Source of the DNA: Sorghum bicolor
Lineage: Eukaryota; Streptophyta; Magnoliopsida; Poales; Poaceae
Assembly (NCBI RefSeq): GCF_000003195.3
Contig: NC_012871.2
Location: 53,804,801 to 53,868,800, forward strand
Direction: 5' to 3'
Length of the DNA stretch: 64,000 bases
Positions 1-64,000 of this stretch are shown here, piece after piece; position 1 is the first letter of the stretch; each line of letters starts with the position of its first letter. Below the pieces are notes generated by a model that saw nothing but the letters and a program-made list of their open reading frames with translations, ran no database searches and was not told where the DNA came from. Position numbers and translations under genes: made by a program.

Positions 1-1393
1 TTCGAGAAAATGAAGTGCATATTTTCTATTGCGCCGGTGGGAAATTTGGAGAAGTCGCGGGAAACACTCACCGGACGCTGGCCACTGAGGCACCGGACGC
101 TGTGTCTGAGCGTCCGGTGCAAACAGTGCCTGGCCCAGCTAGGGTAAGGCACCGGACGACAGGCACCGGACGCTGGCTTGAGCGTCCGGTGGTGCGCGTT
201 CGGTGTGCGGGCGTTTTGCGACCCTCTCTGCGCATGGGTCCGGTGAGCACCGGACGCTACCGGTGCTTAGCGTCCGGTGACCCTGTGCGTTTGCGGAGCT
301 CTCTGCGCATGAGTCCGGTGTGTACCGGACGCGTCCGGTGCTAACTTGCTCAGCGTCCGGTGCACTGCAGGTTACTATTAGACTCTGACACGCGGCTGAT
401 GTTGGAGCACCGGACGTAGGTGTTGAGCGTCCGGTGCCCCTTTAAGAGGGTCCGATGACCCCGTATTTCGCCCAGTGTAAGAGCCAACGACTCTATTTGT
501 TTGAGGGGCTATAAATACGTGTTTGGCCGGCTTGGGGCTCACTCTCTTGGCATTCTTGACTACTAGACATCCTTGTGAGCCTAAGCAAACACCTCCCACT
601 CATCTCCTTCATAGATTATACATCTTTGTGAGATTGGGAGTGATTCCAAGTGCATTTGCTTGAGTGATTGCATCTAGTGGCACTTGGGGATCGTTTTAGC
701 TGCGGTTTTCTTGTTACTCTTGGTGGTTGCTGCCACCTAGACAGCTTGGAGCAGCGGAGGAGCTTTGGCACGAGTTGGTGATTGTTCGTGGCCATCTCCC
801 GGTGATTGTGAGGGGTCTTGTACCTTCCCCAGCGGAGAGCTGAAAGGTAACTCTAGTGGATTGCTCGTGTCATTGAGCTACCTCACTTGTGGGTAGGTTC
901 TTGTGGTGTCCTAGTGAGGACGAGGTTCGTGCTACACCTCTTAGCCACCGAACCACCAAGTGTTGGTCGACACAACGGGGACGTAGCATGCCGGCAAGCA
1001 CGTGAACCTCGGGAGAAAAATCGGTGTCTCAATTATGTTTGATTGGCATTCTCCCGGTGCTTGATTGTTTATATTGGTGGTTGGTTCATCCCCTACACGA
1101 CGGTATAAATATCTCATCTTATCTTTACTTACCGCAAACTAGTGTAATTAGTTTAGTTGCTTACTTTGACTTGTGTAGCTTAGTTCTCTAGTGTAACTTG
1201 TAGAGACTTAGTTCTTGTGTGCATAGAGATCTTAGCAACTAGAATTGTTGGGTAGGTGGCTTGCAAACACCCCTTTTAGAGCTAGAGCAAAAAGCTTCGC
1301 TTTGTTATTTACTAACCTTTTGCTCTAGTGAGTTTGTAGAATTTTTAAATAGGCTATTCACCCCCCTCCCTCTAGCCATATTAGGACCTTTCA
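1..1393 (+). mobile_element. SIRE-type Copia LTR, right-hand part
   Basis: The sequence ends in GGACCTTTCA, the same LTR terminus found in Copia1 (29629 and 51872, opposite orientation). It shares with the Copia1 LTR the block of CACCGGACGC/GCGTCCGGTG inverted repeats (here about 68-440), a TATA box (CTATAAATA, 509-517) and the terminal stretch reading 'tagagggggg-tgaatagcc' on the other strand. The left end lies outside the window, so it may be a solo LTR or the 3' LTR of a full element. It interrupts an older LTR that resumes at 1394. No gene is supported here; the short ORFs are low-complexity products of the repeats. Confidence 0.85.
68..440. repeat. CACCGGACGC / GCGTCCGGTG inverted-repeat cluster
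   Basis: At least twelve copies of ACCGGACG or its complement lie here in alternating orientation, for example near 68, 90, 108, 163, 182, 248, 270, 324, 353, 406 and 428. They sit upstream of the TATA box in the U3 part of the LTR. A related cluster occupies the same position in the Copia1 LTR (31750-32155). What is seen is the repeat; a role as enhancer or protein-binding array is inference. Confidence 0.85.
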
Positions 1394-1669
1394 GCGCCCT
1401 GCCCCCAGGCCCGCTCAGACTCACGTTCGTTTTCGTGGCTTCTGGACTCTTCTAGGTTGAGGAAAATTGCACGGCACGTTAATATCTCTATGTAAACCCG
1501 ACATGTGGGCCTTTCCTCCATATTTCCTGATAACCCCCTGCAGAAATAGACAAACACCAAAACTCATGAAATTCTGTCAGATAAAACCCTAAGTCTGGGT
1601 GTTGGTTGCATTTGGATCCTTGTCTTTATTTATTTGATGATTATATTTGGTACTTAAGGACCATCAACA
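1394..1669 (-). repeat. 3' LTR of the LARD-like element, truncated
   Basis: This stretch aligns by eye with about 7684-7962, sharing blocks such as 'ggcttctggactcttctagg' and 'cccgacatgtgggcctttcc'. It ends TCAACA, the plus-strand end of the LTR. The left part of the LTR was displaced by the SIRE-type LTR ending at 1393. Confidence 0.85.
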
Positions 1670-4600
1670 AACTCCCCTCTTGCTTGTCCGTGAGAAAGCA
1701 TGGACTCAAGAGTTTTTGCAGTGGTTTCATGCCTTAAAAGTACACATGCGTTCAAGCGAGATCTCATCTCTGAGTTAGAATAAACTATTAAGACTTAAAA
1801 CTTACTCATTTTATCTTTCACCATGGGGCTTGCAACCGTCACTTGTGTCTTGAGCAGTTAAAAGATAGAACAGTCTAGTCAAGTGTCATGTCTCTTATTC
1901 TTTGATTAACTATAGCTCTGGAGTTTTTGTAGATTTTCAAATAAAACTTAGAGATTCCTTGTATGACTCTCTCAAATCTCTCTTTTGTGGTATTTCTGGA
2001 TCCTTACCAAGGCAGTAATGGTATATGCCTTCTCTCAAAGTATGTGGTATTTTTGGTATGAGGCATAGTGATATTACCTTCTCTCTCACCCTACTCTAAT
2101 AAGGTTTTGATATCTGGAGCTCATAGGTGGGATACAGATAATACATACTTACAAGACATTTATTGCATAGTCAAACCATGGATCCAGAAGAATAAGTCAA
2201 TAAGTCAAATCAAGATGTGCATGTGTGGCGAATGAATGGTGTATGGTGATAACAATGGTGAAAGTCTAATTCTACTTTTGCTCTTTTAAGGGGATACATA
2301 CCTTTCTTGCACTTTGAAGCTTTTTGAGGAGAATGGGATGCTCTATATTTTCTTTTTCTTCTCTCAGGTGGGTATCTTGTACCCCTAATCTACTGTCGGA
2401 CACTTGTCCATTTTTACCTCTTGTCTCACTTTTTCTTTTCTTCGAGGTTCCGGGCACTTGCCCGTTTTTATTTCCTCGTATTTTTCCTTTTTTTTAGAGC
2501 ACTCACCCTCCTAGAATAATGTAGCAAGTGGTAGTAACCAAAATAACTAGAGCATTTATTTCACAGGGAATAACAGGGATAGGAAAATATTTTTGGCTAT
2601 TCTCTTCTGGATAGGAGTAGAATAATTTTAGGTGAATTTGGAGATGGAAGTGAGTGGATGTATCTGGATGCGTACTTCCGGAGTAGAAGTAGCATGTGTG
2701 AGCGAACGTGCAAGTGGATCTTGATTTTAACCGCATGACAAGCTCCTAAGGGTCTACACAGCTTGACCACACTCAATGCTCATAAGCAGTAAAAAGTAAA
2801 TGTATGGTTCTTAGTCTAATAAGCATGTATGTATGGTTGTGGTAGGAATTTAAACTCTTATCATACAGGAACTCATCATGCAATATTTTAAAGATTTTCA
2901 AAGATAATATTCTCCAGAATTCTAGCAACTCTAGGAACAGATAAACAGCAGCTTAACCTTTCCATATCATATCCGTTAACGACTTAGACTTTAGATCAAG
3001 TACACTTCCCACAAGTTCAGATTTAGAGTAGGTTTAAATTATAACAGTTATGCCTAAACTTGAGAGAGAGCTCAAACTTGAAAACTAGGTACATGGCAGA
3101 GCAACAATTTATCATATCCATGTAAGAGTTTATCATTTAAGTTTAGTTTGGCCTAGACACTTTATTTATTTATTTAGCAAACTAAGCAAAGATATATATA
3201 AGCACAAAATTTTTATTTGGGTTTTCATGATTATGCATCTTTTTATTATTTGAGTAGAGTATAAACGCGAGTAGAAACACTTAGCTAGATAAATGGGGGT
3301 GCTCTCCCCCAAGCTGGATTTTGACGTAATTTCTTCTTATGTAGCTAGCAGGTGACGGAGGCGTATTTGAATGTCGGCAGCACCCTAACAGCGATTACTA
3401 TGTCCTCCGCCGGCTAGTCTTCTTTGATTCTTGAATTCTGTGGAGCTCAAATAGACAACAAAGCTTTGTGAAACTGGTTAAGTGTTAGCATAAAATCTCT
3501 TAGCCTTTATCATATTGAGATTCCTCCTAATAAATTTTATTTATTTAGCAGGATCATGCACTTATTATTTTTATATTTTTATTGTAAGAAGAAAACATAT
3601 TTATTTTATGCCACCACAGTCAATATACCTATGGGTTTTAAACCACAAGTCTACTCACATGGGGCTTTAGATTTTATGATGTAGTGCAACAAACAAATAT
3701 TTTTGTTTTCTTTTCTAATGCTAATGTGGAAAAGTAAATATGCTAATGCAAGTGATGGAATAAAAAGGAAAAGGAATGCAAAAAAGATAAATATGGATAA
3801 ATACCGATTTTACCTTCCGGCAAGGATCCTTCTTCTGGACAAGACTTCTCACCGTGTTCATCCTTTAGGTGCATCATTTGATTAGGTGTGGGCTTTGACA
3901 TCTGCACCTCTTAATACGGTGTCACCCATGTTCTTCGTTTGTCCAGCAGTTCGAGGTGCGGCATTGGCATCATCCTGCTCAGTGTGTTTGTGCTCGTAAA
4001 TCCAAGTCCTTCACTTGGTGGAATCTGGGAGTTGTAAAACTCCTTCAGGTTTTACTCGAAGTGTACCTGCTCATAGAGACAAGGCAGAGATCATGTGCAT
4101 GGGCCCTGTTGGTGAAAAACACCAACAGAACCAAAAGTGTATTTGTTCTTCTCTAACCTTAAGCATAGTGAGCAAGACAAAGTTGATGGATAATAAGATC
4201 ATGAGTATAGCATTTAAAACATTTGTCAGATCAGATCGCTCGACCTAATGGAAAGATAATCTATCTATATTTATGTTTTTTTATATCTTCTAAAGATTGA
4301 ATGTGCAACATTTTAGCTTATATGATTAGGAGTGTGGGATCACGAAGGTAGTAATAAGAACAAAGATTAAAGGACTAAACATGTTGAATTAATTGGGTTG
4401 GTTAATTTATGTTTGTCTCTTTATTCATGTGAACGCTAGAACCAAGGAGAAGCTTATAAAAGTGATAGTCAAGTACCTTAAGATGTTACCTTACTTGAAG
4501 AGTGATGGTACAGTATCACCTTGTGGAAGCTTTCCTTTCTTAGCAGTTGTGCACCATGTTTGTGGCACTCTTTGTCTCGTTCCATGGATCATCTCTCTAT

Positions 4601-5674
4601 GATGAATGAGCTATGTCTTCCTTGTGCAAATCATTAAACTTCATGTGTCTCCTTTGTCTCCAATGTGAGTTTGTATCTCAGGACTTCCCAGGTTGATATT
4701 AAAAGTTTTCCTGTAGGGGTTAGTTCGACAAAATATACCAATGTCTACTCAAGCAGTTTTTAGTTCAGTAACCAAACTAGACTCCATGTCTAATCAGATT
4801 AACGAAGACTATTTAACCTAAGCACCACGCTTAATTTAAATGCCAATGGAAGTATGTCGAGTACTTCCAAACCAACACTTGCTTGTGAATAGACAAAGGT
4901 AGCATGACAGCATTTATAGAGACCTACTCAGGCGGAGATGAAAAATAAGTTTAGTGTTTAGAAAAATTGAGCATGCCTCAAAAGTAGGGACAACCAACAT
5001 AGCAACCTGGCAAATGATGTTCTTATGTAAGGTATTTCCCCCAAGCTTGAATTTTGCAAAATTAAAGATTGGATGAATTTAATTCAATGTTGCATGATGA
5101 TTGGTTGGGCATATCTTCTTGCTCCAATCCTAGAAAGGTTAGTGACACGAATACCCGAAGGAATATTTCTACAATTATCTTTATATGCTCAATCACAAGG
5201 CAATATTGCAAATAATTAAAAGTTCATATTACGATCTGATAAGTGCTTGTTTTAGGACACTAAGCTTGTCCTTGGGAAACCATCAAATTATGTTGGTGAA
5301 GTGGTTTCCCCTCCAACACCAACCTAAGCGTGCCTATATCAAGATCGACTCAACGATATCTGCAATATTTATTATAGACATATGCATCGATAACGACCCC
5401 TTTAAAGTTTTTATAAATAGAAAGGAAGAGGGGGTTGGAGATCTCAAATGTCGTAAGGTTGGAGAGACCAATTGATTGGGGAGATGTTTTATATGAGCAA
5501 GGACTTTGGTGAGGTATTTATGAAATAACTTCCATGCTCACTGTTGTTTCTCTCATTCTCAAACTCCAAGGATGATTCTTCATGAATGCTTAAAATTCCT
5601 CTAGGATTGTCTCTCGAGTTTGTTTTATTCATCCATTCAATGGTGATAGCACATGGATTTTTAATGCCCTCTAG
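1670..5674 (-). other. Non-coding interior of the LARD-like element
   Basis: About 4 kb of AT-rich sequence between the 3' LTR and the 309-aa ORF. No ORF here resembles a retrotransposon enzyme or host protein. Two near-identical CCCCCAAGCT motifs (about 3306-3316 and 5039-5046) read as AGCTTGGGGG on the coding strand and resemble polypurine tracts. Otherwise nothing recognisable. Confidence 0.6.
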
Positions 5675-6604
5675 CTATTGATGTTGCTCTTCTCGATCCT
5701 CCTTGTGGTCTTGGTGACTCTTATGCATGGGATGTCTAGAGAGATCCATAGGATCATCGGGAGGTTCAAGAGAAAGAGCATAGTAGAAATTATTAGGCTC
5801 AAGGATGGGTTTAAAGATAGGTTCGAATGAGTCATCAAAAGTGGGCTTAGAAGGGGAGAAGATGTGATTGTCTTCTAAATGGCTTCGCTCTCCTTCTATT
5901 GCATCACTTAAGATGCCATCCTTGAGTCTTTCTAGATGTCCATCAAAGGGATTGGATTTGAGATGCTTTCTAAGAGATCCCTTCTTAGGAAGGTTCAGAC
6001 TATATGCACTCAAAGGTCTCTTATAAAGCAGGAAGTTTAAGCTCATCCCAAAATGAATTTCCAAAGGTACAATTTCTTCATCCCTTAGATGATTTTGGAG
6101 CACTACTAGTTTGGGTTGGATAGCCGAATCATGGGATTGAAATATTTGGAAATTGGCTATTGAAATTTCCTTTCCTTGTCTGGGAGATGATTCCTTCTCT
6201 ATCTCTAGGATTTTTTTATGAAGACTAGTGCATGAAGGATGTCCATGAATGAAGACATACCTTGCTTTACTAATAGATAAAGAAAGAAAAACTCTACCAA
6301 AGGTTATATGATTAAGACCAATGTGAAAATATTGAGGAAAAACATGGTCTTGTAGGGCTAGGTCTAAACCAGAATTTATAGAAAGATTAAAAGATTCCCT
6401 AGGTGTAGCTAAAAGTTCATTATCTTCTCGATTAAAAGATAGGACCTCGGCTATAGAAAAGGATTGGTTTTGACCTATTGCAATCAACTCCGGACACAGA
6501 TCATAATTAGGGGCAAAGAAAGGACTTGTTGACTCCCATGGTCTATGGCTGGTCTCCGAAGGTGCAAAAAATTCAATTATAGGTGTGGAATTTGAGTTAT
6601 CCAT
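5675..6604 (-). CDS. Unidentified 309-aa ORF of the LARD-like element
   Basis: An intact ATG-initiated ORF starting roughly 100 bases downstream of the primer binding site, where gag normally starts. I do not recognise the protein. It has no CCHC zinc knuckle, no DSG/DTG protease motif and no long coiled coil. The C-terminal third is rich in Pro, His, Asp and Glu and ends in a charged tail (HKEDREEQHQ). An uninterrupted frame of this length in an otherwise non-coding 4-5 kb interior suggests recent selection or a young copy. It could be a diverged Gag-like or packaging protein, but that is a guess. Confidence 0.55.
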   Translation of the reverse strand: MDNSNSTPIIEFFAPSETSHRPWESTSPFFAPNYDLCPELIAIGQNQSFSIAEVLSFNREDNELLATPRESFNLSINSGLDLALQDHVFPQYFHIGLNHITFGRVFLSLSISKARYVFIHGHPSCTSLHKKILEIEKESSPRQGKEISIANFQIFQSHDSAIQPKLVVLQNHLRDEEIVPLEIHFGMSLNFLLYKRPLSAYSLNLPKKGSLRKHLKSNPFDGHLERLKDGILSDAIEGERSHLEDNHIFSPSKPTFDDSFEPIFKPILEPNNFYYALSLEPPDDPMDLSRHPMHKSHQDHKEDREEQHQ

Positions 6605-6699
6605 AAAGATGGAAAAATAATAAGATAAAACAATAAAATTATAAAAGTATAATACAAGATAATAGCAAGACTCAAAGTTATCTCAGCAAACTGTCTTTC

Positions 6700-6717
6700 T
6701 CCCCGACAACGGCGCCA
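6700..6717 (-). other. Primer binding site, tRNA-Asp type
   Basis: On the minus strand this reads TGGCGCCGTTGTCGGGGA, close to the complement of the 3' end of plant tRNA-Asp. It lies eight bases inside the 5' LTR end at 6726 and fixes the element's orientation as minus. Confidence 0.85.
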
Positions 6718-6725
6718 GAAATACT

Positions 6726-7962
6726 TGTTGATATTTGTTAGCGCCATCAGGAAATGATCCGCAAGCACACGGATATCGGTGAGCACTTCACCCGGGAGGT
6801 TATCCAGAGTATCGTATTTATATTTTTACCACTGGGAGAAAGCATGCATCTGACTAACCAAATCTATTGCTACTACCCTTTAGGCTACAAACAATGTAGA
6901 TTTGATGTGAGCGATGTATAGAGAAGACTACAACCGCCCTCTCGTTCTAACCTTGGTAAGGATGATCTACTGTTCTATTAGGGAGGCTTACAGAATCTAG
7001 ACACCATAAAGGATGTTCGACCCGCACCTGTAAACCCTACCGATCCTGCTAACGGGATTGTGGGCTACAAAGGTAGCTACGGAAATGTCACGTTCCTCGC
7101 TACTACCACGGTCCGACTAGACAGGGGATATCTATGACTACCCTAGCCCAAACACCACGTTTACGCTAGCAATGATTACTCTAAACTCTACCGAAAGAGA
7201 TTAAAGTAAACTCATAAACCAAACAACAATAAGAACACAGAACTTACTAGAATTTAGAAGTCGAAATACTGAAGAATCCTAGGAGCAAGCCTTGGGTTAG
7301 GAGACTTGATCCCGTAGGTACAACCTCGGAGTAGACACCGACAGGCCGGGCTTCCTCCGATCTACACCTCCACTCTATCTCTCTCAATCTAGTAGAACTA
7401 ATTCTACTCTCACATTGGATGCTAAGCCCTATGAGGTTGTATCCCTAGAGGGACCTCTCTCTCTCTAAATCTTCTCTGGAAAATATGCTAATGAATAATG
7501 GGATCGCCCTCCTCCAGGGGCCAGGGGGCCTGCTTATACAGCCCCTCCAAATGAACGTGGGCCGTCGGATCAAACCGACCTTAATCGCACAGTTTTCCTT
7601 AATCCTTTAGGTCGGTGGAGCATAATCCACGAGGCGGGACCTGATTGGTCCCTGTAGCAGGGCGGGCGCCCTAGGGGGGAGGGCGGGCACCCTGCCCTCG
7701 GGCCAGCTTGGACTCACGTTCGATCCCGTGGCTTCTGGACTCTTCTAGGTTGAGGAAAATTGCGCGGCACGTTAATATCTCTATGTAAACCCGACATGTG
7801 GGCCTTTCCTTCATATTTCCTGATAACCCCCTGCAGAAATAGACAAACACCAAAACTCGTGGAATTCTGTCAGATAAAACCCTAAGTCTGGGTGTTGGTT
7901 GCATTTGGAACCTTTTCTTTATTTAATTGATTATTATATTTGGTACTTAAGGACCGTCAACA
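6726..7962 (-). repeat. 5' LTR of the LARD-like element, 1237 bp
   Basis: The LTR starts TGTTGATATTTG and ends GGACCGTCAACA on the plus strand, so it has TG...CA ends. Its right 280 bp match 1394-1669. The primer binding site adjoins the left end. ORFs inside it on either strand are not convincing genes. Confidence 0.85.
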
Positions 7963-8062
7963 CACACAGACTTATTACTTGTTAGTGCTTGGACCCCAAG
8001 TCTAGACACCGACACATGGTCATGCTGCTATAAGTCAGTCATATCCCTTTTCCTGTTTACAG

Positions 8063-8402
8063 GTCACTTGACCTCTATCTTTGCCCATGAAATTTGGTCA
8101 AATAACCATGACCAAACCCTCAAAAACATATGGCATCCTAAATTGCAGGTAATAATTCTTTTGATGTACCAGATGATGACGATGAAGCAACCTCCCAACC
8201 ACAAAGTAACCATCAATGTTGCATTTAACCTCCACAACATACGCCTAACACATTACACGTTAACTTATAGTCACGCCATCACTTTCCTAACTCTCTTTAG
8301 GTAGAACGCTGCACCATCCTGACATAGAATCTTCAATTGACATATCAGATGACAACGAACAAGGATGGGAATTAGACCGGAGTATGAACATGGGCGGAAA
8401 CT
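8063..8402 (+). pseudogene. Possible terminal exons of an unknown acidic protein
   Basis: A plausible reading is an acceptor ending at 8148, a coding exon 8149-8205 that includes FDVPDDDDEATSQPQ, a donor GTAACC at 8206, an acceptor ending at 8300, and a last exon 8301-8402 encoding ESSIDISDDNEQGWELDRS and a TAA stop. The frame is continuous across the second intron. An earlier acceptor at 8062 may precede another exon. The Asp-rich tail is like that of several transposase C-termini, but I cannot name a family. It may be the tail of a host gene or of a DNA transposon cut off by the LARD-like element. Sequence 8403-8650 shows nothing clear. Confidence 0.35.
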
Positions 8403-8661
8403 AATTCATACAACATAGCCAGCCGAAGTCTTCAACTCACAGCTCCATGTCTTGTATAATATTTTGGTCACACATTGCTAGATGCCTTTGCTTACTACAT
8501 CTGGCAAAAATTAGGCCCCCACTATGTAATGATATTATATGATATAGCAGACCGGCACTGTATGATGCTTCCATATATCTAGCCAAGCCTGCCATGTACC
8601 AAACATAATGACTATAGATATCCCCTATGCTAATCTATTTCAGTAGCTACTGTAACGCCCG

Positions 8662-8894
8662 CCTCTACAAGGTCGGGCCCGCTTACATCTGGCAGCTTTT
8701 CTAGGATAGAGTCAGCCCTCACAAACCAACACCAGTCTTTTCTGCATACTTTGTCCTCACTCATGTGCACCCGAGAAGCCTCTATGAGGTCAGGCCCGCT
8801 TACATCTGGTAGCTTTTCTAGGACATAGTCAGTCCTCACAAACCAACACCAATCTTTTCTATATACTTTGTCCTCACTCATGTGCACCCAAAAG
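8662..8894. repeat. 117-bp tandem duplication, two units
   Basis: Unit 1 runs about 8662-8778 and unit 2 about 8779-8894. Both start CCTCTA(C/T)(A/G)AGGTC and end CACTCATGTGCACCC. They differ by scattered substitutions. Because 117 is a multiple of three, the minus strand shows a 39-residue repeat in an 85-aa ORF; I treat that as a by-product. Confidence 0.85.
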
Positions 8895-8921
8895 TACTTC
8901 CCGGTCGGTCACCGATCCCTA

Positions 8922-8959
8922 GATTTCTCTAGGTCAAGCACGCTTAACCTAGAGAAATC
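8922..8959. repeat. Perfect 13-bp inverted repeat (hairpin)
   Basis: GATTTCTCTAGGT at 8922-8934 is the exact complement of ACCTAGAGAAATC at 8947-8959, with a 12-base loop. It lies in the LTR fragment just before Copia2 gag and could form a stem in RNA. No poly-U tract or other terminator signal adjoins it. Confidence 0.8.
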
Positions 8960-8975
8960 CCGGCTTGGAGGGATG

Positions 8976-9620
8976 TTGATGACCATGTAATGGCTATTCT
9001 AGCCATGAATGTTGATCCAACTATAAGATATAGTCTGGAGGATCTCAATACAACTAAAGAAATATGGGTTTTCTAAAGGAGCGGTATCAGCAATGTAGCT
9101 CCGCACTTCGCTACTCCACTCTCAAAGAACTTCATCATTTGCAGCAACAAGATCTATCAGTTGAAGAATATCATGCTTCTTTTATGAAGCTATCTAGTCA
9201 GTTAGACTCAATGGTGCCAAAGCCTAATTCATCTTGCAAGGAGTGTGGTGTTAGGGATAAGTATGAGCAGCAAAATAAGATATTTCACTTTATGATGGGC
9301 CTTCAGTCTGAGTTTGAGCCTATTCGTGCTCAAATCCTTGGGCGCTCCAATCTTCCTACCATGGCTGAAGAACTTTCAGCTATACTTGCTGAGGAGACAA
9401 GGCTTTGTACTATAGATGTTGCTCCTCTAGTTCCTCAACACTCTGTCGTAGCAGCACCTCCTCAAAATGTTGCCATGGATAGCTCTCTTGTTTCTAAAGA
9501 TAAACCTAAAGAGAAACCAAAATGCAAGCATTGTGGTGGAAAAACACATACTGAAGAGCGTTGTTTCCAGAAATATTCACATCTTGAAGGAGTTCAAGGC
9601 CAAGTGTGCAACATCCCATA
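8976..9620 (+). pseudogene. Copia2 gag
   Basis: The frame includes the UBN2-type Copia Gag core: 'SLEDLNTTKEIW' before 9064, then an intact stretch with LSVEEYHASFMKLSSQLDSM and a conserved region around FHFMMGLQSEFEPIRAQIL. The C-terminus holds a zinc knuckle-like CKHCGGKTHTEERC (CX2CX4HX4C). A frame break near 9062 and a stop at about 9618 separate it from neighbouring parts of the polyprotein. The N-terminal start is missing. Confidence 0.8.
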
Positions 9621-11275
9621 AGGGTACTGCAATAGCTGCTTCTCCGGTCACTACTTCACTGTTGCCTCCAAGTACCACTACAGTAACATCACAGTTCTCC
9701 ACACCTATTGGTGTCTACATGTCTGGTGGCTCTATAGCTTTAGCTTCAGTTTCAGGTACTTCTGTACCTTGTGTCTTGGACTCAGGTGCCTCTTTTCATA
9801 TGACTTCTGATAAATCTCAGTTGGATTTCTGTTGCCCTCTTCCTAATAATCGACTTGTTCAAACTACTGATAGTAGTTCTTGTATCGTTACTCATCATGG
9901 CAATCTTGCTACTTCTAATTTCACTGTTTCAAATGTTTCTTTTGTGCCCTTTCTATAAATCTTATGTCTATCGGTCAACTTACCGACATGAATTTTTTTG
10001 TTGGGTTTGATGATACCTCTTGCTTTGTTCAGGATCGTCGAACCCAAGCTCTTCTTAGTACTGGTCATCGCCATAAGAATTCCTCGACCATCTACACCTA
10101 CTGATGTCTTCGTCAACATATTCCCCACCACCATCATCACCATCTTTTGCTTCTCCTATGGTTACCTTTCCTCAATGGCATCACCGTTTGGGCCACTTAT
10201 GTGGCTCTCGTTTGTCTAGCTTAGTTAAGCAGGGTGTTCTTAGCAAAGTGTCCATAGATCCCTCTTTTGAATGTACTGGTTGTAAGTTGGGAAAGCAGAT
10301 ACAACTGCCATATCCCACTAGTAGTTCTAGAACTAGACATCATTTTGATCTTGTTCATTAAGATGTATGGGGTCTAGCTCCTTTTGCTTCAAAAGGTGGT
10401 CCCAAATACTATGTTATCTCTATTGATGACTACTCTCATTATACATGGATCTATTTTATGAAACATCAATCTCAATTATTGTCTATATATCAAGCCTTTA
10501 TTCATATGATACATACTCAATTTTCATCTACTATTAGCATTTTTTGTTCTGATTCTAGAGGGGAATAATTGTCAAATGCTTTTGGTGAAGTTCTTCCATC
10601 CGAAGGAACTCTTGCCCAATAATCATGTCCTGGTGCTCATGCACAAAATGGTGTTGTCGAGCGAAAGCATTGTCAAATTATTGAAACATTCATACTCTTT
10701 TGATAGCATCCTTTGATAACATCTCAACTGTTGTCTACCTAATTAATCTACAACCCCATCTTGCCTTCAGGGCAAGTGTCTTAGAGAAATTCTATATGGT
10801 TCCCCTCCTAGCTATGACCATCTTCGTGTTTTTGGATGCAAATGTTATGTCCTTTCTCCTCATGAACACACTAAGCTGACTGCTCAGTCAGTTGATGTGC
10901 TTTCCTAGGCTATAGCCTTGAGCATAAGGGGTATCATTATTATGATCCTTCTGCTCGCCGTATTTGTATTTCTCGTGATGTCAACATTGTTGAGTCTTGT
11001 CCTTATTTCCACTCACTCACCTCAAAATCATCATCTTCAAATGACTCTATTTCTTTCCTCTCATTACCTCCTATCTACATTGATTTATCATCACCTTCCT
11101 CATCTAATTGTCCTATGGACTCTCTCAAGCCTCCACTTGATACTCATATTTCTTCTGATCTTCCTATTCCTTCAAAATCTATTCTTACATGCCCTCCCAT
11201 TCATTCCAGTATAGTCATCGTCCTCGTGCTCCTTCAAATCCAGAGCCATCTTCTAGTCTTCCTGATCCTGAGGCC
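9621..11275 (+). pseudogene. Copia2 protease and integrase region
   Basis: The aspartic protease motif is visible as VLDSGASFHMT (about 9775). The GAG-pre-integrase HXXXH/CXXC region is at about 10165-10360 (WHHRLGHL, then CTGCKLGKQ). Integrase core fragments follow to about 10850. Several frameshifts and stops break the frame, for example at 9956 and 10361. The region is interrupted at 11281 by a solo LTR and resumes at 14013. Confidence 0.75.
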
Positions 11276-11280
11276 AGTAC

Positions 11281-14007
11281 TGTAACACCCGATTTTAAGA
11301 ACAAAATCAGATATGCACCATATGTGAGTTTTAGAAGACAAACCTCACATATAGCTACAAATAAGAGGTAATATCAAAGGACAACGCATAAATTATATAA
11401 CGTACTTAATAAATCAGAAACAACCTTAGGCAGCAAACCACGGAAGATAACTCCAAACTTCGGGTGTTACCTTCACTCTACAGGATCCAACTGACTGGTT
11501 TATCACAAGCCCAATACTTCTCCTGAGGTGTGGGGGAGATAGCAAGAGTGAGTCCAAGATGAACTCCGCAAGTATAACAACTAGATAGTATAGATCCCAC
11601 GGTCTCATGATCAATGTGACATAAATAATATAGATCATTAAACAATAAACAATGAGTATCTTAACACAACAATATTCATCACCCTTAATGTAAGAATTCC
11701 CAAGGCTGCTCGTGACCGTGAGCACAGCTAGTATACCAGTTTTTAACACTCTGGAGAGGTTGTACATCTTTAACCATGAGTCATGATTTACCCTTTCGCC
11801 CGAGGTGATCAGCCTCATAACCCACTACCAAGGTACGTCGACAGGGATCACTATGAAGTCTTTCAAAGGTTCGTCTAACAAGTTAGGGCCGCTTGGTTTC
11901 TGTAGTCAGTCCGTGTGATTCTACCCCGCAGGGGATCCACGGTCTGCTATCCCCCATTTGCGTCACACGAGTAACCTCTAACAAGCTAGAAAAATTACTC
12001 ATACTTGACTAAAGCCAGAGCCATCATAGCCCTCATGGTTGCATTTTCATCCCGGTTATCACTTACGAATAAATCCTCAAGTTGCTAAAAAGTCATTATT
12101 ATCATTTGTTGCTTTATATTAATCTAGTCACAAGATCATAGTCATAGAATAAAAACCCAAATGCTATACTTGCCTTGATCCAATTGCTCCTGCTAGTCCT
12201 GCTAGTCTTACTTGCTTCCAAGGCTCTGATCTTGATCACCGAAATAAAGCTCACCGTCTAATCTCGATCATTGATCATCAACACACAAACAATCGGAGAC
12301 AGACATACACGAAGCAAACAAGATTACAATTAGAACAGTACACCAGCAGTAAATAAATTTAAATAAAAGTTTTCCAAAATCATCTACACATTGCTACGAT
12401 CACGTCAACGGGAAATTCACGGAAAACCGAGTTACGACGTGAAATCTACGCATTAAACGGGACTGCAATGGCTATCTAGGGACTTGTATTTATCTAGGAA
12501 ACCTAACAGTGGTGAATCTAGACAACAATGGTACCAACACGAAGCTTATGAAATTATAAAACTAACGCAACTTGAACGGATCGAATCGGAGCTAAAACGG
12601 AGAAGATATGAATTTTCTAAGATTTTCTATAGAAAAGTAATTAATTAAATACGGTCATGAAATTAAAATGTTTCAAATTGTTAAACCAAGTTTACTAACG
12701 TAAAGTTCATGTGATTACGAATCTAACGCCATTTGAACGGGTCAAATCGGAGTTAAAAAAAAATATTTTATGGCCAAAACAAACTCAGTGGCAGTTTTGT
12801 AAATACAGAAAACCTATTTTGAATTAAATCGATGAGAAATACGTCTCCGAAACAGCAAAGCGTATTTTATCAATACGTTTTGGACCGCGGGTTGTTTTCA
12901 AGAAAACCTAGGGACTCTTTAGCAAAAAGGACCCGCGAAGGGGTACGGGCCCTTCTTGGCCGTTGATGAGGCGATGAACGATCGAGATTAAAGATGGGGG
13001 AAGAGCGGCGGCGCCGACGGCCGGAGTGGGGGGAAAGAGCGGTGGCGCGCCATTGCCGGAGCAAGCAAGGTCGCCGGAGATGGGCGTTAGCGCGCCGCGG
13101 TGCACCATTTTCTAAATCACGAGTACCGGGAGAAAGAGGAGGGCAAGACGAGTTCGTTCCCGCCCTTTTCGTGGCCAGGGAACACCACCAACACGGGGGT
13201 TCACGGTGGCGTCATGCCGGCGGCCTTGGAGCTCACGGCTAGAACATGAGGAGGCACCAAAACGCACGAAACTTAATAGAGAAGAACGCGAGGAAGGAAT
13301 GGACCTCACCAGCGCGAACATAGGAGGCGGAGATGACTCGAATCGGTGGGACGACGTGCGGTGGTCGCTGCGGTTTTCGGCGAGCTTGCTGCGCGTTCAA
13401 GAACGAGGGCAAAGACGGGGAGAGAGCAAATGGGGAAGGGAAAGGGGGCTCGGGCGCGCGCGACTACAAATGACAAGGAGCGGGGGAAAGGAAATCGTGG
13501 GAGCGGGGGGGAACATGGGAGCGGCCTGCGGTTCCATTGCGGCAGAGAAGGGGGAGAGGGAGGGGTGGTTTGGAGGGGAAGGAGCTGACAAGCGGGCCCT
13601 GCTTGTCGGCGAGAGAGAGAGGGAGAGAGGGGGGGAGTTGGCTGGCTGGGCTGGCTTGGGCCAGGAAGGGAGAAAGGAGGCGCGGGGGGAGATTTGGGCC
13701 TAGCAGGCCGAGAGAAGGAGAGAGGGGAAGAAAAGAAATTCCATTTTTTCTTTTTTTTTCCAAAACAATTTTTCAAACTCATTTTTCAAATGAAATTGAA
13801 TTCAAAACTCTTTACAAAATTCCACACATCACATAAATAAATGTTGCAGCATGAATGCATCAACATGTTTCTAAACTTATATTAATTTTAATTTCTCAAA
13901 AATTATTATTATTATTTATATATTTTTTTATATTTTGATGCTCACAAAATTGACACAATAAATCAAATTTGAACTATTTTAAAGAAGAGAATTTTTAGGG
14001 TGTTACA
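11281..14007 (-). mobile_element. Solo LTR of a Tekay-like Gypsy element, 2727 bp
   Basis: It begins TGTAACACCC and ends GGGTGTTACA, and is flanked by AGTAC on both sides (11276-11280 and 14008-14012). Removing it and one AGTAC rejoins the Copia2 frame. No internal domain is present, so it fits an LTR-LTR recombination product. Blocks such as 'ttgtacatctttaaccatga' match the second solo LTR in inverse orientation and, more distantly, the Gypsy2 LTR. The GC-rich 12940-13740 segment produces many overlapping ORFs that I regard as spurious. Confidence 0.9.
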
Positions 14008-14012
14008 AGTAC

Positions 14013-15195
14013 CATAGATACTCCTTCTCATGATCCTTCTTCTAGTCCAGACACACATTATAAGCTTAGAAATCGAGCCACCATTCATCCGCCTGATAGG
14101 CTTGGCTTTCTCATTGCTGGTGTTGCTAGTGAGCTTAAACCTTCTTCATATAAGGAGGCAGCAGGCATTCTAGTTTGGGAGCAGGCTATGTCCGAAGAAC
14201 TTGTAGCTTTGGAACGTACTGGTCCTTGGGAGGTGGTTCCTTTACCTACACATGTTGTCCCCATCACATGCAAATGGGTATTTAAAGTTAAGACTAAAGC
14301 TGATGGATCAATCGAACGATACAAAGCTCGCCTAGTTGCTCGAGGTTTTCAGCAATCTTATGGATGTGACTATGAGGAGACTTTTGCTACTATTGCTCAC
14401 ATGACTGCTGTTCGAGCTCTCATTGTTGTGGCTGCCATTCACTCATGGAACATCTATTAGCTAGATGTTAAAAACGCTTTTCTTCATGGTGATCTACATG
14501 AAGAAGTCTATATGCAACCACCCCTAGGTGTTAAGGTTCTAGATGGTTATGTTTGTCACCTTCGCCGTGCTCTTTATGGCTTAAAGCAAGCACCTCGTGC
14601 ATGGTTTGAAAGATTTGCTTCAGTTGTTAAAGCTGCTGGTTTTACTCCTAGTGATCATGATCCTGCACTATTTGTCCATGTTTCTGAGCGTGGACGCTCA
14701 CTACTTTTACTCTATGTGGATGATATGTTGATTACTTGTGATGATACTGAATATACTGCCTTTGTAAAAGCATGTCTTCATGAACAATTCATGATGTCAG
14801 ATCTTGGTCCCTTAAGGTATTTTCTTGGCATAGAAGGCACAAAGACATCTCATGGCTATTATCTATCTCAACAGATATCTTCAAGACTTGATAGCTCGAT
14901 CTAGACTGTCTGATACTTGAACTGTAGCAACATCTATGGAGCTTAATCTTCAGCTACGACCCCTTGCTGATCCTTCTAGATATCGTCATATTGTTAGCAG
15001 TCTTGTCTATCTTACTATAACAAGGCCCAACATTGCACATGTTATACATATTCTTAGTCAATTTGTTGGTGCCCCCACATCAGTTCACTATGCATATTTG
15101 CTTCGTCTTCTAAGGTATTTACGAGGGACAGCAACACAACGACTATTTTATGCCAAATCAAGTCCACTTCAGCTGCATGCTTACTCTGATTCTAC
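14013..15195 (+). pseudogene. Copia2 reverse transcriptase
   Basis: The Copia RT is clear: an N-terminal part around LVARGFQQSYGCDYEETFA, then [15 protein letters not shown], the catalytic YVDD box (LLYVDDMLITC, about 14707-14739) and the LGIEGTKTSHGYYLSQ region. The RNase H start (HAYSDS) lies at 15175-15192, where the hAT inserted. A TAG stop at 14458-14460 sits where a Gln is usual, and the frame breaks near 14890-14935. The remaining RNase H is at 60209. Confidence 0.85.
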
Positions 15196-15221
15196 TCAAC
15201 CTGGGCATATTTTCACTGAAA

Positions 15222-15363
15222 ACCGAACACCAAACCAAACCAAATCGAACCAAAACCGAACCAAAAATGATTTTTGGAATTTTGGTTCGTCTTTGGTTTC
15301 TGTTTTTGTGCAGTTCGATGTTCAGCTCCGGATTCGGTACCTATGCCAAACCAAACCGAAACC
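15222..15363. repeat. hAT left subterminal AACCGAA-type repeats
   Basis: Multiple copies of AAACC(G/A)AA and related words (for example 15224, 15233, 15240, 15251, 15257, 15345, 15351) lie just inside the left end. The matching cluster in the same element is at about 60040-60186. Such subterminal clusters are known transposase-binding sites in hAT elements; binding here is inferred. Confidence 0.7.
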
Positions 15364-15619
15364 CCGAGGAACCGAAGCATTGTTACAGAGCCAGACTCCA
15401 GTACTCAATGACGTGCACAGCCCACTGTCCCACTCGGCAATCGGCATGACTCTTCACTTCTTCAAAGCCGGAGCCACAGCCCATAACCACCTGTGACTCG
15501 CGCTCACCCGACGCTCACTCCGCTCGCTTCCAGTCTCCTTGTCCATCCCTGGCTCCCTTGGTCCCTCCCTCTCCCTCCAAACCCTAACCCTTTGGAGGCG
15601 GCGGCGGTCAATAGGCACG

Positions 15620-16013
15620 CCATGGCAGCCAAGGGCATGGCTCGGTGCACCCTGCAGGCATGGTGCAGTAGTGGCAGTCGATCGCAACGGAGCAGCGCCG
15701 GCATCGCCGTGGACTTCGAACAAGACTCGGTGGTGCTCCCACCGTTGTCAAGCTCCTCAAATACAATGGCCACAAGAACAAAGCAATCCTCCAATGTAAG
15801 TCTTCGGTTTTTCTTGCTTAATGCTTAATAGATCCAAAGATCCAGATGCTTGTTGGTTGGTTTGTTGCTTGTTAGTTGTAGTTCATTAGATCTGGAGCAG
15901 GCTGTAGGCATGTCTATTTTTCTTGTTAGTTTGATTAGGTAATTAGTTTATACCCTGACTAAGTACGTAAATGGCTAACATGGTTGTTTTTTTTGAACTA
16001 AACTCTTGTAGAT
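15620..16013 (+). pseudogene. Putative first exon and intron of the hAT transposase
   Basis: An ATG at about 15622 opens a frame of some 58 codons that ends at a good donor (CCAAT/GTAAGTC, about 15796). The acceptor is TTGTAG before ATTGGGGAC at about 16013. The sequence after the acceptor stays in frame to two stops near 16109 and 16115. This matches the 5' exon layout of many plant hAT genes, but no domain confirms it. Confidence 0.4.
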
Positions 16014-17322
16014 TGGGGACACTAAAGAAACAGTTGCACATGGACATCAAGTTGTTCAAGAAAATGAGCATGAAATGGTAAATGTGGAGAATGACAAAGA
16101 GAATCAATAGCAGTAGTCCAAGGATGGAGAGGAAGTGGGAGAAGAGGAAAGCAAGAAAAGGAAACCCATTGTTCCAAGATCAGATGTTTGGGAACACTTC
16201 AGCAAGATCAAAATGATAATGGGGAGGAGAGAGGCAAGTGGAAGAAGAATCCTCACAAACTAGTAGTAGATAATCAAGGTACTTTGCAACTACAACCTTG
16301 TCATAGTAATAGTAGTGTTGGCACTGTATCTACTTGGAAATTTGATCTTGATGACTTAAGGAGGAGTTTTGCTGAGATGATAATAGAAGATGAGCAACCT
16401 TTTGTGTTATCTGAACGTCCTGGCCTTAGAAAGTTTATGGCAAAAGCATGCATGCGTTTTGTATTTCCATCTAGAAGAACAATCACTAGAGCCTGTGTGA
16501 AAGTGTTTGATGATGAGAGAGAAAAACTTAGAAAAATTTTGAAAGAAAACTATGAAAGAGTTAACCTAACAACAGACACATGGACAGCTAAGAATAGTCA
16601 AAATTACATGTGTGTTACAGCCCATTTTATTGACAATGAGTGGAACTTGCACAAAAAAAATTATTGGTTTTTGCTTGGTTAAGGGCCATAGGGGGGTGGA
16701 TATTGGAAAATCTTTAGAGAATTGCTTCGCTGATTGGGGACTTGAGAATGTTTTTACAAATTACAATAGCAGTAGATAATGCTAGTGCACACAACACTGC
16801 CATTAAGTACATGCAGAGGGTCCTAACTAAATCAAAAGGTTGCATTGCTGAAGGAGAGTATCTTCATATGAGGTGTGTTGCACATATTATCAACCTAATA
16901 GTTGGTGATGGGCTGAAAGAAATTGATAGATCAGTCGCTCGCGTTCGAACTGCTGTTAAGTATATTAGGAGTGGAACATCTAGGTTGGTAAAGTTCAAGA
17001 AATGTGCCAAGTTAGCAAAAGTTTAGACCAAAGCATTTATGAACCTAGATGTGTGCACTAGGTGGAACTCAACTTACCTTATGCTAAACACTGCACAACA
17101 GTATGAAAAGGCCTTTGAAAGGTATAGTGATGAAGACCCATACTATAGACTAGAGTTAGAGAGTGAGAATGCTCCAGGAATTCCAACCAAATCAGATTGG
17201 GAAAAGGCAAGGACTATGGCTCAATTTCTTCAACTCTTCTATGACCTGACCCTCCGTGTCTCTACCATAAGTCGTCCAACATCTCACACATATTTTCATG
17301 AGATTGCTGATGTTTTGGTTTT

Positions 17323-20102
17323 TGTAACACCCAAAATTTGATTTCGAATAAATAGGGTTTAATTTGATTTATTTAAATATTTTTTAGAGCATTCAAATTA
17401 GTAAATAAATATTTTTTGTTGAAATTAAAATTTATCGTAAGGTTAGAAACATGTTTATGCATTCATGCTGGAGCATATTTAATTTTTATGTTGTGTGTTT
17501 TTGTTTAAAGTTTAAAGAAATTCATTCTCTATTTGAAAGGACTTTAGAAAAGAAAATAGAAAAAAAGAAGGAAGCCAGCTCGGCCCAGCAGGAAGCCAGC
17601 TCGGCCCAGCAGGAAGCCATCTCGGCACCCCACCCTCGATCGGCCCAGCTACCCAAGCCGCAGCCCAGTCTCCCACCCGGCCGAAACCTTGAGCCAACGG
17701 CCCAGCCGCGCGCCTTACCCTTCCCCTCCTTGTTTTCGCTGACAGCCGGGGCCCTCACGTCGGCGTCTTCTCCTCTCCTTCTTCCTAGATTCGAGCCGAG
17801 CAGGACTCAAACAGGGAAAACTACCAAATCGCGATCTTCCTGGAATCCTTTGTGAAGAGGCGAAACTGAGCCCTATAAAACTCCTAGATCAACCCCGCGA
17901 AACCCTTTTTTCCATCTACGCGCTTTAACCGAGTCCTAGCCGCCTCTGTCGCATTTTTTGGATCTCGCCGGAGTTTCTTCCGCCGCCGCGCGTAGCCACA
18001 CCTCCTCGAGCCTTCTCCGTCCGTAAGAACGCTCTAGGTGAGCTCGCCACAAGCTCCTCTAACTCCTCGTGTCCTTGGTTTTGTTTATGGTGCATCACAA
18101 CGTTGTTTCTACGAGCTTCGGCGAGGAGCTCGGCCCCACGGCCATGGCGCCGCTGTGGAAGCCCACCGTCGGCCGGCCCTATTCCTTGGAATCGCTCGGA
18201 GCCGTCGGATCCCAGATCAATGCACGAGATTAGAAGATACCCCTTCGGGGTAACTTTTGCTAAAGAGTCCCTGGAGGTTTTTATTAATTAACCCACCGTC
18301 CTTAGCGTATATCAGGAATACGTAACCTGGTTTTGAAAACGTATTTTCCATGGGTTTGATTTAAAATACGTTTTCACTATTTACAGAAATGCCACTGAAA
18401 TTGATTTGCTTATAAAATGCTCATTTTAACTCCGTTTTGACCCATTCAAATTGCACTGGATTTGTCTTCTCGAGATCTACGTATTAGTATAATTGTATTT
18501 TCAGTTTCTAACTTTTTGATTTTGTGGTACTATTTAAGTAATTATTCTTCTTTAGAAAATCATAGAAAATTCATAACCTCACCGTTTTAACTTCGATTTT
18601 TGTGATCTCTACGTCTTTGTGATCGTAGTGCTGCGTAGAATGTTTTTTATAAACTTTTATATTTGCTTTATCACTGTTGATATATTGTTCTAATTATAGC
18701 TTGTTTGCTTTGTGTATGTTTGTCTATTGGAATGCGTGTTGTTGATTGATGATCGGGTATAAACGGTGAGCAATACGTTTGTGATCAAGGCCAATCTTTT
18801 GACGACCAGTAGGAACAACAGGAACACTTTGATCAAGGAAAGTATAACTTGGGACTATCCTTGTTACCTACACACTTATAATTACACATATATCGTATGC
18901 ATGTGTCCACCTTGACAACCCTAGTAAAATCATAGATGATTGTTATCTTGAATTCCTTGATACCTAGTTGGATTTGATTTGGGTAGTTCTTGCGAGTGCT
19001 TGATTATAATCCATGATCTTATAACATGAATATTTGGATATACAATAAACAATAAAATAAGCTTTCTAGCAACTTGAACATAAAGGGTGGAAAGAACTCT
19101 AGCTTTTGCTAGATTGATCTTGACCCTCCATAAGGACTTATCCCTTAGCAAAAGCTGGGACAATTCGTACAACCATGAGGGCTACATGGCTCTGGCTTTA
19201 GCTCAGTATGAAGACCTTATCTAGCTTGTTAAAGGTTACCCGAAAGGGCGCTAGAGGGGCTTGCCATTTTGGGTATAGCGTGCCCTCTGTCCTTATGTGT
19301 TTAGGTTGCGCGTCATTGTGCCATTTGGAAGGGGGCTCTATATCTGCGCGCCCGGGAAACCTTCCGGCCCTAACTTGTTAGATGAACTTTTGAAAGGCGT
19401 TGTAGTGATCCCTGCCGACCTCCCTAGGAAGGGGGTTAAGAGACTCGTGACCTCGGGTGAAAGGGTAAATCATGACTCATGGGTAAAGATGTACAACCTC
19501 TGCAGAGTGTTAAATCTGGTATACTAGCCGTGCCCACAGATACGGGCGGCCCGAAAAACTAACAGAATAGATGGACACTGATGAACATGATTAATGATGA
19601 TAAATGATGATTTATTATATTGTTTATATGTGTTATTCTTAATTCTTGTATACGTTGATCATATGGTTATGGGATTTAATTATGCTACCTTGACATTTGC
19701 TATCTAAATATAAACATGCTATCTACATATAAAAGCTAAATGCAGTCAAACCAGTGTCAGCTAATTGAGCCTCATGGACCCCTAGTTATACTTGTTGAGT
19801 ACGATATGTACTCACTCTTGCTATTTCACAACACATGAGGATATGTTAATGAAGATGACTGGGATGAGGACTACTGTTATGAGTACTAGGCTTTGAGTCA
19901 ACCAGTTGACAGTGTCCCTGTGTGGTGCTTCCGTCGAGAGTATCTTTATTTGTTTGAGACTATGTAATAATTATTATTCCGCTATGTAATAAACATTGTG
20001 ATGGTACTATTTGAGATTTGTCAACTTGTGTGTGCGACTGATTCTGGGGCACACATGAGTCTTTTATGCACTCTATTTCGTTCTTGAAATTTGGGTGTGA
20101 CA
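17323..20102 (+). mobile_element. Second solo LTR of a Tekay-like Gypsy element, 2780 bp
   Basis: It runs from TGTAACACCC to GGGTGTGACA and is flanked by GTTTT (17318-17322) and ATTTT (20103-20107), a duplication with one mismatch. It interrupts the hAT transposase core. Inverted relative to the 11281 LTR it shares long blocks (for example 19440-19520 against 11730-11800). No internal region remains. ORFs in the GC-rich 17570-18290 segment are not supported as genes. Confidence 0.88.
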
Positions 20103-20719
20103 ATTTTGCTGACAATAGTGTCATAATGAAGATACATTATGTAAGGAAATGGGCAAGAAAATGTTAATGAAGTATTACAAATATTGGGGAGAGAATTATA
20201 GGCCAGGAGATAGAGAGAAGAGAGGAGAGAAAGACAGGGGGATCAATTGCTTAACATTATTATTTTTTCTGTGTTGCTATTGACCCTCGGTTCAAGCTTT
20301 CTAATTATGTCAAGATGGCAACTATGGTAATGTTTGGTGATGAAATAGGTGAGGAACTGTGGGCAACAATGAACACTTATTTTTGGGCCCTGTTTGAGGA
20401 GTATAGAGAACTGTATGCTCCAACTCCAAGTGACAAGGTGGCTTCTGAAACTCAAGAAACACCAGCAGTGAGTTCTGGGTTGATGAGCTCCATAATTGCA
20501 CAATGGATGAGCAATAGAGGGGCTACCAATGCCACTATGAAATCTGAACTTGTAGCACCTTTTAGAAGATAATGAAGAGCTTAGTAAAGGTTTTGATATT
20601 TTAAAATGGTAGAAGAACAATGCTACTAGGTTGCCCATAATGTCTCGTATGCATGGGCGGATCCAGTGGGTGGCACGGGTATGGCATGGCATATCCTAGA
20701 TCCAGCCTAAAAAATATAC

Positions 20720-20926
20720 ATGTAAATTTCACATCTAACAATTTTCATCTATTATATCGAATCTTTAGATACATGTAGACAAAAACAAAAACTAATTGTA
20801 TAGTTCGGCTGTAAATCACGAGACAAATCTTTTAAGCCTAATGAATTCATAATTAGATACTAATTGTCTAATAAAATGAAAATGCTACAATAGTTTGAAA
20901 AACTTTTCAGAACTAAACAAGGCCTC
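20720..20926. repeat. Partial Tourist-like MITE
   Basis: This block ends ACTAAACAAGGCC and includes 'cgagacaaatcttttaagcc' and 'aatgaaaatgctacaat', the same order of blocks as in 21004-21242 and 61518-61743. The GGCCTTGTTTA start is missing or diverged. It lies within the hAT-type MITE. Confidence 0.65.
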
Positions 20927-21003
20927 GATAAAAAAACTCTACTTCCTTTGGTCTCGCACCTGCTCTCGGCCGCTCCTTCCAAATTTTGCGGCCGAAAATT
21001 TTA

Positions 21004-21242
21004 GGCCTTGTTTACTTCCGAAAATTTTACTATTTTTTTTAAATTGCTCATCACATCGAATCTTGCGGCACATGCATAGAGCATTAAATATAGATAAAAA
21101 ATAACTAATTGCACAGTTTGTCTATAATTTGCGAGATGAATCTTTTGACCCTAATTAGTCTAAGATTGGACAATATTTATCAAATACAAATGAAAATGCT
21201 ACAATATCCATTTTGTAATTGTTTTTGCAACTAAACAAGGCC
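21004..21242. mobile_element. Tourist-like MITE, 239 bp
   Basis: Inverted ends GGCCTTGTTTA and TAAACAAGGCC are flanked by TTA on both sides (21001-21003 and 21243-21245), the PIF/Harbinger target preference. It is related to 61518-61743. Confidence 0.88.
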
Positions 21243-21653
21243 TTAATAGTTGTGTACCGAATTGGACATTTTTTATGAAATTTTATCAAATTGCTAAATA
21301 AATTTTGCCGGTTTGTATATGAAATTTTTTTGTTCGGCATACCCCAAGAAAAAATCTTGGCTCCACCACTGCTCGTATGGCCTGTGATCTTCTGGCAATT
21401 CCTATCTCAACAACAGCCTCTGAGTCAGCCTTTAGTTCAAGTGGAAGAACACTTGATGATTTTAGAACCTCACTCACACCAACAATGGTTGAGCGACTGA
21501 TTTTTACAAATGATTGGCTTCGTGGAAACAACTACATCAGTGTTGAAGAGGACATAGAAGCATTGTCCAAGCTTGAGGAAGGCAATTTTTAATGCTAAGT
21601 CAATGTTTATCATGATCAGTTATTGCATAAACATGAGTACAAAGAATACTAAT

Positions 21654-22465
21654 TGTCGGCGTCTAGACTCGTGGTCTAGACACAAACGAGTTTAAGTTTG
21701 CGTGACTACCCAAGCCTGGATGGTGATGCAAGTGAAACATAGAGGGTTTATACTGGTTCGGGCCTAGAATGCCCTACGTCCAGTGAGATCGGGGGTCTGT
21801 ATAGCCTTGCACCCAAAGGTGCTTGTAGTAGGGGGTACAAGCAGGTTGCGAGAGAGGGCTGTAGGAGTCATGGGGGTCGGATCGGTGGTACTGCTGATCA
21901 TCCTGTTAATAGTGGGAAAAGACAGCAAATAGTGATGCTAGTTAACCTTCCCCATTCCTCTTTCACTGTGAGGCAGTACACCACAGTGAAAGAGGTAAGG
22001 TTGTATAGTGAAAGAGGTAAGGCCACAGTGGTCAGGGTGGTTGGAATAGTCGCCACCATGCCCTGCTGTGATATGGGAGCCACTGCGCCTGTCACGTCGA
22101 GGGTACGGGCGCCGTGCGTCGGAAGCCTTGTCCTGATCTGGTGGAGCGTCGTTTGGCGCCCGAGCTCTAGGGGGGTCGGGCGAGACAGAACTTATGCCCG
22201 AGGCCGAGGGGATCGGACGAGGCGGTGTCTGCGTCCGAGCCTCTGGGGGGTCGGGCGAGACGGGACTTGCGCCCGAGGCCAGTGGGGGTCGGGCGAGACG
22301 GTGTTTGCGTCCGAGCCCTAGGGGGTCGGGCGTGCCGTGTTTTGAGCTCGAGATTGAAGAAGTAGATGGCTGGGGCCCACGTCCTGGTGATCCTGGGGGG
22401 CTTATTTTGCCTTTTGCGATTTTTTATCGCTCTGATCTGGGTATCCCTTTTTATGGTACCCAACA
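21654..22465 (-). repeat. Gypsy1 3' LTR, 812 bp, with internal deletion
   Basis: It matches 58475-59561 closely except for a missing segment of about 275 bp, located where 'agagagggct' (about 21860) is followed directly by 'gtaggagtca'. The missing part corresponds to about 58682-58956 of the 5' LTR and includes its TATA box. Polypurine sequence adjoins it at 22466-22480. Confidence 0.9.
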
Positions 22466-23792
22466 GTAGCCCCCGAGCCTTTGAAGGGTGAAGGAACCCT
22501 TTCAAAGGTTCTCTTTTAAGGGACAATTTCTGTTGATTCGGAGCTTCTTATTTCCTTCGGGGGGTGCGCGCGAGCGCACCCGCCGGGTGTAGCCCGCGAG
22601 CCTTTTGGAGGAATGGTGTTATTCCTTCAAAGGCTTTTACCCCTGAGTGCCGCAGTCAGGAGTATTTGAGGGATAGGTTGCGTGTTCTTTACACGTAGTG
22701 CCTATTCCCATCATGCGAGGAAGCCCCCGAGCCCTGTCCCCACAAGGGTCGATCAGGTTCTTTCTCGTCTTGTAGTTACATCCCTCGTTCATCCTTTCGC
22801 TCGGAGGAGGGGTGGGTAGCGCCGTACTACCCTCGATGGGCGAGTATCGACGTTCCCCTAGAGCTGCAAGCGGGTAAATCCAAGTGGATGTCCGAGTCCC
22901 ATTCGATAGGGGTCGGCTGGTGGCCTTATGGTCACATCTCAAAATACCCGAGGGCAGTCACGGTGGATGTCGGAATCGTTCGCTAGGTTCCGAGGGCTCG
23001 ATGCCTCCCTCGATGGGATCCCACTCACGTGACACCCGCATGGGTCTCAGACACGACTGGCAAAGATGCGTCGATCCCCTAGGGGGGTCGGACCATGGCC
23101 TCTATTGTGCTCATCCTCAGTCATCCCTCGCTCGGTCATCCTGAGGCGACTGTTCGAACCCAGTTTGTGGGTCAGTCTCGCAACCTCTGGAACGTAGGTG
23201 GCCATGGCCTGGGGATTCTTACCTCCAAAGGTTTTAGTTTGATTATAATATCGGGGTCGGGCGAGACGGAATCTGCGCCCGACGGAAACCGCCTTGCAAT
23301 TTTGCTCGGGGTCAGCAGGGGGTCAGGCGAGACGGAATCTGCGCCCGACGGGGACCTACCCGCGACTTTGGTCAGCGGGGGGTCGAGCGCCGCTTGCCAT
23401 GGGAGGAACCGCCCTGACATAACTTTTCATGGCGCACCTTTTGAGGCGCAGCGCGTGGGGACTCGAAACGGCCATGCCGTTGTGCCCTGGCCGGATGGGT
23501 CGTTTCGCGTGCGAAATTAATGCGCGCGTGCGGCGGGCGCGGGGATCGGAGGGAGTTGGTGCTTCGAATTCTTCACCTGGTGGGAAGTGGGCGACGGTTG
23601 TTCTCCTTCCCGCTTGGCCTTCCGCGCAGGCGTGGGCGTTGTGGCCGTGGTGCGTCCCTTCTATAAAAGCGGCCACAGGGGACTTGGTTCCTTTCCTACT
23701 GCTCCTGCGCAAGAAAGCTCCTGCCCCCTGCCTCCTCTTCTGCCACCATCTTCTCCATTTCCGCCGCGCAGACGCTCTTCTCCATCCAAAGC
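22466..23792 (-). other. Gypsy1 3' untranslated region with polypurine-like motifs
   Basis: The polypurine tract next to the LTR reads GGCTCGGGGGCTAC on the minus strand (22466-22480). Similar CGGGGGCT words recur at about 22723, 27499 and 28656. Two copies of a GTCGGGCGAGACGGAATCTGCGCC-like unit occur at about 23253-23290 and 23320-23352; this unit is also repeated in the LTRs. The segment serves as the upstream region of the plus-strand antisense gene. No ORF here is convincing. Confidence 0.6.
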
Positions 23793-26700
23793 CATGGCCG
23801 GCGTTGAGGCGTGGCCACCCTACAACGTGACCAAGTCCGCGCTGGATGCCCGTGTGAAGGCCGGGATTCTTCGTCCTCTCAAGGACGTCGAGTTCCCGGA
23901 GTGGATCGTTCCTTCGGCGAACGACAGGGAGCCAAACCCTCCCCGGGCTATGTGGTTTGTTTCCTGTCGTTCTTAGACCGGGGGTTCGGAACTCCGGCCG
24001 GTCGACTGATCTGGGCTATCCTTCACTACTACGAGGTGGAGCTGCACAACCTCAACCCCAACTCGGTGATGCAGGCCGCCGTCTTCGCCACGGTTCCCCC
24101 CATTGGAACCTCTGGCTTCACCTTTTCAAGGCGGAGATGTCGGCCCGCTACGTAGAAGGGGAGAAGTTCCCCATGCGAGTCGGTGGTTGCACGCTGCAAC
24201 TCCGTCAGCAGCGGTCTTCTCAGTACATCTGGAGTGCGATGCCCTCGTCGAACCAGGGGTGGCAGAACGGGTGGTTCTACCTCAGGAACGACGGTGGGCT
24301 TCTCCCGGCGTACACTAGGAAGATGGTGACAGAGAGCCCTTAGAAGTGGGTGTGGGGCGCTCCTACAAAGGAGCAGAAGAAGCTCGCCCCGCTTCTTGCG
24401 GGGCTTGAGAAGCTGCGGGATGCCCGAGTCACCGCGGCCATGGTGGCGATAGCGTTCCACAAGAGGAGTCTGCTCCCGCTGGCGCAGCGGCGAGTATTCA
24501 TGTTTGAGATGACCCGGGACGTCCCCTGGGCTCGGACGAAGATGCTGGCCGAGCCGATATCGGCATCGGATATCACTGCCCGAGTGGAGAAGACAACACA
24601 CCGGAGATGAAGAACTCCCGGGTGGTGCCAATGCGCCCTGAAAAGGGTTATATCTCTCTGGTAAGATGTTGACTTCCGCGCTTGTTCTTTTTTCTTCCTT
24701 CCTTTTTCCTGACCACCGTTTACTCGCAGAGGATGGGGATCGTCAGGGATTCCCTGCCCCCTGTCCCAGAAGACAAGGAGATCCGGGCCAAGAATCGGGT
24801 CTGGAATGAGGAACAGAAGAAGGCCAAGGAGGATAAGAAGGCCAAGGCGGCGCGGAAAGCGCAACGGCGGGAGATTTCCGCCAAGAACCACCGTGAAGCC
24901 GCGAAGGCGGGGGTCGCCCCGCCCCCCTCTCCCGAGACTTCAGTCTCGGAGATAGAGGGTGGGGGGGACAACGTCAACTGGCTTGATGAGCTGGCAGAGG
25001 AGGACGACATAATCCCCCTGCTGGCGGGGGGATTGAGATCCCAGAGGGGTCGAAGGCCCGAGGGGGGCCGAAGGCCCCCGAGGTGTCCCAGGCGCCGGGG
25101 GCGTGCAGAACGTCCCCCACATCATCGTAGATGACGAGGACAGCACCCCTCGGGAGGGCTCAGTTCCCGTGGGTCCCCAAGAAGGGGAGAAGGTGTCAGG
25201 GGGCGGATCTGAGGTGCCCCCTCAACAGGTAGCGTCGGAGATCCAAGCCGAGCCCCGCCCCGCGTCCGGGGCGGAAGGCGGCGGCTCGGTGGAGACGTCG
25301 TAGGCCGAGACCACCGTCGTGGCCCCTGCGCCATCCGTGGGTGAGGCGGGGGTTCGGTTGACGGCCCCTGGTGTTTCCGGAGGGCCTCAAGGAGTTCCGA
25401 GCTCCCAGAAGAAGGCCGTTCCTCGGGCGAGGTGCGTATAGGATTTCTGATCCTTCCGTTAATTTTTTGTTTTTCTCTTTCTTCTGATTTGTGTTGCTTC
25501 TTCAGCTGGAAGCAAAAAGCGGCACCGGTGGTGCTGGCCCCCCTGAAGGCCGTGAAGAGGGGGGCGCAGTCGACTCCTGGATCGGCGAGGCCCAAGTCGC
25601 CACCTCCCCTGAGCCGCGAGGAGGGGGAGACCGTCAAGAAGGAGAGACGGGGTCTCCGAGGCCCCAAACGCCGGAGGAAACGGTCTTTGCCCCCGGGGCT
25701 ACGCCTCCTCCAGGGGATGCCGATCTGGGAGGCGCGGTTTGACCTGCGCAGGTTGAGGAGGGCCGAGCCATCATGGCGTCCAACACGGCACCCGAGGCTT
25801 CTACGGCGGGAGGGGAGGGCGATGCCCGATGGGGCAAGAGCCCCGTATTCTGGCCCAACCTCGATGACGCAGAGGGAGGGGCCAGATTCGTTCTGGACGA
25901 CCCGTCGGAGGATTACCTCTGGCAGGGTCTAGACACGTGCGAGCGTGCCAGCGTCGAGGCCATCAACCGAGCTTCTCAGCTGGTGAGCCGAGACATGTAT
26001 AACTTGGCCCAGGTAAGGCTTCTTCCCATGTTGTGAAATATTTTTACTCCGTTTTGCAATGTTGACTCCCTGTGCGACTTCTGATTCTGTAGGCGCTTAA
26101 GGCTACATCCCTAGAGAAGTCAGTTTTTCTCCGCAGGGAAAAGGACACCTGGGCGACCTGTGAGAACGAGAGGGCTGCTAGGGAGGCGGCTGAGGGGGAG
26201 CTCGCGAAGGAGTGCGAGATCTCTGCCGAGCTTCGGCAGAAGTGCTCGGCACTGGCAACCGAGGCTCAGGAGGACCGGGACAAGGTCTCCCCCTGGAGGA
26301 GAGGGTTGGGGTCCATACCTAGGAATCCGAGGTGCAGAAGGCGGCGGTTGAGGGGTATAAGGGTGAGGTCGCTCGGCTTGAAGCTTTGCTCACCGAGAAA
26401 GATCTTGCCCTGAGCCAGACTCATGCCGACCTTGCTGCTGCTCAGAGCCAGGTGGCCCGCTGGCACCGGAGCTTGGCGGAGCACGAGAAGCGAGCCGAGG
26501 GTAAGACCTGCATTTTTTACCTTGGCCCCTTTCGTACTCTGGGTTAATTTTCCAGACTTCTCATTTCTTTTTTGTTCTGCTTTTCGGCAGAGTCAGAGAG
26601 GAAGGTGGCTGAGGTGACTTCTGCTGCCGAGGCCTTGCAGAGGTCCCTTGACGCCGAGGTTTCAGACCGTTCGGTTCTTGAAGCTGTGGTCACCTCGATG

Positions 26701-27045
26701 TGCGAGGGGCTTGGGGTGCCGGCGTCGGGGTCGTCACTGCGGAGTCGGATCGAAGTCCTTTACTTCCGGGCCGGGGAGAAGATGAGGGAGGCACTCCACG
26801 TCGGGGTAAAGAAAGCCCTGGCGGTGGTGAGCTCTCACTATGTCGGCATTGATTTGCCGGCGGTCTGTGAGGGCTACGTCCTCCCTGATGACGAAACGGA
26901 GGCCCAGGAGGAGGTGCAGAAGCTTGAAGATGCCGCAGCCGCCCCGGGAGGTGCTTTGGCTGCCTTCTTTGACGACGAGGTGGAGCTTCCTCCCCTCAGC
27001 GCACAAGGGCCTACGCAGGCAGGGCAACAAGGCCCTTTAAGTTAG
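23793..27045 (+). pseudogene. Antisense multi-exon gene of Gypsy1 (PF04195-type)
   Basis: An ATG at 23793 (MAGVEAWPPYNVTKSALDAR) opens a protein of the 'putative gypsy type transposon' family, with landmarks YYEVELHNLNPNSVMQAAVF and GWQNGWFYLRNDGG. Likely exons are 23793-24660, 24730-25431, 25506-26012, 26093-26500 and 26591-27045, each bounded by GT and AG. Exon 2 is Lys/Glu-rich (coiled-coil-like); exon 5 encodes a helical C-terminus ending in QQGPLS. It runs opposite to gag-pol. Frameshifts near 23935 and in exon 3, and a likely small deletion near 24095, suggest it is no longer functional. Its role in the element is unknown; similar antisense ORFs recur in grass Tat elements, which implies selection in the family. 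Confidence 0.75.
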
Positions 27046-27629
27046 ATTTCTTTTTTCTTTTTGTAGATGTTAAGGCCAGTGGGCCCTGTATTGTGTATAT
27101 ACAATCTTGAAGTTAAGTATGAATGTTTATATGAGTGTTTCCTTTAAGATTTTTCTGTTGTTTTCTTTTCCCTTATGGCGACCCGACCTCGGTAGCGCGG
27201 GGTTGGGTGACCTACTCAGGGTCTGCACATAGTCAGAGCTCCTGAGCCTAAGTCCTTCTTTTCGTTAGTAGCTTTTCGAAGTCCGAATCCGTCCCCCAAC
27301 CCTGGTTGGTGAGTAGAGGTCGTCCTTGCCCGTGGGCGCGGATCTTTCCTCGGGCTCGCGCCTTAAGGATTAGGGGATGGATCCGTGGTTCCTCAAACCT
27401 TTTCAGCAAATGGAAGAAAGACCCTAGGTCGGGGTTCTTTAATCTTGTGCGGAAACAAAAAAGAAAAAGAACTCGGAGTTGGGGTTCCCCCCGTGTAGCC
27501 CCCGAGGGCGGCTCGGACTTTGCAAGGCAAGTCCGAGGCTCACTGAAAGGAAAATAGCCATATGACTTAAGCTTTCTTTTATTCTTTCATAGTGATTAAC
27601 AAATGGAAATTTTTACAAAATTCTGAGGG
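27046..27629. other. Intergenic strip between antisense gene and pol
   Basis: This strip holds the likely 3' ends of two convergent transcripts: the plus-strand antisense gene ending at 27045 and the minus-strand pol ending near 27630. AT-rich stretches (27110-27170, 27560-27625) could carry polyadenylation signals. I see no ORF of merit. Confidence 0.5.
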
Positions 27630-28610
27630 TAAAAGCAACGTAGCTATTCAATGTTCCACGCGTTTTTGAAGACCTCCCCTGCTTCGTTGGCGAGCTTGTA
27701 TGTGCCGGGTCGGAGGACTTCAGCGATGACAAAAGGTCCTTCCCAGGGGGGTGAACTTGTGACGACCCTTGTTGCTCTCCCTGAGCCTCAGCACCAAGTC
27801 GCCGACTTGAAAGGCTCGGCCTCGGACTCGTCGTGCATGGTATCGGCGGAGGGCCTGCTGGTACTTGGCGGAGTGTAGGAGGGCCACATCTCTGGCCTCA
27901 TCCAGCTGGTCCAGCGCATCTTCTTGGAATGTTTTGCAGCTATTCTCATCGTAGGCTTGTACCCTTGGAGACCCGTACTCCAGATCCGTGGGGAGGACGG
28001 GTTCCGACCCATAGACCATGAAGAACAGGGTGAAGCCTGTGGCTCGGCTTCGGGAAGTCCTTAGACTCCAGACCACGGCCGATAACTCTTTGAGCCATCT
28101 TTTTCCAAACTTGTTCAGTCGGTTGAAAATCCTGGGCTTCAGGCCCTGGAGGATCATGCCGTTGGCACGCCCCACCTGACCGTTGGTCTTGGGATGAGCC
28201 ACTGCTGCCCAGTCCACACGTATGTGGTGTCTGTCGCAGAACTCTAGGAATTTTCGCCCGGTGAACTGTGTGCCATTCTCGGTGATTATGGAGTTCGGAA
28301 CTCCAAATCGGTGGATGATGTCCGTGAAGAACAGCACAGCTTGTTCGGCCTTGATCCTTGTGACGGGTCGGACCTCAATCCACTTGGAGAACTTGTCGAT
28401 TGCGACAAGCAAGTGGGTGAAGCCCCCGGGCGCTTTTTGCAGAGGCCCGACAAGGTCGAGACCCCAGACCGCAAAGGGCCAGGTGATGGGGATAGTCTGC
28501 AGAGCCTGGGCGGGGAGATGAATCTGCCGAGCGTAAAACTGGCATCCCTCACAGGTCCGCACGATCTCCGTGGCGTCGGCCACGGCAGTGGGCCAGTAGA
28601 AACCTTGTCA
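27630..28610 (-). pseudogene. Gypsy1 integrase
   Basis: The zinc-binding part ends in RTCEGCQFYA. The core follows with VWGLDLVGPLQKAPGGFTHL, then FGVPNSIITENGTQF and HPKTNGQVGRANGMILQGLK. The first catalytic Asp is present (LDLVGP). The second is Glu (TENG, where TDNG is usual) and the third catalytic Glu is Gly (QVGRAN, where QVERAN is usual). A TGA (28608-28610) separates it from RNase H. A frameshift near 27745 and a further TAG near 27635 affect the C-terminus. Confidence 0.85.
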
Positions 28611-29623
28611 GAAGGCGTTTCCTACCAACGTTCGAGCTGCGGCGTGGTGGCCACAAGCCCCCGAGTGTATGTACTGCAGGAGCTTGATTCCCTCCTGACG
28701 TGGGATGCAACGCATAAGAATGCCTGAGGGGCTGCGCTTATACATTTCCCCGTCGAGGAGGACAAAAGTCTTGGCCCGACGAGCCACACGCCTTGCCTCA
28801 GCCTGGTCTAGCGGTAGAGTGCCATCGACGAGGCGTTGCAGCAAGGGGTAGCGCCAGTCTAGCGAGTCGTCAGGTGCAGGACGCTCGGGCTCGATGTCTA
28901 TGGCCTCCTGCTCCTGAACGGTGGAGTCCTTGGGGTCGGGGCCTAGTTCGCTTGGGGGTTTATCCGACCCCCCGTCGTCCTTGTAGTCAACAGAAGGCTT
29001 GTAAAGATCGCTGGCGAACACGTCCGGGGGAACCGCGGCCCGCTCGGATGCCATCTTGGCGAGTGCGTCGGCGGCCTCATTGTATTTTCTTAACACGTGG
29101 TTAAGCTCGAGGCCGTCGAATTTTTCTTCCAGGCGTCGGACTGCCTTGCAGTACGCGTCCATCTTGGGGTCGTGGCAGCTAGACTCTTTCATGACTTGGT
29201 CGATGATGAGCCTAGAGTCACCTCGGACGTCAAGCCGTTTGATCCCCAGCTCGATTGCGATGTGGAGACCGTTGACGAGGGCCTCGTACTCCGCCGTATT
29301 GTTTGAGGCGGGGAAGTGGAGACGGATTGCGTACCGCATCCTTACCCCGAGGGGTGAGATGAAGACGAGGCCGGCGCCAGCCCCGGTTTTCATCAAAGAC
29401 CCGTCGAAGTACAAGGTCCAGCATTCGTGCTGGACCTGTGGTGGAGGGAGCTGAGTCCCTGTCCATTCGGCCACAAAATCCACTAGGACTTGGGATTTTA
29501 TGGCTTTTCGAGGTTCATAGGTGATTCCGTCACCCATGAGCTCTATAGCCCACTTAGCGATTCTTCCATTAGCCTCTCGGTTCTGAATCACTTCCCCCAG
29601 AGGGAAAGATGACACTACCGAGA
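28608..29623 (-). pseudogene. Gypsy1 RNase H and start of integrase
   Basis: The ribonuclease H domain is seen in WTLYFDGSLMKTGAGAGLVF, NNTAEYEALVNGLHIA, DVRGDSRLIIDQV and EKFDGLELNHVLRKYNEAADALA, which supply the usual D-E-D-D residues. The HH of the integrase zinc finger (ACGHHAAARTL) is near the C-terminus. Upstream the frame stops at the Copia1 insertion (29624-29628 is its target duplication) and continues at 52616. Confidence 0.88.
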
Positions 29624-29817
29624 CCGGATGAAAGGTCCAAATGGCTAGAGGGGGGTGAATAGCCTATTTAAAATTTCTACAAACTTCAACTAGACAAGTG
29701 AGTTAGTAAAATAAAAGGCGAAGCTATTCTAGCACTAGCACAACTAAGCTATGCAAGCCACCTAAACAAGTCTAGCAAGAGGGCTAAACACTAAAGCACA
29801 ACAACTAGAGAAGGCTA

Positions 29818-30610
29818 TGCCATATCCAAAGATCGTTCGAAGCAACAGCCTCCAAAATGATAGTTGGCTTGTCCACATGCCCCTTGTACTGACCCTGTTT
29901 TTCATATGGACAGTTCTTCCACGCCCAATGCATACAATCGATGGACCCTAACATTCCCGGAAAGCCTTTTTGCTCACCTATTGCAAGTAAGCGTGCAGTG
30001 TCCGCCTTATTGGGATATCTGAGGTATTCATCTCCAAAAATCTCAACAACTGCAACAACAAACTTACGTAGGCTCTCAAGTGCAGTACTTTCGCCAATTC
30101 GAACATACTCATCTGTCGCATCAGCTGGAACCCCATAAGTGAGCATACGCATTGCGGCAGTTACATTTTGGAAGCAACTCAATCCAAGAACATTGGCCGC
30201 ATTCCTTTTCTGCACAAAGTAGTCATCGTGCGCTTCAACGGCGTTCATTATGCGTACAAAAAGTTCCCTAGACATCCTATATCTGAAGCAAAGAAAAATA
30301 AAGTTTAAAAACTGAAATAATATTTAAGCACATACAACAAATCAATCCGAAGTTAAAGAACAAAGAACCTTCGACGAAATATTTCGGGACCATATGTTGG
30401 GTTGTCCGCCAAATAATCTTGAAATATCCTATCATGACCGCCTTCTCTATCACGGTAAAGAACTCTATGACCAACAACAGAGCCACCGTGTCTACCTTTT
30501 TCATTGGAAAAGGTTTGCACTACTTGAGCAGCTGATAATATCACAGAATCGTCATCATCGGATGATGAATCATCCAACTGTCTACGTGCACAGAATTTCT
30601 TCTTAGACAT
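29818..30610 (-). pseudogene. Harbinger DDE transposase, N-terminal two-thirds
   Basis: Exon 1 (30610-30369) starts MSKKKFCARRQLDDSSSDDD and contains a typical lead to the helix-turn-helix (NPTYGPEIFRRR). A GT-AG intron (30283-30368) joins it to exon 2 with YRMSRELFVRI, ANVLGLSCFQNVTAAMRML and GSIDCMHWAWKNCPY, which holds the first catalytic Asp. The protein is cut just after LEAVASNDLWIW by the deletion at 29818, so the later D and E residues are absent. Confidence 0.85.
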
Positions 30611-31035
30611 CGGTGGGCTGGACAGGGAGTGAGAGATGCTAGCAGAAGGAGGGAGAGATGGCGCACATGAAAGGAGATCGAGGGAGAGATGACAGCACAG
30701 GGAGGAGGAGCTGGCGGCTTCTGTTGGATTTGTTGGATTTGGCTTGGCTGGTGGAGTAGGCAGAGGAGATCGCTCGTCTCGTGATGGAGAAGTGGAACAG
30801 TCGCGAACTCTAGGGCGGCGGCGTCGTTCATGATACGAGAGGAAGCTGGATCGCTCGGCCTCTCCAGATACCGGTCAACAAACAAAGTTTAGTGGGCCTT
30901 CTCTTTTTTAGTTTTGCCAAGTCAAAAATAGGAAACTATTGGAGAGAGGCTTTATTTTAACTTGGCAATTTTTTTGGCAACTTGGCAAAACACAAGATTT
31001 GCCAAGTGAAAATTGCCAAACTCTTGGAGATGCTC
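29818..31035 (-). mobile_element. PIF/Harbinger transposon, 3' half deleted
   Basis: Comparison with the 5' LTR of Copia1 shows extra sequence from 29818 to 31035. The right end reads GAGCATCTCCAAGAG on the minus strand, a common PIF/Harbinger terminus, followed by the TAA target (31036-31038). The left terminal repeat and left TAA are missing, together with about 19 bases of LTR, so a deletion removed the distal end after insertion. It carries the 5' part of a transposase. Confidence 0.85.
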
Positions 31036-31749
31036 TAACAAGAACTAAGCTACACAAGCTAAACTAACTAGGTAGGCAAGCAAGTAAAGAGAGGAGAGTG
31101 ATTGTTATACCGTCGTTGTAGAGATGAGATATATCCAATCAATCACGTACACAATCACAAGAGAGACCTCGGCAAGAAATGACATAAGATTTTTTACCGA
31201 GGTTCACTTGCTTCCCGGCAAGCTACTCCTCGTTGTGGCGATACACCCACTTGATGGATCACGAGCTAATTGGCAATCCAAAGCCAAACCCTCAGCGGGT
31301 GCCGCACATCCACTCACAAGATGGGGATCCTCCAAGCCACGAGCAATCCACTAGAGTAGCCAATTACGATCTCCCGCGGGGAAGGCTCAAGAACCCCTCA
31401 CAAATCACTTGGTGAGGCTCGAAACAATCTCCAATCACGAGCTCAACACCACCGCTGCTCCAAGCCGTCTAGGGCGTCGGGAAACACCCAAGAGTAACAA
31501 GAAATCCGCAGCAAACTCAAGAATCAAGTGCCACTAAATGCAACTCTCAAAGCAATGCACTTGAATCTCACTCAATCTCACTATGATTAGCAATCAAGCA
31601 AGGAGATGAGTGGAGGGAGTGTTCTCTAGCTCAAAGTATGCCTCAAGTAAACAAATGTGCAAGAGAGAACCTCCTAAAGCCGGCCACCAACTATTTATAA
31701 GCCCCCTCAAAGAAACTAGCCGTTGGCTGCTTTCATTGGGCTGAAAACG

Positions 31750-32155
31750 GGGGCACCGGACTCACTGCAGGGAGCCACCAGACGCTAGAACAGTGCGTCC
31801 GGTGCTCCAGAAACAGTCATGTGTCCCCTACTTGAATCTCGCACGTTGATCTCTAACGGTCACCTGCGGACCACCGGACGCTACCAAGTGGGCACCGGAC
31901 GCGTCCGGTACTCACCGGTCTCGTGCGCAGAGAGTTTGTCAAAAACACAGGATCACCGAACGCAACCACCGGACGCACCAGGTCGGCACCGGACGCTTAC
32001 TCAGAGAACACCGTAAAAGCTCAGGGACACCGGACGCACCAACAGCGTTCGGTCAGCGTCCGATGCTGATCGTCCGGTGCATAGCTCTCAGCAACCGAGA
32101 GCGCACCGGACGCTCCGGGGCAGCGTCCGGTGCCTCAGAACCGAGCGTCCGGTGA
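31750..32155. repeat. CACCGGACGC inverted-repeat cluster in Copia1 LTR
   Basis: About fifteen ACCGGACG/CGTCCGGT words in both orientations occur here, in U3 just upstream (minus-strand sense) of the TATA box at 31691-31700. It is homologous to 68-440 but differs in spacing and copy number. Confidence 0.85.
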
Positions 32156-32159
32156 GTTT

Positions 32160-32358
32160 TCAGTCAGAAACTTTCTACTGGTGCACAAGAAACTTTCCAC
32201 TGCCAAACAAGAAAGTTTCCACCAGTATACAAGAAACTTTCTACTAGCGCACAAGAAACTTTCCACCGGTAGACAAGAAACTTTCCACCGGCATACAGGA
32301 AACATTCTACTGGTGCACAAGGAACTTTCCACCGGCACAAGGGAAACTTTCTACCTCC
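32160..32358. repeat. 24-bp tandem array in Copia1 U3
   Basis: About eight units of the form CAAGAAACTTTCCACCGGTA with short variable linkers follow one another, some with CTACTGG in place of CCACCGG. The array lies upstream of the CACCGGACGC cluster in the sense of the LTR. The LTR fragment at the window start shows only a weak remnant at its left edge. Confidence 0.85.
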
Positions 32359-32813
32359 TTCTTAAGGTGTGCCAACACCACCAAGTGTACCAACAAGTGC
32401 AAGGTGTTAGCATTTTCACAAAACATTTTCACCAAAGGAGTTAAGTTAGCACTTTACTAGATCCTAATGCATATGCTCAAGATATGGACCTAGTAGCACT
32501 TGATTCGAGAGATGACCGTGATTTCCCCTCTTGATAGTCGGCTATCTATCCTAAACCCGGTCAATCACTTCTCTACTCATCTTAGACCGGCAAAAGTAAA
32601 ACCCTATGTTTATACCTTTGCCTTGATAACTTTGCTCCTCGTCTATCACCATGATCTCCACTTCATGCTTCATCCCTTTGTGACCGTGTGGCCACCTTTC
32701 CATGCCACCATGCTCCTTCATCACATGTGTTGCTATGCCTAACTCAAGTCACTTAAACAAAAGGCATTAGCAACTTGGTGTCATTAATTACCAAAACCAA
32801 ACTTGGGCTTTCA

Positions 32814-33881
32814 ATCTCCCCCTTTTTGGTAATTGATGGCAACCATCACAAAGATATGAAATGAAATCATAATGAACTTGAATTGCTTGTCCGAAGCATT
32901 TTAATCATGAGACAAAGTTGGACAAACATTTCAATTTCGGTTTCGGTAGTACTAGCTCCCCCTACATATGTGCTTCTATGAGTTTGGTTCAAGTTTGCAC
33001 ATATCCATGAATTAGAGTTTTGGGAGATTTATTACTACCACAATGATGCTAAGGTATATAGAATGGACCTTTGAAGCGTGATACCAATCGGAGTTGCCAA
33101 TATACCATCCTTAGCACCAATGTAGCTAGACATACATCAAAAACTCAGGATACCTCGTGAGATCACATTATATGTCTAGATACCATATGAAAATTAAAAA
33201 CTTTATGCTAGAGTTCAAAGCATCATTCAAGTTCTAATTCTAGCAAACACCAATCAAACAAGAGTAGTGAATTTAAACTTGCAATGCAACACCTCATTAT
33301 GTTAGTGCACATTCAAATGCAACAAATGGTTCATGAGCTTGCTCCCCCTATTTGTGTGCTCAAGTTTAAAGGTGTTTTCTCTCCCTATCTTTGTTTCTCT
33401 TCCCTCTTTTTGACTTTATCTTTGTTTCTCTCCCCCTTTGTCATAAATGACCACAAAGGTTCAAATTTTAGTGAGAATTAAGTCAATCAATGTGAGGGTC
33501 AAATTATGGTTCAATCTAGATCACTTGCCTAGAACATGTAATTCGGTTTGATCCAAGGACAAGCTTTTTCACACCTCACAAAGTATAATGGTTATCTTGA
33601 CCATGTTGAATTACACATCATAAGCTCATATTCTAGATTCAACACTAGGCTCACAAGCTCACAAACATGTCATATGCTACCACTAGATCAATCAAACATA
33701 GAAGCAATAGTGGTACCGTACATACATCAAAATCTTTTGATTTTCATGAATGAGCCTATTGTCATGCAAACATGTCTATATGTTCTAATCATGTCCTTAG
33801 CAAGCATGAATGCTATGTCAACCAACTTTACCTTGCATTGTTGGAGGAGAGGCATGTCATATAGAAATGTGGGGGGTGCAC
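32814..33881 (-). other. Copia1 polypurine tract and 3' untranslated region
   Basis: The tract AAAAAGGGGGAGAT (minus strand, 32814-32827) lies directly inside the 3' LTR. Between it and the end of pol is about 1 kb with no ORF of merit. SIRE-type elements often carry an envelope-like ORF here; none is visible. Confidence 0.7.
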
Positions 33882-36800
33882 TCATCTCAAGTTGGAGAAG
33901 TCAAGTATGTTCAGTTCATTTCTCAATTTGCAAAATCTCTTCTCATCAAGTGGCTTTGTGAAGATGTCGGCTAGTTGATCTTCGGTGCCAATGCTTTCAA
34001 TGCTAATATCACCCTTTTGTTGATGGTCTCTTATGAAGTGGTGCCTTATGTCAATGTGCTTGGTTCTTGAATGTTGAACCGGATTTTATGTCATCTTGAT
34101 TGCACTCTCATTGTCACATAGCAAAGGCACGTTCTTGAATTTTATTCCAAAGTCATTCAAGGTGGCTTTCATCCAAAGCAATTGTACACAACAACTACCG
34201 GCACTAATGTATTCGGCCTCGGCGGTTGATAGTGCAACACTATTTTGTTTCTTTGATGACCATGAAACTAGAGACCTTCCTAGCAATTGACAAGTGCCAC
34301 TTGTGCTCAGTCTATCAATCTTGCATCCACCATAGTCGGAGTCCGAATATCCAATCAATTCAAAGTTAGACCCCTTGGGATACCATAATCCAACATCATG
34401 AGTGCCCTTAAGATACCTCAATATCCTTTTGGTTGCCTTCAAGTGACTTTCTCTAGGTGAAGCTTGGTATCTTGCACATTTGCACACACTAAACATTACA
34501 TCCGGCCTTGATGCGGTGACATAGAGCAAACTTCCAATCATGGACCGATATAGCTTTTGATCTACCATGTTGCCACTTGCATCACTACCTAATTGATCAT
34601 TTGTGCCCATAGGTGTGCTCATTGGTTTAGCTTCTTGCAACCCAAACTTCTTGATCATGTCCTTGATGTACTTTCCTTCACTCACAAAAGTGTCATCCTT
34701 CATTTGCTTGATTTGAAGACCAAGGAAGTAACTAAGCTCTCCAATCATGGACATCTCAAACTCATTAGCCATTATTCTTCCAAACTCTTCACAAAGATCT
34801 TGATTGGTTGATCCAAAAATGATATCATCAACATATGTTTGCAACACAAACAAGTCATTGCCTAGCTTCTTGGTGAAGAGGGTAGTGTCAACCTTTCCCA
34901 TCTTGAACCCTTTAGAGAGAAGGAAATCTCTCAATCTCTCATACCATGCTCTAGGTGCTTGCTTCAAACCATACAATGCCTTCTTGAGCTTGTAAACATG
35001 GTTGGGTTTCTTGTCATCTTCAAAACTGGGAGGTTGTTCAACATAAACCAACTCATTTATGAATCCATTGAGAAATGCACTCTTCACATCCATTTGATAG
35101 AGCTTGATGTTGTGGGCACAAGCATAGGCTAATAATATTCTAATTGCCTCCAATCTTGCAACTGGTGCATATGTTTCTCCAAAGTCAAGACCTTCAACTT
35201 GAGTGTAACCTTGTGCTACTAGTCTTGCTTTGTTTCTCACAACTACACCATCTTGATCTTGCTTGTTTCTAAAGACCCACTTGGTACCAATCACATTGTA
35301 GTTCTTTGGCCTCTCAACAAGCTCCCACACTTGATTTCTTGTGAAGTTGTTCAATTCTTCATGCATGGCATTTACCCAATCGGAATCCTTTAATGCATCT
35401 TCTATCTTCTTTGGTTCCTCAAATGAGACAAATGAGTAGTGCTCACAAAAGGATGATAGCCTTGATCTTGTTTGCACACCGCTTTGAATACCACCAATGA
35501 CTTGATCCAATGGATGATCTCTTGCTATGCTTGTAGGTTGGAGTATTGGGAGTTGATTGCTTCCACTAGCTTGATTTTGATTTTGATCATCATCATGAGA
35601 GCCACTAGTACTTGCTTGATTTGTATCAATTTGCACTTCTTGATTGATCATGTGAATATCACTATCATCATCAACTTGCCTTGGCCTTATGTCACCTACA
35701 TCCATGTTCTTCATTGCATTTGCCAATTGATCTCCCCTCACATCATCCAGATTTTGAGCTTCATTTTGAGATCCCTCGGTTTCATCAAACTCAACATCAT
35801 GGACTTCTTCCAATGTGCCACTTGCCAAGTTCCAAACTCTATATGCTTTGCTTGTGGTGGAATAACCAAGTAAGAACCCTTCATCACATTTCTTCTCAAA
35901 CTTGCTCAATCTAGTGCCTTTCTTGAGAATGTAGCATTTGCAACCAAACACTCTAAAGTATGCAATGTTGGGCTTTCTTCCATTCAATAGCTCATATGGT
36001 GTCTTCCAAGCTTCCCATGGCAATAGAGACGGTTGCTACAATAGCAAGCCGTGTTGATAGCTTCACTCCAAAATGAATGGCTAACATTGTATTCACTAAG
36101 CATTGATCTAGCCATATCAATCAAGGTTCTATTCTTCCTTTCAACTACACCATTGGATTGAGGAGTGTATGTTGGAGAGAATTGATGTCCAATGCCAAGA
36201 TCATCACATAATTCATCAATTCTTGTGTTCTTGAATTCACTACCATTGTCACTTCTAATCTTCTTGATAGTGGTTTCAAACTCATTTTGCACCCTCTTGA
36301 CAAAAGACTTGAATAGATCACAAACATCACTCTTGTCATAGAGAAAGAACACTCAAGTGTATCTAGTGTAGTCATCAACTATCACAAAGCCATACTTGTT
36401 GCCACCAATACTAGTGTATGTTGTTGGAACAAATAAATCCATGTGCAATAACTCAAATGCCTTTGATGTGCTCATTTCACTTTTCTTAGTATGTGCATTT
36501 CCAACTTGCTTTCCGGCTTGACAAGCACTACATGGTTTATCCTTCTCAAAGGTGACATCCTTCAAACCTCTAACTAAGTCATGCCTCAATAGTTTGTTCA
36601 ATTGTTTCATTCCAACATGACCAACCCTTCTATGCCACAACCAACCCAAACTTGATTTGCTAATTAGGCAAGATGTCAATTGAGTATCATGATCATTGAA
36701 ATCAACCAAGTATAAGCTACCATGCCTAAATCCTTTGAATATCAAGTTTGATTCATCAACACTAACCACCTCAACATCATCACTACCAAAGATGCACTTG

Positions 36801-37036
36801 AAACCAAGGTCACAAAGTTGGGCAATTGACAAGAGATTGAAATCTAAGCTCTCAACTAGCAACACATTTGATATGCTCATGTCTTTTGAGATAGCAATTT
36901 TACCAAGCCCCTTGACCTTGCCTTTCTTGTTGTTGCCGAAGGTAATTGAATCAAAGCCACCATTTTGATTTGTATCAATTGATTTGAACATACAAGACTC
37001 TCCGGTCATATGTTGAGTGCACCCACTATCAAGCAC
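33882..37036 (-). pseudogene. Copia1 pol: protease, integrase, RT, RNase H
   Basis: In minus-strand order: protease motif (MLDSGCTQHMTG, 37036), GAG-pre-integrase (WHRRVGHVGMKQLN and CSACQAGKQ), integrase core (FVIVDDYTRYT, then KIRSDNGSEF and SNGVVERKNRT), the long RT frame 36023-34086 with [15 protein letters not shown] and catalytic YVDD ([11 protein letters not shown]), and RNase H ([30 protein letters not shown]). The frame is broken by TGA at 36353-36355, a frameshift near 36015, and TAA at 34086-34088. Homology resumes to the natural end NILDFSNLR and stop at 33882-33884. Confidence 0.9.
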
Positions 37037-37079
37037 CCAATGCCTTCCTCCGGCTTTGTAATTGACCTACAAGAAAAGA

Positions 37080-38014
37080 TCAATTCTTTTTAGGTACCCA
37101 AACTTGATTGGGTCCTCCAAGGTTAGCAACTAAGCTCTTTGGTACCCATATGGCTTTCTTCTTTGAGCCCATCCATGGTGCACCAATGAACTTAGCATGA
37201 ACACCTTTTGTATCCTTGGTAAGCACATAGAAAGAATTAATCTTAATTGAGGATACATTAGCTTTGGGTTTCTTGTTCATGCATTGTTGCTCTAGGTGAC
37301 CAACTTGCTTGCAAGCTTTGCAATAACGGCCATTGTTCTTCACAAAACTAGTCTTGTGAGGAGCAAAGGCGGCCTTGCCTTTCTTGGGGTTATAGCCCAA
37401 TCCCTCTTTATAGAGAGAAGCTCTTTGGATACCCAAGCACATAAGCAAGCGGTCCTCACCACCATAAGCCTTGGCTAAGGTGTGATTGAGCTCTTTCACC
37501 TCCTTCTTGAGAATTTCATTCTCAACTTTTAGTGTGGTGTCACAAGTGAAACCATCACTACTAGATGAGGATGATGTAGATGTGCTACATGAAGGGTTAG
37601 TAGAAGCAATAACAATAGTCTTGCATAAGATATCACATGTTAGGCCTATGTTGCAAGTTTTAGCTTTTTCCATTTTAGTTGGCTCATTTTCGCATTTGTT
37701 GACTAGAGAGGAATGAGCTTCTTCAAGCTTAGTGTGAGCCCTTTGAAGCTTCTTATGGTCTTCCTTTAGACTCTCATAAGATGCTCTAAGCTCATCAAGT
37801 TCTTGCTCAAGGGTTTTCTTATCCTTAAGCAAGGCCTTGCACTCCTTTCTAGTTTCTTTATAGTGATGAGTGCAATCTTCTAGCATAGTGATTAGTTCAT
37901 CTTTAGTTGGTTCATCGTCATCACTATCACTATCACTATCATGTTCACTCTCATCATCGGATGATACCTTAGTGGCCTTAGCCATGAAGCATGATGGAGT
38001 GTCGAAGATGGAGC
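37080..38014 (-). pseudogene. Copia1 gag, C-terminal part
   Basis: This part follows the Gypsy2 insertion. It has an acidic stretch (SSDDESEHDSDSDSDDDEP), a long Lys/Glu coiled coil (about 37900-37680) and a second zinc knuckle, CKACKQVGHLEQQC. The N-terminal gag is at 50710-51814. Confidence 0.85.
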
Positions 38015-38019
38015 TCTTT

Positions 38020-41000
38020 TGTCGCACCCAGTTTTGGTAACAAAACCAAGTACTCAAATATGTGCGCCCAGGATGTCCAAACACACATATTATCACAAAT
38101 TGTAAATATATCAAAGTAAAGTACTTTATTACACCGCATATTCAACTTAAATATCTCACATAGTCTTGCTCATTGGCAACATTATTACATAAAGCGGAAA
38201 GCTAAGCCCTTGCTGCCACAGGGACACCAACTGGTGAACACCAGCTCTCTAGAAGTCCTGGACATCTTCAGGGAACTCCTCAGTACACACATATGTTACC
38301 CATCCGGGATTTTCATTGAAATATAAACAAGTGTAAGCGCACCATGCTTAGCAAGTATAACATAGGGGTATATGAAGGCTCAAAGGCTTGACTCGGTTTA
38401 ACAGCGGTTAGCATTTTAATTGGTCATATTTTATTTACTAAGACTTGCTACTTTTAATGAAAGACCAACCCGGTTACATAAGAATTAATCAAAGTTATTA
38501 TATTCCCCAAGTGTAACCAAGTAACCGCTAACCAAGAAGGATCCAGGCCGCTCATGACCGAGAGCTCGGCTGTTATAACAGGTTTTAGATTTCTGCAGAA
38601 ATTGTACAACTTTACCCCCGAACCGTGGTTCCCTAGTGTCGGGGTTTGCAAGGCCCACACCACTTCTTCCGAGGAAGTGTGACCGGGTCCCACTACGTAA
38701 CCTTTCACTAGTCACCCTAACAAAATAGTAGCCGCGAGGTTTCAGTGGCAAGTGTGCATAGACGACCTCCTTCAAGAGGCACATGTGGTCGCGGCACTGT
38801 ACACACCAAGGTAGGAGTGACATCTATACACCACGAGGCACCCCCCTCTAGCGCCTTTCGGTAACTACTAAATTGCTAGAGACATACTAGTTATATGATT
38901 AAGGTCAGAGCCATTTGACTCTCGGGATTGTACGTGTCCTCCTGGGTGGCCGCTTCAGGATTAAGTCCTTACGTAGAGGAATCTAGAGCTCCGAAACCCA
39001 AGCTCTAGCCCCCTGAACCAAGTTACTAGTACATATTTTATCATGTTGCATATACCAATTAATCAGATTAATTTATTACCTTGGGTTTTGAGCATAGCAA
39101 GCAAGTACCTAAACAAATGCACACCATCCCATGGGTAACAAGGATTTGTGGTGCAAAAATTATCTAGGTAAAGTCCTTATAGGTATTTCAATTTAGACAC
39201 ATGCATATGTATGATTTAATTAATATTCATAGGTACAAGGAAGCCTATATTACACTTGCCTTCCTCAAAAGTTTCTTCCTGGTAGAGCTCCACAAACTGC
39301 TCCTCAACCACTCCAACCTGATTTCCCTCTATTCGTGATCCAGACACCAATCAAGCATCCATTCCAATCATCACATGCATACAAATAGAGTTCTATTAGA
39401 ACAGTACACCAAACAGTGAAAACAGTGACTGAAAAGTATTTAAATCTACTCTACGCATTTCTACGAACACATGAGCGAAAGAATCACTCCAATCGGATTT
39501 AAAACGTGAAAGTTATGCATAAAACAAAATGAATGGCATTTCTGTGAATCAAAAACGAATTTAAAAGAATTAAAACTGATTTTCTAACGGGTCTGGACCG
39601 CGCGCACTATTATTTAAAAGTACAGGGTTCAAAATGATAGAAAACAGGATTAAAAAGAAATACTTTTGAACTGGATTGGACCGCGGGTTGATTTGCTTGT
39701 TAAACTGCAAAAACTCTAGCGGCCCGCGGCTGACCGCGTCGCTGACCGACCGGGGGCCACGTGGCGTGCGGGGATTGGCTCGGTCCACCACTGTGCGCGT
39801 GGACCGGCCGGCCGAGTGTCATGGACCGCACCCATGGGTCCACGGTGGACCGGTTACATAACCCCGAAGGGGTATGTAATCTGGGCCGTTGGGATCTAAT
39901 CGGACGGCTCAGAGAGGAGGGAGGCGGGGCGCTCGCCTGGCCGAGGCCGAGCACGGCGGCGCCATTGCCGCCGACGAGGTGAGCTCCTCGGAGCTCACCG
40001 GAAACTCGTTCCCGGCCACTCCAAACAAAAATAAGACTACCGAAATGATCTACGCGACGAGGCGAACTCGATAGAGCACAAAGAAGGGGCGGGGAGCACA
40101 TCAGGACGACGGCCCCGCGGTGGCGCCATTTTCGCGGCCTCGGCGAGCCTTGGGCTCGGTGGTCTAGCGCTCTAGCTCGAAATTGAAAGCACGGGGAGTA
40201 TCATAGGAGTATCGTGGTTCCGATGGAGATGCTCGCGGCGTCCGAAGGTGCTCCGAGCAGTGTGGCCACGAGTGCGGCGATCTGGGGAAGAAAATGGCGA
40301 CGGTGAGCTCAAATTCATGGCATACAAGGTCAAAACAAAGATGAAATCGGTGCCTACGGTCGCAGCGAGTCTCAACCAAGCTCCCGGGACGCTCTCCTGG
40401 CTCTGGGTTGCTCGAGCAAGGAGAAACCGAGGTGGGGGATCGAAACCGAGCTCCGGTGGTGGCTAGGGCAGCAAGGCGGGGCTCGGCCTGGGGTTTTATA
40501 GGGCGAGCAGGGGCATTGAGGGGGCGCGCATGCGGGCTTTAACTCCCGGCGTCAAGGCGGCTTGATGGAGCCCCGATTGATGGCCTCCATCAATCGGCGT
40601 TTGAAGAGGGGATGAATGCCCCTAGCTGTGTTCCCGGCTCGGTGGAGAAGAATGGGGAAGACGCTGACGTGCGGACCCCACGGTGCAGCGAGAGAGAGGG
40701 GAAGGGTGAGCGCCGACAGGCGGGACCCACCGCGCAGTGAGAGGGGGAGAGGGGGAGGGCGCACGGGCTGACCGCGCGGAGCGGGCCGCGCCACTGGGCC
40801 GCGCGCGCGCGTCGCCGGCGAGGGGCGGGGTGCTGGGCCGCGACGGCCCAAAGCCAGGGGTGGGCGCGGGGTTCAGGCCGGCCAGGGTTTGGGGCTGGGC
40901 CAGATTTGGTGAAAGAAATAAAATAAAAGAGAACTCTTTTATATTTTTCAGAACTATAAATACTTGTATAAATTCCTTTCAAGTTGATTTTTAAACCAAG

Positions 41001-41187
41001 AAATCTAGTCTTACAATCAATCAAAATATTATGCACCAGCTTGAATGCAGCATTTCATGTTTCTAGACCTTATGGTTTATTTTAAATAATTCCAAAAATT
41101 GTTATTTTGCCTAAACAATTCTCAGATAATTCATATAATTGTGCCAAATTGAATGCTAATTTGAAAATAAATTTTTAGGGTGTTACA
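38020..41187 (-). repeat. Gypsy2 3' LTR, 3168 bp
   Basis: It begins TGTCGCACCC and ends GGTGTTACA on the plus strand. It is nearly identical to 47524-50704; one visible indel is an 11-bp 'aaacagggggg' present only in the right copy (about 49204-49214). The TATA box in the minus sense is about 40494-40505 (CCTATAAAACC). The GC-rich 39680-40900 part yields many spurious overlapping ORFs. Confidence 0.92.
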
Positions 41188-41201
41188 AACCTACCCCCCC
41201 C
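41188..41201 (-). other. Gypsy2 polypurine tract
   Basis: On the minus strand it reads AAGGGGGGGGTAGGTT (about 41188-41204), immediately inside the 3' LTR. It primes plus-strand DNA synthesis in Gypsy elements. Confidence 0.85.
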
Positions 41202-44200
41202 TTAGGATGAATCTCGTCCTCGAGATTCGGATGGTTCAAAAAGATGAGGGTACTCAGATTTTAAGTCGTCCTCTCTTTCCCAGGTTGCTTCATCTTTTGA
41301 ATGCCTATTCCATTGTACTTTGCTCATTCTTATGACCTTGCTCCTGGTGATTCTTTCTGCTGTCTCCAAAATTCTTACAGGATATTCTTTATAGGAAAGG
41401 TCTTTTTGAACATCGAGCTCTTCCAGAGGTAACCGTTCTTCACGTACTCTCAGACATTTCTTAAGCTGTGACACATGGAAAACATTGTGAACACTAGAGA
41501 GTTGCTCAGGTAATTCCAGCTGATAGGCGACTTCTCCTCTCCTAGCAATGATCTTAAATGGTCCCACATACCTAGGAGACAACTTCCCCTTTGTATGAAA
41601 TCTCTTGACTCCTCTCATAGGTGAGACTTTGAGATACACATAATCTCCTATTTGAAATTCCAAATCCCTTCTCCTGGTATCTGCATAACTTTTCTGTCGT
41701 GACTGTGCTATTTTCAAGTTCTGTCTTACTGTGTGTACTTGTTTCTCTGCTTCTTGCAGGATTTCGGGCCCAAAAACTTGACTTTCCCCAGTTTGACTCC
41801 AAAATAGCGGTGTCCTGCACTTCCTGCCATATAATACCTCAAAAGGTGCCATTTTGAGGCTCTTCTGATAACTATTATTATAGGAGAACTCTGCATAAGG
41901 CAAACTTTTGTCCCAACTTGTCCCGTACTGCAGGGCACAAGCTCTCAACATATCTTCCAGTATCTGGTTTGTTCTTTCTGTCTGTCCATCTGTTTGAGGA
42001 TGGTAGGCCGAACTAAAATTCAATTTGGTATCCATGGACTCATGTAGTTTCTGCCAAAAGTGTGATGTAAACTGTGTCCCTCTATCAGAAACAATTTTCT
42101 TTGGCACCCCATGTAAACACACAATCCTTTCCATGTACAATTCTGCCAACTTTGCCCCGGAATAGGTAGTCTTGACAGGGATGAAGTGAGCTACCTTGGT
42201 CAATCGATCTACAATAACCCAAATAGAATCGTATCCTTTTTGTGTCCGAGGTAGTCCCACTATAAAGTCCATCCCAACTTCCTCCCACTTCCACTCAGGT
42301 ATTTTCATGGGTTGAAGTAATCCTGCTGGTCTCTGATGTTCTGCTTTTACTCTTTGGCATGTATCACATATAGCCACATATTCTGCCACATCTCTTTTCA
42401 AGCCATACCACCAATATCTTTCTTTTAAGTCGAGGTACATTTTGGTACTACCCGGGTGTATAGAATAAGCGGAGTCATGAGCTTCTCTCAAGATAGCCTC
42501 TCTAATAGACTTTATCTCGGGTACACAAATCCTCTTACCGAACCACACTGTTCCCTGGTCATCCATGTGGAATCCTAGTGCCTTACCAATCACTATCCGT
42601 TCCGCGATATCTTTAATTTTCTCATCTTCCAGTTGTTCTTTACGGATATCTCGTTCTAGTGTGGGTTCCACCTCCAATTCCATAGTGTTAGCCACTATAC
42701 TCAAGTTCAGATGTTCAAACTCTTCGCACAACTCCCTAGGTAATTGAGTCACATAAGCCATATTAACATAGCTTTTTCTACTCAGGGCATCTGCCACTAC
42801 ATTAGCTTTACCCGGGTGATAGTGTACTTCAAGGCCGTAGTCCTTAATCAGTTCCAACCATCTTCGTTGTCTTAAGTTCAAATCAGACTGGGTGAAGATA
42901 TATTTTAAACTCTTATGATCTGTATAAATCTCACATTTATGACCGATTAGATAGTGTCTCCATATTTTTAGAGCGTGCACCACGGCCGCTAACTCCAAAT
43001 CATGGGTCGGATAGTTCAACTCGTGTTTCCTTAACTGTCTAGAGGCATAGGCCACCACTCTGCCCTCTTGCATGAGTACACACCCAAGACCTTGCCGAGA
43101 GGCATCACAGTAGATAGAGAAACTCTTAGTGATGTTAGGTAAGATGAGTACGGGGGCAGAAGTCAGTCTCTTTTTCAACTCTTCAAAACTGGCCTGACAC
43201 TCTTTGGACCATATAAATTTGGCATTCTTTTCTAGTAGAGCGGTCATTGGTTTGGCTAGCTTTGAGAAACCCTCAATAAATCTTCTATAGTACCCGGCCA
43301 TTCCAAGGAAACTCCTAATTTCACTCACATCTTTGGGTGGTTTCCAGCTTAACACATCCTGGACCTTTTTCGGGTCCACTGCTACCCCTCCGTTAGAGAT
43401 GATGTGCCCAAGGAAAGATACCTCTTTTAACCAAAATTCACATTTACTAAGCTTAGCATAGAGTTGATGTTCTCTAAGCTTTTGCAGCACCAATCTCAAG
43501 TGTTTCTCATGTTCTATCTCATTCTTAGAGAAAACAAGTATGTCATCAATGAACACAACCACAAACTTGTCAAGGTATTCCATGAATACTTTGTTCATCA
43601 AATACATAAAGTAGGCAGGTGCATTTGTCAACCCAAAGGACATAACTGTAAACTCATATAGTCCGTATTGAGTCACAAAAGCAGTTTTTGGGATATCAGA
43701 TCGTCTTATCCTTAACTGATGATAACCAGACCGAAGGTCTATCTTAGAAAACACACAAGCTCCTTTCAACTGGTCAAACAGGTCATCAATTCTAGGGAGT
43801 GGATACTTGTTCTTAATTGTGACCTCATTAAGTGATCTGTAATCTATACACATTCTTTGTGTACCATCTTTCTTTTCTACGAATAACACTGGTGCTCCCC
43901 AAGGTGAGGAACTTGGTTGAACATAATCCTTATCTAGCAACTCTCTTAACTGCTTCTTAAGTTCTGCTAACTCATTCACACCCATTCTATATGGTCTTTT
44001 AGCTATGGGTGCAGTTCCAGGTAAAAGTTCAATTATAAACTCAATGTCACGGTCAGGTGGCATACCTGGCAGTTCCTCAGGGAATACGTCCCGATACTCA
44101 TTCACTATCCGTATGTCCTCTATTGATGTCCCCTTCAGTTGATTAATTGTGTAATATTGTTTAGCCGACATGCTAACCTCTACCTCAATTTGCTGGCCCG

Positions 44201-44210
44201 AAGGTGTCAT
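41202..44210 (-). CDS. Gypsy2 pol: RT, RNase H, integrase, chromodomain
   Basis: A 1002-residue open frame. Order: RT starts about residue 50 with [20 protein letters not shown], the conserved [11 protein letters not shown], and the catalytic [11 protein letters not shown] (about residue 222). RNase H follows ([47 protein letters not shown]). Integrase has the H2C2 finger ([16 protein letters not shown]) and the core ([37 protein letters not shown]) with D, D and E intact. The last 60 residues ([30 protein letters not shown]) form a chromodomain-like module, which in chromoviruses binds methylated histone H3 and guides integration. The frame upstream is separated by TAG at 44214-44216. Confidence 0.93.
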
Positions 44211-44213
44211 TAA

Positions 44214-45622
44214 CTAAACTGTTTTGCTATCACATTGTATAACTGCTTTCCTCTGTTTCAACCATTCCATACCCAAGATAACATCAATACCAGAAGTTTT
44301 CAAAACCACCGGGCTAACTGTAAACTCTACCCCCCTTAGGATGATGTTCACTAGAGGGCATCTAAGGGTAACTTGCATTTATGCTCCCGGTGAGCTAACT
44401 ATCATGGAGTTTTTCATGGCAATCATGGGTATATCATATTTCTTGACAAAAGGCTGAGCAATAAAGGAATGTGATGCACCGGAATCGAATAAAACTGTAG
44501 CGGGGCTTGAGTTCACTGGAAACATACCGAGCATCACGTCCGGTGCCTCCTGTGCCGCCTCGGCTGTCACATGATTTACTCTTCCTCTGATATTGTTCTG
44601 GGCCATCTTCTTGGGGCACCTATTGGAGTAGTGTCCCGGCTCATCACAGCTGTAACATTTGTTATCATTGTTGGCATTTGGTGCTTTTGGTGCACCATTC
44701 TTAGGTGGAGCATTGGGACCGTTTGTCTTTACAGGAGCATTATTAACTGGCGGCTGACGTAGGTTAGGAGCTCGGTACTGCTGCTGCTGCTGCTGTGCAC
44801 GTTGTGGCTGCGGATTACGATTGACCAGGCTTGACTGACCTTGATAGCGTTGCTGTGGATAAGCTTGCTGAGGATTGGTACGAGTACGCGTGTTGTTTCC
44901 TGTCTGTTGTCCCTGGAACTTCCTTTTTTTATCTTCCATCTGGCGGCGTTTGTTCTCAATCACCAAGGCCTTGTCCACCAAATACTGAAAGCTTGCAAAA
45001 GTGTGGGATAGCAGTTGGTATTGGAGCCCATCATTCAACCCTTCCATGAACAATTCCTACCTTTTTTCATCGTTCTCCACTTCTGTGGGAGCATATCGTG
45101 ACAATTGTATGAACTTGTCACGATATTCAGCAACAGACATACTTCCTTGCTTGAGGGAGAGAAATTCTTTCTTCTTCAGTTTCATCAGTCCGGCAGGGAC
45201 ATGATGAGAGCGGAAAGCATTAGGAATTCCATCCAGGTTATGGGGTCAGCATCTGCACGGCCAAAACGAAAAGAATCCCACCAATCAAGGGCAGCTCCTT
45301 GCAATTGCCCCGCTGCATACAACACTTTCTCTCTGTCATCGCACTGTGCAATCTCCAGTTGTCTTTCGATCGCACGAAGCCAGTCATCCGCTTCGAGAGG
45401 GTCGGTAGAGTGTTTGAAAACAGGTGGATGTCCCTTCAAGAATTCTCCTCTCTTGTCCCTAACATGAGGAGGTGCATTTCCATTTCCATTTCCATTGTTC
45501 TGCATGTTTTGGGCCAGCTGCTGCAACAGTTGTGTTTGCATCATCATCAGCTGCTCCATAGTAGGAGGTGGTGGTGGTGGTGGTGGCACGTCCTCACCCC
45601 TCCTGTTCCTCCTAGTGTTGGC
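44214..45622 (-). pseudogene. Gypsy2 gag and protease, interrupted
   Basis: The start is MANTRRNRRGEDVPPPP (about 45622), followed by a Gln-rich helix and the retrotransposon Gag domain (FLKGHPPVFKHSTDPLEADD; ALDWWDSFRFG). A one-base deletion near 45230 shifts the frame. A TAG at 45057-45059 sits before LFMEGLNDG. Then come a Gln/Pro/Asn-rich linker, a zinc knuckle (CYSCDEPGHYSNRC) and the protease motif (LFDSGASHSF, about 44490). TAA at 44379-44381 and TAG at 44214-44216 lie between protease and RT. The original gag-pol was evidently a single frame. Confidence 0.88.
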
Positions 45623-46372
45623 CATCTGTACCAGATACATAATATGAGTCTTATATGTCCAAGATACTTAATTTTCAAGAGATATAACATGCTGGAATTA
45701 TTACCATCTGATCAAGTATGGGATTACATATGTTGTGAGTACAATGTGGTATGCCTTCTGTATTTTTCTGCTGTCCTCACTAAAGCTACAGCGAAGTAAA
45801 ACAAGCATATCTTTCTTTCTGTTTAATATCTCACTGCGAAATTTAACTTTCTGGAAAGCTTGGAAATTTTCCTACAACTTTCATTCAGATCACTTCCTCA
45901 AATTCTGGCGTTTACATAGGTAAGAACAAGTGACAACTCTTACTGTTCTGAAATTTTCTGACTGCGCAGAGAGGTCAGCTTGTGGAAATTTTATCTCTCA
46001 AACGGTAACAGATATTGAGGTGATTCCAGTGCCAATAGAAATCTATTTTATTCCATAAATTTTTTGTATTTTTAGTCCATCCAGAACTCGAGATATACAA
46101 TTTTTAAGGCAGACTGCTCAGAGGGAAAAACATGGGTCGACAGCAAGATATAAGTAAAACCCAACTATTTATTCATATTATCCTTAGACCTTAGCCCTAT
46201 TCTAAATGACTGTGGACAGGCCCACAATCATTGAAATCATGACAAAAATCCAACTCATCCATTAAGCATTATTACAAGCATGCATCCACGAAGTAGGAAT
46301 TGTTCAATCAGTAGAAAATAAAAACACACTCTCGCATCTCTATGCGTGTTTATTACAAATGGGGAAAACCTC
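45623..46372 (-). other. Spacer between gag and the extra ORF of Gypsy2
   Basis: About 750 bp without a convincing ORF. On the coding strand it separates the accessory ORF (ending at 46373) from gag (starting about 45622). It may hold an intron, a re-initiation region or a packaging signal; none can be recognised from sequence alone. Confidence 0.5.
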
Positions 46373-47347
46373 CTATGGGTCAAGGTTGGTGCCGGTGTTG
46401 GGGTCCTCGTGGTTCCTTGGGGGTGACTCTGCGAGGATGAGTGGTACTTCTTCAACATGATTCCCCTGCTGTTGCTTTAACATGGAGTTCTCGACAGCCA
46501 ACTCAAGGTAGGCCTTCCTCAGGGCATCTAGCTCATCTGAGGCTCGATCCAAGTCGGTGTTGGTTTGAGCCAAGCATGCCAGGGTGGGTCGGATCCTGGG
46601 ATTCCCTGCTACAAGTGGTGTAGCGATGTTGCAGATTGTCTGACCACTACGCCGGCGGGGTAGATAGCGATCTTCTTCCCAGGCAATATCAGCAAAGTGG
46701 CGGTCGCGGTTCACCACCAAGGCCTGCCGGGCAGCGTCTCGGATAGCTGCTGCGCGGGTAGTCCTGGCGGTGATCGCACGGTGGATGTGGCACACCCGAC
46801 TTCCTTCTCGGATGTAAGCTTCAGTCTCCCAGAAGCCGATGTAGTCGGGGTGAGTCCAATGCTCGGTGCGGTACTGTACGGTACACCGGGTGTGGAAACG
46901 ACGTGCGAGAGTAAGAAGTTTCGGATGGTAGTAGGCGTCACCATGCAAGTCGAAATGGATCACCACTGTCCATCCCTTTGCTAGAAGCGCAGCATGGTGA
47001 TCTTGGCTATCTCCATCACCATCTCCATCATCACCACCACTGCCATGGTCGCTTGAGTCAGAGCTGTCAGAACTATCTCCATCATCTGGATCACCAGCTC
47101 CTTCTTGTTCATCTTGCTCCATGGGCTCCTCTTCGGTTTCCTCGTCCTCAACTGGTTCCTCTATCATGACTTCCTCCTCAGCATCCTCATCCATGGGTAC
47201 ATCCATGGTTTGTTCCTCTTATGGATCTTCCTCCATGTCCCTCAGCGCTTCAACCAGATGCGGGGGAACACGCTTGCCTAGAGTGAACCTTGTCCTCTTG
47301 TTGGGCATGATGACAAGTTTGCGAGCTGTCCACTTGGTACGGGCCAT
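46373..47347 (-). CDS. Gypsy2 accessory ORF with histone H3 tail-like N-terminus
   Basis: A 324-codon frame between the 5' LTR and gag, broken by one TAA (47219-47221, codon 43). The ATG at 47345-47347 gives MARTKWTARKLVIMPNKRTR. Next come a Glu/Asp-rich stretch (DEDAEEEVMIEEPVEDEETE), a Ser/Asp/Gly tract (DDGDSSDSSDSSDHGSGGDD), a central folded-looking part with aromatic and His residues (HTRCTVQYRTEHWTHPDYIG; RAITARTTRAAAIRDAARQA) and a C-terminal heptad-like helix (DRASDELDALRKAYLELAVE). The first residues after Met match the histone H3 tail at 8 of 9 positions. I cannot assign a named family. If the TAA is read as a stop, a shorter protein could start at the ATG at 47206, without the H3-like end. 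Position and length suggest an accessory protein of this chromovirus lineage. Confidence 0.65.
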
Positions 47348-47508
47348 CTATAAGAAAATGTATGAGGATTAGAACAAAATAATTTTCTCAATAGATATTA
47401 GGCAAGTTATAAGCAATAATTTTATAAGAAAATAATTAGTAAAATAAGTGCTCAAGACCCTAAAAACGTCCATTTCTAACTAGGCTGATCGTCCTACAGT
47501 CAGGCTAA

Positions 47509-47520
47509 GCTTTGATACCA
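47509..47520 (-). other. Gypsy2 primer binding site, initiator tRNA-Met type
   Basis: The minus strand reads TGGTATCAAAGC three bases from the end of the 5' LTR (47524), close to the TGGTATCAGAGC complement of plant initiator tRNA-Met. Confidence 0.88.
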
Positions 47521-47523
47521 ATT

Positions 47524-50500
47524 TGTCGCACCCAGTTTTGATAACAAAACCAAGTACTCAAATATGTGCGCCCAGGATGTCCAAACACACATATTATCAC
47601 AAATTGTAAATATATCAAAGTAAAGTACTTTATTACACCGCATATTCAACTTAAATATCTCACATAGTCTTGCTCATTGGCAACATTATTACATAAAGCG
47701 GAAAGCTAAGCCCTTGCTGCCACAGGGACACCAACTGGTGAACACCAGCTCTCTAGAAGTCCTGGACATCTTCAGGGAACTCCTCAGTACACACATATGT
47801 TACCCATCCGGGATTTTCATTGAAATATAAACAAGTGTAAGCGCACCATGCTTAGCAAGTATAACATAGGGGTATATGAAGGCTCAAAGGCTTGACTCGG
47901 TTTAACAGCGGTTAGCATTTTAATTGGTCATATTTTATTTACTAAGACTTGCTACTTTTAATGAAAGACCAACCCGGTTACATAAGAATTAATCAAAGTT
48001 ATTATATTCCCCAAGTGTAACCAAGTAACCGCTAACCAAGAAGGATCCAGGCCGCTCATGACCGAGAGCTCGACTGTTATAACAGGTTTTAGATTTCTGC
48101 AGAAATTGTACACCTTTACCCCCGAACCGTGGTTCCCTAGTGTCGGGGTTTGCAAGGCCCACACCACTTCTTCCGAGGAAGTGTGACCGGGTCCCACTAC
48201 GTAACCTTTCACTAGTCACCCTAACAAAATAGTAGCCGCGAGGTTTCAGTGGCAAGTGTGCATAGACGACCTCCTTCAAGAGGCACATGTGGTCGCGGCA
48301 CTGTACACACCAAGGTAGGAGTGACATCTATACACCACGAGGCACCCCCCTCTAGCGCCTTTCGGTAACTACTAAATTGCTAGAGACATACTAGTTATAT
48401 GATTAAGGTCAGAGCCATTTGACTCTCGGGATTGTACGTGTCCTCCTGGGTGGCCGCTTCAGGATTAAGTCCTTACAGAGAGGAATCTAGAGCTCCCAAA
48501 CCCAAGCTCTAGCCCCCTGAACCAAGTTACTAGTACATATTTTATCATGTTGCATATACCAATTAATCAGATTAATTTATTACCTTGGGTTTTGAGCATA
48601 GCAAGCAAGTACCTAAACAAATGCACACCATCCCATGGGTAACAAGGATTTGTGGTACAAAAATTATCTAGGTAAAGTCCTTATAGGTATTTCAATTTAG
48701 ACACATGCATATGTATGATTTAATTAATATTCATAGGTACAAGGAAGCCTATATTACACTTGCCTTCCTCAAAAGTTTCTTCCTGGTAGAGCTCCACAAA
48801 CTGCTCCTCAACCACTCCAACCTGATTTCCCTCTATTCGTGATCCAGACACCAATCAAGCATCCATTCCAATCATCACATGCATACAAATAGAGTTCTAT
48901 TAGAACAGTACACCAAACAGTGAAAACAGTGACTGAAAAGTATTTAAATCTACTCTACGCATTTCTACGAACACATGAGCGAAAGAATCACTCCAATCGA
49001 ATTTAAAACGTGAAAGTTATGCATAAAACAAAATGAATGGCATTTCCGTGAATCAAAAACGAATTTAAAAGAATTAAAACTGATTTTCTAACGGGTCTGG
49101 ACCGCGCGCACTATTATTTAAAAGTACAGGGTTCAAAATGATAGAAAACAGGATTAAAAAGAAATACTTTTCAACTGGATTGGACCGCGGGTTGATTTGC
49201 TTGAAACAGGGGGGTTAAACTGCAAAAACTCTAGCGGCCCGCGGCTGACCGCGTCGCTGACCGACCGGGGGCCACGTGGCGTGCGGGGATTGGCTCGGTC
49301 CACCACTGTGCGCGTGGACCGGCCGGCCGAGTGTCATGGACCGCGCCCATGGGTCCACGGTGGACCGGTTACATAACCCCGAAGGGGTATGTAATCTGGG
49401 CCGTTGGGATCTAATCGGACGGCTCAGAGAGGAGGGAGGCGGGGCGCTCGCCTGGCCGAGGCCGAGCACGGCGGCGCCATTGCCGCCGACGAGGTGAGCT
49501 CCTCGGAGCTCACCGGAAACTCGTTCCCGGCCACTCCAAACAAAAATAAGACTACCGAAATGATCTACGCGACGAGGCGAACTCGATAGAGCACAAAGAA
49601 GGGACGGGGAGCACATCGGGACGACGGCCCCGCGGTGGCGCCATTTCCGCGGCCTCGGCGAGCCTTGGGCTCGGTGGTCTAGCGCTCTAGCTCGAAATTG
49701 AAAGCACGGGGAGTATCGTAGGAGTACCGCGGTTCCGATGGAGATGCTCGCGGCGTCCGAAGGTGCTCCGAGCAGTGTGGCCACGAGCGCGGCGATCTGG
49801 GGAAGAAAATGGTGACGGTGAGCTCAAATTCATGGCATACAAGGTCAAAACAAAGATGAAATCGGTGCCTACGGTCGCGGCGAGTCTCAACCAAGCTCCC
49901 AGGACGCTCTCGGGGCTCTGGGTTGCTCGAGCAAGGAGAAACCGAGGTGGGGGATCGAAACCGAGCTCCGGTGGTGGCTAGGGCAGCAAGGGGGGGCTCG
50001 GCCTGGGGTTTTATAGGGCGAGCAGGGGCATTGAGGGGGCGCGCATGCGGGCGTTAACTCCCGGCGTCAAGGCGGCTTTATGGAGCCCCGATTGATGGCC
50101 TCCATCAATCGGCATTTGAAGAGGGGATGAATGCCCCTAGCTGTGTTCCCGGCTCGGTGGAGAAGAAGGGGGAAGACGCTGACGTGCGGACCCCACGGTG
50201 CAGCGAGAGAGAGGGGAAGGGTGAGCGCCGACAGGCGGGACCCACCGCGCCGTGAGAGGGGGAGAGGGGGAGGGCGCACGGGCTGACCGCGCGGAGAGGG
50301 CCGCGCCACTGGGCTGCGCACGCGCGCGTCGCGGGCGAGGGGCGGGGTGCTGGGCCGCGACGGCCCAAAGCCAGGGGTGGGCGCGGGGTTCAGGCCGGCC
50401 AGGGTTTGGGGCTGGGCCAGATTTGGTGAAAGAAATAAAATAAAAGAGAACTCTTTTATATTTTTCAGAACTATAAATACTTGTATAAATTCCTTTCAAG

Positions 50501-50704
50501 TTGATTTTTAAACCAAGAAATCTAGTCTTACAATCAATCAAAATATTATGCACCAGCATGAATGCAGCATTTCATGTTTCTAGACCTTATGGTTTATTTT
50601 AAATAATTCCAAAAATTGTTATTTTGGCTAAACAATTCTCAGATAATTCATATAATTGTGCCAAATTGAATGCTAATTTGAAAATAAATTTTTAGGGTGT
50701 TACA
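47524..50704 (-). repeat. Gypsy2 5' LTR, 3181 bp
   Basis: It is the partner of 38020-41187. The promoter TATA box (CCTATAAAACC, minus strand) is at about 50007-50017, so transcription should start about 30 bases further left and run towards the primer site at 47520. A long R-U5 of roughly 2.4 kb follows, typical of Tekay elements. Confidence 0.92.
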
Positions 50705-50709
50705 TCTTT

Positions 50710-51814
50710 CCTTGAATTGCAATGCTAGCATGCGCCTTCTTCTTGGTGCTCTCATCATCACTTGAGGAGTCATCACTATCCCAAGTTGCAACATGGGCAT
50801 CACCCTTCTTCTTGTTTGAGCCTTCCTTCTTTTCTTGCTTCTTCTTTTGCTTCTTTCTCTCCTTCTTGATAGCATCTTCATCATCACTATCATAAGGACA
50901 CTTGGCGATGAGATGATCCTTTCTATGGCATCTAAAGCACCTCATGGAATGGTCATTCTTCTTGGAGGAGCTTTTCTTCCTTCTTGCCCGATAGCCCTTC
51001 TTCCTCATAAACTTTCCAAATCTTTTGACAAGAAGAGCCATCTCCTCATCTTCATCACTATCACAAGAGCTTGCTTCTTCTTCACTTGATGATTCTTGCT
51101 TGGCTTTGCCCTTAGATGTGATGGCCTTGAACGCCACACTTTTCTTCTTCTCATCATCTTTCTTCTCACCATCCTTCTTCTTCTTCTTGATCAACTCATC
51201 CTTCTCATCATCTTCCCTATAAGCATCATCGGTCATCACCTCTTGGAACACTTGTTGGGGAGTTGATTCACAAAGTGTTGTCTTGACTAGCACGGTGATC
51301 AATGTGTCAAATCTCTTAGACAAGCTTCTCAAGAACTTCATAGAGAATTGACTATCTTTTACTTCTTCCCCAAGTGCCTTGAGTTCATTCACAATGACTT
51401 GCAACCGGTGAAACATCTCCGACACACTTTCATCTTCTTGCATCTTGAAGCTTGAGAACTTTTCTTGGAGGATGTATGCTTTGGCGGTCTTGGTTCCCTT
51501 GGTGCCCTCAAATGTTTCTTCTAATTTTGCCCATGCATCATGAGCAATCACAATGTTCTTGATTTGCTCAAAGGTCTTGTCATCAAGAGCTTCATGAAGA
51601 GCACTAATTGCAATGTCATTGCATTGAAGCTTCTTTTCTTCAACCAGTGTTGGTGCATTCTCATTTGCAACTCAAATTTTGTTTCGGTCACCTTCCAAAC
51701 TTCTCTATTGATTGACTTGAGATGGGCGGTCATCTTGACCTTCCAATAAGCGTAATTTGTGCCATCAAAGTAAGGTGCCTTCTTGGTGTTGTTGATATGC
51801 AAACTAAGAGCCAT
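50710..51814 (-). pseudogene. Copia1 gag, N-terminal part
   Basis: ATG at 51814 (MALSLHINNTKKAPYFDGTN) starts a UBN2-type Copia Gag with YAYWKVKMTAHLKSI. A frameshift near 51660 moves the frame; homology continues from about 51640 through AHDAWAKLEETFEGTKGTK and SVSEMFHRLQVIVNELKALG. A Lys-rich region and a first zinc knuckle, CFRCHRKDHLIAKC, follow. The frame ends at the Gypsy2 insertion (target duplication 50705-50709) and continues at 38014. Confidence 0.88.
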
Positions 51815-51857
51815 TTCTTCACCGTAGGTTGTTAAGCCTCAAATAAACGGTGCCTCG

Positions 51858-51869
51858 GCTCCGATACCA
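51858..51869 (-). other. Copia1 primer binding site, initiator tRNA-Met type
   Basis: The minus strand reads TGGTATCGGAGC next to the 5' LTR end at 51872, one base from the usual TGGTATCAGAGC. Confidence 0.85.
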
Positions 51870-51871
51870 CT

Positions 51872-52615
51872 TGAAAGGTTCAAATGGCTAGAGGGGGGTG
51901 AATAGCCTATTTAAAATTTCTACAAACTTCAACTAGACAAGTGAGTTAGTAAAATAAAAGGCGAAGCTATTCTAGCAATAGCACAACTAAGCTATGCAAG
52001 CCACCTAAACAAGTCTAGCAAGAGGGCTAAACACTAAACCACAACAACTAGAGAAGGCTACACAACAACTCTATACTAACAAGAACTAAGCTACACAAGC
52101 TAAACTAACTAGGTAGGCAAGTAAGTAAAGAGAGGAGAGTGATTGTTATACCGTCGTTGTAGAGATGAGATATATCCAATCAATCACGTACACAATCACA
52201 AGAGAGACCTTGGCAAGAAATGACACAAGATTTTTTACCGAGGTTCACTTGCTTCCCGGCAAGCTACTCCTCGTTGTGGCGATGCACCCACTTGATGGAT
52301 CACGAGCTAATTGGCAATCCAAAGCCAAACCCTCAGCGGGTGCCGCACATCCACTCACAAGATGGGGATCCTCCAAGCCACGAGCAATCCACTAGAGTAG
52401 CCAATTGCGATCTCCCGCGGGGAAGGCTCAAGAACCCCTCACAAATCACTTGGTGAGGCTCGAAACAATCTCCAATCACGAGCTCAACACCACCGCTGCT
52501 CCAAGCCGTCTAGGGCGTCGGGAAACACCCAAGAGTAACAAGAAATCCGCAGCAAACTCAAGAATCAAGTGCCACTAAATGCAACTCTCAAAGCAATGCA
52601 CTTGAATCTCACTCA
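51872..52615 (-). repeat. Copia1 5' LTR, truncated to 744 bp
   Basis: It matches 29629-31574 (less the Harbinger insertion) and ends at the position equivalent to 31574. The remaining 1239 bp of the LTR, with the repeat clusters and TATA box, are absent. Still, the end is TG on the minus strand (TGAGTGAGATTC) and a perfect CCGGA duplication adjoins it. This copy therefore has no 5' promoter of its own. Confidence 0.9.
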
Positions 52616-53627
52616 CCGGATGAGACTCGAAATAATGGCGGAGCTTGCGTCGGGCTAAGACTACCGCGTAAAGCAGTTTTTGGATTTGGGGGTATCGGGT
52701 CTTTGTGTCGGACAGTACTTCACTGATGAAGTACACCGGTCTTTGGATCGGCAGGGCATGCCCTTCTTCCTTCCTTTCGACCACGATAGCTGCGCTGGCC
52801 ACTTGATCAGTGGCTGCGACATAGAGAAGAAGCGGTTCCCCCTCAGCGGGGGGTACCAGAACGGTAGGGTTGGTTAGCAGAGCCTTGAGCTTGTCAAGGG
52901 CTTCCTGGGCCTCGAGGGTCCAGGAAAAATGCTCGGATTTCCTAAGTAACCTATACAGAGGTAGCCCTTTTTCCCCGAGTCGAGAGATGAAACAACTTAG
53001 AGAGGCTAGGCATCCCATGACCCTCTGTACTCCCTTTAGGTTACGAATCGGGCCCATGTTTGCGATGGCCGAGACCTTTTCTGGGTTGGCCTCAATCCCT
53101 CGCTCAGACACAATAAATCCGAGGAGCATGCCTCGGGGGACCCCAAAAACGCATTTCTCGGGGTTAAGTCTGATCCCCTTTGCCCTGAGGCATCGGAAGG
53201 TTTCTTCCAGGTCGGCAACTAGGCCACTTGCCTTCCTGGATTTGACAACAATGTCATCTACGTAAGCCTCTACCGTTCTGCCTATGAGGTCCCCGAAGAC
53301 CTGGAGCATACATCATTGATATGTAGCCCCCGCGTTCTTAAGGCCAAAAGGCATGGTCACGTAGCAATATATTCCGAAAGGGGTAATGAAAGAAGTGGCG
53401 AGCTGGTCGGACTCTTTCATCTTGATTTGGTGGTAACCGGAATAAGCATCAAGGAAAGACAAAATTTCGCATCCTGCTGTGGAGTCAATTATTTGATCGA
53501 TACGAGGTAATGGAAAGGGGTTCTTAGGACATGCTTTATTTAAACTAGTATAGTCTACACACATCCTCCACTTCCCATTTTTCTTTTTGACTAGCACAGG
53601 GTTAGCTAACCACTCGGGATGGAATAC
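52616..53627 (-). pseudogene. Gypsy1 reverse transcriptase, main part
   Basis: From the CACTA junction the frame reads PEWLANPVLVKKKNGKWRMC, FPLPRIDQIIDS, FLDAYSGYHQIKM and MPFGLKNAGATYQ. After a TGA (53313-53315) it continues with the catalytic [13 protein letters not shown] and the thumb/connection region to [12 protein letters not shown] at the Copia1 junction. The RT start lies beyond the CACTA insertion (54966-55187). Confidence 0.9.
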
Positions 53628-54962
53628 CACTACCACAAAACTGAATACCCTTGAGGGTCAAAAACCCTCAAGGAAACCCCTAAGACCGCCAAGAAAATCA
53701 ATATTGGCGGCTAGCACTCAAGGAATGGCCGCCAAGGGTAGAGAGACAAGGAAATACTATTTCCTTGAGTGCCGGCCGCCACAAATCAATTCCTTGAGGG
53801 TTAAACCGTCAAGAAAATAAATCAGTCGTCAGATTTTCAACATCGTCAAGAAAATGTAACGACACCCAAGGATATAGGTTTTCTTGAGTGCCAATGACAC
53901 TCAAGAAAATGTAAAAACACCCAAGGATAGATGTTTTCTTGAGTGCCGATGACCCTCAAGGATATGCATGGAAAAAAAGAGAAACAATCTCATATTTGTT
54001 GTAGCTGAGATTCGAACTCATGACTTGATACTCCATGTGAAACTAACTTACCACTACACCACGAAGTCTTTTGTGACTAAGTGAATGTTTCTTTCTTTTT
54101 GTTTTCACTTTAGTGGATCTTGTAATGAATATTTGAGAACCTAAATGATTTCAAATGAAAAAAGTTTGAATTATAAAGTTTTATATCTCATCAAGTACTA
54201 TAACTTTGGTTTAGGCTGTATCTCTATCTGAGGTCATTTGAAAGATTCAAAAAATTTAAAGTTTAAAGTTCTAATAATTTAAAACATATTTTATGGACCT
54301 CAAATAATTTCAAATGAAAATTTCATCAACTAAGAAGTTGTATATCTCTTTGGGTTCTATAACTTTGATATAAACTTTGCCTCCATACGGTATTATGTTA
54401 CATTTTAGCTTTAAAATAAGCAGGCATCTCAAGCTAAGTGCTAGTATATGCATTCTCTAATGCATAACAACACAAAATTATAACTTTTATTGGATTAATT
54501 TACTAACAAAAATTATATATCATTTTCCAAACATGTCAATGGAGCATTTATGTCTATAAAATGCAATGTCTAATTAACAAGAATGCAATGAGTTCACTAT
54601 ATCGGTGGTTAAGAGAAATATGACTATAAACTGTTTTTTCTTGGCAGCTACAATAATTTACTTGAGGGTTTACACCCAAAGAAACTAGCACTTCCTTGGC
54701 GGTTTCTAGTTACACCCAAGGAAATGTGAATTACCTTTGGTGGTTTATAATAACACTCAAGAAAACATAGAATTACCTTGGCGGTTTCAACTAGCACTCA
54801 AGGAAATATAGATTTAACTTGGCGGTTTGGTTTAGCACTCAAGAATATGTATTTTCTTGGGGGTTTTATACAACCCTCAAGGTAATTGTATATCCTTGGG
54901 GGTTTAATTTCGCCCCTCAAGGAAATTGCTGGCCCTCAAGGATACTCAGTTTTCTGGTAGTG
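53628..54962. mobile_element. Non-autonomous CACTA element, 1335 bp
   Basis: Both ends begin CACTACCA(C/G)AAAACTGA and a 3-bp TAC duplication flanks them (53625-53627 and 54963-54965), as expected for CACTA transposons. Removing it and one TAC restores the Gypsy1 RT frame. Subterminal regions (53640-53960 and 54655-54950) are packed with CCCTCAAGGAAA-type words in both orientations. It has no transposase ORF. A tRNA-like segment lies at 53996-54066. Confidence 0.92.
53996..54066 (-). other. tRNA-like segment with A and B boxes
   Basis: On the minus strand TGGTGTAGTGG (54051-54061) resembles a polymerase III A box and GAGTTCGAATC (54009-54019) resembles a B box; spacing is tRNA-like. A T-arm-like stem (GAG...CTC) is visible. 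No complete acceptor stem is apparent, so I do not call a functional tRNA. It may be a tRNA relic or part of a SINE captured by the CACTA element. Confidence 0.6.
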
Positions 54963-54965
54963 TAC

Positions 54966-57900
54966 CTCCTTGATGAATCCGGCCGCCAGCAGCTTGTGGA
55001 TCTCCTCCGCGGTGGCCCGACGCTTCTCCTCGTCGAATCGGCGCAGGCGTTGCTTCACGGGTTTGGAGCCGGCTCGGATGTCCAAGGAGTGCTCGATGAC
55101 TTCCCTCGGTATACCAGGCATGTCCGAGGGACTCCATGCAAATATGTCGGCGTTTGCGCGGAGAAAGTCGACGAGCACCACTTCCTATTTGGGGTCGAGG
55201 CTGGAGCTGATCCTCAACGCCCTACCCTCAGAGGTCCCGGGGTCGAGGAAGACCAGCTTGGTCTCCTCCGCCGGCTCGAAGCTCCTGGCATGACGCTTGG
55301 GGTCGGGGACGTCCTGGTCGCAGTCGCCGAGGCCGGTGAGGATCGCCAGGGACTCAGCCAGAGCCTCGGCCTGCTCAATGCACTCAACGTCGCACTGGTA
55401 GGCGTGCTGGCTAGTCGTGCTGACGGTGATGATGCCCTTTGGCCCTGGCATCTTGAGCTTGAGGTAGGTATAGTTGGGGATGGCCATGAACTTGGCGTAG
55501 CATGGTCGTCCCAGAATTGCGTGGTAGGTCCCTGGGAACCCGACCACGTCGAAAGTGAGAACCTCCCGTCTGAAGTTGTCGGGGGTCCCAAAGCAGACGG
55601 GCAGATCGATCTGTCCGAGAGGGTGAGCACGATGTCCCGACACCACTCCGTGGAATGGCGCTGTGTCGTTCCTCAGCTCAGACTTACTGATCCCCATGAG
55701 GGCCAGAGTCTCGACGTAAAGGATGTTGAGGCCGCTGCCTCCGTCCATCAGCACCTTGGTGAGACGGGTCTCGGCGATGATGGGGTCGACGATCAAAGGA
55801 TAGCTTCCGGGATTGGGGATCCGATCCGGGTGATCCTGCCGGTCGAACGTGATTGCGCTCTCGGACCACTTGAGGTACGAGGGCGCGGCCGAGCTGACTG
55901 CGCAAACTTCTCGGAGTTCACGCTTCCTCTGACTCGCGGTGAGGCGAGCGGAACGTCCCCCAAAGATCAAGAGACATTTCTTGATTTTGGGGAAACCTTC
56001 CCCTTGAGGGTCGTCGTCCTTGGGGGGCTCTTCAACGCCCTCCTTGGAGATGAGGTCGGTGTAGTACCGACGTAGGACGGTGCACTCCTCAAGGGTGTGC
56101 TTGGTTGGTCCCCTGTGATAAGGGCATGGCTTCTTCAACATCTCGTCGAAGAGACCGGGGCCAGCAGGAGCCCGCTTGGGGTTCTTGCGATCTGCCGCGG
56201 CGACTAAGTTGTCGTCCGACTGACCCTGCTTCCCCTTGCGACCCTTCTTCTTCTTCTTGGGGTCGTGTGAGCCCGAGGCCTCGGTGGCCTCGGCCTTCTG
56301 TTTCCCGTTGGCAGCGCCGTCGGAGAAAATGGCACCAACTGCCTCCTCGCCTGAGGCGAAGTTGGTGGCGATATCAAGCAGTTGGCTAGTGCTCGTGGGG
56401 GTCTTGCGACCGAGCTCGTGTACCAGCTTCTTGCAGGTGGTACCAGAAATGAAGGCTCCGATGACGTCGGAGTCCGTGATGTTGGGGAGCTCGGTGCACT
56501 GCTTGGAGAATCGCCTGATGAAGTCTCGGAGGGACTCATCGGGCTTCTGCCTGCAACTCCTGAGGTCCCAGGAGTTCCCAGGGCGCACATATGTGCCCTG
56601 GAAGTTTCCGACGAAGATCTTGACCAGGTCGGCCCAGTCGTGGATCATGCGCTCAGGGAGGTGCTCGAGCCAGGCTCTGGCCGTATCGGCCAGGTGCAAT
56701 GGGAGGTTGCGGATGATGAGGAGGTCATCATCCGCTCCACCTAGCTGACACACTAGGCGGTAATCCGCCAGCCAGAGTTCAGGGTTGGTTTCCCCTGAGT
56801 ACTTGGTTAAGTTGGTGGGCTGTCGGAATCGCACCGGGAACTTGGCCCTGCGTATGGCCTCGCTGAAGACGCAGGGACCCGGAGGCTCTGGTGACGTGCT
56901 ACGGTCGTGGTCGGGGTCGTATCTTCCGCCTCGGTGCGGTCGATAGCGTCGAGACTCGGCCTCGTCCTTGTCACGCCGTCTGGCCTCGAGGGTGGCCCGG
57001 ACGTCCGCGTCAGCCCTGACACGTTCGTGGACTGATGGGGCCCTGTTGCCCCCTTGCGGGTTAGGGGGCAGCGGACCTTGCACCGTTGGTGCCTTGTTAG
57101 GAGGGGGTCGGGCCTCACGGCGCCTCCTGCCGTGGGATTGTGATGCAGAACTTTCTGCGTTCTGTACCACAGCCTGCTCCAGGAGTCCGCGTAGCCCCTG
57201 GCGCACTCTCCTTCCCTCAGGAGTTGACGGCTCGGGCATCGCCCTGAGGAGGAGCGCAGCGGCCATCACATTCTGGCTGGCCGTGCTAAAGACCGGGGCG
57301 TCTCCCCCTTGGTCCTCGACGATACGACGGTTGACGTCTCGGGCGCGGCGTCTAGCCTCACCCCCGTCTCCACGGTCGGACGAGTCTCGGACCAGGGCCT
57401 CACGGAGTTGGTGGAGGCGTGCGCGTTCTTCTTCGAGTCTGGCCTCCAGCTCATCGAGCTGCTTGAGGTCAGGGCGATGTCCCCCTACGGGGGCTGATGC
57501 TGCCCCGCGGGCTCCAGGATCGGTCCCCGGAGTCGGGTTAGGTGGTGGAGTGGCGTTCTCTTGCCTAGAGGGCCCTGTACCCCCTTGAGCGTTGTGGGGC
57601 GCTCCTTCGACCTCAAGGTTGAAGCACTCTCTTGACAGGTCATAGATCCCGTCGTCGGAGTCGGAATAGCCGAGGCAGTAGTTGTTGGCCTCCAAGAAGC
57701 GCATGAAGGTCTCCGGGTCGCCACACCCGGAAAAGTCAGCGGCCGCCCACTCGTCATCGCCTGAGGTAGGGTCCTCTAGGTATGACGAAACGGGTGGCGA
57801 AGCAAGGAGATCCAGGGTAGACCTGAGATGGTGCCCTGGGAGATCCGCGTACGCACTTAATGAAGTGCTCACGGAAGAGGCGTAACTGGCGGATGCGTTC

Positions 57901-58412
57901 CTGAGTCCAAAAGGGAGCTCAAGAGGCGCCGCTGTCTCTCCTCCATCCATAGGTGGAGGGGGACGGGATGTTGAGGCCCCTTTGTCCCCCTTCTTGGGAA
58001 CGGGCGGGAGTCGCGCCTTCCCTTTTAGTCGGGGTGGAACAGGGGGTCGTGATGATCCCCTGTTGGTCCGTGAAGCGGAACCTGACACTCCGGGGGCCCT
58101 TCCTCTAGCGTGTGTCGAGCCGCAGGAATGGGCGATCTGGTGAGGAATATGCAGGGGGAGGGTCGGACAGACCCTGGCCTCAGTGGTAGGGTCAGAGATC
58201 CTAGATCTCTGACGCCCCCGCCGGGCACCCCCCGCATGGTGTCCCGAGCGCCTCCCACGCACTGACTGTGGTGGGATCGGCTCGGCGCAAGACTCGACAT
58301 CACCACGTGGCGGGAGGAGGACCATGTCATAGCCGAAGCCGAGGGACATGAACTCTAAACTCCCGAACGTCATGATGGTGCCGCGGCGGAGTGGACGAAA
58401 TCCGTCTGCCAT
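54966..58412 (-). pseudogene. Gypsy1 gag-protease and RT start
   Basis: ATG at 58412 (MADGFRPLRRGTIMTFGSLE) opens 1075 codons. The N-terminal third is Pro/Arg/Gly-rich and low in complexity. The Gag domain is at about residues 560-700 (LADTARAWLEHLPERMIHDW; FVGNFQGTYVRPG; RQKPDESLRDFIRRFSKQC). A Lys/Gly-rich linker and CPYHRGPTKHTLEEC (knuckle-like) follow. The protease is near residue 890 (KVLMDGGSGLNILY). A TAG (55185-55187) interrupts the frame; the RT start follows with DMPGIPREVIEHSLDIR to FIKEV at the CACTA junction. A 418-aa plus-strand ORF over this region is its antisense shadow. Confidence 0.88.
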
Positions 58413-58455
58413 CCAAGCCTTCCCAGTAGGGATAGGGGAATGTCACGCAAAAGGC

Positions 58456-58474
58456 CCCTACCTGGCGCGCCAAC
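58456..58474 (-). other. Gypsy1 primer binding site
   Basis: Directly inside the 5' LTR the minus strand reads TTGGCGCGCCAGGTAGGGG. TGGCGCGCCAGGTAG is a recurring primer site of grass Tat elements; I do not assign the tRNA. Confidence 0.75.
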
Positions 58475-59561
58475 TGTCGGCGTCTAGACTCGTGGTCTAG
58501 ACACAAACGAGTTTAAGTTTGCGTGACTACCCAAGCCTGGATGGTGATGCAAGTGAAACATAGAGGGTTTATACTGGTTCGGGCCTAGAATGCCCTACGT
58601 CCAGTGAGATCGGGGGTCTGTATAGCCTTGCACCCAAAGGTGCTTGTAGTAGGGGGTACAAGCAGGTTGCAAGAGAGGGCTAAGTCCCAAGTCTCGGCTT
58701 TGTGGTGGACAGAGTGCTGGTTGCTGCTCTGTGAGTGAGTGTGGTGGTCGTGTGTGTGTGAATTTGGTGAACCTGTCCTGACTGTGAGCCCTGGCTCCCC
58801 TTTTATAGCCTCAAGGGGAGACAGGTATTTACACGAGTAGATTTCCTCTTGTTGAATGGTGAAGCCACAGTCCCGACCCTGTTGAAGCCTGTCAATCTCG
58901 TCCTTGAGGGATGGCTGTCAACATGGCTGCTCCTGTGGGGGGTTATCGAGCCCTGTAGGAGTCATGGGGGTCGGATCGGTGGTACTGCTGATCATCCTGT
59001 TAATAGTGGGAAAAGACAGCAAATAGTGACGCTGGTTAACCTTCCCCATTCCTCTTTCACTGTGAGGCAGTACACCACAGTGAAAGAGGTAAGGTTGTAT
59101 AGTGAAAGAGGTAAGGCCACAGTGGTCAGGGTGGTTGGAATAGTCGCCACCATGCCCTGCTGTGATATGGGAGCCACTGCGCCTGTCACGTCGAGGGTAC
59201 GGGCGCCGTGCGTCGGAAGCCTTGTCTTGATCTGGTGGAGCGTCGTTTGGCGCCCGAGCCCTGGGGGGTCGGGTGAGACGGAACTTACGCCCGAGGCCGA
59301 GGGGATCGGGCGAGGCGGTGTCTGCGTCCGAGCCTCTAGGGGGTCGGGCGAGACGGAACTTGCGCCCGAGGCCAGTGGGGGTCGGGCGAGACGGTGTTTG
59401 CGTCCGAGCCCTGGGGGGTTGGGCGTGCCGTGTTTTGAGCTCGAGATTGAAGAAGTAGATGGCTGGGGCCCACGTCCTGGTGGTGATCCTGGGGGGCTTA
59501 TTTTGCCTTTTGCGATTTTTTATCGCTCTGATCTGGGTATCCCTTTTTATGGTACCCAACA
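58475..59561 (-). repeat. Gypsy1 5' LTR, 1087 bp
   Basis: It has TGTTGGGTACC...GCCGACA ends on the minus strand. The TATA box (GGCTATAAAAGGGG, minus strand) is at 58797-58810. GGTCGGGCGAGACGG-type repeats fill about 59265-59430. The 238-aa plus-strand ORF over it is spurious. Confidence 0.92.
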
Positions 59562-59566
59562 CTAAT

Positions 59567-60200
59567 TGAAACATAATCGTGCCTGAACATTTCTAAGGAT
59601 AGCACTACTGCATCTTGAAATAGATAAGTTGGTTTGCTGGACTGGACACATCCTGGTGGCGCCATGAGCCTATTTTCTTCTTGTTGCTGAATCCCTATTG
59701 GAGGGAATGGCCGAATGGAGCCTTGATTTCTTGCTATTGTTGTCTTGATGCCTGATGGAGTACAATCACTTATGTCATGATCCATCCATGTGCATGTGCA
59801 TGTTTATCAAGTTCATTGGTTTATTATCAAGTATGAACTGCAAGTTTGTAATATTTGAGCTCTGAATTGTAACTTTGTAAGTTTGTAACACTCTTGAGTC
59901 TTCAAAGAATTGAACTTTGTATTCTGTACTATCTAGTTCTGTATTTGTGTAATATTTGTCATCGATTTGTATTGTATTGTGTATAATATTTGTTAATATC
60001 TATTCTGAATCCTGATGGCCGTCCTCTACTGTTTTTGTCATCGGTTTTTTCGGTTCAAACCAGAAAACTGAACTAAGAAACCGAAATCGTCGGTTTCTGG
60101 TATTTTAGGAAACCGATCGGTTCTCAATTCCTGGAAACCGGTTTCAAAAAACCAAATAAACTGAACCAAACTGTCGTTTAAAACTGAACGCCCAGGTTGA
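59567..60200 (+). other. 3' end of the hAT transposon
   Basis: This is the hAT downstream region resuming after Gypsy1, starting with the right CTAAT duplication. It is AT-rich and without an ORF of merit. GGTTTC/AACCGAA words cluster from about 60040 to the right terminal repeat at 60190-60200. Confidence 0.7.
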
Positions 60201-60208
60201 GATTCTAT

Positions 60209-60652
60209 ATGGGCAGTGATCCTATGGACCGTCGCTCTATCACCGGTTATTGCATCTTTATTGGTACTTCTCCCATTGCATGGAAATCAAAGAAACAAAG
60301 TGCAGTATCACGCTCTAGTGCTGAAGCAGAGGTTAGAGCTCTTGCTACTACAACTGCTGAAATAATTTGGCTTAGATGGTTGCTGGCTGATCTTGGAGCT
60401 TCATGTGATAACTCTACACCCCTTTTCTGTAATAATATGAGTGCTATTCAAATAGCAAATAATCCAATCAAGCATGAGTTGACCAAACATATTGGTGTTG
60501 ATGCATCATTTATCAGATCTCATTGCCAACAGTCCACGGTTGATCTCAAATATGTTCCATCTGAGCTTCAAGTGGCAGATTTCTTCACCAAGCCTCAAAC
60601 AAAGGAACATCATCGTCTTAATCTTCTCAAACTCAATGTGTCTTCCCCTTGA
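60209..60652 (+). pseudogene. Copia2 RNase H, C-terminal part
   Basis: The frame reads DPMDRRSITGYCIFIGTSPI, WKSKKQSAVSRSSAEAEVRA, LFCNNMSAIQIANNPIKHEL and VPSELQVADFFTKPQTKEHH, the standard end of Copia pol, then a stop at 60650-60652. Its first residues are at 15175-15195, 45 kb to the left. Confidence 0.9.
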
Positions 60653-60812
60653 GTTTGAGGGGGGGGGGGTCAACTATAAGTAAAATCTATGCTTGTACAT
60701 AGTTAGTCTAGCCCATAAGGCCCATGGCCCAAGTGCCTATTGTACACATGTATATGTATCTGAAGACTCTAAAATGGAAGATTTGATTCTGGTTTCTTCT
60801 TCTAAACTTTGC
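60653..60812 (+). other. Copia2 polypurine tract and possible 3' LTR start
   Basis: A G-rich run (GAGTTTGAGGGGGGGGGG, about 60651-60669) follows the pol stop. The LTR should begin next, but the expected TG is not clear (GTCAACTATAAG). About 140 bases resemble LTR sequence; the end is not determined. Confidence 0.5.
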
Positions 60813-61220
60813 AGTCACCACCAGTGGTCCAATCCTGTGGTCATGAGTATTTGCTCACTGCTGGTCATTGTTTGATCTAGCGTTTATGAGCCTTCTACCA
60901 CTGTCAGATCATCGCTTCATTTGGCAGTGATGAGATAATGATCATCGGCGGCTCACCATTTGATCAGGCAATAATGGATGTTTTCTTGCCACCGGTCCGG
61001 CGGTCCGTGGTCCAATGCAGCGGTGACGAGTATCTGACCATCGTGGTTCCATTATTTGATCTAATACTGATGAGAGTTGTACCACCACTGGACCACTTGA
61101 TCTAGCGGTGAAGTTATGATCACCGTATGCTCGTGGTTTGATCTGGTGGTGATGAACCTTTGACCACTGCCGCCTCATCGCTTGATCCGGTGCATATGAG
61201 CGTGCGATTACCACTAGAGT
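60813..61220. repeat. Degenerate tandem repeat, period about 45-50 bp
   Basis: Roughly eight diverged units contain a core like TTTGATCTAGCGGTGATGAG followed by (G)ACCACT/ACCATC. Cores are seen near 60868, 60912, 60958, 61005, 61053, 61096, 61136 and 61182. It separates the Copia2 end from the Nudix 3' end. Confidence 0.7.
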
Positions 61221-61416
61221 GAAGATGAGAATACCAAGCAAATCCATTGGTGGTCTGGTACCCCAAACCAACAGAAGTCCAAGAGAACCCTCTGCTCATA
61301 CTGAAATGAGTCCCAAGCATAATTTTGATTATAATCATTATCTCACAAGACTATTCCGTGACACTTTGGTTTCATCAAATTGAACTATCATTAGAAACTT
61401 GAACAGCAAAAGGCAA

Positions 61417-63573
61417 CTAAGAACAATCACCGCTCCTCAAGGTTTGCATCAGCTCTAGGTAGCCACGAGAATCTGGGTTTATGTACCTGAAACCAAGGCT
61501 ACAATATCAGCATCTAAGGCCTTGTTTGGTTGCTAGTGCTAAAATTTAGCTCACATCATATCGAATGTTTAAACACATGCATGAAGTATTAAATATATAC
61601 TATCTACAAAACTAAAAACACAGCTATAGAATAATTTGCGAGACGAATCTTTTGAGCCTCATTAGTCCATAATTAGACACTAATTGCCAAATAAAACGAA
61701 AATGCTACCTATTAAATTTTAGCACCTCCAACCAAACATGCCCTAAGAAGTTATTTTCACCTGAAATTAGAGTGCTTGGAACACAATAATGTAATATGCA
61801 TTTAGTACCCATGGCGGAAGAGGAAGTCGATAATCACAAGGTTGCAATTTGGCTTGAAAAATTCTGTCCTCCGTATAATGCTTGCAGCATGTGGAATAGG
61901 GACTAATCTGAAGCTATCAACCTCACCATCTGCACCAAAAAATAAACAAATAAACAGTGGATTGCTATATGTACCAATATGAATATAGAAAATTAGCATG
62001 TTTTCCAGTATTTAGTGAGTACCTTCATTATTAGGAACAAAGTCAGAAGGAAGTTCGAGGTCATAGCAGAAGAGAACATCCCTTTTGTATCTAAAGCCTT
62101 CAATATCGATGTAAGAAACCGCTCCAACAGAAGTAGCACTAATGAATTTTTATAGATATTTGTTACATATGAAACATAATAAAAAGTGAGAACGGAAACT
62201 TCTAAGGAAACAGTTTGACATTTTACTTTGTAGATATGGATCTTGGGATTCCAGCTTCCTCCTCACATTCCTTTATGATATTCTCTTTGCACGATATTCC
62301 ATATGGCTAAAGATCCAAATTAATCAACATAAGCTAACATATGCTACTTCTACATTAGAGGAAGTGAAGAAAAAGGAAAACAAGTATCAAATTCAGTTTT
62401 TAGCTTTGCTTAAAAGCCTATTTCATTCAAGGCATGTTAAAGCCCAGCAGCAAAAATCAACAGTGTGTCCTGTCTTGTCAGCTGGCATGGGGCCTTTCCT
62501 AAAAGAGAAAAAAAAAGTCCCTAACTTCAACAAATTACATCTGGGCTGCAAACATTAGATAGCTAAAACCTGTCCTTTAAGGTCCAAGACAACTGACATG
62601 ACGAAAATTCTATCAAGACTAGTTGTTTCCTTTCTCTAAAATCAATATGTTCAAGGTTTTATGATAGACCAAGCAGGACTGCAGTCCAAATTTCTTTTAC
62701 ACCTCATATAACCAGGTAATGATTCCAGGAATATCGGCTAGAACAATCTACATTGAATATAACTATCATATTCAGAATATGTCGAAAACAGATGAATTGC
62801 CAAAAAAAAAGAGGGTGCTCGACTACATATATTGTTTTGCCACAAATAAGGTCTATGTCCGTCCATACACATTTACAAAGTATGATTCATTGGGGCATTA
62901 GATCACTGAGGAATGAAAATACTATGTGAATGATATGCATTTGTTAGTGGAAGAAGTCATTTTCATTAATTTTTAGTTCATGTTATCAAATAGAATCAAA
63001 TTTACCAGTTTTCACCATGGGCATCAAAGAATAAATGAAGAAAAAACAGTGTTGATAAGAATTTTGAGTTCTTGTCACCAGTCTTTAGCAAAAAAAGATG
63101 TTTTGTTAATAACGTAAATGGAAAATTTAAAGAGAAGGATGGAAATGAACACCAGGCCACCAGCAACGAGATGATCAAGCATTCCTGGATATGTTTGCTT
63201 CACATCACTTCGCTTACCAATCCAAAGAAATTTCTGACCTTCCTTATTAACATACCCATTCATATGAACTCCGTAAGCCTGTGATAAATGTAATTTCATT
63301 GACAGGTGACAGAAGGGTATAACAGTTACAGATACAACGACAGTTGATGGATATAGAGATAATCAGATAAAATAAAGAAACAATAATGTGAGTAACTTGG
63401 AGAACTGAGGTAAAGATTAGCAGTGGGATGGTACCAATAGATGAGTACAATGCTTGATAAAAACATATTAGAATTTAGAAGAGGAAACATACCTTTATAC
63501 CAAAGTAGGGAGCAGCAGCGCGTTCCAGAGAAAAGTACACAGGCATGCCATAAGATGATGTTACTGGGTAGAG
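61417..63573 (-). CDS. Nudix hydrolase (NUDT20/24, Tnr3-like), 3' part
   Basis: Six exons on the minus strand with GT-AG introns and continuous phase: 63573-63493, 63278-63153, 62306-62227, 62138-62023, 61929-61809, 61486-61417 (TAG stop). Landmarks in order: SLERAAAPYFGIK; AYGVHMNGYVNKEGQKFLWI with YPGMLDHLVAGGL; PYGISCKENIIKECEEEAGI, which is the degenerate Nudix box of this family; YKRDVLFCYDLELPSDF; EFFKPNCNLVIIDFLFRHG; RGYLELMQTLRSGDCS. This family of plastid Nudix enzymes is related to the Nudix part of yeast Tnr3, linked to hydrolysis of thiamin-type diphosphates; activity here is inferred. The 5' exons (transit peptide and DUF4743-like N-terminus) lie beyond 64000. A Tourist MITE sits in the last intron. 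All visible exons are open and conserved, so the gene is probably functional. Confidence 0.93.
61518..61743. mobile_element. Tourist-like MITE in the last Nudix intron, 226 bp
   Basis: Inverted ends GGCCTTGTTTGG and CCAAACATGCCC are flanked by TAA (61515-61517 and 61744-61746). It lies inside intron 61487-61808 and does not touch the splice sites. Confidence 0.88.
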
Positions 63574-63790
63574 CTGTTAGATTGTGAATATTATCAGAGC
63601 AAGAAACTGAAGACATATGAAACAAAAAACAGATACAGAGCTCCAGTGATATACAATAGGAAAAAAAGGGACAACTTTTTTGAACAAATTTAACAAGGGG
63701 TTGTTGATGATAAGAAGCAATGGGCATAAACAACTATAGATTATTCCGAAAACTAATAATCATCTGTGTAAAATATTTTAATCTGTAACT
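63574..63790 (-). other. Nudix upstream intron sequence
   Basis: AT-rich sequence upstream (minus sense) of the first visible Nudix exon. It shows no coding similarity. It should be intron leading to 5' exons outside the window. Confidence 0.5.
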
Positions 63791-64000
63791 GTTATGTGGC
63801 TGCTGGGGATCGAGAGAGATGGATTGAGATCGAAGGAGCGGCGGCTGATGGCATGAACAGTACCCGCGGGTACTGTTCACAGGGAGGCGGCTGTGAGAGC
63901 GAGAGAGGAGGCTAGGGTTTCGGGCGCTAGGAGCGCCAGCCGCGGGGCTCTGCCCACGGCCGGCAAGAGAGAAGAAATTTCCTTTTAATCTCTTGCTGAT
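63791..64000. mobile_element. Possible start of an LTR or other insertion
   Basis: Base composition changes at about 63791 (TGTTATGTGGCTGCTGGGG) from AT-rich to GC-rich. The block contains a perfect 26-bp palindrome and a 'gggtttcgggcgc' stretch, and ends TTAATCTCTTGCTGAT. Such 'tgaacagtacccg' sequence is common in grass LTRs. Alternatively it could be the GC-rich 5' region of the Nudix gene. The window ends before this can be settled. Confidence 0.4.
63854..63879. repeat. Perfect 26-bp palindrome
   Basis: TGAACAGTACCCG followed directly by its complement CGGGTACTGTTCA, with no spacer. Confidence 0.9.

Follow-up and report, generated by a model that had tools for sequence, protein, structure and literature searches.

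The element and its accessory gene

The window analyzed in this study, a stretch of 64,000 nucleotides from Sorghum bicolor, contains a whole LTR retrotransposon on its minus strand. The element is bounded by a 5-bp target-site duplication, TCTTT, at 38015-38019 and 50705-50709. Its features are as follows.

38020..50704, minus strand: whole LTR retrotransposon (LTR alignment, ends, target-site duplication)
47524..50704, minus strand: 5' LTR (BLAST, LTR alignment, ends)
47219..47347, minus strand: start of the accessory ORF, which bears the H3-like tail; in the window copy a TAA closes it
46373..47206, minus strand: rest of the accessory frame, counted from an internal ATG, 277 amino acids (ORF list)
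45185..45640, minus strand: first piece of gag (Ty3_capsid, 19.5 bits, below the cut-off of 29.1)
44379..45053, minus strand: zinc knuckle and aspartic protease (ORF list, Pfam scan)
41202..44210, minus strand: reverse transcriptase, RNase H, integrase and chromodomain-like C-terminus (ORF list, Pfam scan, PDB-chain alignment)
38020..41187, minus strand: 3' LTR (BLAST, LTR alignment, ends)

Read along the minus strand, the element opens with its 5' LTR, continues with the accessory ORF, gag, protease, reverse transcriptase, RNase H and an integrase with a chromodomain-like end, and closes with the 3' LTR. The two LTRs are 98.5% identical by BLAST. Their MAFFT alignment, which covers 3093 sites, contains 34 differences, equivalent to about 0.4 My if a rate of 1.3e-8 is assumed. 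The accessory ORF lies in sense orientation between the 5' LTR and gag and is the 5' accessory gene of a grass Ty3-type element. A Copia-type gag (Pfam Retrotran_gag_2) was observed on one flank of the element, at 50700-51551, and an ORF with a zinc knuckle was identified by eye on the other, at 37080-38015; the LTR element thus probably lies within a Copia element. Further retroelement pieces occupy the minus strand at 52575-58412, including a reverse transcriptase/RNase H piece (52575-53309) and a 1075-aa ORF with Retrotrans_gag (55185-58412).

The C-terminus of the integrase matches the Pfam Chromo family weakly (E 7.6e-4, 19.8 bits, under the cut-off of 25.1). Against PDB chains it aligned with 2m2l at E 2.8e-5 and with the chromodomain chains 2dy8 and 1g6z at E 0.06 and 0.2. 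When the C-terminus was aligned with the Clr4 chromodomain, the three places that we take to be those of the aromatic cage held Y, W and H, two of which are aromatic.

The minus-strand reading from 47347 (MARTKWTARKLVIMPNKRTRFTLGKRVPPHLVEALRDMEEDP) is closed by the TAA at 47221-47219, and the frame starts MARTKWTARKLVIMPNKRTRF. The accessory ORF begins MARTKWTARKL, as compared with MARTKQTARKS in histone H3, and the Met and ten tail residues are encoded at 47347-47315. Eight of the nine residues after the Met are those of H3 1-9 (ARTKQTARK), the sole mismatch being W in place of Q5. The H3-like start that had been described behind this ATG is therefore real for residues 1-9, but the agreement ends there: residue 10 is L in the window copy and R in most sister copies, not the S of H3. 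Among the 2,365 ATG starts on both strands of the window, this is the single one at 8/9, and the runner-up matches at 4. Forty first-order Markov versions of the window held 89,864 ATG starts, of which the best matched at 5/9. These shuffled windows rule out a chance match as the origin of the tail, in agreement with the earlier judgment that chance was unlikely.

The codon immediately 5' of the ATG is an in-frame TAG, as it is in 34 of 35 sister loci, so an unspliced message would have no start further upstream in the tail frame. Directly abutting the ATG, 47348-47365 is a pyrimidine-rich run with AG at its end, which may be a 3' splice site. Past the TAA, the tail frame resumes as the 277-aa ORF. 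The 43-codon piece is thus the N-terminal part of a larger accessory frame that one stop interrupts in the window copy. By comparison with a relative, P0003, the 277-aa piece is predicted to consist of an acidic linker, a dsRBD-like domain and a long helix. The predicted model of P0003 has the order alpha-beta-beta-beta-alpha with dsRBDs as its closest structures, and the accessory body is accordingly modeled as holding a dsRBD-like fold; no Pfam domain was found in it at the cut-off. In dsRBD proteins, a lysine motif for RNA contact stands at the start of the last helix. The same place in P0003, as located by eye, reads TRAAAIRDAARQAL and has no KKxxK.

Conservation of the tail in sister copies and relatives

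The 277-aa piece was used as the query to search its own genome, and 140 of 745 candidates were scored, so the copy numbers are lower bounds. Two groups were obtained. Group A contains at least 49 rows with 57-100% identity, of which 37 span the whole query at 87-100%, and group B contains at least 91 rows with 34-38% identity. The preliminary description had asked if other copies share the H3-like start and lack the TAA, and in group A both were found. Forty group A loci were fetched, including the window copy, and 35 of them fit the tail expression, which presets T3, K4, A7 and K9. In four others the tail DNA is present, but its start codon or R2 is altered or it is shifted, and the last locus has no tail; changes such as R2H appear to resemble CpG decay. 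The frame is unbroken in 22 of the 40 loci, with 319-331 codons counted from the tail Met; thus, intact group A copies exist. In group B, all 40 loci fetched (of the 91 rows) start MTRHLTCRKS, once with H replacing R. This tail is shorter by one residue and lacks K4, with T-x-R-K-S kept. A narrower DNA expression for group B covered 21 places, of which 19 read MTRHLTC[RH]KS. At one locus (L067 with L143), the group B ORF was seen to lie upstream of gag, protease and reverse transcriptase.

Three protein searches, one of which was limited to the 8000 candidates with the most shared words, yielded 120 relatives, named sources being Miscanthus floridulus and Urochloa humidicola. Many of these are fragments, and those that reach the start are mostly tailed. 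For example, P0006 starts MARTKCTPRKSTGGYIPP, P0097 MARTKQTCRKSTCGFLPPR, P0078 from Urochloa MARTKITPRKSTCRFLPPR, P0074 MARTKMTPRKRMCGYLPPR, P0121 MARTKLTARKCNDG and P0016 from Miscanthus MARTKLTARKRT. P0026 also reaches the start, which is different and has no H3-like tail. For a tally of residues, 49 relatives were chosen by the start M-x-x-T-K/R, which presets T3 and limits position 4 to K or R; all 49 have K. A1 and K9 are each present in 48 of the 49, T6 in 43, R8 in 41 and R2 in 33, and the non-R residues at R2 and R8 are mostly H or C. The 71 relatives outside the tally comprise P0083 and P0109, in which the tail is internal, P0026, and others that are mostly fragments with inner starts. 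P0083, a 392-aa protein of Miscanthus floridulus named disease resistance protein RGA3, continues into MARTKQTPRKRTIMMP and part of the accessory body, and represents either an insertion in an NLR gene or a misjoined model of one.

Conservation of the tail, which had been proposed for examination by alignment, extends across diverged relatives. In an alignment of six full-length relatives, in which identity to the first ranges over 30-61%, eight of the ten gap-free columns 1-10 (Met counted) are invariant, as compared with 25 of 216 columns outside the tail. When a profile of 33 relatives was compared with PDB, 54 of the 60 rows shown were histone H3 chains, aligned at about positions 1-27 with weak E-values (best H3 0.017); the top two rows were ARR1, matched through the acidic linker. 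No histone family appeared in Pfam scans, at E up to 1, of the window pieces, the 33 relatives and two proteins of the family C introduced below. Sister copies and relatives that carry the tail rule it out as an oddity of one copy, and at the level of sequence it is a feature of the family. Among viral contigs, none was found with L108, and with A4 none of 108 pattern-matching stretches was confirmed.

A second protein body with the tail

The DNA pattern M-A-R-T-K-x-T-[ASPT]-R-K gave 51 hits in the genome and one in the reversed control. By codon 5 and translation, 31 of the hits belong to group A, 12 were taken as histone H3 genes (eight translated, four by pattern only) and eight form a further set, family C. 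The gag-upstream ORF of family C starts MARTKQTARKSTGGRAPRGQLA; in C1 the start is MARTKQTARKSTGGRAPRGQLAPR, and 19 of 21 comparable residues after the Met agree with H3 1-21. With a C1 protein as the query, 116 of 3086 first-look candidates were scored, and every one of the 116 aligned from residue 1. Among these at least 116 scored, five were 92-100% and 111 were 42-45% identical to the C1 query. The C2 tails were read in 18 of the 111, of which 17 begin MARTRLTARKSTGG and one begins MPRTRLTARKSTGG; a broken copy, L110 (C3), begins MARTKLTARKSARG. Family C loci in this genome include L108 (C5:41284331), L095 (C1:76037663), L119 (C7:37772352) and L120 (C9:19758988). At one of them, L119, the accessory ORF is followed by gag and then pol.

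With the first 26 residues cut, the bodies of A, B, D, E and F are mutual homologues (hhalign E 6e-9 to 2e-51). The family C body, represented in hhalign by three sequences of which two are 99% identical, was not detected as a relative of these (0.2 to 1.2% probability). In addition, significant BLASTP similarity between L108 and P0006 is confined to the tail (residues 1-35, E 2e-4). A single common body for all tailed proteins was thus not found by either method. The family C body terminates in acidic stretches. By eye, its residues 40-120 could likewise run alpha-beta-beta-beta-alpha.

Replacement and synonymous differences were calculated as pairwise comparisons of few families. Between C1 (L108) and C2 (L119, an atypical C2 copy that retains K4), codons 1-18 have pN 0.04 and pS 0.61, and pN is 0.55 in codons 19-31, 0.32 in codons 32-130 and 0.46 in codons 131-349. 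The tail values are pN 0.07 and pS 0.61 in the comparison with L128, a C2 copy with R4, and pN 0.12 and pS 0.63 in that with L110. Between C1 and C2, the tail pN of 0.04-0.07 stands against a pS of 0.61, and the tail is the most constrained part in family C, the slowest in replacement terms.

The individual residues differ in their retention. R8-K9 is kept at the family level in every tailed group. K4 is kept in A, C1, C3, D, E and two C2 copies (L119 and L120), but is replaced by H in family B and by R in most C2 copies read, these being the two families with the most scored copies. K4 is thus not favored as the functional residue, and the K4 half of the earlier suggestion of modification at K4 or K9 is weakened. 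As far as these alignments indicate, K4 is not general across the wider group and R8-K9 is, at the family level. Since R8-K9 is constant and K4 is lost in B and most of C2, a K9-directed role is the best-supported reading, which suggests a K9-centered mimic.

Several observations concern the origin of the tail and a possible capture of an exon from an H3 gene with introns. The agreement of family C with H3 stops near residue 22-24, and the H3 genes L094 and L118 have an apparent intron after KQLATK, near the end of this similarity. The ATG follows directly on an AG at 34 of 35 group A loci, as it does wherever a family C tail was read. In a 42-nt DNA comparison, the best gene was the intron-containing L118 (tied with L094 twice) for four of five sequences, and L106 and L117 for the fifth; the agreement had P 0.02 to 0.13 against synonymous recoding, not clearly above this null. 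STGG-x-APR occurs in family C, and STGG or STCG follows RK in P0006 and P0097, residues which argue for descent from H3. Capture of the tail from an H3 gene is considered likely rather than proven. The genome also contains L093 (C1:55813019), which resembles an H3 gene, has apparent introns and encodes an odd tail, MARTKCTARKSTGGKAPRKQL, in which C replaces Q5; this is an H3 variant or a pseudogene.

Interpretation of the tail

The explanation preferred here, though tentatively, is that the tail was most likely captured from host H3 and then kept by selection as a K9-centered mimic that engages H3K9 writers or readers. Removal of the Met, which we infer, would expose A1-R2-T3-K4-x-T6-x-R8-K9 as in H3. 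The acidic linker would bear the tail, and behind it would come the dsRBD-like domain and a long helix of a kind that could mediate self-association. Host H3K9 methyltransferases or H3 readers could bind the tail, which might also be methylated at K9, and the accessory protein might thereby divert H3K9 factors from the chromatin of the element, or dock on them. In this manner, grass elements may use an H3-like tail to engage the plant gene-silencing machinery.

The same tail could instead serve import, a basic H3 segment having been captured and kept as an NLS that uses histone importins, with no mimicry of chromatin. The determinants of H3 import sit around K14-K23, a part that A and B have lost and that is altered in C; moreover, the non-basic A1, T3 and T6 are also retained and are invariant in the six relatives. 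These points make the import explanation unlikely, although residues 1-26 of the six relatives hold 5 to 10 K/R, as opposed to an acidic linker with 3-8% K/R and 32-44% D/E, and grass 5' accessory proteins are predicted to be nuclear in PMC11728184. A targeting tether, in which the modified tail is read by the integrase chromodomain of the element itself or by heterochromatin readers and so steers integration, is likewise improbable. One element does encode both the tail and a chromodomain-like end, but the chromodomain match is under the Pfam cut-off, even if two of the three presumed cage places look aromatic. Type II chromodomains are reported to lack part of the aromatic cage (PMC6317226). 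In favor of a tether, PMC11728184 speculates that accessory ORFs shape insertion preference.

Far less probable are two explanations that dispense with selection or with capture. A fragment of an H3 first exon, captured once, might be maintained merely by recent copying, and the near-identical tails of group A, together with the few differences between the two LTRs of the window element, mean that this family by itself holds little information on constraint. Such a passive relic is very hard to reconcile with the C1 and C2 tails, which differ at 61% of synonymous but 4-7% of replacement sites, or with retention of the tail among relatives down to 30% overall identity. Repeated evolution of the tail, with no capture from H3, is very unlikely in our view. 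It would account for a tail on two bodies with no detectable relation and for a DNA similarity to H3 genes that does not clearly exceed the synonymous null, yet the 19 of 21 H3 residues in family C and the STGG or STCG of P0006 and P0097 form an agreement so long that it would be hard to reach without ancestry.

An extension of the preferred reading, the K9-centered mimic, is offered as a speculation of low probability: grass chromoviruses might encode a two-armed counter-silencing protein, with a K9-centered bait and a DRB-like dsRBD directed at both halves of RNA-directed silencing. The R8-K9 tail would bait H3K9 methyltransferases or readers, K4 and K14 being replaced or lost in the most-scored families, and the dsRBD module fused to it, which families A, B, D and E have, may make contact with the small-RNA arm. 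As the tail is found on at least two bodies with no detectable relation, the mimic itself is suggested to be the selected part. The accessory ORFs of plant LTR retrotransposons belong to elements abundant in cereal genomes. A conserved H3-tail mimic provides a concrete, peptide-sized hypothesis, in which the partner would be a plant H3K9 writer or reader. Were such binding shown, this would be, to our knowledge, the first retrotransposon protein demonstrated to imitate the very histone through which its element is silenced by modification.

Some of the extra ORFs of Poaceae chromoviruses were reportedly described as partially similar to the histone H3 gene by Steinbauerova et al. in 2011 (Genetica). 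They would share with the window ORF the 5' position, the occurrence in grass chromoviruses and a partial H3 similarity at the start, so that H3 similarity in these ORFs was probably noted earlier. That work is said to treat similarity and origin, as distinct from K9-centered retention, a second body, constraint or mimicry. We believe four points to be new: the retention is centered on K9, a second body carries the tail, the tail is constrained, and it is paired with a dsRBD-like domain. The histone mimic of influenza NS1, reportedly described by Marazzi et al. in 2012, is a C-terminal H3-like tail with a known host partner. It resembles the present case in that one protein combines a short H3-like tail with an RNA-binding domain (here predicted), whereas the accessory-ORF tail is N-terminal, as in H3, and has H3K9 writers or readers as candidate partners.

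PMC11728184 (2024) describes 5' aORF proteins of maize and sorghum Tekay elements with a weak DRBM-like similarity (TM 0.35-0.37). These proteins, for example sorghum Sb7, have in common with the window family the 5' ORF and the dsRBD-like match; the word "histone" is absent from the main text of that paper, and an H3-like N-terminus is not mentioned in the sections consulted. Likewise, the word "histone" was not found in the accessible part of the review PMC7264820, and among the literature matches listed (for some searches the best 10-20) no paper could be recognized by title and abstract as an account of a plant retrotransposon with a mimic of the H3 tail. Lastly, a transposon that carries a captured H3-like coding sequence is described in PMC3538342, in which the gene H3L lies inside a hAT element of Pyrenophora tritici-repentis. 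H3L is an H3-like protein with a globular domain in a fungal DNA transposon, whereas here the tail is fused to another body.
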